Below are positions 1 through 42,241 of a DNA stretch of 42,241 bases, one piece after another (position 1 is the first letter of the stretch; every line of letters starts with the position of its first letter). Source of the DNA: Candidatus Kapaibacterium sp. (GTDB lineage Bacteria > Bacteroidota > Ignavibacteria > Kapaibacteriales > UBA4661); contig RDXM01000112.1 of the NCBI GenBank assembly GCA_004292595.1, forward strand, positions 1 through 42,241, written 5' to 3'. The notes under the pieces were generated by a model. The model saw only the letters and a list, made by a program, of their open reading frames with translations. It made no database searches and had not been told where the DNA came from. Both the position numbers and the translations under genes were made by a program.

Positions 1-64
1 TCTTGTCTGTGGTCGTCGCCTGAAGCCCGCACCAACACGCACAGACAGGAATGTCTGTGCCACT
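1..64 (-). repeat. Family A hairpin repeat, copy 1 (cut by window edge)
   Basis: The segment holds one complete arm (ending in tctgtgccact) and part of the other arm (tcttgtctgtg). Between them lies the family loop, read on the minus strand as gtgttggtgcggg. Its missing end lies outside the window. The flank up to about position 100 also matches the flank of the copy near 38570, so this copy belongs to a longer sub-type. There is no coding content. Confidence 0.85.
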
Positions 65-156
65 AAATATTGTTGAAGTTTATCCATTTAATTTTTGAGA
101 CTTCCCTAGCGACACAACGCACAATTTTTTACCTCTTTTTCGTTGATTTATTGCCG

Positions 157-1464
157 ATGAATACTCCGTTTTCCATTCAAAAAAAAGTGCTGGTTCTTGC
201 CTATTATTTTCCGCCGATGGGACTGAGCGGTGTGCAGCGCACCTTGAAATTTACCAAGTATTTGCGCCGATTTCATTGGGAGCCGACCGTGATAACGACT
301 GGTCCGGTCGGCTATTATGCGCTCGATAAATCTTTGCAAGCAGAGCTAGAAGCCACTGGTATTCGCGTCCTGCGCACAAGCGGCGGCGACGTAAACGCCA
401 TGCTCGCTGGCAACGGCGACTACAAACAACGCGCCATGCCGCCCGAATTTCTCCGCAAAACGCTCTCTCGCATCAGTAGCTTTTTTTTCGTGCCAGACAA
501 CAAACGCTCGTGGGCAACACAAGCCTTCAAAGCCGCATCCGCACTCATGCAAGAAGAACAATTCGACCTTATTTTCGTGAGCGGTCCACCTTTTTCCGCC
601 ATGCAAGCCGGAGCGCGATTGAAGAAAAAATTTGGTGTGCCGCTCGTGGTGGATTACCGCGATTTGTGGTACGGCAATCAGTTCACCACCGACCCAACCC
701 CGCTTCATTCCTTTTTGAATCACAAAATGGAATACAATATGCTCACGGCGGCAGATAAAATCGTGGTAACAAATCGCAACATGAAAGCGCGAATGCTGGA
801 ACATCATCCTTTTTTGAGCTACGATGATATTTCCATAATTTCACAAGGCTACGACCCTGAAGATATGCTGCTGCCCGCCGCACCGCGCCCGAACTGGAAA
901 TTTCGTCTTGGCTACGCAGGAATGTTTTACGATTTTATCACGCCAAAGTTCTTTTTGAAGGCATTTCAGCAAATTGTTCAAGAGCAGCCGCAGCTTGCCG
1001 CCGATATGGAACTGCACTTTTTAGGGCTGTTCCGCAAAGAAAATACGCGGCTTGTGAAGAAACTTGGGCTGGAAAGCTACGTGCATCAATACGGCTATCT
1101 CGACCACAAAAACGCTGTTTCCATGCTGCAATCCTTCGACGCGCTCTGGATGATGGCTGGTAAAACTCGCAACGTGGACACGCACTCAAGCGGCAAGCTC
1201 TACGAATACTTTGGCACAAAAAAGCCGCTGATTGTCAGTGTGCCAGAAGGCGCATTAACACAGGCGGCGCGGAAATACGGCGCGGCAATCGTTACCGAAG
1301 CGGACAACATTTTTCAAATCAAACTTGCCATTCTTCAGTTGTATCAGCAGCACAAAAACCGCGAAACGATGCGCCCGAACATTGAGTTTGTCGAGCAGCA
1401 TCGGCGCGATTACTTGACCGAGCAACTGAGCAAAGAATTCAACTTCGCGCTCGACCATCCATAA
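157..1464 (+). CDS. GT4-like (GT-B fold) glycosyltransferase
   Basis: This 435-residue protein is a probable cytoplasmic glycosyltransferase that moves a sugar from a nucleotide-sugar donor to a glycan or lipid-linked acceptor. The N-terminus carries YYFPPMGLSGVQR (about residues 16-28), typical of the acceptor domain of GT4-type enzymes. SGPPFSAM (about 141) and VVDYRDLW (about 163) follow. The C-terminal half holds HSSGKLYEYFGTKKPLI (about 342), the donor-binding region with its Glu. The frame is open upstream to a TTG at 70, but the ATG at 157 puts the first beta strand immediately after a short leader, as in relatives, so it was chosen. The next gene is a second glycosyltransferase 76 bases downstream, so the pair probably acts in one surface-glycan pathway. 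The donor and acceptor cannot be told from sequence. Confidence 0.85.
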   Translation: MNTPFSIQKKVLVLAYYFPPMGLSGVQRTLKFTKYLRRFHWEPTVITTGPVGYYALDKSLQAELEATGIRVLRTSGGDVNAMLAGNGDYKQRAMPPEFLRKTLSRISSFFFVPDNKRSWATQAFKAASALMQEEQFDLIFVSGPPFSAMQAGARLKKKFGVPLVVDYRDLWYGNQFTTDPTPLHSFLNHKMEYNMLTAADKIVVTNRNMKARMLEHHPFLSYDDISIISQGYDPEDMLLPAAPRPNWKFRLGYAGMFYDFITPKFFLKAFQQIVQEQPQLAADMELHFLGLFRKENTRLVKKLGLESYVHQYGYLDHKNAVSMLQSFDALWMMAGKTRNVDTHSSGKLYEYFGTKKPLIVSVPEGALTQAARKYGAAIVTEADNIFQIKLAILQLYQQHKNRETMRPNIEFVEQHRRDYLTEQLSKEFNFALDHP

Positions 1465-1540
1465 AAAAAGATGAATACAAGGAATGGTGAGCATTTGAGG
1501 TTGTTTTTGAATATCAATGTGAACATCAAAATCTACAATT

Positions 1541-2680
1541 ATGATGATGAATACCATTCAAATACTATGTTTGCTTGCTGCGGGCGTATATCTCGTGCGA
1601 ACACTAGTTTTTGTCCTAGGCATAATTCTGGAGCGGCGCAAACAAGCTCAACACATCGTCAATACTAGCTTTCAGCCTTTTGTTTCGGTGGTTGTGCCAG
1701 CGCGGAACGAAGAAGGAAACATTGAACGTTGTGTGCGCTCGCTCATGCAAAGCACATATCCCGCCAATTCCTTTGAAGTAATTATTGTGAATGACCGCTC
1801 GGAAGACCGAACGGGCGAGATTTTATCAGGCTTGCAGACAGAATTTCCGCACTTGGTGGTGCATAATACAGAAGTGAGCGAGGGAGAGAAAAAATCAAAT
1901 TTGCAAGGCAAACCACGTGCTGTTCATCAAGGAATCATGCGCTCTCGCGGGGAAATTGTCTGTATGACCGATGCCGATTGCGAAATTCCCCCAACATGGA
2001 TTCGCGCCATTGCCAGAATGTATGCGCGTCCTGAAGTCGGCTTGGTTGCTGCTTTTACGCTTGTTTCTGGCAATCGTTTTTTTGATAAATTGCAAATGCT
2101 GGAATGGACAATCAACAACACAATGGCAAGCGCGGGCGTAGGTTTGAAGCAGCCGTTGGGCTGTTTTGGAAATAATCTCAGCGTCCGACGTAGCGTCTAT
2201 GAGGCACTTGGCGGCTACGAGCGCATTCCGTTTTCGGTAACGGAAGATTTAGCATTGCTGCAAGCAGTGTTCAATGCTGGACACGAAGTGTGCTATGTGT
2301 GCAGCCCCGAAACGGGAATCCAAACGATGCCGTGTCCCGATATTGCGAGCTTCTCCAAGCAGCACCAACGCTGGGTGAATGGCGGAAAAGCTCTGGGATG
2401 GCGCGGGCGTATTTTTGTCGTTTCGTCGCTGCTGATATGGATTGGTTTAGTTCCTGCGTTGCTGCAAGGCGCGTGGTTGTGGGCGTTGGGACTGGTGCTG
2501 GTGCGCATTCTTGCAAATATGCTGCTTACATTCCATTCCTTTGTTACACTCCGCATGGCATCTCGCTTGTGGCTGATGCCTTTTGCCGAGCCATTTTTTT
2601 TGCTGATTGAACTTGCCATGCCATTTTGGGCGATGAAATCCAAAGTAGAATGGAAAGGGCAGATTTTGCGCAATCATTAA
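1541..2680 (+). CDS. Membrane-bound family 2 glycosyltransferase (QxxRW type)
   Basis: This 379-residue protein is predicted to sit in the inner membrane with a cytoplasmic GT-A domain. One hydrophobic helix (about residues 5-30) precedes the catalytic domain. That domain starts with VSVVVPARNEEGN (48-60) and includes NDRSEDR (84-90), the metal-binding DAD (144-146), TED (234-236) with the likely catalytic Asp, and QHQRW (274-278). QxxRW is the signature of processive or polyisoprenoid-related GT2 enzymes such as cellulose or hyaluronan synthases and ceramide glucosyltransferases. Several C-terminal helices follow (about 293-365). Three consecutive ATG codons (1541, 1544, 1547) leave the exact start open. 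It follows the GT4-like gene closely and is probably co-transcribed with it. The product glycan is unknown. Confidence 0.88.
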   Translation: MMMNTIQILCLLAAGVYLVRTLVFVLGIILERRKQAQHIVNTSFQPFVSVVVPARNEEGNIERCVRSLMQSTYPANSFEVIIVNDRSEDRTGEILSGLQTEFPHLVVHNTEVSEGEKKSNLQGKPRAVHQGIMRSRGEIVCMTDADCEIPPTWIRAIARMYARPEVGLVAAFTLVSGNRFFDKLQMLEWTINNTMASAGVGLKQPLGCFGNNLSVRRSVYEALGGYERIPFSVTEDLALLQAVFNAGHEVCYVCSPETGIQTMPCPDIASFSKQHQRWVNGGKALGWRGRIFVVSSLLIWIGLVPALLQGAWLWALGLVLVRILANMLLTFHSFVTLRMASRLWLMPFAEPFFLLIELAMPFWAMKSKVEWKGQILRNH

Positions 2681-2713
2681 GGTTTCGTTGACAGAAATTC
2701 TCTTGAACACTTG

Positions 2714-2741
2714 TTGAAATATTTACGTTGAAATATTTACG
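2714..2741 (+). promoter_or_regulatory. Tandem 14-bp direct repeat upstream of HxlR gene
   Basis: The unit ttgaaatatttacg occurs twice head to tail (2714-2727 and 2728-2741) and ends where the strong ribosome-binding sequence ggaggagg (2741-2748) begins. Its position directly before a DNA-binding regulator suggests a possible autoregulatory operator. This is inference, because HxlR proteins usually bind inverted sites. Confidence 0.4.
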
Positions 2742-2753
2742 GAGGAGGATGGT

Positions 2754-3122
2754 ATGAAAGACCGCACCCTTGCTCGCGCTACGCATCCCATTCTTGAAAA
2801 AACTGCTCTTTCCGATTCTTCTAGTGGCATGGATATTACGCTGGAGTTTGTTGGAAGCAAGTGGAAAATCTTGATATTGTGGAATGTACGCAATGGCGCA
2901 CAACGCTTCAGCGAACTGCGCAAGCACATTCCGAATATCACCGAAAAAATGCTTTCCCTGCAATTAAAACAACTCGAAGCCGATCATTTTATTTCCCGTG
3001 AAGTTTTCGCCGAAGTGCCGCCGCGCGTGGAATATACGCTCACCGACGAAGGAAAAACGCTGCTTCCCATGCTCGAAGCAATGTCCGCGTGGGGTGAGCA
3101 AAAGGCGAAAAAGACCAGTTGA
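2754..3122 (+). CDS. HxlR-family winged-helix transcriptional regulator
   Basis: This 122-residue protein is a single winged helix-turn-helix domain of the HxlR type, which works as a dimer on DNA and often responds to redox or aldehyde stress. Visible family features are GSKWKILILWNV (helix 1), the RFSELRKHIPNITEKMLSLQ recognition region, LEADHFISREVF, and the wing PPRVEYTLTDEGKTL. The start is well supported by ggaggagg five bases before the ATG, unusually strong for this genome. No Cys typical of HypR-like redox sensors is present. No obvious target gene is adjacent: the upstream gene is a glycosyltransferase and the downstream gene is convergent. Confidence 0.93.
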   Translation: MKDRTLARATHPILEKTALSDSSSGMDITLEFVGSKWKILILWNVRNGAQRFSELRKHIPNITEKMLSLQLKQLEADHFISREVFAEVPPRVEYTLTDEGKTLLPMLEAMSAWGEQKAKKTS

Positions 3123-3125
3123 ATT

Positions 3126-3235
3126 ATACCGTTTCGATTGTAAAATGAATAGTTTCAATTCTCCGAAACAAGGCAGCATACTGCCTTGCTCAAATCAAAG
3201 TATTCAAAATACAGTCAAAACGGTCAAAACGGTAT
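3126..3235. repeat. Family B nested palindrome element, copy 1
   Basis: This element of about 110 bp begins with ataccgttt and ends with the exact reverse complement aaacggtat. Its two halves form an imperfect palindrome centred on caaggcagcatactgccttg. It starts only 4 bases after the HxlR stop codon. Related copies lie at 38601-38696 (inside a family A element) and, as a short core, at 25839-25866. Confidence 0.85.
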
Positions 3236-3261
3236 TATTCGCTCTTGCAGGAAAAATTCTG

Positions 3262-3309
3262 CCAGAAAAAACAAACGCCGAAGCGCATAGATTATGCTCT
3301 TCGGCGTTT
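3262..3309 (-). terminator. Rho-independent terminator of the 3343-4161 gene
   Basis: A stem of aaacgccgaa (3273-3282) and ttcggcgttt (3300-3309), with extra inner pairing gcata/tatgc, is followed on the minus strand by a T-rich run (A-rich at 3265-3271). It lies between two convergent genes and could also stop transcription from the HxlR side. Confidence 0.8.
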
Positions 3310-3342
3310 ATTGTTTCTGCCAAGCTGTTGCCGTGTAAAGTC

Positions 3343-4161
3343 TTAAAACTTATACTTCACCGAAACACCTGCCCGCGCTGAACTTGCCGTCCAGACGCTA
3401 TTTTGCGGCAAATCGCTTACAAGCGGCATAATACCGTAAGCGAAGAATGCTTCTGGGGTAAGAATTAAGCGGTCGGTGAGGTTGATGTTATAGCTCAAGC
3501 CCGCCATTGGTGCGATTGTTACGCTGCTCACATTCGGAAGTGTGCCTGTGCGCTCATTGCGGATGCGCCCGCCTGTTGTGAAAAAGCCGCCGTCAGTAGG
3601 AGCAATCAAGGTTTCTCGTTGGGTGTATGCCGAGCCGACGGTTACATTTACCCGTGCGCCCAAGTGTACGTTCAAGCCTTCCACGATGTTGTAGCCGACC
3701 ATTGGCTCAATAGCGACAGATTGTATGTTTGCATTCAAGGTAAATTCGCTTGTGCCGTCGTCGAATGTGCCGTCGGAGCGACCAACGCGGTAGTTGGAGC
3801 GCGTGAGCAAATTGCTGTTTTGCACAGAATACGCGCCACGCAAGCCCACACTAAGCTGCTCGGTAACGAGATACTCCATCACAATTCCTGCCGACCACGT
3901 ACCAATATTCGTCGCACCAGCGTAGGCGGCTGGCTCGTTGGAGCCGCCTGTGCGCGGTGCGAAAATTGGCGCGGTGGGAAGCTCAAGAAAATTTGCCGAG
4001 CCGAAGTCGGCACCAAAACCGCCCGACACGCCAATCGAGAATTTACGCGGTTTCGGGATTTGCGCTTCTGCCGTTTCTACGCCAATGCTGATGCCAATGC
4101 CTGTGAGTAGCATCGCAGCAAGCGCAGTGGCGGAAACAAGAGATTTCAACGATGATTTCAT
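3343..4161 (-). CDS. Outer membrane beta-barrel protein
   Basis: This 272-residue protein is predicted to be exported by Sec and inserted in the outer membrane. A signal peptide (about residues 1-33, ending AEA before QIPKP) is followed by alternating amphipathic strands. Examples are FSIGVSGGFGADFG, LSVGLRGAYSV, GLNVHLGARVNVTVG and the last strand ARAGVSVKYKF, which ends in Phe as barrels usually do. The barrel resembles the N-terminal part of the OmpA-family protein at 21911. Both share a GLNVHLGAR/ALSIYLGIR strand, a GLSYxI strand and a PEAFFxxG segment in the same order. It lies downstream of the giant protease on the same strand, with a hairpin repeat between. A porin or structural role is possible, but nothing in the sequence fixes a substrate. 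Confidence 0.85.
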   Translation of the reverse strand: MKSSLKSLVSATALAAMLLTGIGISIGVETAEAQIPKPRKFSIGVSGGFGADFGSANFLELPTAPIFAPRTGGSNEPAAYAGATNIGTWSAGIVMEYLVTEQLSVGLRGAYSVQNSNLLTRSNYRVGRSDGTFDDGTSEFTLNANIQSVAIEPMVGYNIVEGLNVHLGARVNVTVGSAYTQRETLIAPTDGGFFTTGGRIRNERTGTLPNVSSVTIAPMAGLSYNINLTDRLILTPEAFFAYGIMPLVSDLPQNSVWTASSARAGVSVKYKF

Positions 4162-4212
4162 AACTGTTTGGTTACATGATAAAGAAAAATGTTTGGTTTT
4201 TTTGAGGATGTT

Positions 4213-4303
4213 CCCTCATCCTAACCCTTCTCCCAAAGGGAGAAGGGCAAGATGCAGAATCTCCTCTGAAGCCCTCTCCCTCTGGGAGAGGGTTGGGTGA
4301 GGG
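4213..4303. repeat. Family E hairpin repeat (ccctcatcctaaccc type)
   Basis: The ends ccctcatcctaaccc and gggttgggtgaggg are inverted. Each half contains its own small palindrome (ttctcccaaagggagaa and ctctccctctgggagag). Only one copy was found in the window. It fills the gap between the protease stop and the start of the outer membrane protein gene, so it may affect read-through on the minus strand. Similar sequences are common as dispersed repeats in many genomes (general knowledge, not checked). Confidence 0.75.
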
Positions 4304-4314
4304 CATTCCTTTAA

Positions 4315-7300
4315 TTATCGAATCACCGTTATCGTTAGCGATTCCTTATCCAACGTGTTGCGCAGCGTGAGCAAGTACGCGCCAGAAGGCAAGCCCGTCA
4401 GCGGCACACGTGCTGTATGCTCGCCCGCAGCTTGCTCGCGGAAGGTCTGCTCAAAAACTACTGTTCCTGCGGCATTGCTGAGGCTGAGGGTTACGGTGCT
4501 GTTGTCTTTCAAGCTGTACAGTACCGAAGCCATATCGTTGGCGGGGTTCGGGCTGATGCTCGCAAGTTGCAAGGTGCGTCCTGGCGAGAGGAACAACTGC
4601 TGTCCGCCCGCTTGGTTCAAGCCTTGCAGCGTGAATCGCGCTCCGATTTGATTTTGGCTAAAGCGTTCTGGGAAGCCCAGCAAAATAGTATTGGAGAGCG
4701 AAATGAACGTTGCTGCTGCATTGCCAATACCTGCACGGAAATTCAACGTCACGGTTGTGTCTGCCGCCGCACCGCGTGGAACGGTGATAGTGATAGTCCG
4801 CGAACCGCCGCCAACGCTCGTTGCAACAATGCCACCTGCGTTCAAAAATTCCAGCACACTCGCATTATAGCTCAGTTGAACGAGCATTGGCGTTGTTGCA
4901 GGAATGTTTTGACGATTGCGAATGACAATCGGCAAGCTGAGTGCATCGCCAGGGCGTCCCGTCAGTTCGAGGCGGGCTGTGGGCGTGGTGGTGGTGGCTG
5001 TCGGAACATCGGTCAAATCCAAGCGTCCCGATGCGGCGCGAAGATTTGCATTCGGCGAAAATACGCCATCCAAGCGGAGTGCGCTGCCTACGTCATTGCC
5101 AAGCAACGTGCGGAAACGCAAGCGTGTCAGCACGGAATCGCCCGCGCCCGTCGTTGCGGGAACTTGCAGCGTGAGCGGAATAATGCGCTGTCCGTCCACA
5201 ACCTGTCCTTGCGGCGTTGCGCCGATGGGTTGCAAAATGCTTGCGTTCACGCGCAAGGTCGCATAAATCGGGCTTCCGGGCGCGAAACGGCGGGCATTGC
5301 GCAGCGTAATCGGCACGTCAATTTCTTGACCAATTCCCGCACGTGCGTCCAGCGTCGCAATCGTCGCGCTGGCTGGCGGAACAAGTGCGGTACCGCGAAT
5401 ATCCACGAACTGCACGGGGAATTCCGCATCGCTGCGCACTTCTACTCGTGCTTCTTTCACGCCAAGCGAATCGGGCGCGAAGAAAATTGTTGCCGTTGAA
5501 GAGCCAGTATTGCGAATCAGCGTCCCGTCAGGAATGGTGCGGGCAAAACGGAATTGCGACGCATCTTTGCCAACAATCCTGAGCGACGTAACGCGCACAG
5601 TATCACGCCCTGTGCTGGAAAGTACAAAGTTGATAGTTCCTGATGTCGTGCCTGGTTCGGCGGTTGGGAGAATCAAGGTTTGGATTGGCACAATGAGGCG
5701 TTTTCCTGCCACGCCTGTTCCCCAGACTTCGACCGCATCTACGCCGTAGGCGATATTGTGCGCAACGGTGAGTTGTGTTGTGCGGAAGCCTGCTTGCGCG
5801 GGACGGAAACGCACGACAATCGCGCTGGTGGAGTTAGCGGCAATAGAAGTTGGCGGTGTGCCATCCACACTGAAATCGCCCGCATTATCGCCCACAAAGC
5901 CGATAGAACTGATGCTCATTGTCGCGCTGCTGCTATTGCGCAGCGTAAAGGTGCGCGTTGCAGAGGTGTTTGTTGCCACTGTGCCAAATGGGAAGCGGAA
6001 TTGCTGCGGTGTGCTGTTGATAATCGTTGGTGTGAGCGGACGCAGCACTGATGTTACATCAATCGAAGCAGGAACCGCCGCACGGCTACCGAGCCGCGCA
6101 ATGCTCTCTGCCGCTTCATTGCTGAAGAGGCGCATATCAACCATTTTTTCTTCAGGGAATTTCGGTGCATACACCAGCGTCAGCGTTTGCTGCGTGGCGG
6201 GCTGCACCGTGAAGGGGAATTGCGTAAGGAAATAGAAATCATTCGAGGTAACAGCCGCATTCGTTGCCAGCGTGAAGGTGCCGCGTGTTACGGTTACGGG
6301 TGTTGTGCCGAAGTTCCGCAGCGAGTATTGGCGAATAATGCGCGATGTGCCTGTTGTGACGAATACTTCTGGTGGCAAGGGCGCAGTAGAGCCAAGTGGT
6401 GGGAAAGGGGATGTCGGCGACGGCAAGCGGTCAATACGGGAGAAATTCCCTGAACCGCCCGTCAAATCGACACCTTGCTCTTGCACCACACGCAGCACAA
6501 AATTTGGTGCAATGCCACTGCCCAAAAGCGGCAACAATGCTTGTACGCCGTCGTGAACAATGCGCAAATTCGCCAGAAGCGGGGAAGTTGTCAGCAGCGA
6601 CGAAAGATTATCTCTTGTGGTTGGCGAATAGCGCACTTGCAGGACGCGGGTGCTGTTTGGTGGAAGAACAAGCGGCAGCGTGGGCGCGTCCACAATCGTA
6701 AAGTCATTCTCGGTAATGTTTGCTGCGGTAGAAACTCTCAGCTCGGTAATCGTCATCGGATTCGGGCTGTAATTTGCGAAGGTGACGGGCAAAGTACGCA
6801 CCGTGCCGACGGTGACAGCACCAAACTCCACACCACGCGCAATCGTGGGCAGCGTTCCCAAGTAGCCGCCCGTGCGGGCGGTCGCGTTGATCTGCGTGCT
6901 GCGTGTGAAGGCGGTAACGCGCGGTGCGGAAAGTGCGGCAAAGTCGCCTGGCGTGTAGGTGTAAAGGTAGCCATTCGGAACAGTCAGCGTGAAGGAATTC
7001 AAGCGAGCAAAGTCGGTTGCGTCTGTGCCGAGAACGCTTGTTGTCCAGTTGTTGTTGTCGGCGGTGGTAATGCGGCGGATGTTGAAATCGCTTGGGGCAG
7101 CACCGCGCAGACCGACTTGCGTGGGCAAGGAGAAGGTTGCGCCGCGTGTGAAATCCATGCGTCCGTAGTGGAATTCAATGCGGTTCGAGGTTTCGTAGAG
7201 CTTGATTTGGAAATTAAAGTTTGCGTCTACCGCAGGTGCGTAGGGACTATCCACAAAGGAAGCATTTTTCCATTGCACGATAAAGACGCGATTGGGCGCA

Positions 7301-10050
7301 GTTCCTTGTGTTTCGTGGACAATAGAGCCGTTTGCTGGCATAAAAATATCATGCCCAAATGCCGAAACAACGCCTTCTGCTACCAATGTCGGATGTCCAA
7401 TAGGAAACGCGACGAAATCCGTTTCGCCAATAGATGTTCCCTGCTGACCGAAAGAAATCCAGCCATTGGTGATGACTTTCGTTGTGGTATACGTTTTTGT
7501 GCCAAATTGGAATGGGAAACCTATTTCCACATCGGACTCTTCATCGTCCAGACCAGCACCTAAGCGGGTAAAGCGAGAGTTTGATGTGGTAATTTCATTA
7601 TACGCCGCTTCCCGCGCCGAGAAGGTATAGCCGTTGGCAATGGGAGTGCCGCCGCCCGTTGATTGCCCGTTGGAAATCGCCATGACGTTGAAGTTTGCTG
7701 TGCGGCTGCCTGTCGCGCCTGTTGTGGGCGTAAAGCGGATTTGGCGGGTGATGGATTCGCCTGCACCAAGCGTTAATGCCTCCAGACCGCCAATCAAGCT
7801 AAACTCGCCAGCATTCGCGCCCGTAAAGGTTGCACCCGTAACCGCAGAAACTCCCAATGCTTGATTACCAGTGTTCGTGATGCGCACCGAAGCGTTTGTT
7901 GCAATGGGAGCAGTAGGGAAATTCACGACGGGAGAAACGACCAAGCCAGGCTGTGCGCTTCCTGCTCGGAGGCGGAACGGAATCGAAATACGTTCGTAAT
8001 TGATGTACGCACCGTTATTAGAGCGCACTACTGCGGCAAACTCTGCCACATCCACGCCCGTTGCCGTCAATGCGCCAGCTTGCAACTGCACTTGAAACTC
8101 GACTTCTTTTTGCTGATTCGTGTTCAGTGCGCCCAGTTGCTGCGTGGGTTGCAGAGCAATAATAAGCGGGTCGAGCGGCACAAGCGTTACGCTGACGTTG
8201 TTCGCATTGGAAAGAATATTTTTGAAGGACAGCACGAGACGTTTTGGCTCCATATCAGAAATTACGCCGTTGTCTGTGCCGATTGCGTCATCGTCTAGCA
8301 CAATGCCTGGCGTGAGGTCGCCAGAAGCAGCGTTCAAGGTGCGGTTCGTGTTCAAAGCGCGGTACATATTGATGCGCCCGAAGAAGTTGAAGGGACGCTC
8401 TGCCGCGCCTGGTTGCAAGACGTTATCGGAGGTTGCGCGGATTTGCTGTGCCACTTGGCGCGGTGTCCAATCGGGATGCAACGCAATGACCAAGCCCGCC
8501 AAACCTGCCGTCATGGGCGATGCCATTGATGTTCCGCCAATAGTACCGTACTTTTCTTCGCTGAAGGTCGAGAAAATATCGTCGCCGGGCGCGAAGACGG
8601 TTGTTTTAATGCCAAAGTTAGAGAAACTTGCGGGAAGGTCGCTTGGGTCGGACGCACCGACGGACAAGATATTCCCATAGCTTGCAGGGAAATAGTCGTC
8701 GTCCATAAGCGTTGCTGCATTGCCCGCCGCCGCAACCACGAGCGTTCCCATGTTGGTGGCAGTATTGACCATATCTTGCAGGGTTTGGCTGTAAAAACTC
8801 AGTCCGCCCCAGCTACAATTCACCACTTTTGCTCGCATTTGCGCAGCATACACAATGCCTTCGTAACCGCGAAAGACGCTGCTCGGAGAATTTTGGTCGT
8901 CAATGCTGTGCTTCAAAGCAAGAATGCGGCAGTTGAAGCCAGAACCCGCGCCGCCTTTGTCGTTGTCGGTTGCTGCTGCTGCAATACCCGCTACGTGAAC
9001 GCCGTGATTCATACCTTCAAATGCACCGCCATCGCTCGAAATGCCGCGTCGTGGGCGAGGTGTGGGGTCGTTATCGGTGCGGTACAGGCCTGCACCTGCT
9101 TCGATAGACGTTGTGTTGCCGCCGAAGTCCCAACCGCGAAAGTCATCTACTTTACCGTTTGCGTCGTCGTCCACGTTGTTGGTGCGTCTGTCGCGTCCCA
9201 TCGCATCGGTGCCCGTTTCGCCTGGATTGAACCAAATTTTATCTTTCAAATCTTCGTGAAATAAATCCACACCACTATCGCAAATAGCAATCACGACGTT
9301 TGTATCGCCGCGTGTGATTGCCCAAGCTCGCTCGGCTTCGATGAGTCGCCATTGGTATTGCTGCGAATACAAGGGGTCGCGTGGGCGTACACGGTCGGTT
9401 TGCAAGAGTTGGTGAATAGGAATCGGCTCGGCGTATTCGATTTCGGGATTGCGCGAAAGCTCTTCACAAGCGCGGAGTACGTCCATTCCCGCTTGGAACT
9501 GCACTTCGTAAATACGTCCCATACCGAAGTCGTCGGAAGCCGCTAAACTGCCGCTATTGTGCCATGGAGACACAGGCTTGATAGCTTTCACATTGATACC
9601 ATCCAAACTGCCCATAATGCCAGACGATTGAAAACTGCGTGAGCCTTTGCCCAACACAAAGCGTTCGCGGGTTTTTATGTAGATTGCGCCTGTTTCGTAC
9701 TCGCCGCTTTTCCACGCATGGCGACGGACGCTCTTTGCGAGGCTGTACATTCCCGTGCCACGGGGCTTGCCAGGCAAGAGAAGACGAGCATTGGTGCCGC
9801 TAAGAGATTCCTTCAAAGATTCCTGCAATTTTGCTTGCGAAGATTCTTTGAACAATGCTTTGTGCGACGGAGAAGGTATTTTTGGGCTTTGGGCTTGTGC
9901 AGTTGTCGCTGGAGCAAGGAAACATCCTATGCCCAGCGCGATGCTGCCGACAACGCCCAATACCAAATGCTTACCACGCGAAAAACGCCCCGAAGCAGCA
10001 TTATGGCTGGCTTGCACGGTGTTCTCGGTGAATAGTCGAGAGTGATTCAT
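4315..10050 (-). CDS. Giant secreted subtilisin-like (S8) protease with T9SS sorting domain
   Basis: This 1911-residue exported serine protease uses the ATG at 10050, which opens a signal peptide ending near AQAQS (residue 55). A propeptide-like region follows. The catalytic domain (about 235-560) has Asp258 in AICDSGVD, His349 in NHGVHVAG, oxyanion Asn444 in AAAGN and Ser508 in GGTSMASP, so the triad is complete. Residues from about 600 onward form serial beta-sandwich modules: HYDIN/ASPM-like repeats with patterns such as GDFSV and VVRFRPAQAG, a module with NGWISFG, and two cohesin-like modules near 1560-1800. The last 80 residues (ISPNPANDMASVLYSL onward, PSGAYLLTLRN) match the type A T9SS C-terminal sorting signal, so the protein probably crosses the outer membrane by T9SS and is anchored or released there. 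The substrate is unknown. No other T9SS component is in the window. Confidence 0.93.
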   Translation of the reverse strand: MNHSRLFTENTVQASHNAASGRFSRGKHLVLGVVGSIALGIGCFLAPATTAQAQSPKIPSPSHKALFKESSQAKLQESLKESLSGTNARLLLPGKPRGTGMYSLAKSVRRHAWKSGEYETGAIYIKTRERFVLGKGSRSFQSSGIMGSLDGINVKAIKPVSPWHNSGSLAASDDFGMGRIYEVQFQAGMDVLRACEELSRNPEIEYAEPIPIHQLLQTDRVRPRDPLYSQQYQWRLIEAERAWAITRGDTNVVIAICDSGVDLFHEDLKDKIWFNPGETGTDAMGRDRRTNNVDDDANGKVDDFRGWDFGGNTTSIEAGAGLYRTDNDPTPRPRRGISSDGGAFEGMNHGVHVAGIAAAATDNDKGGAGSGFNCRILALKHSIDDQNSPSSVFRGYEGIVYAAQMRAKVVNCSWGGLSFYSQTLQDMVNTATNMGTLVVAAAGNAATLMDDDYFPASYGNILSVGASDPSDLPASFSNFGIKTTVFAPGDDIFSTFSEEKYGTIGGTSMASPMTAGLAGLVIALHPDWTPRQVAQQIRATSDNVLQPGAAERPFNFFGRINMYRALNTNRTLNAASGDLTPGIVLDDDAIGTDNGVISDMEPKRLVLSFKNILSNANNVSVTLVPLDPLIIALQPTQQLGALNTNQQKEVEFQVQLQAGALTATGVDVAEFAAVVRSNNGAYINYERISIPFRLRAGSAQPGLVVSPVVNFPTAPIATNASVRITNTGNQALGVSAVTGATFTGANAGEFSLIGGLEALTLGAGESITRQIRFTPTTGATGSRTANFNVMAISNGQSTGGGTPIANGYTFSAREAAYNEITTSNSRFTRLGAGLDDEESDVEIGFPFQFGTKTYTTTKVITNGWISFGQQGTSIGETDFVAFPIGHPTLVAEGVVSAFGHDIFMPANGSIVHETQGTAPNRVFIVQWKNASFVDSPYAPAVDANFNFQIKLYETSNRIEFHYGRMDFTRGATFSLPTQVGLRGAAPSDFNIRRITTADNNNWTTSVLGTDATDFARLNSFTLTVPNGYLYTYTPGDFAALSAPRVTAFTRSTQINATARTGGYLGTLPTIARGVEFGAVTVGTVRTLPVTFANYSPNPMTITELRVSTAANITENDFTIVDAPTLPLVLPPNSTRVLQVRYSPTTRDNLSSLLTTSPLLANLRIVHDGVQALLPLLGSGIAPNFVLRVVQEQGVDLTGGSGNFSRIDRLPSPTSPFPPLGSTAPLPPEVFVTTGTSRIIRQYSLRNFGTTPVTVTRGTFTLATNAAVTSNDFYFLTQFPFTVQPATQQTLTLVYAPKFPEEKMVDMRLFSNEAAESIARLGSRAAVPASIDVTSVLRPLTPTIINSTPQQFRFPFGTVATNTSATRTFTLRNSSSATMSISSIGFVGDNAGDFSVDGTPPTSIAANSTSAIVVRFRPAQAGFRTTQLTVAHNIAYGVDAVEVWGTGVAGKRLIVPIQTLILPTAEPGTTSGTINFVLSSTGRDTVRVTSLRIVGKDASQFRFARTIPDGTLIRNTGSSTATIFFAPDSLGVKEARVEVRSDAEFPVQFVDIRGTALVPPASATIATLDARAGIGQEIDVPITLRNARRFAPGSPIYATLRVNASILQPIGATPQGQVVDGQRIIPLTLQVPATTGAGDSVLTRLRFRTLLGNDVGSALRLDGVFSPNANLRAASGRLDLTDVPTATTTTPTARLELTGRPGDALSLPIVIRNRQNIPATTPMLVQLSYNASVLEFLNAGGIVATSVGGGSRTITITVPRGAAADTTVTLNFRAGIGNAAATFISLSNTILLGFPERFSQNQIGARFTLQGLNQAGGQQLFLSPGRTLQLASISPNPANDMASVLYSLKDNSTVTLSLSNAAGTVVFEQTFREQAAGEHTARVPLTGLPSGAYLLTLRNTLDKESLTITVIR

Positions 10051-10343
10051 GAAAAATCCTTTGAAGAGAAAGAAAAAAGAGTGAAAAATGTGAATGTGGT
10101 TTGCAAATGTACGTGAGGAAGCGGGAGATACCCCATGCAAGAGCGTGAGAGAAGGAGAATCAATACTGTGCAAAAAAATAGAACAGGAAACTAGGGAATT
10201 TTTTGGTGAAAATCAATGGCAGCAGAGCATGAAGTGAGGGAATTAACAAAAAAAGTTTACGCAGTCTGCGTTTGCAGTGTAAATTTGCGGGTACAACCAA
10301 ACTCAAAACAATTATTCCCCAAAAATATCAGGACAAAAATACT

Positions 10344-11543
10344 ATGAAACACGTTCTTCTTCTTTTTGTCTTTTTTGTAATAATCATCCTCTCGTTGCCG
10401 CATCAAACCATGCTTCGCGCACAGGTACAGCCAACGATTGAGTATAATCTGCAAACGCTTATCGCCGAAGCAGCTAAAGGCTACGTGCAGCCGCTCGCAG
10501 CAGGTTTTACGATGAATATGAACGGTGGCTGGTTTCACGAAGCACCGCCCGCTCGCCGCTTTGGTTTTATGCTGGAAGTGGGCGCGGTCGGCATGGCAGC
10601 CTTTGTGCCGCTTGACCAAACCTTTAGCCGCACCTCAACGTATCGTCTCACGCCAGACCAAGCACGACAAACAGCCTCAATGGTGCGCGAATACACGACG
10701 CTGCCCGCAAATGCGCAGAACGACATCATCCGTGCGGTCTCGCAGCGTGATTTCACCGTGCAGATTGCTGGTCCGACTGCTATTGGCAGCAACACCGAAA
10801 ACGTCCGTATCGCACTCTCGGCAAGCGAGCAAGCACGTACCTTTTCGACCAATGTGAACGGACGCGCTGTCAATATCGTTTTGCCCGACAACCAATCCTA
10901 CGCGCTCGACATCAAGGGTTTGCTGAATCCACGTGATTATTTTTTGAATGCCGTGCCGCTTGTCGCGCCGCAACTCACGATTGGCACATTCATGGGAACG
11001 CGAGGCGTGGTGCGCTTTGTACCGAATGTGGCGGATTGGGTTGGCTTAGGAAAATTAGGCAGAGTAAGTATGTTTGGCTGGGGGATTCAGCATAATCCGC
11101 TCACGTGGTTTTTTGCGGATTCTACGGCGTTGCCACTCAATGTGAGCCTAAATTTTTACAATCAATCCTATCGCCTCACCGATGCCGTGCAAGCGGCTGG
11201 GATTGCCTACGGCGCGACTGCAAGCTGGCGGTTTGGCGGTTCAGCCTTTGCCTTTACGCCCTACGCAGGTTTTCTCATGGAATCAACAACGCTCATAGTG
11301 GATTACAAATATCAGCCGCGCTCGGCGACGGGGCAAGTGGTAAACGACATCAATGGTCAGCCGCTCCAAGCAGTGCCGATTCGCTTCGATATTCCCAGCG
11401 AAAACGTCTCGCGGATTGTTCTCGGCGCAAGTATTCATCTGCTTGTGGCGGATATTGGCGCGGAAGTAAATTTGGGCAATCGCTACACAACAGTGAACGC
11501 CCACGCTTTTGTGCGCCTTGGGAATGATGCGCCGAAAGACTAA
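10344..11543 (+). CDS. Exported DUF6588-like protein
   Basis: This 399-residue protein has a clear N-terminal signal peptide (MKHVLLLFVFFVIIILSLP, ending near LRAQ). The mature protein begins with an AAKGYVQPLAAGF...NGGWFHEA stretch, then a GFMLEVGAVGMAAFVP strand and many beta-rich segments. The last third has strands like a membrane barrel or surface sheet (ASWRFGGSAFAFTPYAGF, HAFVRLG). This pattern resembles DUF6588, a Bacteroidota family of unknown function; the match is from memory and is not certain. The frame is open upstream from 10272, but the ATG at 10344 begins the signal peptide. It is transcribed divergently from the giant protease across a 293-base gap, and it is followed by a family A repeat. 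No catalytic motif is visible. Confidence 0.7.
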   Translation: MKHVLLLFVFFVIIILSLPHQTMLRAQVQPTIEYNLQTLIAEAAKGYVQPLAAGFTMNMNGGWFHEAPPARRFGFMLEVGAVGMAAFVPLDQTFSRTSTYRLTPDQARQTASMVREYTTLPANAQNDIIRAVSQRDFTVQIAGPTAIGSNTENVRIALSASEQARTFSTNVNGRAVNIVLPDNQSYALDIKGLLNPRDYFLNAVPLVAPQLTIGTFMGTRGVVRFVPNVADWVGLGKLGRVSMFGWGIQHNPLTWFFADSTALPLNVSLNFYNQSYRLTDAVQAAGIAYGATASWRFGGSAFAFTPYAGFLMESTTLIVDYKYQPRSATGQVVNDINGQPLQAVPIRFDIPSENVSRIVLGASIHLLVADIGAEVNLGNRYTTVNAHAFVRLGNDAPKD

Positions 11544-11596
11544 GCACGACTTTGGCACACGATAAAAACTGTGAATAGTAGGTAGTATCAGGCTTC

Positions 11597-11675
11597 AGTG
11601 GCACAGACATTCCTGTCTGTGTATTACCGCCTGAAACCTGCACCAACACTCACAGACAAGAATGTCTGTGCCACT
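11597..11675 (-). repeat. Family A hairpin repeat, copy 2
   Basis: The two arms agtggcacagacattcctgt and its near-perfect complement ending tctgtgccact enclose the family loop, read on the minus strand as gtgagtgttggtgcaggttt. It lies between the DUF6588-like gene and hisF. The 5' neighbour aggcttc before the arm is shared with the copy at 30135. Confidence 0.9.
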
Positions 11676-11743
11676 ATTGCAAGAGTTTTGTCGTGTACTC
11701 AAAAGCACAACAAAACTACACACAACCTTTATTTCTCCTTCTC

Positions 11744-12517
11744 ATGCTTACAAAGCGCATCATTCCTTGTCTCGACGTAAAAGATGGCATGACCGTCAAA
11801 GGCATTAACTTCGAGGGCTTGCGCCCTGCTGGCGACGCAGTAGAATTAGCAGAGCGATACGCCCTGCAAGGCGCAGACGAATTGGTGTTTCTCGACATTG
11901 CCGCAACGCTGGAAGAGCGCAATACCTTTACCGACATGGTGCGGTCATGCGCAAAAGTGCTGAATATTCCCTTTACGGTCGGTGGTGGGATTCGCGCGGT
12001 GGAGGATGTTTCGAGGCTCTTGAATGCAGGTGCGGATAAGGCTTCGGTCAATTCTGCGGCGGTGAAAAATCCACAACTTATTTCGGATTTGGCGAATGAA
12101 TTTGGCAGCCAATGCGTTGTCGTGGCAATAGATGTGAAACAGCTTGCGCCGAGTGCGCCTTGGCACGTGGTCATCAATGCTGGTAAACAGCCCACCGAAT
12201 GGGAAGCAGTCGCTTGGGCGAAAGAAGTAGAGCGGCTCGGCGCAGGGGAAATTTTGCTGACATCAATGAATAACGACGGCACAAAAGCGGGGTTTGCGTT
12301 GGACATAACCCGCTCCATTGCTCGCTCGGTGGGTATTCCCGTTATCGCTTCTGGCGGCGCGGGAACAAAACAGCATTTTGCTGACGTGCTGCACACAACC
12401 GACGATGGCGGCTGGGCAGATGCGGCACTGGCAGCAAGCCTCTTTCACTTCGGGGAATTATCGGTGCCAGAACTGAAGCAGTTTCTTCATGCCGAAGGGC
12501 TTGCGATGCGCTTGTAA
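11744..12517 (+). CDS. hisF: Imidazole glycerol phosphate synthase cyclase subunit
   Basis: HisF is the (beta-alpha)8 cyclase half of imidazole glycerol phosphate synthase. With HisH-supplied ammonia it converts PRFAR to imidazole glycerol phosphate and AICAR in histidine synthesis. The 257-residue protein starts [15 protein letters not shown], the standard family N-terminus, so the ATG at 11744 was chosen over an upstream in-frame ATG at 11693. The two catalytic aspartates fall exactly at the family positions, Asp11 (PCLDV) and Asp130 (VAIDV). Phosphate-binding glycine loops VGGGIR and ASGGAG are present. No other his gene is in the window, so the pathway is scattered. The next gene, arginase, lies 65 bases downstream and may share the transcript. 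Confidence 0.97.
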
Positions 12518-12582
12518 TCTCTTGCTGCTTGAGAATTTACTACCAACATCTTTTCATATTTTTGCACCCAACTATTATAGCT

Positions 12583-13500
12583 ATGGCACGACAAACAATA
12601 CAACTGATAGGCTTTCCCATGAGCTTGGGAGCCGGTAAACGCGGTATGGACACGGCTACTTCGGCACTTCGCATTGCGGGATTGCGCAAGCGCTTGGAAG
12701 CACTGGGCTACACCGTGCAAGATTCGGGCGATATTTTGATAACCTCGCAAGAAGTTCAAGATGTCGGCAACCCGCGTCTGCGCTACTTGGATGAGATTTT
12801 GCGCGTGTCGTCGAAAGAAGCCGCAATGGTACAAGCCGTCTTAGATGTGGGTGATTTTCCGCTTATCATGGGCGGCGACCATTCGATGAGTCTTGGAACG
12901 CTGGCAGGTGTGAGCTTGCATTGCAAGGAGCAGGGGAAAAAGCTCGGTGTTGTTTGGGTGGATGCGCATCCCGACATGAACACCGACGAAAGCTCGCCGT
13001 CGGGCAATATTCACGGAATGCCGCTTGCTGCCTCAATGGGCATTGGAGCGAACGCCTTGACCACGATTGGCGGCGATTTTACGAAAGTTGAGCCAGAAAA
13101 TGTGATTATTGTTGGGGCGCGGGATATTGACAAAGGCGAGGCAGAACTTATCAGACAGCTGAACATCACGACCTATACCATGTACGATATTGACAAAAAT
13201 GGCATGGTGCGTATCACTGAGCAAATTATTTCGGCAATGAAAGAGCGAGGAATCACGCACCTTCACGTAAGTTTTGATGTGGACAGCGCAGACCCAAGCA
13301 TCGCGCCCGGCGTGGGAACGCCCGTACCAGGCGGACTTTCCTACCGCGAAGCACATTTCCTCATGGAAGGCTTGGCGGAAAGCGGTATGGTTGCTTCGAT
13401 GGACGTTGCGGAGGTGAATCCGATTTTGGATGAGCGCAATCGCACCGCAGAATTTGCCGCAGACATCGTGTGTTCGTGCATGGGCAAGCGGATTATGTAG
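12583..13500 (+). CDS. rocF: Arginase
   Basis: This 305-residue cytoplasmic, manganese-dependent enzyme hydrolyses arginine to ornithine and urea. All metal ligands are visible and sit close to the numbering of known arginases: His100 in GGDHS, Asp127/His129/Asp131 in VDAHPDMN, and Asp232/Asp234 in SFDVDSADP. The DPSIAPGVGTPVPGGLSYRE segment is typical of arginase rather than agmatinase, as are SPSGNIHGMPLA (substrate loop) and Glu277 near DVAEVNP. The start MARQTIQLIGFPMSLGAG at 12583 matches the family N-terminus, and upstream in-frame codons look untranslated. With no urease or ornithine pathway nearby, its role is likely nitrogen or arginine turnover. Confidence 0.95.
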   Translation: MARQTIQLIGFPMSLGAGKRGMDTATSALRIAGLRKRLEALGYTVQDSGDILITSQEVQDVGNPRLRYLDEILRVSSKEAAMVQAVLDVGDFPLIMGGDHSMSLGTLAGVSLHCKEQGKKLGVVWVDAHPDMNTDESSPSGNIHGMPLAASMGIGANALTTIGGDFTKVEPENVIIVGARDIDKGEAELIRQLNITTYTMYDIDKNGMVRITEQIISAMKERGITHLHVSFDVDSADPSIAPGVGTPVPGGLSYREAHFLMEGLAESGMVASMDVAEVNPILDERNRTAEFAADIVCSCMGKRIM

Positions 13501-13554
13501 TCTGGCGCATTTACCATGTTGTCGAACATTCTCTTTCACATTATTTCAGGTGTT

Positions 13555-14712
13555 ATGCTCTATCGTTTTTGTTTCCTTTTCGTTGTTCTTTGCATTAGTA
13601 CGATGCTTCTTCACGCCCAACAGCGCATTCGTGTTGCTGTTGCGGGTGATTTTATGTGCCACGACACGCAAATCGCTGCGGCGTTGCAAGAAGCATCCAA
13701 AGGAAAAGAAACCTACGATTTTACAAGCTGCTACGACCACATCAGCCCGCTCATTCAAAAAGCAGATTTTGCTTTTGGAAACCTTGAAACCGTGCTGGCG
13801 GGCAAGCGCGAACGCTACACGGGCTATCCGATGTTCAATTCGCCCGATGCCTACGCCGTTGCGCTGAAAAATGCTGGGTTCGACGCGCTCACCACCGCGA
13901 ATAACCACTCGTACGACCGCCGCTACGTCGGTATTCAGCGTACACTGAAGGTGTTGGATAGTTTAGGCATACCACACACCGGCACGACCGAATCCAAGCA
14001 AGAACGCTCAAAGCCGCTTGTGGTCAATGTTGCGGGGATTCGCTTGGGAATTATTGCCTTTACCTACAATTTGAACGACGGTCCGCCGCCCCAGCAGTAT
14101 CGAACAACGGTGAATATCATTGACACAGCACTTATTCGCGCCGATATAGCATTTCTGCGCTCTCTGCCCGCGCAGGAGCGTCCCGACATCATTCTTGCGT
14201 CGGTGCATTGGGGTAGCGAATACGAGTTGCAGCCTCGCGCCGACCAACGCGCTTTTGCGGACTGGCTCGTGCGGGCGGGCGCGAATGCACTCTTGGGAGC
14301 GCATCCACACGTGGTGCAAACGGTGGAAAAGCAAGATTTTGTGCAGGTTTTGGATGGCAAGCTCGATACGATTGCGTACCCAGTTGTCTATTCAATGGGG
14401 AATTTTATTTCTGCACAGCGCACCAAACCTCGTGATGCGGGTTCGTTGGTGTGGTTGGATATTGCAAAAGATAGTGTGAGCGGGCGAGCAAAAATTATTG
14501 GGCAAGGATTTACGCCGACCTACGTTTGGCGACCGCGCACAAGCACAGGAAAACTAGGCTATAAGGTACTGAGTGTGCCGCAGGCATTGAAAGAATTAGA
14601 GGTAAATCCGAGCGCGTATCCAGCCGATGTGGCGAAGCGTTTGCAGGAAGTTCAGCGTGATATTACCAAACAATTCTCTACGCCAACGAATGCTTTTCGC
14701 TTGATAGAATGA
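13555..14712 (+). CDS. CapA-family metallophosphoesterase-like protein (exported)
   Basis: This 385-residue protein belongs to the CapA/PGA_cap family, with a calcineurin-like metallophosphoesterase fold. Motifs in order are AVAGDFMCH (about residue 28), FGNLETVL, TANNHSYDR, SVHWGSEYE, GAHPHVVQ and YSMGNF, which supply the usual metal ligands. Members are named after poly-gamma-glutamate capsule synthesis, but many are of unknown substrate. The ATG at 13555 gives a signal peptide (MLYRFCFLFVVLCISTMLLHAQ) and was preferred over 13516. It follows arginase by 54 bases on the same strand. No capB or capC is present, so a capsule role is not supported here and a general envelope phosphoesterase is equally possible. 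Confidence 0.88.
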   Translation: MLYRFCFLFVVLCISTMLLHAQQRIRVAVAGDFMCHDTQIAAALQEASKGKETYDFTSCYDHISPLIQKADFAFGNLETVLAGKRERYTGYPMFNSPDAYAVALKNAGFDALTTANNHSYDRRYVGIQRTLKVLDSLGIPHTGTTESKQERSKPLVVNVAGIRLGIIAFTYNLNDGPPPQQYRTTVNIIDTALIRADIAFLRSLPAQERPDIILASVHWGSEYELQPRADQRAFADWLVRAGANALLGAHPHVVQTVEKQDFVQVLDGKLDTIAYPVVYSMGNFISAQRTKPRDAGSLVWLDIAKDSVSGRAKIIGQGFTPTYVWRPRTSTGKLGYKVLSVPQALKELEVNPSAYPADVAKRLQEVQRDITKQFSTPTNAFRLIE

Positions 14713-14717
14713 GTGCT

Positions 14718-15545
14718 TTATTCAACATAGCCAATGTACAACAAGGCTTCATCTTGAAATTCATTATCGCGCCCGACGTAATTGAGTTCGCGGGTTTCCG
14801 AGCGTGGCAGACCGAATGCGCTTGAAAGCTGGTCGGGCGTGGAAAAAAACTGCGTGTGATAATTTTCTGCATATAAACGATATTCCTGACGCGGCACCAC
14901 CACGACAATACGCATCCGCGCAACCCGCTTCAATTCTTGCACCGTCGTCTGAAGGTCGCGCACGTGTTCCAGCGTGTGGCAGCAAGTAATAGCATCAAAC
15001 GATTTGTCTGGAAAGGGCAGTGCTTCGGCAAAACCTTGTTTCCACGTAATATCGTGCTTGATTGTCTGTTCGCCCTGCACAGCCAGTGTTTGTGCGCGAT
15101 GTGCGGCTTTGCGCAGTGCCTCCGAGCTTACATCCACACACGTAACGCGGAATCCTGCTTGCGCCATTGCGATTGCCAGACTTCCAGCACCGCAACCTAC
15201 CTCCAACACTGATTGTACGTGAGCATTTTGTACGTGAGCATTTTTTTTAGCATCTTGTTCTGTAGAGTCGTGGTGTGGTGCGCCTCCCAAGGCAGTGATA
15301 ATCATTGCGGCATCGGTTTCGTCGGTGCAGTTATTGTGGTGGTGTTGCCAGACGGCATCGTAGGCAGCGATCCAATCGGCATCGGGCATGGTGCGAAATT
15401 TTTTGCGCCAATCAACATCGAACCACGTGCCATACTTGCGCTCAATCGTCCGTCGTGCAAATAAGCCCTGATTGACGCGGCTCAGAGCATTGCGCACCGA
15501 GCGCGGCAGAAGCTGCTTGAAGCGAATGTACGCGGCACGGAGCAT
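14718..15545 (-). CDS. Class I SAM-dependent methyltransferase
   Basis: This 275-residue protein has a Methyltransf_11-type Rossmann domain. Motif I is VLEVGCGAGS (113-122), the acidic end of strand 2 is CVDVSSEAL (about 137), and FPDKSFDAITCCHTLEHV carries motif II/post-II. Such proteins methylate small molecules, lipids or sugars; the acceptor cannot be told. The N-terminal 100 residues are a basic leader plus an atypical extension. Just before motif I a 15-bp sequence is tandemly duplicated (15214-15243), encoding repeated NAHVQ, which suggests slippage in a tolerant linker. It ends 5 bases from the convergent CapA-like gene. Confidence 0.85.
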   Translation of the reverse strand: MLRAAYIRFKQLLPRSVRNALSRVNQGLFARRTIERKYGTWFDVDWRKKFRTMPDADWIAAYDAVWQHHHNNCTDETDAAMIITALGGAPHHDSTEQDAKKNAHVQNAHVQSVLEVGCGAGSLAIAMAQAGFRVTCVDVSSEALRKAAHRAQTLAVQGEQTIKHDITWKQGFAEALPFPDKSFDAITCCHTLEHVRDLQTTVQELKRVARMRIVVVVPRQEYRLYAENYHTQFFSTPDQLSSAFGLPRSETRELNYVGRDNEFQDEALLYIGYVE

Positions 15546-15596
15546 ATGCGCAGAGGTTTGAGGTTCAGAAGAACAACAGATTGTTATTTTATCACC

Positions 15597-16418
15597 TTAT
15601 TTTATGACCACATTTGGCAGAATACCGCGAATGCGCGTCAGTTCAATTTCTGAAATAAGATTTCCCGAAAGGCGTAATTCTTTCAGCTTTACCAATTTTT
15701 CAATACCGATAGGAAGCGTGGTAAGATTATTTCCGCTCAAATCCAGAATGAGCAAATTGGTCAATTTCCCGATTTCTGGCGGTAAGGTTTCAATTTGGTT
15801 ATTGTCCAAATATAACTCACGCACATTTTTCAGCCAACCAATGCTCGGCGGAATGTAGGTAAGGTAATTACGGCTTAAATACAGAACATTCAAGCCGACC
15901 ATATTGCCAATAAGTGCGGGAATATCTTCTAATTCATTATCGCTCACATCGAAAGCCCGCATATTGACAAGCTGACCGATAGTATTGGGGAGCTTTGTCA
16001 TGCGATTACGTCGCACATAGAGTACTTGCAAGTTTTTCAAATTCCCAATGCTCGCTGGCAAGCCACGCAGATTGTTTCTGTTCACATATAATTCTTGCAA
16101 GTTATACAGCTCGCTAATATTCGCAGGAATCTCTGTAAGTCGTTGAATTTCTAAGTCTATGCGGTAAACTTGGTCGCGCTCGGTGAGAGCTTTTTCTATG
16201 GATTTATAGAAGGGAAGAGCCGCCAATTTTGCCGAATCCATAAGCGGTGCCGCACCCTGCGAGTGAGATTGCGAAAGGTTGTTTGTGAGATCCTGCCCTG
16301 AGGGCTTTTTTTGCGTTTGTGCTTGCAAAAGCGTATTGCTCACAAGGGAAACACCGACGAGCGCGATGGCGACAAGTCTCGTAGAAACTTGGAATGGCGA
16401 GTATTGAACGAAATTCAT
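15597..16418 (-). CDS. Secreted leucine-rich-repeat protein
   Basis: This 273-residue protein has a signal peptide (about residues 1-33, ending LLQAQ). A polar segment follows, then about seven 23-residue leucine-rich repeats of the pattern LPxxIGxLxNLxxLYLxxN (from about residue 95 to the end). The repeats are very regular, as in bacterial plant-type LRR proteins, and should form a curved solenoid for protein binding. There is no T9SS sorting domain, lipobox or membrane anchor, so it is probably periplasmic or released. No enzymatic domain is attached. Its partner is unknown. It lies between creD and the methyltransferase on the same strand with short gaps. Confidence 0.9.
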   Translation of the reverse strand: MNFVQYSPFQVSTRLVAIALVGVSLVSNTLLQAQTQKKPSGQDLTNNLSQSHSQGAAPLMDSAKLAALPFYKSIEKALTERDQVYRIDLEIQRLTEIPANISELYNLQELYVNRNNLRGLPASIGNLKNLQVLYVRRNRMTKLPNTIGQLVNMRAFDVSDNELEDIPALIGNMVGLNVLYLSRNYLTYIPPSIGWLKNVRELYLDNNQIETLPPEIGKLTNLLILDLSGNNLTTLPIGIEKLVKLKELRLSGNLISEIELTRIRGILPNVVIK

Positions 16419-16520
16419 AAAACAAACATGAATAAGCTGAAGTGTTCATGGAAATTATTTTCAACAAAGCTATTTTCAATAAAGCAATATACGCTTTAGA
16501 GCAGGTTTTTACGAAATAGT

Positions 16521-17906
16521 TTATTTCTTTGTCATCGCAATATTATCGTTTGTGTCATTTGATGCCTCGGCGACTGCATCGTCTGGCTTTCCGCCAATGG
16601 CAAACCAATCAATATTGCGCGTAATGTACATCACCAAGCCCAGTATCACAAACAGCCCACAGCTGCCCAAGAGCAGCGCGTAGTCTTGCAGTTGGAGAAT
16701 GATAAACAAAAATCCGTAGAGAATCGTGAGAATGCCGAAGATAATGCCCGTTGCCGTCCAATTCGACAACACACTGCGCGTATAGCCCGTGATGAGAACA
16801 ATAATTGCTGCGCTGGAGACAATGTAGGCGCGGTTAAAGTTAAATTGCTCCGAGAAGGAGAGCAGCAGCGTGTAGAAAATCACCAACCCAAGCCCAATAA
16901 GCACGTACTGAATGGGATGAATCACGCGCCGCGTCAGGATTTCTGCCATGAAAAAAGCAAGGAACGTGAGCGCCAGAAACATAATTGCATACTTCGCCGT
17001 GCGCATAGTTTTTTGGTATTCGTCAATGGCAAGTTTCAATTTCACACCAAAGGCGGATTCTTTTACGCCGTACGCATTCCCTGTCCACGATTGCGGGTAA
17101 TTACGATTTAAGTGCAAAATTTTCCAGTAGGCGGTAAATTTTTGTCCCGTAACCTCGCGCTTCTCTGGCAAATACGCACCCGCAAAACTAGGATTGCCCC
17201 AGTTCGATTCTATCTGCACACTGCTTTCGCGTCCGACGGGGATAAAGAGAAGTTCACTCGAACCGTTCAAGTCCAGCACGAGGCTGAAGGTTGTTTTGTC
17301 AAGCTCTTTCAAGGGAGCTTTGATGCTGATACCCTGCTCTAAAACGAGGTTGGTATTCAGTCCTGGGTCGGCAAGATATTCTGCGTCATTGAAGCGAATT
17401 TTTACTACGTCCTTAATACCTTTCAAATCAGAAATACCGAGCGAAATATTGGCATCTTGCCACAAAATATTATCGGGGTCAATGTTTGATTCGCGCACCG
17501 CATTGAGCAAAAATGAGCCTTCGATAGAAATACGCGAACGATAGAGAATCACCTCGTAAATACCGCGATACCGCACCTCAGGCGCGAGCGTTGTTTGTAT
17601 GCGGAGGTGTTCGGGTAAAATGTGCAGGTATTCGGTAATTTCATTCACTTCGGTTTTTGTTGCTCCCTTATCATCGGTGAGCTGCTGACGGACAAATGTT
17701 TTGTATGGAATGGAAATAATCGGTCCGGTAATCGTCTGCGCACCGCCCCATTTCTCGCTTACCTCGCGTGTTGCTTCGTCGCGGCGCATTTGGCGTTCTT
17801 CAATCAATCGTTCAACAAACGAAACGGGAACGAGCATTACCAGTGTCAGAAAGGCAATAATCAGCATCCGTAAGCCAGTTGAATTTTTGAAGAAGCTCGT
17901 AATCAT
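16521..17906 (-). CDS. creD: CreD-family inner membrane protein
   Basis: This 461-residue inner membrane protein has one N-terminal helix (about 12-31), a large periplasmic domain and five or six C-terminal helices. The family motif GPIISIPY follows the first helix, and the periplasmic part has CreD-like segments such as RYRGIYEVILYRS, ILWQDANISLGISDLKGI and SWTGNAYGVKESAFGVKL. CreD (Cet family) affects envelope integrity and colicin E2 tolerance in E. coli, where it belongs to the CreBC regulon; its molecular activity is unknown. The chosen ATG at 17906 overlaps the stop codon of the upstream gene (ATGA), so the two are probably translationally coupled, and aggaaa lies just upstream. No creBC two-component genes are in the window. 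Confidence 0.92.
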   Translation of the reverse strand: MITSFFKNSTGLRMLIIAFLTLVMLVPVSFVERLIEERQMRRDEATREVSEKWGGAQTITGPIISIPYKTFVRQQLTDDKGATKTEVNEITEYLHILPEHLRIQTTLAPEVRYRGIYEVILYRSRISIEGSFLLNAVRESNIDPDNILWQDANISLGISDLKGIKDVVKIRFNDAEYLADPGLNTNLVLEQGISIKAPLKELDKTTFSLVLDLNGSSELLFIPVGRESSVQIESNWGNPSFAGAYLPEKREVTGQKFTAYWKILHLNRNYPQSWTGNAYGVKESAFGVKLKLAIDEYQKTMRTAKYAIMFLALTFLAFFMAEILTRRVIHPIQYVLIGLGLVIFYTLLLSFSEQFNFNRAYIVSSAAIIVLITGYTRSVLSNWTATGIIFGILTILYGFLFIILQLQDYALLLGSCGLFVILGLVMYITRNIDWFAIGGKPDDAVAEASNDTNDNIAMTKK

Positions 17907-18970
17907 GCGGTTTTCCTGTGAGTAAGAGAAGAAGGAATGTGTGAACTTAAAATAATGCCTGCCGTTGCTTCTGGCAATGCTGCACCAATACACGGCGTGA
18001 GAATATGCCCCACACGAGCGCAATAGCTATTCATGCGTTCATCTAAGCGCGAAGCAAAGCGGCGAAACGGGTTCAAGCGGCGTAGTGCGGTTGGTTGTTC
18101 GGTATGAGTTGCACGGTCATCGGCAAAATACGCAGAAATTTCATCTAATGCAGCTTTTGTGAGGTCGGCACCAAAAAAATATGCTGTTTCGATGCGGGCT
18201 TGGACGGCTTCCTCTGCATCCTGAAGCGCGTCAAAGCAGAGCTTGCCGAGTCCAGTGCGTTCGAGGGACTGTTTTTCTTCGTCGTAGCCGATTTCGGCGG
18301 CTTCGTGCAGAACTTCCGAGAGTTCGCTCTCCAAACACAGCGTCATCGTGTGCAAAAGCACAGAACTGCGCACAATACTCACATCGACAAAGCCGCGCTG
18401 CAAGCCCAAAAGTGCGACAATACCACGCTCTTCGGGGTAATTGTAGCGCAGAGCATCATGCGCAGCCGTTTGTGCCACGCTCAAACGCTGCAAATCTGCT
18501 CGCAAGAGGTGTGAAATTTGGTCAGCAACGCTGGTAATCGTGGTCGAAAGCATCACGGACATTGCCATAAAGGGATTGGCGGCAAAGCCATAGAGCGGAT
18601 AAATTGTCGCAAGAAACTGCCCTGCATCGTGAGCGGGCAGATGCACACTTGCTTCCAAACGCACCAAACGCCGCAGTTCGTCGGTGGTAAGTGTGTTGGA
18701 GTACGGAATTTGGTGGGTGAGAGCGTTTTCCATTGTGGTCGAAACAACGCATTGTCGCACACTTCCAGCAAGCGGCGAGAGCATTTCTACTAATTCCTGA
18801 AATCCTACCGAACGCATAATTTCTTCCAGAGGGCGCGTAAAATCAAGCGGGTGTGCTGTTGCGTCCAGATGGCGCACAACGTACGAATCTACCTCTTCGG
18901 TAGAACCTTCCACGATAGCGCAATAGCTACGGTAGGAATCGAAATAAACGGAGGCGACAGATGAAGTCAT
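17903..18970 (-). CDS. Divergent PilM-like (actin-fold) protein of unknown function
   Basis: This protein of about 355 residues has no strong family match. Its order of motifs recalls PilM and other actin-fold (ASKHA) proteins. VYFDSYRSYCAIVEG at the start looks like the phosphate-1 strand. GIVALLGLQRGFVDVSIVRSSVLLHTMTL near the middle looks like the second phosphate loop and strand. RRLNPFRRFASRLDE followed by a short ILTPCIGAALPEA segment matches the PilM C-terminus. The glycine-rich nucleotide loops are weak, so ATP binding is doubtful. An alternative ATG at 18985 adds five residues. Its stop codon overlaps the creD start. No pilN, pilO or pilQ gene is nearby, so a pilus role is not supported by context. 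Confidence 0.6.
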   Translation of the reverse strand: MTSSVASVYFDSYRSYCAIVEGSTEEVDSYVVRHLDATAHPLDFTRPLEEIMRSVGFQELVEMLSPLAGSVRQCVVSTTMENALTHQIPYSNTLTTDELRRLVRLEASVHLPAHDAGQFLATIYPLYGFAANPFMAMSVMLSTTITSVADQISHLLRADLQRLSVAQTAAHDALRYNYPEERGIVALLGLQRGFVDVSIVRSSVLLHTMTLCLESELSEVLHEAAEIGYDEEKQSLERTGLGKLCFDALQDAEEAVQARIETAYFFGADLTKAALDEISAYFADDRATHTEQPTALRRLNPFRRFASRLDERMNSYCARVGHILTPCIGAALPEATAGIILSSHIPSSLTHRKTA

Positions 18971-19164
18971 AATGCGGGTACTCATCAATAAAACAGTGCA
19001 AAGCCGTGAAAAATCATGCGAGAATGGCACTTCTGAGGGAAATTTTTTGGTCAGTATTTCCTCATTTTCGCCATGTACGAATCACGCAGCAAAAATGCTG
19101 CCAATTTTCTTCCTGTTTCTTCTTGTCAAAAAGAACGTTGTGCAAAGCGCACAAAATCATGCTT

Positions 19165-20718
19165 CTACGCATTCCAATGCTGCCTATCAAGACTGCGATA
19201 CTGAATTGCTTCCGCCACGTGCTGCGGTAAAATCGTATCGCGGTCGGCGAGGTCGGCAATGGTGCGGGCGACTTTCAAAATGCGGTCGAAGGCGCGAGCA
19301 GAGAAGCCCATCGTGGTCATGGCGCGTTTCATAAGCTGCTCGCCGTCTGCATCCAGAACGCAGAATTTACGAATATCTTGCGAACTCATATCCGCATTTT
19401 TGAACACGCCTTTGCGCTTGGCAAACCGCCGTTTTTGCACCTCACGCGCTCGTACAACCCGCTCACGGACTTGCGTGGAGCTTTCGCCTTGTTTCGTGGA
19501 AGCAAGCTCGTCGTATTTCACAGGAATCACGTCCACGTGAATATCTATGCGGTCTAAGAGCGGCCCAGAGACTTTCGCCATGTAGCGTTGAATTTGCTGC
19601 GGAGTGCATGAACACTCGTGGTGCGGGTTGCCGAAGTTCCCGCAGGGGCAAGGATTCATCGAGCAAATCATCATAAAATTCGCGGGATAATTGACCGTCA
19701 TTTTCGTCCGCGAGATAGTGATATTGCGGTCTTCAAGCGGTTGGCGCAAGACTTCCAGCACATTGCGGGCAAATTCGGGCAGTTCATCCAAAAACAACAC
19801 GCCGTGATGCGCGAGCGAAATCTCGCCCGGACGCACCACGCCCATTCCCCCGCCGACCAGCGCGGCATCCGATATGGTGTGATGCGGTGCGCGAAAAGGA
19901 CGCGCCGTGAGAAGAGCTTCATTACTGCGGAGCAGCCCAACGACGGAATGAATTTTCGTAGTCTCAAGAGCTTCATCCAATGTAAGTGGTGGCAAAATAG
20001 TCGCCAAGCGTTTGGCAATCATGGTTTTGCCGCTTCCGGGCGCACCAATCATAATCGCATTGTGTCCGCCAGCCGCCGAGACTTCCAGCGCACGTTTGAC
20101 GTTTTCCTGCCCTTTTACGTCGTTCCAATCAATGCTGTACGACTCAGCGCGGTCGAAAAGGCTCATTGGGTCAATGGAGCGAGGTGTGATGCGGTTTTCT
20201 GCCGAAAGGAAATCAACGGTTTGGCGCAATGTTTCGACGGGAATAATCTCCACCCCGCTCACCACCGCCGCTTCGTCGGCGTTCTGCGACGGCAACATAA
20301 CCCGCACAAAACCTTGATTCTTTGCCTCAATCGCAATCGGCAACGCGCCGCGAATGGGACGCAGTGTGCCGTCTAGGGCAAGTTCGCCTAAAATCAAGGT
20401 TTTATCAAGCTCGTCGGCAAGTGTGGTTGCGGGAATAAGCCCACACGCCCGCAAAATACCAATGGCTATCGGCAAATCGAACGCGCTGCCTTCCTTGCGA
20501 ATGTCTGCTGGCGCGAGATTGACGGTAATTTTCTTATTCGGAAAAAGAAACTTCGAGTTTTTAATTGCCGCCGAAACCCGCTCCCGTGCTTCTTTCACGG
20601 CAGAATCTGGCAAACCCACGACCACAAAAGCGGGCAGTGCATTTTCCAAGTGCGTTTCGATTTCCACCAAAAACGCACCAACGCCAAAGGTTGAAGCAGA
20701 GCGCAAGCGAGAGAACAT
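19165..20718 (-). CDS. comM: YifB/ComM family Mg-chelatase-like AAA+ ATPase
   Basis: This 517-residue cytoplasmic AAA+ ATPase belongs to the ComM (YifB) family. ComM is a hexameric branch-migration helicase that extends strand uptake during natural transformation. The N-terminal Lon-protease-like fold domain has VVVGLPDSAVKEARERV (32-48) and LAPADIRKEGSAFDLPIAI. The ATPase domain has Walker A GAPGSGKT (225-232), RPFRAPHH (273-280) and Walker B GVLFLDELPEF (306-316). NPCPCGNFGNP, with a Cys-rich loop, and LLDRIDIHVDV (arginine finger region) follow. The length is that of the full family. The gene stands alone; other competence genes are absent here. Confidence 0.96.
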   Translation of the reverse strand: MFSRLRSASTFGVGAFLVEIETHLENALPAFVVVGLPDSAVKEARERVSAAIKNSKFLFPNKKITVNLAPADIRKEGSAFDLPIAIGILRACGLIPATTLADELDKTLILGELALDGTLRPIRGALPIAIEAKNQGFVRVMLPSQNADEAAVVSGVEIIPVETLRQTVDFLSAENRITPRSIDPMSLFDRAESYSIDWNDVKGQENVKRALEVSAAGGHNAIMIGAPGSGKTMIAKRLATILPPLTLDEALETTKIHSVVGLLRSNEALLTARPFRAPHHTISDAALVGGGMGVVRPGEISLAHHGVLFLDELPEFARNVLEVLRQPLEDRNITISRTKMTVNYPANFMMICSMNPCPCGNFGNPHHECSCTPQQIQRYMAKVSGPLLDRIDIHVDVIPVKYDELASTKQGESSTQVRERVVRAREVQKRRFAKRKGVFKNADMSSQDIRKFCVLDADGEQLMKRAMTTMGFSARAFDRILKVARTIADLADRDTILPQHVAEAIQYRSLDRQHWNA

Positions 20719-20763
20719 ATTGTGTTGAGGGAATTGGGTGAGAAAATTGGATTTATTCGTAGC

Positions 20764-20951
20764 TTGTCAGGTCTCAGCAATGAAGAGGGGACGCAGATGA
20801 AGATGATTGAATTGATTAAAGATGATTAAACATGATTAAACATGATAAAGTAAATGTGCTTACACCTTTGATGTTTCCTACTCTGTTCATCATCTTCATC
20901 CATTCAATCATCTTCATCTGCGTCCAAAAAAATCATGACCTAACCAGTCAC
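20764..20951. repeat. Family D inverted-repeat element, copy 1
   Basis: Two perfect 23-base inverted arms (20789-20811 and 20903-20925, reading acgcagatgaagatgattg and its complement) lie inside imperfect terminal repeats (gtcaggtctc and its diverged counterpart before ccagtcac). The centre is AT-rich, with three repeats of gattaaa type. It fills the gap upstream of comM and downstream of the YdeI-family gene. A second copy lies at 42145. Confidence 0.85.
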
Positions 20952-20960
20952 ATTTATCAT

Positions 20961-21569
20961 TTATTCCTTGTCAAAATTCACCCGCAAGTTTTTTGCTGCC
21001 ATGCGCACGGTCTCGTGCAAACGTTTCAAGCGGGTTTCGGGGCGTTTTGCGTTCAGAATCCATTCCAAAATGCCGCGCTTGGAAGAACGCGAGAAAGTGT
21101 TCCAATGCCGCGCCGCATCTGGGTTTTCATCGAAGAGGGCTTGCAAATCTTCTGGCACGGTAAGGTTTTCCACGTCGTTGAGCGCGTCCCATTTGCCGCT
21201 TGCTTTGGCAATGTCTATCATGCGTTGCCCTGCTTCGTGCATCAAACCTTGCTCTACGAGGCGTTGCACACGCTCTTTGTTGAGGCGCGACCAGTTGCTG
21301 GATTTCTTGCGCGGCGTGAAAAGCTGCTGGTAGCTGGCTTCGTCCAGTGTGCGGACGACGCTATCAATCCACCCAAAGCACAATGCTTCTTCAACGGCAT
21401 CATCGTAGGAAACACGCGGCTTCCCACTCTCTTTCTTTCCGCTCTCTTTTTTGAAATAGACGAGCCAAATTCCCTGTTTTTCCGTGTGGAACTGCTCCAG
21501 CCAAAGCCGCCATTCTGCGCGGCTTGCGGGGGCAAATTGCTCGTAGTCGCTACCTGCTTGCTTTGGCAT
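20961..21569 (-). CDS. YdeI/OmpD-associated (bacteriocin-protection-like) family protein
   Basis: This 202-residue protein is of the YdeI family (DUF1905-less form). Characteristic segments are RAEWRLWLEQFHTEKQGIWL, YDDAVEEALCFGWIDSVVR, FTPRKKSSNWSRLNKERV and the C-terminal FSRSSKRGILEWILNAKRPETRLKRL. Members are small cytoplasmic proteins of uncertain function; some were named for effects on bacteriocin tolerance or OmpD. No membrane segments or signal peptide are seen. The start at 21569 gives MPKQAGSDYEQFAP, fitting relatives. A short insertion KKESGKKESGK (about residues 40-50) is a small internal duplication. The gene is flanked by repeats and is likely a single transcription unit. Confidence 0.88.
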   Translation of the reverse strand: MPKQAGSDYEQFAPASRAEWRLWLEQFHTEKQGIWLVYFKKESGKKESGKPRVSYDDAVEEALCFGWIDSVVRTLDEASYQQLFTPRKKSSNWSRLNKERVQRLVEQGLMHEAGQRMIDIAKASGKWDALNDVENLTVPEDLQALFDENPDAARHWNTFSRSSKRGILEWILNAKRPETRLKRLHETVRMAAKNLRVNFDKE

Positions 21570-21910
21570 TATTTTTGAACGATGAAATTTGAGGAATGAG
21601 GGCTGAAATGCAAGGGTGGCGTGAAGCTCTCGCTTCTTGACGCAAAGCTGTCAGCGAGGGTTTCACTTTATTTTGCTCACTCTCTTCCACTAAAATTACA
21701 GTAATTCATCGTAAAATCGTCGTAAAATCGTGGTATTTTTCTCAACATTTGCGCGGAAACTTTTTTTGTGCGGAGTTTTTTTTTATTTTGTCGCACTCTA
21801 AACCGTTGGCAACACATTTGGCAGCATTGTCCGCTCTGTTCTTGGTGGTGCCGTCCAAATCCACTTTTCTTGTGATTTTTACTTTCTTCATTTTCAAAGG
21901 GCTGAATCGT
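21570..21910. other. Intergenic region between divergent genes
   Basis: No gene was found in these 341 bases between the YdeI-family gene (-) and the OmpA-family gene (+). The stretch 21713-21735 repeats cgtaaaatcgt. The stretch 21630-21666 can form a weak hairpin from ctcgct and agcgag. The reading frame of the OmpA gene is open back to an upstream start at 21749, but those codons encode no recognisable domain. Promoters for both genes should lie here; no clear consensus was assigned. Confidence 0.6.
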
Positions 21911-24214
21911 ATGACTTCCCGTGTTCTTCGTGTCCTTACGGTGCTATGCGCATTTGTAGCAATAAGTACCAGCACCACACTCACCCCGTCCCTCTTGGCG
22001 CAAACCGATACCAGCACAGCATCGCGCATCAACTTCGACGACCTCACCGCCGATGCCGATAAACCCTTGTTTCTCCGCTATGGTATTTTTGGTGGGCATA
22101 ACTGGAACTGGCACGATGCTAATTTTACTGACTTTCAGCCTTTTCCATCGTGCTGCGGAACATTTTACGGCTTTTCAGAAGCAAATTTGCGCTGGTACGC
22201 GGGAGCATTGTTTGAAACGCCTTTTCAAATGCCACAAATCCAGAATCGCTTAGGTTTTGCGATGCGCCTCAGCTATACAGATTACGGTGTTCGCCTTTCA
22301 AAGACAGAACAACTTTTGGCAATTACTCGTGCGAACCGCGCCGAAGAAGTACCTATTGAATTCAGCAAAAATATCACTCTTCAAGCTATTGCGTTAGAGC
22401 CAATGCTGACGTATCGCCCATTGGATGCGCTCTCCATCTATCTTGGCATTCGAGCAAATTATTACTTCAATGCGCGATTCTCTTCGATTGAACGTTTGGC
22501 AACAGATACCGTGAACTTCCTCTTGCCAAGTGGCCGTGTTTCCAGCACACGCAATCCCATTGATACAACTATCCCATCGTTAAATCCTCTGAACCTCGCA
22601 GCAGTAGCGGGTTTGAGCTATGAAATTCCGTTGGATGCAAATGGTAAATGGATGATTGCACCAGAAGCATTTTTTATGTTTGGCGCACTGCCGCTTGGAG
22701 CGTTGTCAAGCCCAACCAGCAGCCCGCTTGTGCGCCGTGTGCAGCTTTCTCCACGAGAAGGAGATAAAACAGAAGGTCCTGGAACATGGACATTCAACAA
22801 CCTCCGCGCAGGTCTCTCGCTTCGTTATTCGCCGTATCGCACCATCCGCCCAGAGCTTACACCTGCCTTGCAGGAAACGATTAAGCAAATCAAAAAGCTG
22901 GACAGCGCGATTACGGTGGAACGCCAGCAAAATGCAAAACGTTTGCAGCAGGTGGATTCTATCAACAAAGCAATCACCGCGAAAGTGGCGGAATTGAAAA
23001 AAGTCGGTATTAGCGTCAGCATCACGAAAGTGGTGGGTGTGGATGCCGACGGGCGCGAAATTCCGAACCCGAAACTCGTGGTGGAACAGTTCCGCAAGTC
23101 GCTTACGCAGCCGATATTGCCGACGGTCTTTTTTGAAGAAAATTCCTTTACCTTGCCGACGCGCTATCGCCGCTTGAAAGCTGCCGACCGAGGCTCCTTC
23201 AAGCTCGCCGAACTCGGTGGCAAAGGGAATTTGGATGTGTATCGTCAAATTTTGAATGTCATTGGTAAGCGTATGGAAGAGAACCCAGCAGCCGTGCTGT
23301 TTCTGACGGGCTGCAATGCCAACGTCGGACCAGAAGCGGGCAATCAAAAACTCTCGGAACAACGCGCTCAAACTATCAGTGATTATCTGCAAGATGTCTG
23401 GAAAATTCCCGCAAAGCGTATGATTATCCAAAAGCGCGATTTGCCAGAAAACCCCGCGAGTAGTGCTGATGCAAACGGTGCAGCCGAAAATCGCCGCGTG
23501 GATTTGTCCTCGAATTTACCAGAAATTTTCGCGCCCGTTGTGAGCGACCAAGTAGCGCGTATTCCGAATCCGCCGACACTGCGTTTTGGTATTGAAATCA
23601 ATGCTGGTGCGGGCTTGAAGCAATGGAACTTGGAAGCAACGCAGTTCAATGATGACGAATCGGTTACCTTGCGGGAGTTCAGTGGTACGGGCAAATACGA
23701 CCCGCAAATTGACTGGAAACTCGACCAAGAGCCAGCAACTGTGCCGCCTTCAGGACAAGACATGACCGTGCAGCTTACCATGACGGACATCAACAACAAA
23801 AACGCCGACGCGCCGCTTGTTTCCGTGCCAGTGGAGCAGATTAACGTGCAGAAAAAAGAACTGGATGCAAAAGGCGATAAGCGCATTGATGTGTACGACA
23901 TTTTAGGCTTTGCAGGCGGCATGAATCCGAGCTTGGATGAAATCAATACGAAAACATTGAACGACCTCAAAGCAAAGCTCAAACCAGACGCAAGTATCTT
24001 TATTAGCGCCTACACCGATAATACAGGCGATGCCGCACAAAACAAAGACCTCGCTAAAAAACGCGCTGATTTCGTTGCGAAAACGCTTGGTGTGTCGAAT
24101 GCAAAAATCACGGCTGTTGGTCCGACGACGTTGCACGAAAATCAATCGCCCGACGGCAGAATGTACAATCGTCTTGTGCGCGTAGAAGTACAAACACCGA
24201 TAAGCGGGAAGTAA
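21911..24214 (+). CDS. OmpA-family protein: beta-barrel plus two OmpA-like domains
   Basis: This 767-residue envelope protein is predicted to link the outer membrane to peptidoglycan. The ATG at 21911 gives a signal peptide (MTSRVLRVLTVLCAFVAIST, cleaved near LLAQ). Residues to about 320 form a barrel like that of the 3343-4161 protein (ALSIYLGIRANYYF, AVAGLSYEIPLD, PEAFFMFG, NNLRAGLSLRYSPY). A coiled-coil segment follows (ETIKQIKKLDSAITVERQQN). The first OmpA-like domain (about 395-540) holds LFLTGCNANVGPEAGNQKLSEQRA and ENRRVDL. A beta-rich linker leads to a second, C-terminal OmpA-like domain (about 670-760) with FISAYTDNTGDAAQNKDLAKKRADFV and NRLVRVEV. Two tandem OmpA domains are less common than one. 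The function is structural or adhesive by inference. Confidence 0.9.
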   Translation: MTSRVLRVLTVLCAFVAISTSTTLTPSLLAQTDTSTASRINFDDLTADADKPLFLRYGIFGGHNWNWHDANFTDFQPFPSCCGTFYGFSEANLRWYAGALFETPFQMPQIQNRLGFAMRLSYTDYGVRLSKTEQLLAITRANRAEEVPIEFSKNITLQAIALEPMLTYRPLDALSIYLGIRANYYFNARFSSIERLATDTVNFLLPSGRVSSTRNPIDTTIPSLNPLNLAAVAGLSYEIPLDANGKWMIAPEAFFMFGALPLGALSSPTSSPLVRRVQLSPREGDKTEGPGTWTFNNLRAGLSLRYSPYRTIRPELTPALQETIKQIKKLDSAITVERQQNAKRLQQVDSINKAITAKVAELKKVGISVSITKVVGVDADGREIPNPKLVVEQFRKSLTQPILPTVFFEENSFTLPTRYRRLKAADRGSFKLAELGGKGNLDVYRQILNVIGKRMEENPAAVLFLTGCNANVGPEAGNQKLSEQRAQTISDYLQDVWKIPAKRMIIQKRDLPENPASSADANGAAENRRVDLSSNLPEIFAPVVSDQVARIPNPPTLRFGIEINAGAGLKQWNLEATQFNDDESVTLREFSGTGKYDPQIDWKLDQEPATVPPSGQDMTVQLTMTDINNKNADAPLVSVPVEQINVQKKELDAKGDKRIDVYDILGFAGGMNPSLDEINTKTLNDLKAKLKPDASIFISAYTDNTGDAAQNKDLAKKRADFVAKTLGVSNAKITAVGPTTLHENQSPDGRMYNRLVRVEVQTPISGK

Positions 24215-24265
24215 AATCTCTCTTGGGGAATGCCCCAAAATTACATTGATAAACTAAAGGCACAT

Positions 24266-24344
24266 AGTGGCTTGAGACTTCTTAATCTGTGAGTGTTGGC
24301 GCGGGTTTCAGACAACAAACACAGAGAAGAAGTTTCAAGCCATT
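24266..24344 (+). repeat. Family A hairpin repeat, stem-swapped variant
   Basis: The loop (ctgtgagtgttggcgcgggtt) and outer agtggc match family A. The stem arms instead read tggcttgagacttctt and aagaagtttcaagcca, which pair with each other and differ from the acagacattc stem on both sides. Downstream, 24369-24415 holds a small inverted pair gtcattcc/ggaatgac. The 425-base gap from 24215 to 24639 holds no gene. Confidence 0.75.
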
Positions 24345-24480
24345 ACTGTTTTTGACCACTTCTTTTCCGTCATTCCTTCATGCCAATATGCCTACACACA
24401 CCTACGCGGGAATGACAACAAAGCTCCGCACATTGAACTCAACAACGTTTTTTTCTGCTCGACCACGCTGCATCTGTGCG

Positions 24481-24526
24481 TAAAAATAAAAAACCCGAAA
24501 AGCAAGATATAATCTTGGTTTCGGGT
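24481..24526 (-). terminator. Rho-independent terminator of rpoD
   Basis: The hairpin acccgaaa (24493-24500) pairs with tttcgggt (24519-24526), with inner aagat/atctt pairing. On the minus strand a T-rich run follows (A-rich at 24481-24492). It lies about 115 bases beyond the rpoD stop codon. Confidence 0.85.
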
Positions 24527-24639
24527 CTGCAAGTAGGGGTTACCTAGATGTGAATGGAAAACGGGAATCAAGGACGTTTTTGCCCTCTGTCCCAGTCGTC
24601 GCGCTGCTTCTAAGCAGGTTTATTTTCTACAATTTTTCT

Positions 24640-25503
24640 TTACCCAAGATACGCACGAAGAGCTTTTGAGCGTGAGGCATGGCGCAAGCGGCGAATAGCT
24701 TTCTCCTTGATTTGGCGCACACGCTCGCGGGTAAGATTAAAGCGTTCACCAATTTCTTCCAGCGTGAGAGAATGCTCGTTGTCCAAACCAAAGTAGAGAC
24801 GGACGACTTCTGCTTCGCGCTCAGAAAGCGTCGAAAGGGCGCGGCGTACCTCAACGCGGAGTGATTCTGCCATCAAGCCATGGTCTGGTGGTGGTTGTTG
24901 GTCGTTGGGGAGTACGTCCAAAAGGCGATTATCTTCGCCGTCGTTGAAGGGCGCATCAACAGACAAATGACGACCAGAAATCTTAATGGTATCGGTTACT
25001 TCCGACATACTCATTTCGAGTTGGTCGGCAAGTTCTGCGCTGGTGGGTTCGCGTTCAAGAGCTTGCTCCATCTCGCTATATTTTTTACCAATTTTGTTCA
25101 ATGCGCCAACGCGATTGAGCGGTAAACGCACGATGCGCGACTGTTCGGCGAGAGCTTGCAGGATTGATTGACGAATCCACCACACAGCGTAGGAGATAAA
25201 CTTGAAGCCGCGTGTTTCGTCGAAGCGTTTTGCAGCTTTAATCAAGCCTAAATTCCCTTCATTGATAAGGTCGCCGAGCGACAAGCCTTGATTTTGATAC
25301 TGCTTTGCCACTGATACAACAAAGCGCAAATTTGCTTTGGTGAGCCGCTCCATTGCTCGCTGTCCTTCATCGCCGCCGCGTTTGATTTGCTTGGCGATTT
25401 CAATTTCCTCGTCTCCTGTTAAAAGTTCTACGCGCCCGATTTCTTGCAAATATTTGTCAAGCGACTGGCTTTCGCGGTTTGTGTACTGTTTTGTTATGCG
25501 CAT
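24640..25503 (-). CDS. rpoD: Primary RNA polymerase sigma factor (Bacteroidota type)
   Basis: This 287-residue sigma-70 factor is the principal housekeeping sigma subunit, recognising -7/-33 type promoters in this lineage. The short N-terminus [20 protein letters not shown] lacks region 1.1, as is typical of Bacteroidota and Chlorobiota. Region 1.2 is [19 protein letters not shown]. Region 2 holds [20 protein letters not shown] and [20 protein letters not shown] (94-113). Region 3 follows, and region 4 (about 222-275) has [20 protein letters not shown]. All core regions are intact. It is transcribed divergently from recA and ends before a good terminator. Confidence 0.98.
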
Positions 25504-25973
25504 GGGGTGTTTGAAACTCTACAATTCAACAAAAATTTTGTTGCTGGAATCACGTGTGTTGCAAAAATAGCAAGCCACAAATGTACGGACTTCCTATTAC
25601 TTTGACAAAGATATTTTACGGATTATATCGCAACCTCACAAACGAATCAGTGCTGATTTTATTGGATATATGCCGTTAGTGGCTTCTACGTCTTTTGCCA
25701 AGAGAAGTTGCCCGCGAATAATGTTGTCCGAAAAAAAAACAAATGCTAACTTGCGTATTGCGTCGGTACTAAAAATAGTTGAAAAAATATTATTGAGAAT
25801 TATTAGAGTTTATCTCGAATAAGGTTTTTAGGGTTTTGGAGCAAGGCAGCATGCTGCCTTGTTTCGTAAAAAAGTCTGTTCGGAATAAAGTCTATTGAAG
25901 ATTATTGAAAACAAAAACTCTATTTTTTGTGCTTTCGTAATTCATATTGTTTAATCTCCAAGCACTTACTACC
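25504..25973. other. rpoD-recA divergent intergenic region with family B core
   Basis: This 470-base AT-rich region holds no supported gene. It includes a short family B core in reverse orientation at 25839-25866 (gcaaggcagcatgctgcctt then gtttcg), without the terminal ataccgttt sequences, and a palindrome aatcagtgctgatt near 25646. Promoters for rpoD (-) and recA (+) must lie here. No SOS-type operator could be identified with confidence. Confidence 0.6.
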
Positions 25974-27083
25974 ATGGCTGAAGCAAAAGCACCCAAAGAA
26001 AAAGAACCCAAAGAAAAAGCTGATGCGTCCGCGCCGTCAAACGCAATGAAAGAGGCACGCGATAAGGCACTCAAAGCGGCAATTGACCAGATTGAAAAAG
26101 ACCATGGAAAAGGCGCGATTATGCGCTTGAACGAAAAAACCGTTCAAAATATTGATGCTATCTCGACAGGCTGTATTTCGCTGGATAATGCCATCGGTAT
26201 TGGCGGTGTGCCGCGCGGTCGGATTATCGAAATCTATGGACCAGAATCGTCGGGCAAAACCACCATTTGTTTGCACATTATCGCTGAAGCACAGAAAGCA
26301 GGCGGCGTTGCGGCATTTGTTGATACCGAACACGCGCTTGATGTGCAGTACGCACGACGCTTGGGTGTGGATTTGAACAATTTGTTGCTTGCACAGCCAG
26401 AATTTGGCGAGCAGGCTCTTGAAATCGTCGAAACGCTAGTGCGCTCGAATGCGATTGATGTCGTTATTATTGATTCGGTTGCTGCGCTTACGCCGCGTGT
26501 GGAAATTGAAGGCGATATGGGCGATGCGCAGATGGGGTCGCACGCACGCCTGATGTCGCAGGCAATGCGCAAGCTGAATGCGGCGATTGGTCTCTCCAAA
26601 ACAACCGTTATGTTCACCAATCAACTCCGCTCGAAAATTGGCGTTGTCTATGGCAATCCTGAAGTTACAACAGGCGGAAATGCGCTTAAATTCTACGCTT
26701 CGGTGCGCTTGGATATTCGCCGCAAGGAAGTTATCAGAGAAGGCGACCAAACAATCGGGAATCGCGTCAAAGTAAAAGTCGTGAAAAACAAGGTTGCGCC
26801 GCCCTTCAAAGAAGTTGAGTTCGATGTTTTGTACAACGAAGGCATCTCGAAACTTGGCGATATGATTGACCTTGCGCTCGAATACAAGATTATTGCGAAA
26901 AGCGGCTCGTGGTTCAGCTACCGCGATGAGCGAGTGCAGGGACGCGATGCAATGCGAGTGATTTTGAAAGAAAATTCCAAACTTCTTGCGAATCTCGAAG
27001 CGGACGTAAAAGCGCGTCTCGCCACGGGCGCAGCACCCGACAAAGCACCCGCAAATGCTCCAGTAGAGGAAGCGGAAGCATAA
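25974..27083 (+). CDS. recA: Recombinase RecA
   Basis: This 369-residue RecA is the cytoplasmic ATPase that forms filaments on single-stranded DNA for homologous recombination and triggers LexA self-cleavage. Walker A is GPESSGKTT (89-97), preceded by the family segment [25 protein letters not shown] (near Glu of the active site), [10 protein letters not shown] (Walker B), [15 protein letters not shown] and [10 protein letters not shown] (loop L2) are all present. The N-terminus has an extra Lys/Ala/Pro-rich tail of about 25 residues before the usual start of homology, and the C-terminus is acidic (VEEAEA) as usual. The ATG at 25974 is preferred over a start at 25947. tatA follows after 60 bases. 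Confidence 0.98.
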
Positions 27084-27143
27084 TTTTTCCGCGCTTGGTG
27101 ATATTTTCCTAGAAACACTTTTTTCACTTTTTAGAATACTACT

Positions 27144-27305
27144 ATGTTTGGCTTAGGAACACCTGAAATCCTTATCATTGCTGTTGTGCTTGTGCTTCTT
27201 TTCGGCGCGAAAAAGATTCCTGACCTGATGAAAGGTCTCGGCTCTGGCGTAAAGGAGTTCAAGAAAGCGTCAAATCTTGAGGAAGACGAGAAAAAACAAG
27301 CGTAA
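27144..27305 (+). CDS. tatA: Twin-arginine translocase TatA/E-type subunit (short)
   Basis: This 53-residue protein follows recA. The sequence reads [20 protein letters not shown], then the hinge [20 protein letters not shown], then an acidic Lys-rich tail. This is the complete TatA architecture: one N-terminal membrane helix, an FGxxKxP hinge and an amphipathic helix. TatA oligomerises to form the transport path for folded proteins with RR signal peptides. The small size is normal for Chlorobiota and Bacteroidota. It lies 18 bases before the antitoxin-like gene. No tatC was found in the window. Confidence 0.95.
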
Positions 27306-27323
27306 AAATATAAGCATACGTTT

Positions 27324-27563
27324 ATGGCACTCCACGCACATATTCCCAGCGCAAAAGCTCAATCTCTGCGCCCAACTCAAAAAGTAGAAACGCCCACATC
27401 ACCGCAAAACGGTGATGAAATCTGGGAGGAGCTACTTGCACGACCAGAATCGGATGCGTTTCTGAAAATGCTTTCCATGCAAGCGCATCAAGACTTCTTG
27501 GACGGTAATACGGAAGAAGGCGGCTTCTCGGATGAGGATGAGCATGAAATCAAGGCGCACTAA
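27324..27563 (+). CDS. Putative antitoxin of RelE/ParE-type module
   Basis: This 79-residue acidic protein is not recognised by itself. The C-terminal half is rich in Asp and Glu (FLDGNTEEGGFSDEDEHEIK). The middle segment WEELLARPESDAFLKMLSMQAHQDFLDGN could be the helix that wraps a toxin. No DNA-binding fold is obvious; the N-terminal 35 residues are polar and probably flexible. The reason for the call is position: its 3' end overlaps the start of a RelE/ParE-like toxin gene by 20 bases, the usual order and coupling of type II modules. It sits between tatA (18 bases upstream) and the toxin. Confidence 0.6.
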   Translation: MALHAHIPSAKAQSLRPTQKVETPTSPQNGDEIWEELLARPESDAFLKMLSMQAHQDFLDGNTEEGGFSDEDEHEIKAH

Positions 27564-27801
27564 GCAATTCAAAGCCATGTTTGCAAAATTGCCGAAAGCC
27601 ATTCAGGATGAAACGCGCAAAGCATATCGTCTTTGGCGCAGTAATCCTGCGCATCCCAGCCTTGTGTTCAAGCACGTAGGGCATGATATTTGGTCGGTGC
27701 GCATTAACCAAAATTATCGTGCTTTAGGGCGCAAAGAAGAAAAATCCTTCATTGTCTGGATGTGGATTGGTACGCATAACGCATACGACAATAAAATTTG
27801 A
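27544..27801 (+). CDS. RelE/ParE-superfamily toxin
   Basis: This basic protein of about 85 residues is of the RelE/ParE fold. The segments TKQFKAMFAKLPKAIQDETR, AYRLWRSNPAHPSLVFKHV, WSVRINQNYRALG and VWMWIGTHNAYDNKI match a widespread subgroup that shares NYRAxG and WIGxHxxYD. In this superfamily, toxins either cleave mRNA on the ribosome or poison gyrase; sequence alone does not decide which. The start at 27544 (MKSRRTKQFK) fits relatives best; in-frame ATGs at 27532 and 27538 also exist. It ends 28 bases before the tatB-like gene, so the whole module is inserted into the Tat gene cluster. Confidence 0.85.
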   Translation: MKSRRTKQFKAMFAKLPKAIQDETRKAYRLWRSNPAHPSLVFKHVGHDIWSVRINQNYRALGRKEEKSFIVWMWIGTHNAYDNKI

Positions 27802-27829
27802 ACGATACAATTCTCTTCTAAAAAACACT

Positions 27830-28192
27830 ATGTTCGACGTTGGCGGTGGTGAACTTTTACTCATTTTGATGGCAGTGTTGCTGCTTTTCGGACCAAGTAA
27901 ATTGCCCGAATTAGCACGTTCTTTTGGCAAAGGAATGGCGCACATACGCCGTGCGCAGACCGATTTTCAACGTAATTTGAACGCCATTTCCGATGAAATT
28001 GAAGAAACTGTGCAAGACGTGCAAAAGGAAATCAAGAGCGTTGATGATATTGATAATCCCAAGCCCGTTATTCATCACACACTTGAGCCGATTCAGCCGC
28101 CCGCTTCCGACGCACAAAGCGCAGTAACAGAGCCAGAGGCAACAACGCCAATGATGCAAATTCGCCCGCCAGAAGGCTCGGTGGCGCAGTAG
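27830..28192 (+). CDS. tatB: TatB-like/Hcf106-family twin-arginine translocase subunit
   Basis: This 120-residue protein has the MttA/Hcf106 arrangement: a membrane helix GGGELLLILMAVLLLFG, the hinge FGPSKLPELARSFGKGM, an amphipathic helix, and a long charged tail containing EIEETVQDVQKEIKSVDDID and a Pro-rich end. The longer tail and LPELARSFGKG region are closer to TatB than to the 53-residue TatA upstream, but distinguishing TatA from TatB by sequence in this phylum is unreliable. The ATG at 27830 matches the family start; the frame is open further upstream inside the toxin gene. No tatC is nearby. gatA follows 117 bases downstream. Confidence 0.85.
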   Translation: MFDVGGGELLLILMAVLLLFGPSKLPELARSFGKGMAHIRRAQTDFQRNLNAISDEIEETVQDVQKEIKSVDDIDNPKPVIHHTLEPIQPPASDAQSAVTEPEATTPMMQIRPPEGSVAQ

Positions 28193-28309
28193 TTTTTGGA
28201 AAGGATGAAATCTGAGGGATGAAGCTCAGAAGCCTCAGTAGTACTCGCATTAAGCCGAAATCTTCACAACAACACTTGCAAAAAAAATCTTTTACCTTAC
28301 CGAATTTTG

Positions 28310-29725
28310 ATGAACACTTCCTACACGCAGTTCCGCGCCGAGCGCGAAGCAAACACAACCACGTGCGCCAAAACTCTGGAAACATTTCTTTCGACGATTG
28401 ATGCCGTAAACCCCAGTATTAACGCGCTTCTCAGCACTTCTGCCGATGAAGCTCGCTTGGCGGCTTTGGAGAGCGACCAACGCTTTCAAAACGGCACCGC
28501 ACGACCGCTTGAGGGCATGGTTGTTGCCGTGAAGGACAATATCTCTACCAAAGGAACGCGTACGACGTGTGGCTCGAAAATTCTGGAAAATTTCGTTCCC
28601 GTGTACGACGCAACTGCTGTCCAACGCTTGAAGGCAGCGGGCGCGGTGATTGTCGGCAAAGCGAATTTGGATGAATTTGCAATGGGTTCGTCGAATGAAA
28701 ATTCCGCATTTGGTGCAGTGAAAAATCCTGTGAATCAGGAATATGTGCCGGGCGGCTCGTCGGGCGGCTCTGCGGCTGCTGTTGCGGCGAAAATGTGCCA
28801 CACTGCGCTTGGTTCGGACACGGGCGGTTCTGTGCGCACTCCAGCGGCATTTTGCGGTGTTGTCGGCATGAAACCGACATACGGTCGGGTGTCGCGCTAC
28901 GGCTTGGTTGCATATGGTTCGTCGTTGGACCAAATTGGGCAATTTGGCACAAGCGTCGAAGATACCGCGCGTCTGTACGATGCCGTGAGCGGCTTCGACG
29001 ACCACGATGCCACAAGCGCACATTACGAGGCACACAACACCGTGCAATCGCTTAAAAACCCGCTTCCTGCATCGTTCACGGTGGCTACTTTGCCAGAATC
29101 GCAGTTGCAGGGCTGTTCGGAAGATGTATTGAAAGTCTATCACGAAACGCTGGAACGCTTGAAAACGCTCGGCGCGAAGGTTGTTTCGCATGAAATGAAA
29201 TATATGTCGGCACTTATTCCAACGTATTACATCATTGCCACTGCAGAAGCCGCATCAAACCTCTCTCGCTACGATGGTGTGCGCTATGGTGCGCGGAAAA
29301 TCGGCGCGGACGGCGAAGTAACGACGGCAACGCGCTCGCAAGGCTTCGGCAGCGAGGTTCGTCGCCGCATTATGATTGGCAATTACGTGTTGTCATCGGG
29401 CTACTACGATGCCTATTACACGAAGGCATTGAAAGTACGCCGCCTCATCTACAATGATTACAAAGCAATGTTCGCCGAAGCAGATGTATTCCTCATGCCT
29501 GCAACGCCCACGCCGCCCTTCAAACTTGGTGAAAAGCTCGCCGACCCGCTTGCAATGTACCTTGAGGACATTTTTACCGTATCGGCAAATCTCGCAGGCG
29601 TACCAGGCATCAGCCTTCCCATGGGAACAAGCGCGAACGGGCTGCCGCTCGGAATGCAGCTTCAGGCAAATCATTTCGACGAAGCAAAACTGCTGAACAT
29701 CGCATATCATCTCGTTGGCGCGTGA
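28310..29725 (+). CDS. gatA: Asp/Glu-tRNA amidotransferase subunit A
   Basis: This 471-residue amidase-signature enzyme is the glutaminase half of GatCAB, which converts Glu-tRNA(Gln) (and often Asp-tRNA(Asn)) to the amidated form. The Ser-cisSer-Lys triad is visible: Lys75 in VVAVKDNIS, Ser150 in GGSSGGSAAAV and Ser174 in GSDTGGSVRTPA. Spacing is the same as in characterised GatA. Further family segments are YGRVSRYGLVAYGSSLDQIG and the C-terminal GVPGISLPMG. Start is the ATG at 28310, one codon after a TTG. gatB and gatC are not in the window, which is common because the subunits are often dispersed. Confidence 0.97.
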   Translation: MNTSYTQFRAEREANTTTCAKTLETFLSTIDAVNPSINALLSTSADEARLAALESDQRFQNGTARPLEGMVVAVKDNISTKGTRTTCGSKILENFVPVYDATAVQRLKAAGAVIVGKANLDEFAMGSSNENSAFGAVKNPVNQEYVPGGSSGGSAAAVAAKMCHTALGSDTGGSVRTPAAFCGVVGMKPTYGRVSRYGLVAYGSSLDQIGQFGTSVEDTARLYDAVSGFDDHDATSAHYEAHNTVQSLKNPLPASFTVATLPESQLQGCSEDVLKVYHETLERLKTLGAKVVSHEMKYMSALIPTYYIIATAEAASNLSRYDGVRYGARKIGADGEVTTATRSQGFGSEVRRRIMIGNYVLSSGYYDAYYTKALKVRRLIYNDYKAMFAEADVFLMPATPTPPFKLGEKLADPLAMYLEDIFTVSANLAGVPGISLPMGTSANGLPLGMQLQANHFDEAKLLNIAYHLVGA

Positions 29726-29776
29726 TAGAGTTGAGAAAATGTCTGGAAAATATTTGTCCATTTTTTTTCTGAAACT

Positions 29777-30094
29777 ATGTCGCTCAATGCTGATAAAATC
29801 ACGTGCCACGTCCTTTGCTGCTTCGGCTCTTCGTGCAAGAAAAATGGCGCGGAAGAAGTCTATGACGCGCTTAAAGACGAGCTAAAAGAGCAGCATTTGC
29901 AAAAGTCTGTTCACCTTACCAAAACGCACTGCAATCATTTGTGCAAGCAGGGACCAATGGTGATGGTCTATCCTGATGGAACGTGGCACGAGGAAATGAC
30001 CCCAAAAGCCGCACAAAAGCTCGTGCGCAAGCAGCTCGTGAAGGGAAAACGCATGAAAAAGAATGTGATGAAAGTATTGAACGAAGAATGCTGA
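29777..30094 (+). CDS. Thioredoxin-like [2Fe-2S] ferredoxin
   Basis: This 105-residue cytoplasmic protein is of the thioredoxin-like ferredoxin family (as in Aquifex Fd4 and NuoE C-terminal domains). Cluster ligands are likely Cys15 and Cys20 in CCFGSSC, and Cys52 and Cys56 in THCNHLCKQGP. The strand VMVYPDGTWHEEMTP after the last Cys pair is diagnostic. The C-terminal 25 residues are Lys-rich (RKQLVKGKRMKKNVMKVL), which may give nucleic-acid or membrane affinity, but this is only a composition. It follows gatA by 51 bases. Its redox partner is not apparent. Confidence 0.9.
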   Translation: MSLNADKITCHVLCCFGSSCKKNGAEEVYDALKDELKEQHLQKSVHLTKTHCNHLCKQGPMVMVYPDGTWHEEMTPKAAQKLVRKQLVKGKRMKKNVMKVLNEEC

Positions 30095-30134
30095 TTACTA
30101 TACAAAACTTTTGTAAGTCCCATAAATAGGCTTC

Positions 30135-30211
30135 AGTGGCACAGACATTCTTGTCTGTGTTTTTACCCGAACCCCGCACCAACATTCACAGACAAGAATG
30201 TCTGTGCCACT
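30135..30211 (-). repeat. Family A hairpin repeat, copy 3
   Basis: Arms agtggcacagacattcttgt and the complement ending tctgtgccact enclose the family loop, read on the minus strand as gttggtgcggggttc. It lies upstream of the rhomboid gene, in the gap after the ferredoxin gene. The aggcttc before the arm is shared with the copy at 11597. Confidence 0.9.
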
Positions 30212-30291
30212 GATTGATATTTTTTGGATAGTACCAAACGAAGAATGATTTTCACGAGAAAACTCCACTCAAAACAAACCCACAAACCGCT

Positions 30292-30903
30292 ATGAAACTC
30301 GACTACAACGCCCCTGTGGTACTCACCTTCACGCTCCTTTCGGCGGCGGTCATGGTTGCTGCAAATTCGACGGGTGGCGCGATGGCGTATTGGTTCTCGA
30401 CGCAGCCGGGCTTGTCGTGGTCGGACCTTAGCACGTATTTTCGGTTGTTCTCGCACGTTTTTGGTCATGCGAATTGGGACCATTTGTTTGGCAATTTCAC
30501 CATTATTCTGCTTGTCGGACCGCTTTTGGAAGAAAAATACGGTTCGCAGAATATGGTCATTATGATTGCCATGACCGCACTTGTAACCTCGCTTTTAAAC
30601 AATTTCTTCTTTTCGACTGGTCTTATGGGAGCAAGCGGCATCGTGTTTATGATGATATTGCTCAGTTCCTTTGCGAACTTGAAGCAAGGGCGCATCCCGC
30701 TGACCTTCGTGATAATTGTTGTGCTGTTTTTGGGCAAAGAAGTCTATAACTCGCTCAATATGGACAATATTTCACAGTTCGCCCATATTTTAGGCGGTAT
30801 TTGCGGAAGCATTTTTGGATTTTCGCAAAAAGACCTTGTTGCTCTGCGCGGCACAAGTGCTGCACCTTCCAGCGCAATGCCGAAAGACCCGTTTGCATTG
30901 TAA
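30292..30903 (+). CDS. Rhomboid-family intramembrane serine protease
   Basis: This 203-residue inner membrane protein has about six hydrophobic helices. The rhomboid signatures are FGHANWDHLFGN (58-68, helix 2 with the conserved His and Asn), GASG (113-116) with the catalytic Ser115, and SQFAHILGG with His165 as the catalytic partner. Ser-His dyad residues are therefore both present and it should be an active protease that cuts substrate membrane helices. It lacks an extra N-terminal cytoplasmic domain. The tonB gene starts 29 bases downstream, so co-transcription is likely. Its substrate is unknown. Confidence 0.9.
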   Translation: MKLDYNAPVVLTFTLLSAAVMVAANSTGGAMAYWFSTQPGLSWSDLSTYFRLFSHVFGHANWDHLFGNFTIILLVGPLLEEKYGSQNMVIMIAMTALVTSLLNNFFFSTGLMGASGIVFMMILLSSFANLKQGRIPLTFVIIVVLFLGKEVYNSLNMDNISQFAHILGGICGSIFGFSQKDLVALRGTSAAPSSAMPKDPFAL

Positions 30904-30931
30904 GGATTGATAACTACCTCCCCAAACACAT

Positions 30932-31990
30932 ATGGAATCAGACATTGCAGCATATCGCTCCCTCGAACCGAGTGCAGACACAAGCGCAGAAGACGTGCCA
31001 GTAAAAGTGCGTTCTCTCGCACGAGTGCGCTTGGAACGGGAGTTGCAGGGAATGTACAATGCGGAGCGGCGGCGAAATCACACCATTGCTGGTTCGGTGC
31101 TTGCCATGTCGGTCTTGCTGCTCTTGCTTCTTGGACTCAGCGTGATAGATATTACGCCCTACGTCCGCCGTGAGGAGCGAATAACCATTCCGATTCAGCT
31201 TTTGGAATATGGCGTGGTTGGCTCCAGCGAGGCAAATAAAGGGAATCTTTCCGCCGAAGGCACAGCCACGAAAGCTCCCGCGTCCGCACAAAGCCTTGCC
31301 GATGCGGTAAAAGCGAAAACACAGGTGCAAGCCGCGCAAAATCAAACCGCACAAACGCAAACAACGACGAAAACGCCACCACAGACCACACCAATTCCCG
31401 CCACACCACCAAAAACACTTGCCAGCGCAAGCACAACTGCAAAGCCGCGTGAATACACGCAGCCCAGCTTTACGAAGCCCGTCCAAGAAGAGCGCAGCGC
31501 GAAAGCGGAAAAAGCGAATGACGAGAAGCCGAACACTTCAAAACAAGAGCCAAGCAAACAAGAGCCTGCCAAACAAGAACCTGCTCAGAAGCAAGAAAGC
31601 ACCACGCTTGCAAGCAATTCCACTCCACAAAAAACAAGCGTCGGAACGCAGCAAGGCAGCACCAGTCCTGATGCGGAAGGCTTAGGACGTTTTGGTTCGG
31701 GCGCAGGGCGTGGTCAGGGATATGGCTTGGAATGGGGCGGCGGCGGCAATCGTGTTGTGCTGCATAAAGAATTGCCCAAGTATCCGCCAGGTATGAACAC
31801 TTCCACGCAAATAAAAATTCGCTTTACAGTCAATCCCAACGGTACAGTGGGCATGATTTTGCCGATGCAAAAAGGCGACCCGCTCTTGGAGCGAGCAGCT
31901 ATCGAGGCTCTCAGGCGTTGGCAGTTCAATCCTTTGCAAGAAACGAAGGAAATGGTTGGTTTTATTACGTTTACGTTTCGTGTGCAATAG
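30932..31990 (+). CDS. tonB: TonB-family energy transducer
   Basis: This 352-residue inner membrane protein has one helix (about 52-72, LAMSVLLLLLLGLSVIDI) preceded by an unusually long cytoplasmic N-terminus of about 50 residues. The periplasmic stalk (about 90-260) is low-complexity, rich in Gln, Thr, Pro, Lys and Ala (TTKTPPQTTPIPATPP; repeated KQEP units). The C-terminal TonB domain (about 270-352) has LPKYPPGMNTSTQIKIRFTV, NGTVGMILPMQKGDPLLERA and AIEALRRWQFNPL. It would energise outer membrane TonB-dependent transporters with ExbBD, which are not in the window. Its stop codon TAG at 31988 lies inside one of the inverted repeats that flank a transposase relic. Confidence 0.88.
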   Translation: MESDIAAYRSLEPSADTSAEDVPVKVRSLARVRLERELQGMYNAERRRNHTIAGSVLAMSVLLLLLLGLSVIDITPYVRREERITIPIQLLEYGVVGSSEANKGNLSAEGTATKAPASAQSLADAVKAKTQVQAAQNQTAQTQTTTKTPPQTTPIPATPPKTLASASTTAKPREYTQPSFTKPVQEERSAKAEKANDEKPNTSKQEPSKQEPAKQEPAQKQESTTLASNSTPQKTSVGTQQGSTSPDAEGLGRFGSGAGRGQGYGLEWGGGGNRVVLHKELPKYPPGMNTSTQIKIRFTVNPNGTVGMILPMQKGDPLLERAAIEALRRWQFNPLQETKEMVGFITFTFRVQ

Positions 31991-32276
31991 ACAAAATTTA
32001 TCATTCGTCGTTTTTTGCTCTTCGGTCAAGGGCTTATTCCGAAAGGCTTTCTGTTGTAAGCGAATATCCCAGCGCGGGTACCGTTTGTCGATACTTTGGT
32101 AGGCACTATCAAAGTAGGCAATGACGCGATTGCCTATCAAACCGAAGATGCGTTTGAGTCCCGCATGAGGACGAAAACTTTTCCATTGCTTGAAATCATG
32201 CACTGAACCGCCCATGCTCGCCGAGAGAGCTAAAATCAGCCCTGTCGATAAAAGCCTTATTGCTAAATTTTGTCTA
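31988..32276. mobile_element. Relic or deletion derivative of an IS5-like element
   Basis: The transposase fragment is flanked by tagacaaaattta at 31988-32000 and its exact complement at 32264-32276, as expected of the ends of an internally deleted insertion sequence. The first repeat contains the tonB stop codon. No clear target duplication is visible outside. The repeats could instead be coincidental or of different origin. Confidence 0.55.
31991..32276 (-). pseudogene. IS5-like (DDE_Tnp_4) transposase fragment
   Basis: On the minus strand the region encodes a recognisable C-terminal transposase piece: GLILALSASMGGSVHDFKQW, then IGNRVIAYFDSAYQ, then NKPLTEEQKTTND. GSVHDF and the DSAYQ and L-TEEQK segments are typical of the IS5/IS1031-like DDE_Tnp_4 family. 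The N-terminal part with the first catalytic Asp is absent, and the frame then runs into unrelated sequence antisense to tonB. The fragment is bounded by 13-base perfect inverted repeats (31988-32000 and 32264-32276). No start codon fits, so it is a relic. Confidence 0.8.
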
Positions 32277-32290
32277 ATAAAATACCCTTT

Positions 32291-32371
32291 AGTGGCACAG
32301 ACATTCTTGTCTGTGAGTGTTAGTGCAAATTTCAGGTGAATTAACACAGACAAGACGATGTCTGTGCCACT
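32291..32371 (+). repeat. Family A hairpin repeat, copy 4
   Basis: Arms agtggcacagacattcttgt and gatgtctgtgccact enclose the loop gtgagtgttagtgcaaattt. Within the 570-base tonB-manC gap it follows the transposase relic by 14 bases. The right arm holds an extra cg, so the stem has a bulge. No gene is seen in the gap. Confidence 0.88.
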
Positions 32372-32423
32372 GGAGACTAAAGAAAGCAATACTTTACTTT
32401 TCAACCATTCCTTAGAGCCTGTT

Positions 32424-32490
32424 GGAGTGCGGAATGTATTCCGCAATCACGCGGGAAGTCAGTAACTATGCGGAATAAATTCCACACTCC
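32424..32490. repeat. Family C hairpin repeat (gcggaat type)
   Basis: This is an imperfect palindrome with ends ggagtgcggaat and attccacactcc. Each half contains its own gcggaat...attccgc-like palindrome. One copy was found in this window. It lies 53 bases after a family A copy and 71 bases before the manC start. Confidence 0.8.
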
Positions 32491-32560
32491 ACCTAGTTTG
32501 CGAAAGTCCTAACTCTATCAACAACCAAGCATTAAGTAAACAAGCACCAAGCAATCAACT

Positions 32561-33682
32561 ATGCAACGCACAGCACTCATCATGGCAGGCGGCTCTGGCG
32601 AACGCTTCTGGCCCCTTTCTCGGCGCACAAAACCGAAACAACTTTTGAAGCTCGTCTCACCCGACAAAACGATGTTGGATGAAGCAATAGAGCGCATTTC
32701 GCCGCTTGTCGCGCCAGAAAATGTGTTCATAATTACGAGCGAAGCATTGCAGCCAATTATGCGGGAAAATCTGACCATGCTTCACCCAGAAAATATCATT
32801 GCCGAGCCGATGAAGCGCAATACTGCGCCGTGTATCGCCCTCAGTGCGGCGTATATTGCCGAGCGATATGCGCATTTGCCCATGCAGGAAATTTCGATGG
32901 CAGTGCTGACGGCAGACCATTTTATTGAAGATGCAGAACGCTTCCGCACAAGCGTGGATGCGGCTCTCAGCCATGCCGAAACGACTGGCGATATTGTAAC
33001 TTTTGGCGTTCAACCCGTGCGCCCAGCAACGGGCTATGGCTATATTGAAATTGCCAAAGGGCAGACAGCAAGCGATGTGCAGGCAACTCCTGTGGCGAGT
33101 TTTCACGAAAAACCGAGCTTGCAAACCGCAGAAGAATTCCTCCGCCAAGGGCGTTTTTTCTGGAATAGCGGGATGTTTTTCTGGCGACTAGACACGATTG
33201 TAAGCGGCTTGGAGCATCATTTACCTGAAGTTGGTTGGAAAATCAAGGAAATGCGCGGCGTTCTTACTGATAAGACTCGCAGTGCAAGTATTGGTGCGCC
33301 TTCTGGCACGTTGGACATTTTCAAAGCAATGCCAGACATTTCGATTGATTACGGCTTGATGGAGCGTGCGCACCACGTCGCGGTTGTGCGCGGTGATTTC
33401 GGTTGGGACGACGTTGGTTCGTGGGACGCGCTGGAGCGTGTCTATGCGCCCGACGAAGCAGGAAACATCAACGTTGGCGGCAGTCTGCTCATGGACAGCA
33501 AGAATTGCATTGTGATGAACAGCGTTGGCGAGGAAACACTTTCGGTTGCGGCGATTGGCATTGAAAATCTCGTTATCGTCGCTACGGCTGATGGTATCTT
33601 GGTCTGTCCGAAAGACCGTGTGCAGGATGTTCGCAAGGTAGTAACGGCATTGCGTGAGCAGAGTGGCGAAAAATTTGTGTAA
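32561..33682 (+). CDS. manC: Mannose-1-phosphate guanylyltransferase
   Basis: This 373-residue cytoplasmic enzyme makes GDP-mannose from mannose-1-phosphate and GTP. The pyrophosphorylase signature is ALIMAGGSGERFWPLSRR (residues 5-22), followed by PKQLLKLVSPDKTML. Later segments are ENIIAEPMKRNTAPCIALSA, VLTADHFIED (metal-binding Asp), EKPSLQTAEEFLRQG and GMFFWRLDTI, all typical of the single-domain class. It lacks the C-terminal phosphomannose isomerase domain of bifunctional ManC/AlgA. The TPR/GT-C gene follows after 37 bases, so GDP-mannose and surface mannosylation may be linked. The symbol is the usual one for the activity; manB is sometimes used. Confidence 0.96.
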   Translation: MQRTALIMAGGSGERFWPLSRRTKPKQLLKLVSPDKTMLDEAIERISPLVAPENVFIITSEALQPIMRENLTMLHPENIIAEPMKRNTAPCIALSAAYIAERYAHLPMQEISMAVLTADHFIEDAERFRTSVDAALSHAETTGDIVTFGVQPVRPATGYGYIEIAKGQTASDVQATPVASFHEKPSLQTAEEFLRQGRFFWNSGMFFWRLDTIVSGLEHHLPEVGWKIKEMRGVLTDKTRSASIGAPSGTLDIFKAMPDISIDYGLMERAHHVAVVRGDFGWDDVGSWDALERVYAPDEAGNINVGGSLLMDSKNCIVMNSVGEETLSVAAIGIENLVIVATADGILVCPKDRVQDVRKVVTALREQSGEKFV

Positions 33683-33719
33683 TTGAACAGCATTGCAACC
33701 CAGTATTTTCAAGGCTTTC

Positions 33720-35669
33720 ATGGCAAAAAAATCAGCACCGAAAAACCCAGTCAATACAAAGAACCCTTTTGCCGCAAACACGAGGCTACAAGCCATTGTG
33801 ATTGCGGCTTTTGCCTTTTTGCTCTACGCGCACACTATATCGTTCGACTACGCTGCGGACGACGGCATGGTGATTTTGGGACACAGCATCGTCAAGAAGG
33901 GCTTTGCAGGCATTCCCGAATTGCTCACGAGCGATAGTTTTCGCGGGCTGGACGAGGCGGAAGGGCGCACGGAAACACGCCGCACGTACCGTCCGTTATC
34001 GTTTATCAGTTTTGCGATTGAGTATCAGTTTTTTCAGAAAAATCCTGCTGTGAGCCACACCCTGAACGTGTTGTGCTACGCGCTTTTGGGGGCGATTGTG
34101 CTGTTTCTTTTGCGGCGTTTGCTGCTCACGCACATAGATTCCTCGCGCAAGCATAATTTCACGTGGAATATCCTTCCCTTCGTGGTTTCATGCCTCTTTG
34201 TGGCGCATCCGATTCACACCGAAGTTGTTGCAAACATCAAAAGCCGCGATGAAATTTTCGCCTTACTTTTCCTTTTGCTTTCGTTGCTTTCTGCGCTGAA
34301 ATACTACGACACCAACGACCTCAAGCAGCTTTGTTTCTCATCTCTCAGCTTTATGCTTGCCTTGCTTTCCAAAGAAAGTGCCGTTACGTTTTTGCCCGTT
34401 TTCCCGCTCGCGCTGTGGTGGTATGGGCATCGGTGGAATGAACATTCTACTCAAAAAACACTTGATTGGAAACGCCTCGCTCTCGTCTGTGCGCCTCTTG
34501 TAATCTTGGCTCTGGGCTATTTGGCAATTTGGTTCGGCATCATTGGGCGCGTGGAAGATAAACTCTACTACGACACGCTGAACAATCCTTTTGCCAATGC
34601 AACCTTCGCGGGGCGCACCGCCACAGCGACGGGGATTATGGGCTTATATTTTCTCAAATCGCTTTTTCCCGTAACGCTCTCGACTGGATACACGTACAAT
34701 GAAATCCCGCTTGTGGATTGGTCGAATTTCACTGCGCTTGGTGCTGCAGTCATTATCTTGCTTTTGCTCGTGGGAGGTGCGTATTTGCTTGTTGTACGGA
34801 AAAACATCGTGGGCTTGTGCGCTCTGGCGTGGTGCAGCACCTTAGCGATTGCGTCCAATTACTTCGTCTATGCAGGCGGTTTGCTGGGCGAGCGATTTTT
34901 GTTCACGCCGTCGCTCTTTGCGATGCTTGCGTTGGGCGTTGGTGCTGCGTTGGCGCAAGAGCGATTGCCGAAGGAACGGCGTGTTTGGGTGATGCTTGCG
35001 CTGGTGGCATTTGGCGGCATTTACTCGGTGAAAACATTTGCCCGCGCAACAGACTGGAAAAGCACGGAAACACTGCTCCGCGCCGATGTGGAGAACACTC
35101 CAAACAGTATTCACCTGCGCCGGATGTACGGCGGTTTGCTGTTGCAAAAAAGCGGCACCGCGACGCAAGGCGTACCTTCACAAGATAGAGCGTCTCAATT
35201 TGATGCAAGAAAGAATATTCGCGCTGCCGAAGAGCAATTCCGCGCTGGACTCCGCATCAATCCTACCATTGCGCCGAGTTTGGTGAACGGTATTGGGAAT
35301 ATTTTTGCGGCAGAACGTCGCTATGATTCAGCGATTGCGTATTTTCGTGCGGCATTGCGCTTGAATCCGAATAATACGGTTTATCAAAAAAATCTCGCAA
35401 ATGCGCTGTCAGTACAAAGTCGAATATTTTTTAGTCAAAACAGCCCCGAAGCGAGCAATAATGCGCTCTTGCTGATGTATGAATCAGCACAAATATTGCC
35501 AACGGATTCAACGCTGTCAAATCTTGGCGCGATGTTTGCACAACAAAATCGTATAGATTCCGCGATTGTGTATTTGGAAAAAGCACTCGCACTCAATCCG
35601 AATCTTGCGCGGGCGCGGTCGAACCTCGCCGTGTGCCTGAAAAAGCGTGATGCGGCGACAAGTCGGTAG
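33720..35669 (+). CDS. GT-C-like membrane protein with TPR domain (TMTC-like)
   Basis: This 649-residue inner membrane protein has about ten helices in its first 440 residues, then tetratricopeptide repeats. The N-terminal part has the TMTC/Dpm-dependent O-mannosyltransferase-like motifs DYAADDGMVI (two acidic residues at the catalytic position), a YRPLSFISFAIEYQFF segment, and FVAHPIHTEVVANIKSRDEI. TPR units begin near residue 510 (AEEQFRAGLRINPTIAPSLV) and include YDSAIAYFRAALRLNPNN and DSAIVYLEKALALNPN. Proteins of this class may transfer a lipid-linked sugar to proteins; the activity here is inferred. The ATG at 33720 is preferred over TTG at 33693. Position directly after manC fits a mannose-linked role. 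Confidence 0.75.
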   Translation: MAKKSAPKNPVNTKNPFAANTRLQAIVIAAFAFLLYAHTISFDYAADDGMVILGHSIVKKGFAGIPELLTSDSFRGLDEAEGRTETRRTYRPLSFISFAIEYQFFQKNPAVSHTLNVLCYALLGAIVLFLLRRLLLTHIDSSRKHNFTWNILPFVVSCLFVAHPIHTEVVANIKSRDEIFALLFLLLSLLSALKYYDTNDLKQLCFSSLSFMLALLSKESAVTFLPVFPLALWWYGHRWNEHSTQKTLDWKRLALVCAPLVILALGYLAIWFGIIGRVEDKLYYDTLNNPFANATFAGRTATATGIMGLYFLKSLFPVTLSTGYTYNEIPLVDWSNFTALGAAVIILLLLVGGAYLLVVRKNIVGLCALAWCSTLAIASNYFVYAGGLLGERFLFTPSLFAMLALGVGAALAQERLPKERRVWVMLALVAFGGIYSVKTFARATDWKSTETLLRADVENTPNSIHLRRMYGGLLLQKSGTATQGVPSQDRASQFDARKNIRAAEEQFRAGLRINPTIAPSLVNGIGNIFAAERRYDSAIAYFRAALRLNPNNTVYQKNLANALSVQSRIFFSQNSPEASNNALLLMYESAQILPTDSTLSNLGAMFAQQNRIDSAIVYLEKALALNPNLARARSNLAVCLKKRDAATSR

Positions 35670-35725
35670 CTGCACCGCGCTAACAAGCAAAAAAATTCTT
35701 GTTTCACATAATCCCTCAAGTATTT

Positions 35726-36592
35726 ATGCGCCTTTCAAGCATTCTCCTCGCACTTCTGGCGGTCGCAATCGTGGGTTGTACCAAATGCGGCGGTCAAGAA
35801 GAAGTTATGACTCAAGTGCAAGCCGAGAAATCGAACATTCTCGCAGAAAAAACACGCACCGACAGCCTCTACCAACAGACTTTGCGCCAAGTTGATGAGA
35901 TGATGAGCGTTCTTTCGGCATTAGAAGCTGAAGAAGGTATTGTCAAGACGCTCGGACCAGAGCGCGGCGAGTCTTCCGTTGATTTCCGCAAACGCATGGA
36001 AGATATTGCCCGCAAAATGAACGAAAAAACGGTGATGATTCGCAAGCAAGCCGAAGAAATTGGTCAGTTGAAAAACAAACTCGCGGCAACCGAGAAAAAA
36101 CTTGCCAGCGTTTCGGCAAAAGCAGACTCGCTCACGCAGCTCATTGGCGAGCAGCAACAGGAAATCATCGCACTGCGCCAACAACTCACAGCATCGCGTA
36201 AAATGGTCGATTCTTTGAAAACAAAACTGGCAGAAAAAGACCAAATTATCAACAGCAAAGTGAAGGAATTGAACTCCGCATACTACGTTATCGGCAAGCG
36301 CGACGACCTCATGGCAAAAGCAATTATCGACAAACAAGGACAAATTCTCTTCTTCGGCGGACGCATTTCGGTCAAGCAAAACTTTGATACCAAAGACTTT
36401 ACGAAAATTGATATTTCGTCGTTGAAAGAACTAAAAATTGCTGCAGCAAAAGAGCGCACATCGCTTGTTTCTAATCACGATGTCGATACCTTCGAGCTTG
36501 TTCCGGCGGGGGATGCAGAATGTTTGCTGAAAATTAAAGACGAAAAAGCCTTCTGGAAAAATGCGAAATATTTGGTGGTGATGACCGAATAA
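35726..36592 (+). CDS. Cbp1-like coiled-coil lipoprotein
   Basis: This 288-residue lipoprotein has a short signal sequence with a lipobox ending in Cys17 or Cys18 (LAVAIVGC). The central third is a long coiled coil (NEKTVMIRKQAEEIGQLKNK and so on, about residues 95-185). The C-terminal part (SAYYVIGKRDDLMAKAIIDK, then TKIDISSLKELKIAA and FWKNAKYLVVMTE) resembles the Bacteroidota family annotated as Cbp1-type collagen-binding adhesins; that name is a family label only and does not show binding here. The ATG at 35726 is used, not the TTG at 35699, because it starts the lipoprotein signal. It follows the GT-C/TPR gene closely. A strong terminator ends the unit. Confidence 0.75.
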   Translation: MRLSSILLALLAVAIVGCTKCGGQEEVMTQVQAEKSNILAEKTRTDSLYQQTLRQVDEMMSVLSALEAEEGIVKTLGPERGESSVDFRKRMEDIARKMNEKTVMIRKQAEEIGQLKNKLAATEKKLASVSAKADSLTQLIGEQQQEIIALRQQLTASRKMVDSLKTKLAEKDQIINSKVKELNSAYYVIGKRDDLMAKAIIDKQGQILFFGGRISVKQNFDTKDFTKIDISSLKELKIAAAKERTSLVSNHDVDTFELVPAGDAECLLKIKDEKAFWKNAKYLVVMTE

Positions 36593-36636
36593 TGAAGGTG
36601 AATTTTCACGCCTTCAGACGCATAAAAAATCGTTAC

Positions 36637-36683
36637 AATCCGCTCCGTGTGTGTATATTTGCCACGCAGAGCGGATTTTTTTG
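36637..36683 (+). terminator. Rho-independent terminator after the Cbp1-like gene
   Basis: Stem aatccgctc (36637-36645) pairs with gagcggatt (36669-36677), followed by a T run. It lies 45 bases beyond the stop codon at 36592 and closes the manC to lipoprotein unit. Confidence 0.85.
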
Positions 36684-36732
36684 TTTGCTCTACTGCCGTC
36701 TTTCCATCCTTTGCACCATAAAAAACATCAGT

Positions 36733-36810
36733 AGTGGCACGGACATTCTTGTCTGTGAGTGTTGGTGCGGGTTTTAAGTGGAAAACACAGACAAGAATGT
36801 CTGTGCCACT
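36733..36810 (+). repeat. Family A hairpin repeat, copy 5
   Basis: Arms agtggcacggacattcttgt and the complement ending tctgtgccact enclose the loop gtgagtgttggtgcgggttt. Pairing extends outward (aaaaacat before and atgttttt after). It lies directly upstream of the MlaE-like gene, whose in-frame ATG at 36813 belongs to the extended stem. Confidence 0.9.
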
Positions 36811-36854
36811 GAATGTTTTTGAGCCTTCTTTATCATCAAAACTTCACTCGCCGA

Positions 36855-37646
36855 ATGATTTCTCTTTTTCAAACTTTTCTCGCACGACTCGGGCGCAGCG
36901 TTCTGAATTTCACCGCAGAAACTGGGCGTTTGATGATGCTCTTGGGTGCGGTTATCCGCTACACACCGCGTATTTTCAAGGACCGTCGCTTGGTGTTGGA
37001 GCAGATGGCGATTGTCGGTGCGGATTCGCTCGCGCTTGTGGTGCTGATTGGCGCGTTTACGGGCGCAATCGCGGCATTGCAGGCAACGAACCTCTTTGCC
37101 AAATTTAATCTTATCGGCATTGCGCGTCCTTTCATTGGCGGTTCGATTGCAACGGTGGTCTTTACCGAGCTTACACCTGTGCTGATTGCGCTCGTGATTG
37201 CCGGTCGCGTGGGCGGCGCAGTAACGGCGCAAATAGGCACGATGCAGGTTTCCGAGCAGATTGACGCGCTCGAAATGATGGCGATTGACAAAAACCGCTA
37301 TTTGTCCATGCCCCGCGTCATTGCTGCTCTCACGATGATGCCCGTGCTAGCAGTATTTTCCAACATTGTCGCAATTATCGGCGCGTATTTGCTCACGAGT
37401 TTTAAGTTTGATTTCTCCTCGCAAATGTTTTTTGATTCCATTCAACGCTTCTTTTCGATTTCGGAAATCGGCATTGGCTTGTTCAAATCGGGTATGTTTG
37501 GCGGGATTACGGCACTTATCGGCTGTCATTCTGGCTACATGACCGAAGGCGGCGCAGAAGGCGTTGGGCAAAGTACGGTGCGCTCCTTCACGCTCTCGGC
37601 GGCTTCTATTCTGCTTTTGGATGCGGTGTTTGGTGGGATTTTATGA
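36855..37646 (+). CDS. mlaE: MlaE/YrbE-family ABC transporter permease
   Basis: This 263-residue inner membrane protein is of the MlaE family, the permease of phospholipid (MCE) transport systems of the outer membrane. Signature segments are GAFTGAIAALQA, ATVVFTELTPVLIALVIAGR, VGGAVTAQIGTMQVSEQIDALEMM and the end region ALIGCHSGYMTEGGAEGVG. Helices are those expected. The ATG at 36855 (MISLFQTFLARLGRS) was chosen because the longer 36813 start falls in the repeat element. No ATPase (MlaF) or MCE-domain (MlaD) gene follows, and Fur is next, so the operon is broken or dispersed here. Confidence 0.92.
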   Translation: MISLFQTFLARLGRSVLNFTAETGRLMMLLGAVIRYTPRIFKDRRLVLEQMAIVGADSLALVVLIGAFTGAIAALQATNLFAKFNLIGIARPFIGGSIATVVFTELTPVLIALVIAGRVGGAVTAQIGTMQVSEQIDALEMMAIDKNRYLSMPRVIAALTMMPVLAVFSNIVAIIGAYLLTSFKFDFSSQMFFDSIQRFFSISEIGIGLFKSGMFGGITALIGCHSGYMTEGGAEGVGQSTVRSFTLSAASILLLDAVFGGIL

Positions 37647-37746
37647 TAAAAGCAAGCACGGAAAGTGAAATTTTCCGTATATTCTCGCTTTACAGACAAC
37701 ACGCAGACTGGCATATTTCTGGAATACTTTCGGCGTTTCTATTCTT

Positions 37747-37771
37747 CTTGAATCTTCTTCCTTGAATCTTC
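37747..37771 (+). promoter_or_regulatory. Tandem direct repeat upstream of fur-like gene
   Basis: The unit cttgaatcttc occurs twice (37747-37757 and 37761-37771), starting 14 bases apart and ending 7 bases before the Fur-family start. It could be a leader element or slippage product; a regulatory role is unproven. Confidence 0.3.
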
Positions 37772-37778
37772 ATCGGTT

Positions 37779-38300
37779 ATGAACAGTACCTTCAATCTTC
37801 CCGTCCTTCAGCCTCCCTCGCCCGTGCGCAAGCACACCGAGCAAGCGATTGATGCAGGGCGAATCAAAGAGCAGTTTACGGAATTTTTGAAAGAGAAAAA
37901 ATATCGCAACACGCAAGAACGCTATTTGGTTTTGGATGCCGTTTTGGAACAAGAACACCACTTCAGTGCCGATGAACTCTATCTCGCCCTGCGCACCGCG
38001 CACGTACAGGTCTCGCGGGCAACCGTCTATTCCACGCTGGACTTGCTCACGCGCTGCAATATCCTCGTAAAACACCGTTTTCAAGGCGACAGCGCACACT
38101 TTGAATTAACCGACAAAATGCCCAACCACGACCACCTCATTTGCACTGAATGTGGGCATATCGTGGAGTTTCAAGCAGATGAACTCAGCACCATTCAAGA
38201 CCGCGTCGCCGAAGCAAATGGCTTCAAGCCGCTTAAACACTCGTTGCAGATATTCGCCGTTTGCCAAGATACGCGCAGTTGCGAGCATAATAAGGTGTGA
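37779..38300 (+). CDS. Fur-family metal-responsive repressor
   Basis: This 173-residue protein has the Fur two-domain structure. An N-terminal winged helix has KKYRNTQERYLVLDAVLEQE, the metal-site HHFSADELYLAL, and the recognition helix VSRATVYSTLDLLT. A C-terminal dimerisation domain has HFELTDKMPNHDHLICTECG with the HxH and CxxC sites. The last Cys pair (CQDTRSC) supports a structural zinc site. The metal specificity (iron, zinc, manganese or peroxide) cannot be told, so no symbol beyond the family is given. It has an unusual N-terminal extension of about 25 residues (PVLQPPSPVRKHTEQ). Confidence 0.93.
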   Translation: MNSTFNLPVLQPPSPVRKHTEQAIDAGRIKEQFTEFLKEKKYRNTQERYLVLDAVLEQEHHFSADELYLALRTAHVQVSRATVYSTLDLLTRCNILVKHRFQGDSAHFELTDKMPNHDHLICTECGHIVEFQADELSTIQDRVAEANGFKPLKHSLQIFAVCQDTRSCEHNKV

Positions 38301-38451
38301 AGATACTTTGAAGTGCCTCCGCGCCTGATGTAATCAAGCCTGTAAGCCTGTTTTTTCATTTTTGCCGTTTTTGTCAATTTCTTCTGCAAGCAAGGTATAG
38401 TCGTCAGTTTGAGGTTTTTTTCTCTCCTGGTCGGTGAGAAATTTTTGCATG

Positions 38452-38503
38452 AAAAATGCCCGTATTGTGAGTAGATTCATTTCACAATACGGGCATTTTT
38501 TGT
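38452..38503. terminator. Bidirectional terminator between fur-like gene and bshA
   Basis: A 19-base perfect inverted pair (38452-38470 and 38482-38500; core atgcccgtattgtga) with an 11-base loop is followed by a T run on the plus strand. The minus strand also has T-rich sequence beyond it. It can end transcripts of the Fur-family gene and read-through from bshA. Confidence 0.85.
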
Positions 38504-38569
38504 CTCTGTCGCACTCGCTATTGCGCTTAAAAAAGCTCACAATTTAAATGGATAAATTTCAAAATATTC

Positions 38570-38726
38570 AGTGGCACAGACATTCTTGTCTGTGAGTGTT
38601 ATACCGTTTCGATTGTAAAATGAATACTTTCAATTCTCCGAAACAAGGCAGCATGCTGCCTTGCTAAAATCAAAGTATTCAAAGTATAGTCAAAACACAA
38701 ACACAGACAAGAATATCTGTGCCACT
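38570..38726 (+). repeat. Family A hairpin repeat, copy 6, with a nested family B element
   Basis: The arms agtggcacagacattcttgt and atatctgtgccact are those of family A, but they lie far apart. The loop starts gtgagtgtt and then continues as a family B element (38601-38696), and acaaacacag resumes the family A arm. The expected loop sequence ggtgcgggttt is missing. The flank 38535-38569 matches that of copy 1. The 458-base gap from 38301 to 38758 holds no gene. Confidence 0.88.
38601..38696. repeat. Family B element nested in family A copy 6
   Basis: It begins ataccgtttcgattgtaaaa, as in the copy at 3126, and has the same caaggcagcatgctgccttg core. The right end stops at gtcaaaac, so the aaacggtat terminus of the first copy is absent. 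It is about 96 bases against 110. Confidence 0.85.
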
Positions 38727-38758
38727 ATTGACTTTCACCACTTATTTTCTCCCATTCC

Positions 38759-39946
38759 TTAAATCACATACGAAAGCGCACCATTGCTATACGCTGCGCC
38801 GTTTGTTTCTGACGTGCGAGGCATTGCCAAGACGCGCTCGTAAAGTTTTTCGTAATCAGGCAAGAGCAATTTCGTTTCAAATTCTTCCACCGCACGTTTG
38901 CGAGAAGCATTTGCAAAGCGGGCGTGTTTTTTCTCGTTGGTGAGGAGTTCGACGATATATTTTGCCATGCGCTCGGTGTCGCCAACCTCAGCAACGTAGC
39001 CTGTTTCGCCGTGCGCGACCACTTCAGGAATCCCGCCCGCACTTGTCGCCACAACGGGTACGTGGCAGCTCATCGCTTCTAATGCTGCCAAACCGAAGCT
39101 CTCCGATTGGCTGGGAAGCAAGAAAACATCCGCTGCCGAGAGGATTTGTGGCAAGCCGGTTTGCTTGCCCAAAAAGCGCACGTGTTCGGCAATTCCTAGC
39201 TCGCGGCTCAGGCGTTCCGCGTCGGAGCGTTCTGGTCCGTCGCCCACTAAAATGAGTTTCGCTGGAACGCTCTTTAATACTTCATGCAGCACACGCACCG
39301 TGTCGGTTACGCGCTTGACAGGACGGAAATTCGAGACGTGCATCAAGATTTTCTCGCCGTTGGGAGCGTATTGCTTGCGCACGTCGCAATCCACGCAACG
39401 CTTGTAAAAGTTCGTATCAATGAAGTTCGGAATAACATCAATTTCTTTATTTTTGATGTTGAAATTCGACAAGGTTTTTTCGCGCAAAAAGCGAGAAACG
39501 GAGGTAACTGCGTCGGATTCTTCGATGGCAAATTTCACGAGCGGCAGAAAGCTCGGCTCCAAGCCAATGAGCGTAATATCCGTGCCGTGCAGCGTCGTTA
39601 CAACCTTGATGTCGCGCTCTTTGCGAATGATTTGCTTTGCCAAATACGCACTCGTGGCGTGGGGAATGGCGTAATGCACGTGGAGAATGTCCAAATTCTC
39701 GTAACGAATAACATCCACCATTTTGCTGGCGAGAGCGAGCGTGTAGAGTTGAAATTCAAAAAGCGGATAATTCGGCATTTCCACTTCGTGATAAAAAACG
39801 TTGTTGTGATAGCCATCCAAGCGAAAAGGCATGGCGTAGGTGATGAAATGCACCTGATGACCGCGCTCGGCAAGCGATTTGCCAAGTTCCGTCGCCACAA
39901 CGCCGCTACCACCATAGGTCGGGTAGCACACAATACCGATTTTCAT
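38759..39946 (-). CDS. bshA: N-acetylglucosaminyl-malate synthase (bacillithiol synthesis)
   Basis: This 395-residue GT4-family enzyme joins UDP-GlcNAc and L-malate, the first step of bacillithiol synthesis. The N-terminus MKIGIVCYPTYGGSGVVATELG is the BshA signature, followed by HVHYAIPHATSAYLAKQI and TTLHGTDITLIG. C-terminal donor-binding elements are VSNFRPVKRV, LVGDGPE and PSQSESFGLAALEAMSC with the catalytic-region Glu. Homologues in Bacteroidota and Chlorobiota are standard. BshB and BshC are not in this window. It points toward the Fur-family gene and its terminator; the start codon is well placed. Confidence 0.96.
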   Translation of the reverse strand: MKIGIVCYPTYGGSGVVATELGKSLAERGHQVHFITYAMPFRLDGYHNNVFYHEVEMPNYPLFEFQLYTLALASKMVDVIRYENLDILHVHYAIPHATSAYLAKQIIRKERDIKVVTTLHGTDITLIGLEPSFLPLVKFAIEESDAVTSVSRFLREKTLSNFNIKNKEIDVIPNFIDTNFYKRCVDCDVRKQYAPNGEKILMHVSNFRPVKRVTDTVRVLHEVLKSVPAKLILVGDGPERSDAERLSRELGIAEHVRFLGKQTGLPQILSAADVFLLPSQSESFGLAALEAMSCHVPVVATSAGGIPEVVAHGETGYVAEVGDTERMAKYIVELLTNEKKHARFANASRKRAVEEFETKLLLPDYEKLYERVLAMPRTSETNGAAYSNGALSYVI

Positions 39947-40059
39947 GCTGATTGTCCTTGATAAATCTGGAGAAATATTCCGATAATTTTACAGTGATGG
40001 GAAACAAAAACGTGCGAAAGTTTCCACGCAAAGTGTGAGAAATAACGTATCTTTGTGGT

Positions 40060-40686
40060 ATGACACACCAATCCGACTCTTATTGTACCATCGCCTCGCG
40101 TGAGCGAGCGGAGATAGTCGTGAAAGCATCGCGCTTCATCGGCTCGCTTGCTCCTGCAAAATCGAAAGAGGAAGCAATGCTGTACATTGATGATATTCGC
40201 AAAGAATTTTACGATGCAACGCATAACTGCTTTGCCTATCGTTTGGGTGAACAGGGACTGAATTTCCGAACCGCCGACGACGGCGAACCCAACGGCAGCG
40301 CGGGCAAGCCCATTCTTTTCGAGTTGCAAAAAGCTAATGTGAGCGATGTGGTGCTGGTGGTAACGCGCTATTATGGCGGTACAAAGCTCGGTGTGGGCGG
40401 CTTGGCGCGAGCCTACTCGTCTGCTGCGGAAGAAGCTCTCAAACTTTGCACAAAACTCGACGTTATCCAAACAAAATCCCTACGAATCTTCTGTGTTTAC
40501 GAAGATGTAAACATCATCAAACGACTGCTGCACCACTACGCAACCAAATACGAGGAAACATACGGAGATGCGGTCGAATTTGTTGCGCACGTACCGCTCT
40601 CGAAAGGACAGGAATTTAGCCATGCTGTTACCGAAGCGACTTCCGCAAGGGCAGGTGTGGTAGAGGTTTTGGGGGAATTATTGTAA
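40060..40686 (+). CDS. yigZ: YigZ/IMPACT family protein
   Basis: This 208-residue cytoplasmic protein is of the YigZ/IMPACT family. The UPF0029 N-terminal domain has KASRFIGSLAPAKSKEEAM, DATHNCFAYRLGEQG, DDGEPNGSAGKPIL and VVTRYYGGTKLGVGGLARAY, all highly conserved in the family. The C-terminal domain is of the EF-G domain IV/ferredoxin-like type. Its biochemical role in bacteria is unsettled, though IMPACT in eukaryotes regulates GCN2. It is divergent from bshA, with 113 bases between, and convergent with folC, with 7 bases between the stops. Confidence 0.95.
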   Translation: MTHQSDSYCTIASRERAEIVVKASRFIGSLAPAKSKEEAMLYIDDIRKEFYDATHNCFAYRLGEQGLNFRTADDGEPNGSAGKPILFELQKANVSDVVLVVTRYYGGTKLGVGGLARAYSSAAEEALKLCTKLDVIQTKSLRIFCVYEDVNIIKRLLHHYATKYEETYGDAVEFVAHVPLSKGQEFSHAVTEATSARAGVVEVLGELL

Positions 40687-40693
40687 GATTTTT

Positions 40694-42052
40694 TCACGGA
40701 TATTGCCCAAACATTTCCGAAAGCATCAACACTTCTTCTGCAAGATGAAATGACCCCGCAAGGAGCATGGGAACACGCTCTGTGAGCGCCATGCGACAAG
40801 CTGCTTCCACAGATTCGGCGATGTTCGCTTGAAAACCATGTTTTTTTGCAAGCTCCACAACACTTGTGTTTGTGCGGGCGCGAGGGAAATCAAGCTGCGG
40901 TGCGATGAGCTTCTCCGTGATAGGCTTCAACGCCATAAGCATTTGGTCAATATGTTTATCCTGCATTGCTCCAAAGATGAGATGCCACCTCGTATCTGCA
41001 TATCCACACGCACGAAGCGTTTCGACCAGCATTTGCACACCGGCGGGATTGTGCGCCACGTCCAGCACAATCGGTGGTGTTGCGTCGCTGGCAGCCCGCA
41101 AGAGTTCAATTCTCCCGCGCAACCCGCTATTCTGCGTGATATTCCTCAAACCCCGCTCAATTACTTCCTCTGCAACAAGTTCTTCTCTCCTATTTTTCCC
41201 TTGCGGCAAGCGTTTTCGCACTTGGTGAATGATTGCAAATGCTGTCAAAACATTCCGTGCTTGATGCGAGCCACAGAGTGGGATGTGGGCATTTTCGAGC
41301 GTCAGTTTTGGCGCACGAAGCGTGGCGGTCATGGAAAAATCGGGATGAAATTCAGCAATCTCCACACGATAGGCATCGTCCAGAAGGCAGATAGGAGCTT
41401 GATTTTCGGCGGAATGCTCCATAAACGTTAGCAATAATTCAGGACGCGATTCGGCAATAATACACGGCACATTTTGCTTCATAATGCCCGCTTTTTCGCC
41501 CGCAATTTCGGGCAAGGTTTCCCCTAAAAACTCGGTGTGGTCGTAGTCAATCGAGGTAATTGCTGTTATTAAAACATTCTTCGGCGCAAGGATATTCGTT
41601 GCGTCCAAGCGTCCGCCCAAGCCCGTTTCAATGACGGCAATATCAACTTTTTCGGTCGCAAAATGCTGAAACGCCATAACGGTCGCGGCTTCAAAGAAGA
41701 TGGCGTTCTGCTGGCGCACAAGCGGCATGATTTCTTGCACTCGTTCCAACAGCGCATCATTGCTTATTTCCACGCCATTTATCCGAATCCGCTCATTGAA
41801 GCGCAAAATATGCGGCGAGGTGTACAAGCCCACCTTCAAGCCCGCCTCCATCAGCACCGAAGCCACCACCGACGAAACCGTCCCTTTGCCGTTTGTTCCC
41901 GCAATGTGGATGCACGGAAATTTTTCCTGTGGATTGCCAAGCCGTGCAGCAAGTTCCCGTGCGCGTTCCAAGCCCGGTATGGCATCGGAACGGCGCAAAG
42001 CATAGAGTTCATCAAGAAGGTGTTGTAAAATGTTGGGTTGGGAAACGTCCAC
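40694..42052 (-). CDS. folC: Folylpolyglutamate/dihydrofolate synthase
   Basis: This 452-residue Mur-ligase-like enzyme adds glutamate to folates and, in many bacteria, makes dihydrofolate from dihydropteroate. The P-loop HIAGTNGKGTVSS (about 49-61) is followed by the family segment GLYTSPHILRFNERIRING, IETGLGGRLDATN, TSIDYDHTEFLG, EKAGIMKQNVP, and the C-terminal LDVAHNPAGVQML. All core motifs are intact. The start is a GTG at 42052 (MDVSQPNILQHLLDELYALR), which aligns with the family N-terminus; no ATG lies close upstream in frame. It is single in this window. Confidence 0.95.
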   Translation of the reverse strand: MDVSQPNILQHLLDELYALRRSDAIPGLERARELAARLGNPQEKFPCIHIAGTNGKGTVSSVVASVLMEAGLKVGLYTSPHILRFNERIRINGVEISNDALLERVQEIMPLVRQQNAIFFEAATVMAFQHFATEKVDIAVIETGLGGRLDATNILAPKNVLITAITSIDYDHTEFLGETLPEIAGEKAGIMKQNVPCIIAESRPELLLTFMEHSAENQAPICLLDDAYRVEIAEFHPDFSMTATLRAPKLTLENAHIPLCGSHQARNVLTAFAIIHQVRKRLPQGKNRREELVAEEVIERGLRNITQNSGLRGRIELLRAASDATPPIVLDVAHNPAGVQMLVETLRACGYADTRWHLIFGAMQDKHIDQMLMALKPITEKLIAPQLDFPRARTNTSVVELAKKHGFQANIAESVEAACRMALTERVPMLLAGSFHLAEEVLMLSEMFGQYP

Positions 42053-42144
42053 GAGGTTGCTTCAAAGTAAAGTGAAAAAGGGCAAATCTGCGTTGCCATC
42101 TGCTGTAAATTTCTTCTGTGAATTTCTTCAATCTAATATTTTTT

Positions 42145-42241
42145 GTAACTGGTCAGGTCTCAACAATGAAGAGGGGACGCAGATGAAGATGATTGAATGG
42201 ATGAAGATGATATTGATAAAAAAAAATCAGAGCGTGAATGC
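42145..42241. repeat. Family D element, copy 2 (cut by window edge)
   Basis: It starts gtaactggtcaggtc and continues acgcagatgaagatgattga. It then matches the opposite arm of copy 1 (20764-20951) over 37 bases in total. The rest is outside the window. It lies upstream of folC. Confidence 0.8.

Follow-up and report, generated by a model that had tools for sequence, protein, structure and literature searches.

Several features of the element described here have been published before: REPINs, heterodimers of REPs, GTGG tags and REPs residing in repair genes are on record (PMC3116915, PMC3733652, PMC2817692), and comparisons with these systems are confined here to the parts of the sources drawn upon. 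In the REPIN of Pseudomonas fluorescens SBW25, an inverted REP pair with a spacer is present in hundreds of copies and is linked to RAYT genes (PMC3116915). GTAG REP dimers likewise consist of tagged hairpins that occur as head-to-head and tail-to-tail dimers and as heterodimers, with sub-families that differ by alternative complementary stem residues and with some REPs inside DNA-repair genes; REP dimers inside long palindromes are described for A. variabilis, and a GTGG tag for GTAG-20 of O. terrae (PMC3733652). The BIMEs of E. coli are mosaic dimers of REP types (y, z1 and z2) with one transposase, TnpAREP, which recognises single-stranded REP via its tag and hairpin, and in one TnpAREP system a GTGG tag moved cleavage to CC (PMC8266576). 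Finally, the Rickettsia palindromic elements are palindromic repeats that lie in frame within proteins (as described in PMC3733652).

The locus considered here resembles each of these systems in the respects just listed, and departs from each of them as characterized in those same parts of the literature. More specifically, it differs (i) from the SBW25 REPIN in its 28-nt spacer, in the mixing of two arm types within one dimer family, in a RAYT embedded in recG and in the placement of many copies inside MITE-like shells that bear target duplications (PMC3116915), (ii) from the GTAG REP dimers in that its shells are of three or more kinds, distinguished by their ends, and in that an entire RAYT lies in a repair gene (PMC3733652), (iii) from the E. 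coli BIME in a tag that is GTGG, not GTAG, and in a type 1 without the conserved stem bulge (PMC8266576) and (iv) from the Rickettsia elements in that the recG insert carries a transposase gene (PMC3733652).

The window, i.e. the whole stretch of DNA that was analysed, comprises the 42,241 nt of contig RDXM01000112.1 from assembly GCA_004292595.1 (4.6 Mb in 199 contigs; hereafter G000). At positions 24267-24343 it holds two inverted arms of about 24 bases, with the 28-base spacer of the family between them (Table 1). This feature is quite probably a REPIN/BIME-type REP dimer, consisting of two inverted GTGG-tagged arms, both of the type referred to below as type 2, around the 28-nt spacer, and lying in a decayed MITE-like shell between convergent genes. 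The traits by which REPs and REPINs are usually recognised were found: a tetranucleotide tag at the 5′ end, a high copy number, inverted dimers with a short spacer and a REP-flanked RAYT gene. The single hairpin of 20-50 nt that is expected of a REP was found for a lone type-1 arm (-7.6 kcal/mol, z -5.05) and is weak for a lone type-2 arm (-1.8 kcal/mol, z -1.95), which is therefore a poor hairpin. In the window copy, the GTGG tag of the right arm reads ATGG, and the two arms carry private mutations that differ between left and right, so its stem is no longer perfect; the DNA fold of the 81-nt segment around it reaches -23.9 kcal/mol (z -8.85), far better than shuffles. An OmpA-family gene on one side and a sigma-70 family gene on the other both point their 3′ ends at the element, which thus sits between convergent genes.

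Table 1. Features of the window (positions in the window) and RAYT-bearing recG loci of three genomes (positions in the named locus)
Feature	Position	Strand	Remark
Upstream gene, OmpA-family protein	21749-24214	+	3′ end toward element
Composite element: REPIN core within old S-type palindromic shell	24227-24376	+	ends GGAATG...CATTCC
Left REP arm, type 2	24267-24291	+	reads GTGGCTTGAGACTTCTTAATCTGTG; GTGG tag 24267-24270; one base extra
28-nt spacer (the 'loop' of the sequence-only reading)	24292-24319	+	reads AGTGTTGGCGCGGGTTTCAGACAACAAA
Right REP arm, type 2	24320-24343	-	ATGGCTTGAAACTTCTTCTCTGTG on minus strand; 3 mismatches to consensus
Downstream gene, sigma-70 family	24640-25503	-	3′ end toward element
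Type 1/1 REPIN	11598-11674	.	same family as the copy at 24267-24343
Type 1/1 REPIN in T-type shell	30136-30210	.	9-bp direct repeats CGAAGAATG on both flanks
Type 1/1 REPIN	32292-32370	.	2-base insert in right arm
Type 1/1 REPIN	36734-36809	.	
REPIN, spacer split by another repeat (38599-38696)	38571-38725	.	type-1 arms
Lone type-1 arm at window edge	40-63	-	
RAYT in recG, G000 (contig C139)	L182:379-3195		
RAYT in recG, G006 (contig C10)	L192:7-2949		
RAYT in recG, G007 (contig C58)	L214:3-1559		contig starts just upstream of RAYT; left RecG part unseen

Across the G000 genome, 583 arms of type 1 (GTGGCACAGACATTCTTGTCTGTG) and 52 of type 2 (GTGGCTTGAGACTTCTTGTCTGTG) were found with up to 3 mismatches, while a reversed-pattern control gave 0 matches, and the GTGG tag is present in arms of both types. 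An initial sequence-only reading of the window had described a hairpin that shares its loop (here, the spacer) with other copies and whose stem is replaced on both arms. The letters of both arms and of the spacer are confirmed, and a 17-mer from the spacer occurs 5 times in the window with up to 3 mismatches, against a mean of 0.24 in dinucleotide shuffles, of which 0/100 reach 5. Its view of the stem was right in recognising a distinct type and went too far in speaking of replacement, since the two arm types, optimally aligned, differ by only 4 edits (2 substitutions, 1 insertion and 1 deletion) and the stem has thus been modified rather than replaced. The remaining window copies, for which a near-constant stem had been reported, do all carry type-1 arms, and the suggestion of a sister family with the same loop agrees with the 52 type-2 arms of G000, with 86 more in a sister species (G005) and with the excess of 2/2 dimers there. 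None of the outcomes named as refuting that reading occurred: the variant has further copies in the genome, the loop is shared more often than chance predicts, and more than one stem goes with it.

How the two arm types combine was followed in a G000 sample of 997,401 bases (48 stretches of 16.8 to 20 kb plus the window), in which each arm was allowed at most 4 edits. The stretches were picked on contigs already known to carry copies, so that densities are biased, with no reason seen to think the same of arm types. The sample holds 168 type-1 and 20 type-2 arms, which occur singly as well as in 76 head-to-head dimers (49 of them with the 28-nt spacer), 11 tail-to-tail dimers and 1 head-to-tail pair. 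When the AGTGTTGG side of the spacer is taken as left, the head-to-head dimers divide into 59 of type 1/1, 13 of type 1/2 (among them a doubtful case whose spacer is 14 nt), 2 of type 2/1 and 2 of type 2/2, the window copy being among the last. Type 2 is therefore found mostly on the ACAAA side of the spacer (15/76 right arms versus 4/76 left arms), and if the 19 type-2 arms paired at random, 1.1 dimers of type 2/2 would be expected against the 2 observed (P 0.31). A larger set enriched for type 2 (n=137) gave 93, 34, 5 and 5 dimers of types 1/1, 1/2, 2/1 and 2/2, and a second pass over it (n=139) 94 of type 1/1, 40 mixed and 5 of type 2/2. These five 2/2 dimers, from all G000 loci taken, compare with 2.1 expected (P for at least 5 = 0.046), although that expectation is based on arms with up to 3 mismatches, a limit that arms in two of these dimers exceed. 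In G000 the arm types thus assort near-independently, and, with 15 mixed dimers against 2 of type 2/2 among the 76, the two arms do not as a rule change together.

This family offers a natural test of which hairpin selection acts on in a REPIN, since its arm types mix freely enough in G000 to separate the pairing of a single arm from that of the whole dimer; in G000, the single arm wins. Covariation was tested by shuffling partners, a procedure that keeps the relatedness of copies. Among 170 type-1 arms of the G000 sample (up to 5 mismatches), 22 compensated double changes lie within the arm's own stem, beside 31 uncompensated changes; shuffled 3′ halves yield 2.1 compensated changes on average and never more than 7. 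Since relatedness is retained in the shuffles, the independent compensation events may be few; in 17 of the 22, G-C has replaced A-T at the pair 10/19, which may reflect few events copied many times. The 52 type-2 arms of G000 show at the corresponding pair, 11/19 (hand count; Fisher test run) A-T in 38 cases, G-C in 10, A-C in 4 and G-T in 0. Between the arms of 55 type-1/1 dimers, 2 changes are matched, both in the arm's loop, and 35 are unmatched, the 2 matches standing against 1.2 by shuffling (P 0.36). Compensatory change in G000 is inside single arms, not between arms.

This result bears on two further claims of the sequence-only reading. Its proposal that pairing is kept by coordinated change on both arms is not supported in G000, given the 15 mixed against 2 type 2/2 dimers among 76 and private changes that are unmatched, and covariation of the stem, which it had suggested testing, is found within arms (22 versus 2.1) but not between them (2 versus 1.2). 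It had also named the folded shape and the loop, rather than the stem letters, as what may matter. As the main conserved signal the spacer was rejected, because it is kept less well than the arms, with a mean majority per column of 0.80 versus 0.99, both measured on one set of 32 type-1/1 dimers whose spacer is 28 nt long.

The distribution of the arms among other genomes is narrow. Type-1 arms were found in 7 of the 61 genomes examined, all within one family (583 in G000, 610 in G005, 258 in G007, 200 in G001, 99 in G006 and 2 each in G002 and G009); there are none in G003, G004 and G008, nor in the 51 genomes outside the family. Type-2 arms, searched in eight relatives, number 86 in G005 and 2 in G007 and are absent from G001, G002, G003, G004, G006 and G009. 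The two arms of G007 have GTAG-type tags, the GTAG tag being found in this genome both in a type-2 dimer and at its RAYT. In the whole genome of G005, at least 16 pairs of type-2 arms at 52-bp spacing were counted by hand, while random pairing of its 696 arms (610 + 86) predicts 5.2 and 0/20,000 shuffles reach 16. Stretches of G005 that add up to 800 kb contain 51 dimers, 42 of type 1/1, 3 mixed and 6 of type 2/2 (1.0 expected), type 2 being over-sampled there because these stretches were drawn partly from contigs with listed type-2 arms. The excess implies that the type-2 variant is now a copied homodimer class in the sister species. At one intergenic region, a 2/2 dimer is found in both species (L022 in G000, L279 in G005), with different shell ends.

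Many REPINs lie within MITE-like shells that differ in their ends and in the length of the target duplication, which is 9 bp in some, 8 bp in others and perhaps 3-4 bp in a third kind; the shell classes were derived from flanks oriented by the spacer, and their automatic labels are crude. Terminal inverted repeats and a target-site duplication, the hallmarks of DDE-type MITEs, were found for these shells. T-type shells have the inverted ends CTYTGTACACGACAAAA and a total length of about 151 bp. Of the 23 G000 copies in which both ends could be recognised, 12 stand between exact direct repeats 8 bp or more in length (three of 8, six of 9 and three of 10 bp), versus 0/4403 shuffled partners; the corresponding set of G005 is weak, with direct repeats in 4/11 copies but also in 68/2009 shuffles. 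A search without preset ends, for a direct repeat together with inverted ends, recovered 13/135 elements in G000 (shuffled 15/2682) and 7/57 in G005 (shuffled 3/1118). The elements recovered include U-type shells, which have the ends GGTACTAAATGATT or a variant of them and 8-bp repeats (2 copies in G000, 3 in G005). A third class, S-type, has ends close to GGAATGG. Eight hand-picked S-type copies can be aligned with the window copy over its full length, which places its shell at 24227-24376, and no target duplication is visible beside it. Since 2/2 dimers are found in S, T and U shells alike, arm type and shell reassort. A REP arm lies within 120 bp of 26/27 T-end sites in the G000 sample and of 21/22 in the G005 sample; the palindromes of A. 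variabilis are likewise found beside REPs (PMC3733652). An autonomous T-ended element was sought as a pair of T-ends 250-3500 bp apart, of which there is none in 997 kb of G000 and 800 kb of G005, and no DDE transposase for the shells was found in the sampled sequence.

When parts of G000 and G005 were compared, both flanks were found in the other species for 21/139 elements of G000 and 15/57 of G005. Among 18 loci compared, one U-type element of G005 corresponds to a single-copy target (ATTTGAAC) in G000, and the sole S-type comparison concerns an element of G000 with TAA/CTAA on either side, of which G005 has one copy. For the window copy, the best G005 matches of the flanking genes are about 22 kb apart, so no empty orthologous site could be demonstrated in that species. 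At several other intergenic sites, the place taken by a REPIN in one species is occupied in the other by an unrelated palindromic repeat, for instance a REPIN in G000 and a different palindrome in G005 (L173:7366 and L173:5020 against L268; L019; L178; L090; L074), as if certain intergenic sites turned over palindromic elements.

The sequence-only reading had listed a transposase acting on single strands among the possible recognisers of the loop; such an enzyme is the likely partner of this mobile-DNA hairpin, and a plausible candidate is a RAYT flanked by both arm types. The Pfam model Y1_Tnp has two matches in G000. One lies in frame within a 938-aa ORF on contig C139 that Pfam and NCBIfam identify as RecG, and the other is a contig-edge fragment that scores 97.3 bits with the NCBIfam IS200/IS605 model versus 26 bits with the REP-type model. 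The REP_Tyr_transpos model also has two matches in G000, the second of which is probably the same IS200-type fragment. No complete transposase of the REP type other than the RAYT in recG was located in this genome. Two type-1 arms lie upstream of it, a type-1 and then a type-2 arm downstream, and its HUH (HVH) and Tyr motifs look intact by eye. REP-flanked RAYTs are present in G000, G006 and G007 (in G007, the flanking copies of this REP carry a GTAG tag) and share one site of RecG, between the HRFGVLQRAEL and VMSATPIPRTL stretches. All three score over the Pfam Y1_Tnp cut-off, and with NF047646 (REP_Tyr_transpos, cut-off 80) G007 is over it at 92.3 bits, with G000 (74.9 bits) and G006 (74.7 bits) just under.

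Across the three species, the RAYTs are 47-53% identical and the C-terminal parts of RecG 83-92%. Specifically, the RAYT of G000 is 52.5% identical to that of G006 and 47.1% to that of G007, and between G006 and G007 the RAYTs are 51.8% identical versus 92.5% for the RecG C-terminal parts, with a third codon position identity of 0.41 for RAYT versus 0.58 for RecG. Second codon positions of the RAYTs are kept at 0.70-0.77 versus 0.34-0.44 for third positions, which looks as for a protein under constraint. There is no RAYT in the RecG of the sister genomes G005 (97.0% identical to G000) and G001 (98.6% identical to G006). Judged from these alignments, the pattern would fit repeated gain, loss or replacement at one RecG loop better than a single quiet inheritance, while fast RAYT evolution could also be a source of the divergence. 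The RecG loop of G005 contains another palindrome-coded insert. Away from recG, G005 has two RAYT-family matches, which are probably the same as its two Pfam Y1 matches (one broken, one an intact 192-aa ORF), and the flanks taken around the latter contain no REP arm; the REPs of G005 are therefore without an evident partner, which is the main gap in linking the family to a RAYT. In G001 the sole Y1 match is in another ORF, and a RAYT flanked by this REP was found in neither genome. As G005 has the most arms (610 + 86) and G001 still has 200, REP number and recG RAYT are uncoupled. Among the contigs of other genomes, from which the own species was perhaps excluded, 3/20 candidate RAYT relatives were confirmed, with a best identity of 40%. 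Y1/RAYT domains also lie in frame in other long ORFs (L309:478-3408, L195:1-2616 and L251:1303-3189), namely an N6/N4 DNA methylase, a DUF1156 protein and an ORF for an Eco57I/MmeI-like methylase that runs off the end of its locus, and at least 5 NF047646 matches, among the matches listed, have open frames of more than 400 aa.

By analogy with TnpAREP, the RAYT would read each arm as a single-strand hairpin plus tag, such that the arm may be the unit that is read and the dimer the unit that is copied, with the RAYT in RecG as putative reader. Type 2 could have been born of a small change, mostly in the ACAAA-side arm, that would weaken the single hairpin while the long hairpin is retained in a 2/2 pair; 2/2 dimers would then have formed by arm exchange and been copied as units. 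Copies with 9- or 8-bp duplications are not explained by the RAYT route as known, and separate DDE transposases may move the duplication-flanked shells, with the REPIN as cargo; type 2 has probably spread by both routes. A broader proposal, advanced tentatively and with less than even confidence, is that one REPIN core is common to at least three MITE shells with different transposases, the arm types reassorting among them and a RAYT-type repeat thus travelling within other mobile elements, and that RAYTs repeatedly colonise, in frame, one RecG loop between helicase motifs, so that the host translates a transposase as part of a repair helicase acting at the stalled forks where REP hairpins are exposed. 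The literature searched, with subscription papers and supplementary files outside its scope, yielded no report of a RAYT inside recG (a mention of recG in a RAYT paper is the title of a reference), and a REPIN core common to several shells was not met in it either. Several shells for one core bear on how REPINs spread and persist, and the recG case is a tractable example of a transposase kept in frame within a DNA repair helicase.

Other explanations deserve to be weighed against the REP dimer. The elements might be plain DDE-type MITEs with the arms as MITE-internal palindromes, the likeness to REPs being incidental, as the inverted ends of T and U shells, their duplications (mostly 8-10 bp and 8 bp), the closeness of T ends to REP arms and the U-type insertion of G005 at a one-copy target of G000 could suggest. 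This is rather unlikely, given that the same oriented core lies in shells with unrelated ends and differing duplication lengths, that arms also occur singly and in tail-to-tail dimers, that a RAYT gene is flanked by both arm types and that the GTRG tag is kept. An RNA role, with the hairpin serving mainly as a 3′-UTR element of the OmpA-family gene (a terminator or a stabiliser of the mRNA end), is the least probable account of those considered: hundreds of copies and single-copy sites in the sister species mark mobile DNA, even if the position between the 3′ ends of convergent genes, a run of five T that begins at 24349, few bases past the stem, and the tendency of REPs to lie mostly downstream of coding regions (PMC3733652) would all suit it. 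A known RNA family was rejected, as there is no Rfam match anywhere in the window, and a terminator was rejected on a consensus scan that found nothing at the element and whose loop limit of 8 bases would miss a 28-nt loop.

Selection might instead act on the long stem, in which case the arms would covary and the full hairpin, as RNA or DNA, would be functional with its stem letters free. Stems of the required kind do exist, near-perfect in the window copy and in the type-2 consensus dimer (-32.1 kcal/mol, close to the -32.5 kcal/mol of the 1/1 consensus), and even the mixed 1/2 dimer still folds at -21.4 kcal/mol; the 2/2 dimers of G005, and slightly those of G000, exceed random pairing, an excess that could also reflect the copying of few 2/2 elements. 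Against this stand the predominance of mixed over 2/2 dimers, the unmatched private changes and the tail-to-tail dimers, 9/11 of which combine an A-T arm with one that is G-C (8) or T-C (1), so that the arms mismatch each other, while 8 of those 9 variant arms remain self-paired at that site. As a rule, long-stem covariation is therefore rejected for G000 by partner shuffling and by type assortment, with the 2/2 excess of G005 in its favour, and selection on the long stem is improbable as the explanation of the element, which is better read as a REP dimer.

The window contains further repeats and conserved stretches. A 98-bp repeat that includes the palindrome CAAGGCAGCATGCTGCCTTG is present at 3124-3221 and 38599-38696 (95% identical), the latter copy being the one that breaks a REPIN spacer. 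A perfect 37-bp inverted repeat (20889-20925 and 42175-42211) is part of another dispersed repeat (ATCATCTTCATCC...), and a similar stretch is also found beside a G005 gene. Next to the sigma-70 gene, the block 24488-24601, which has no Rfam match, is 96% identical in G005, and its first part is 85-93% identical in G002, G003, G004 and G007. Lastly, five 45-bp units spaced 69 or 138 bp apart lie within an ORF at 15738-16127 and may be leucine-rich-repeat-like.
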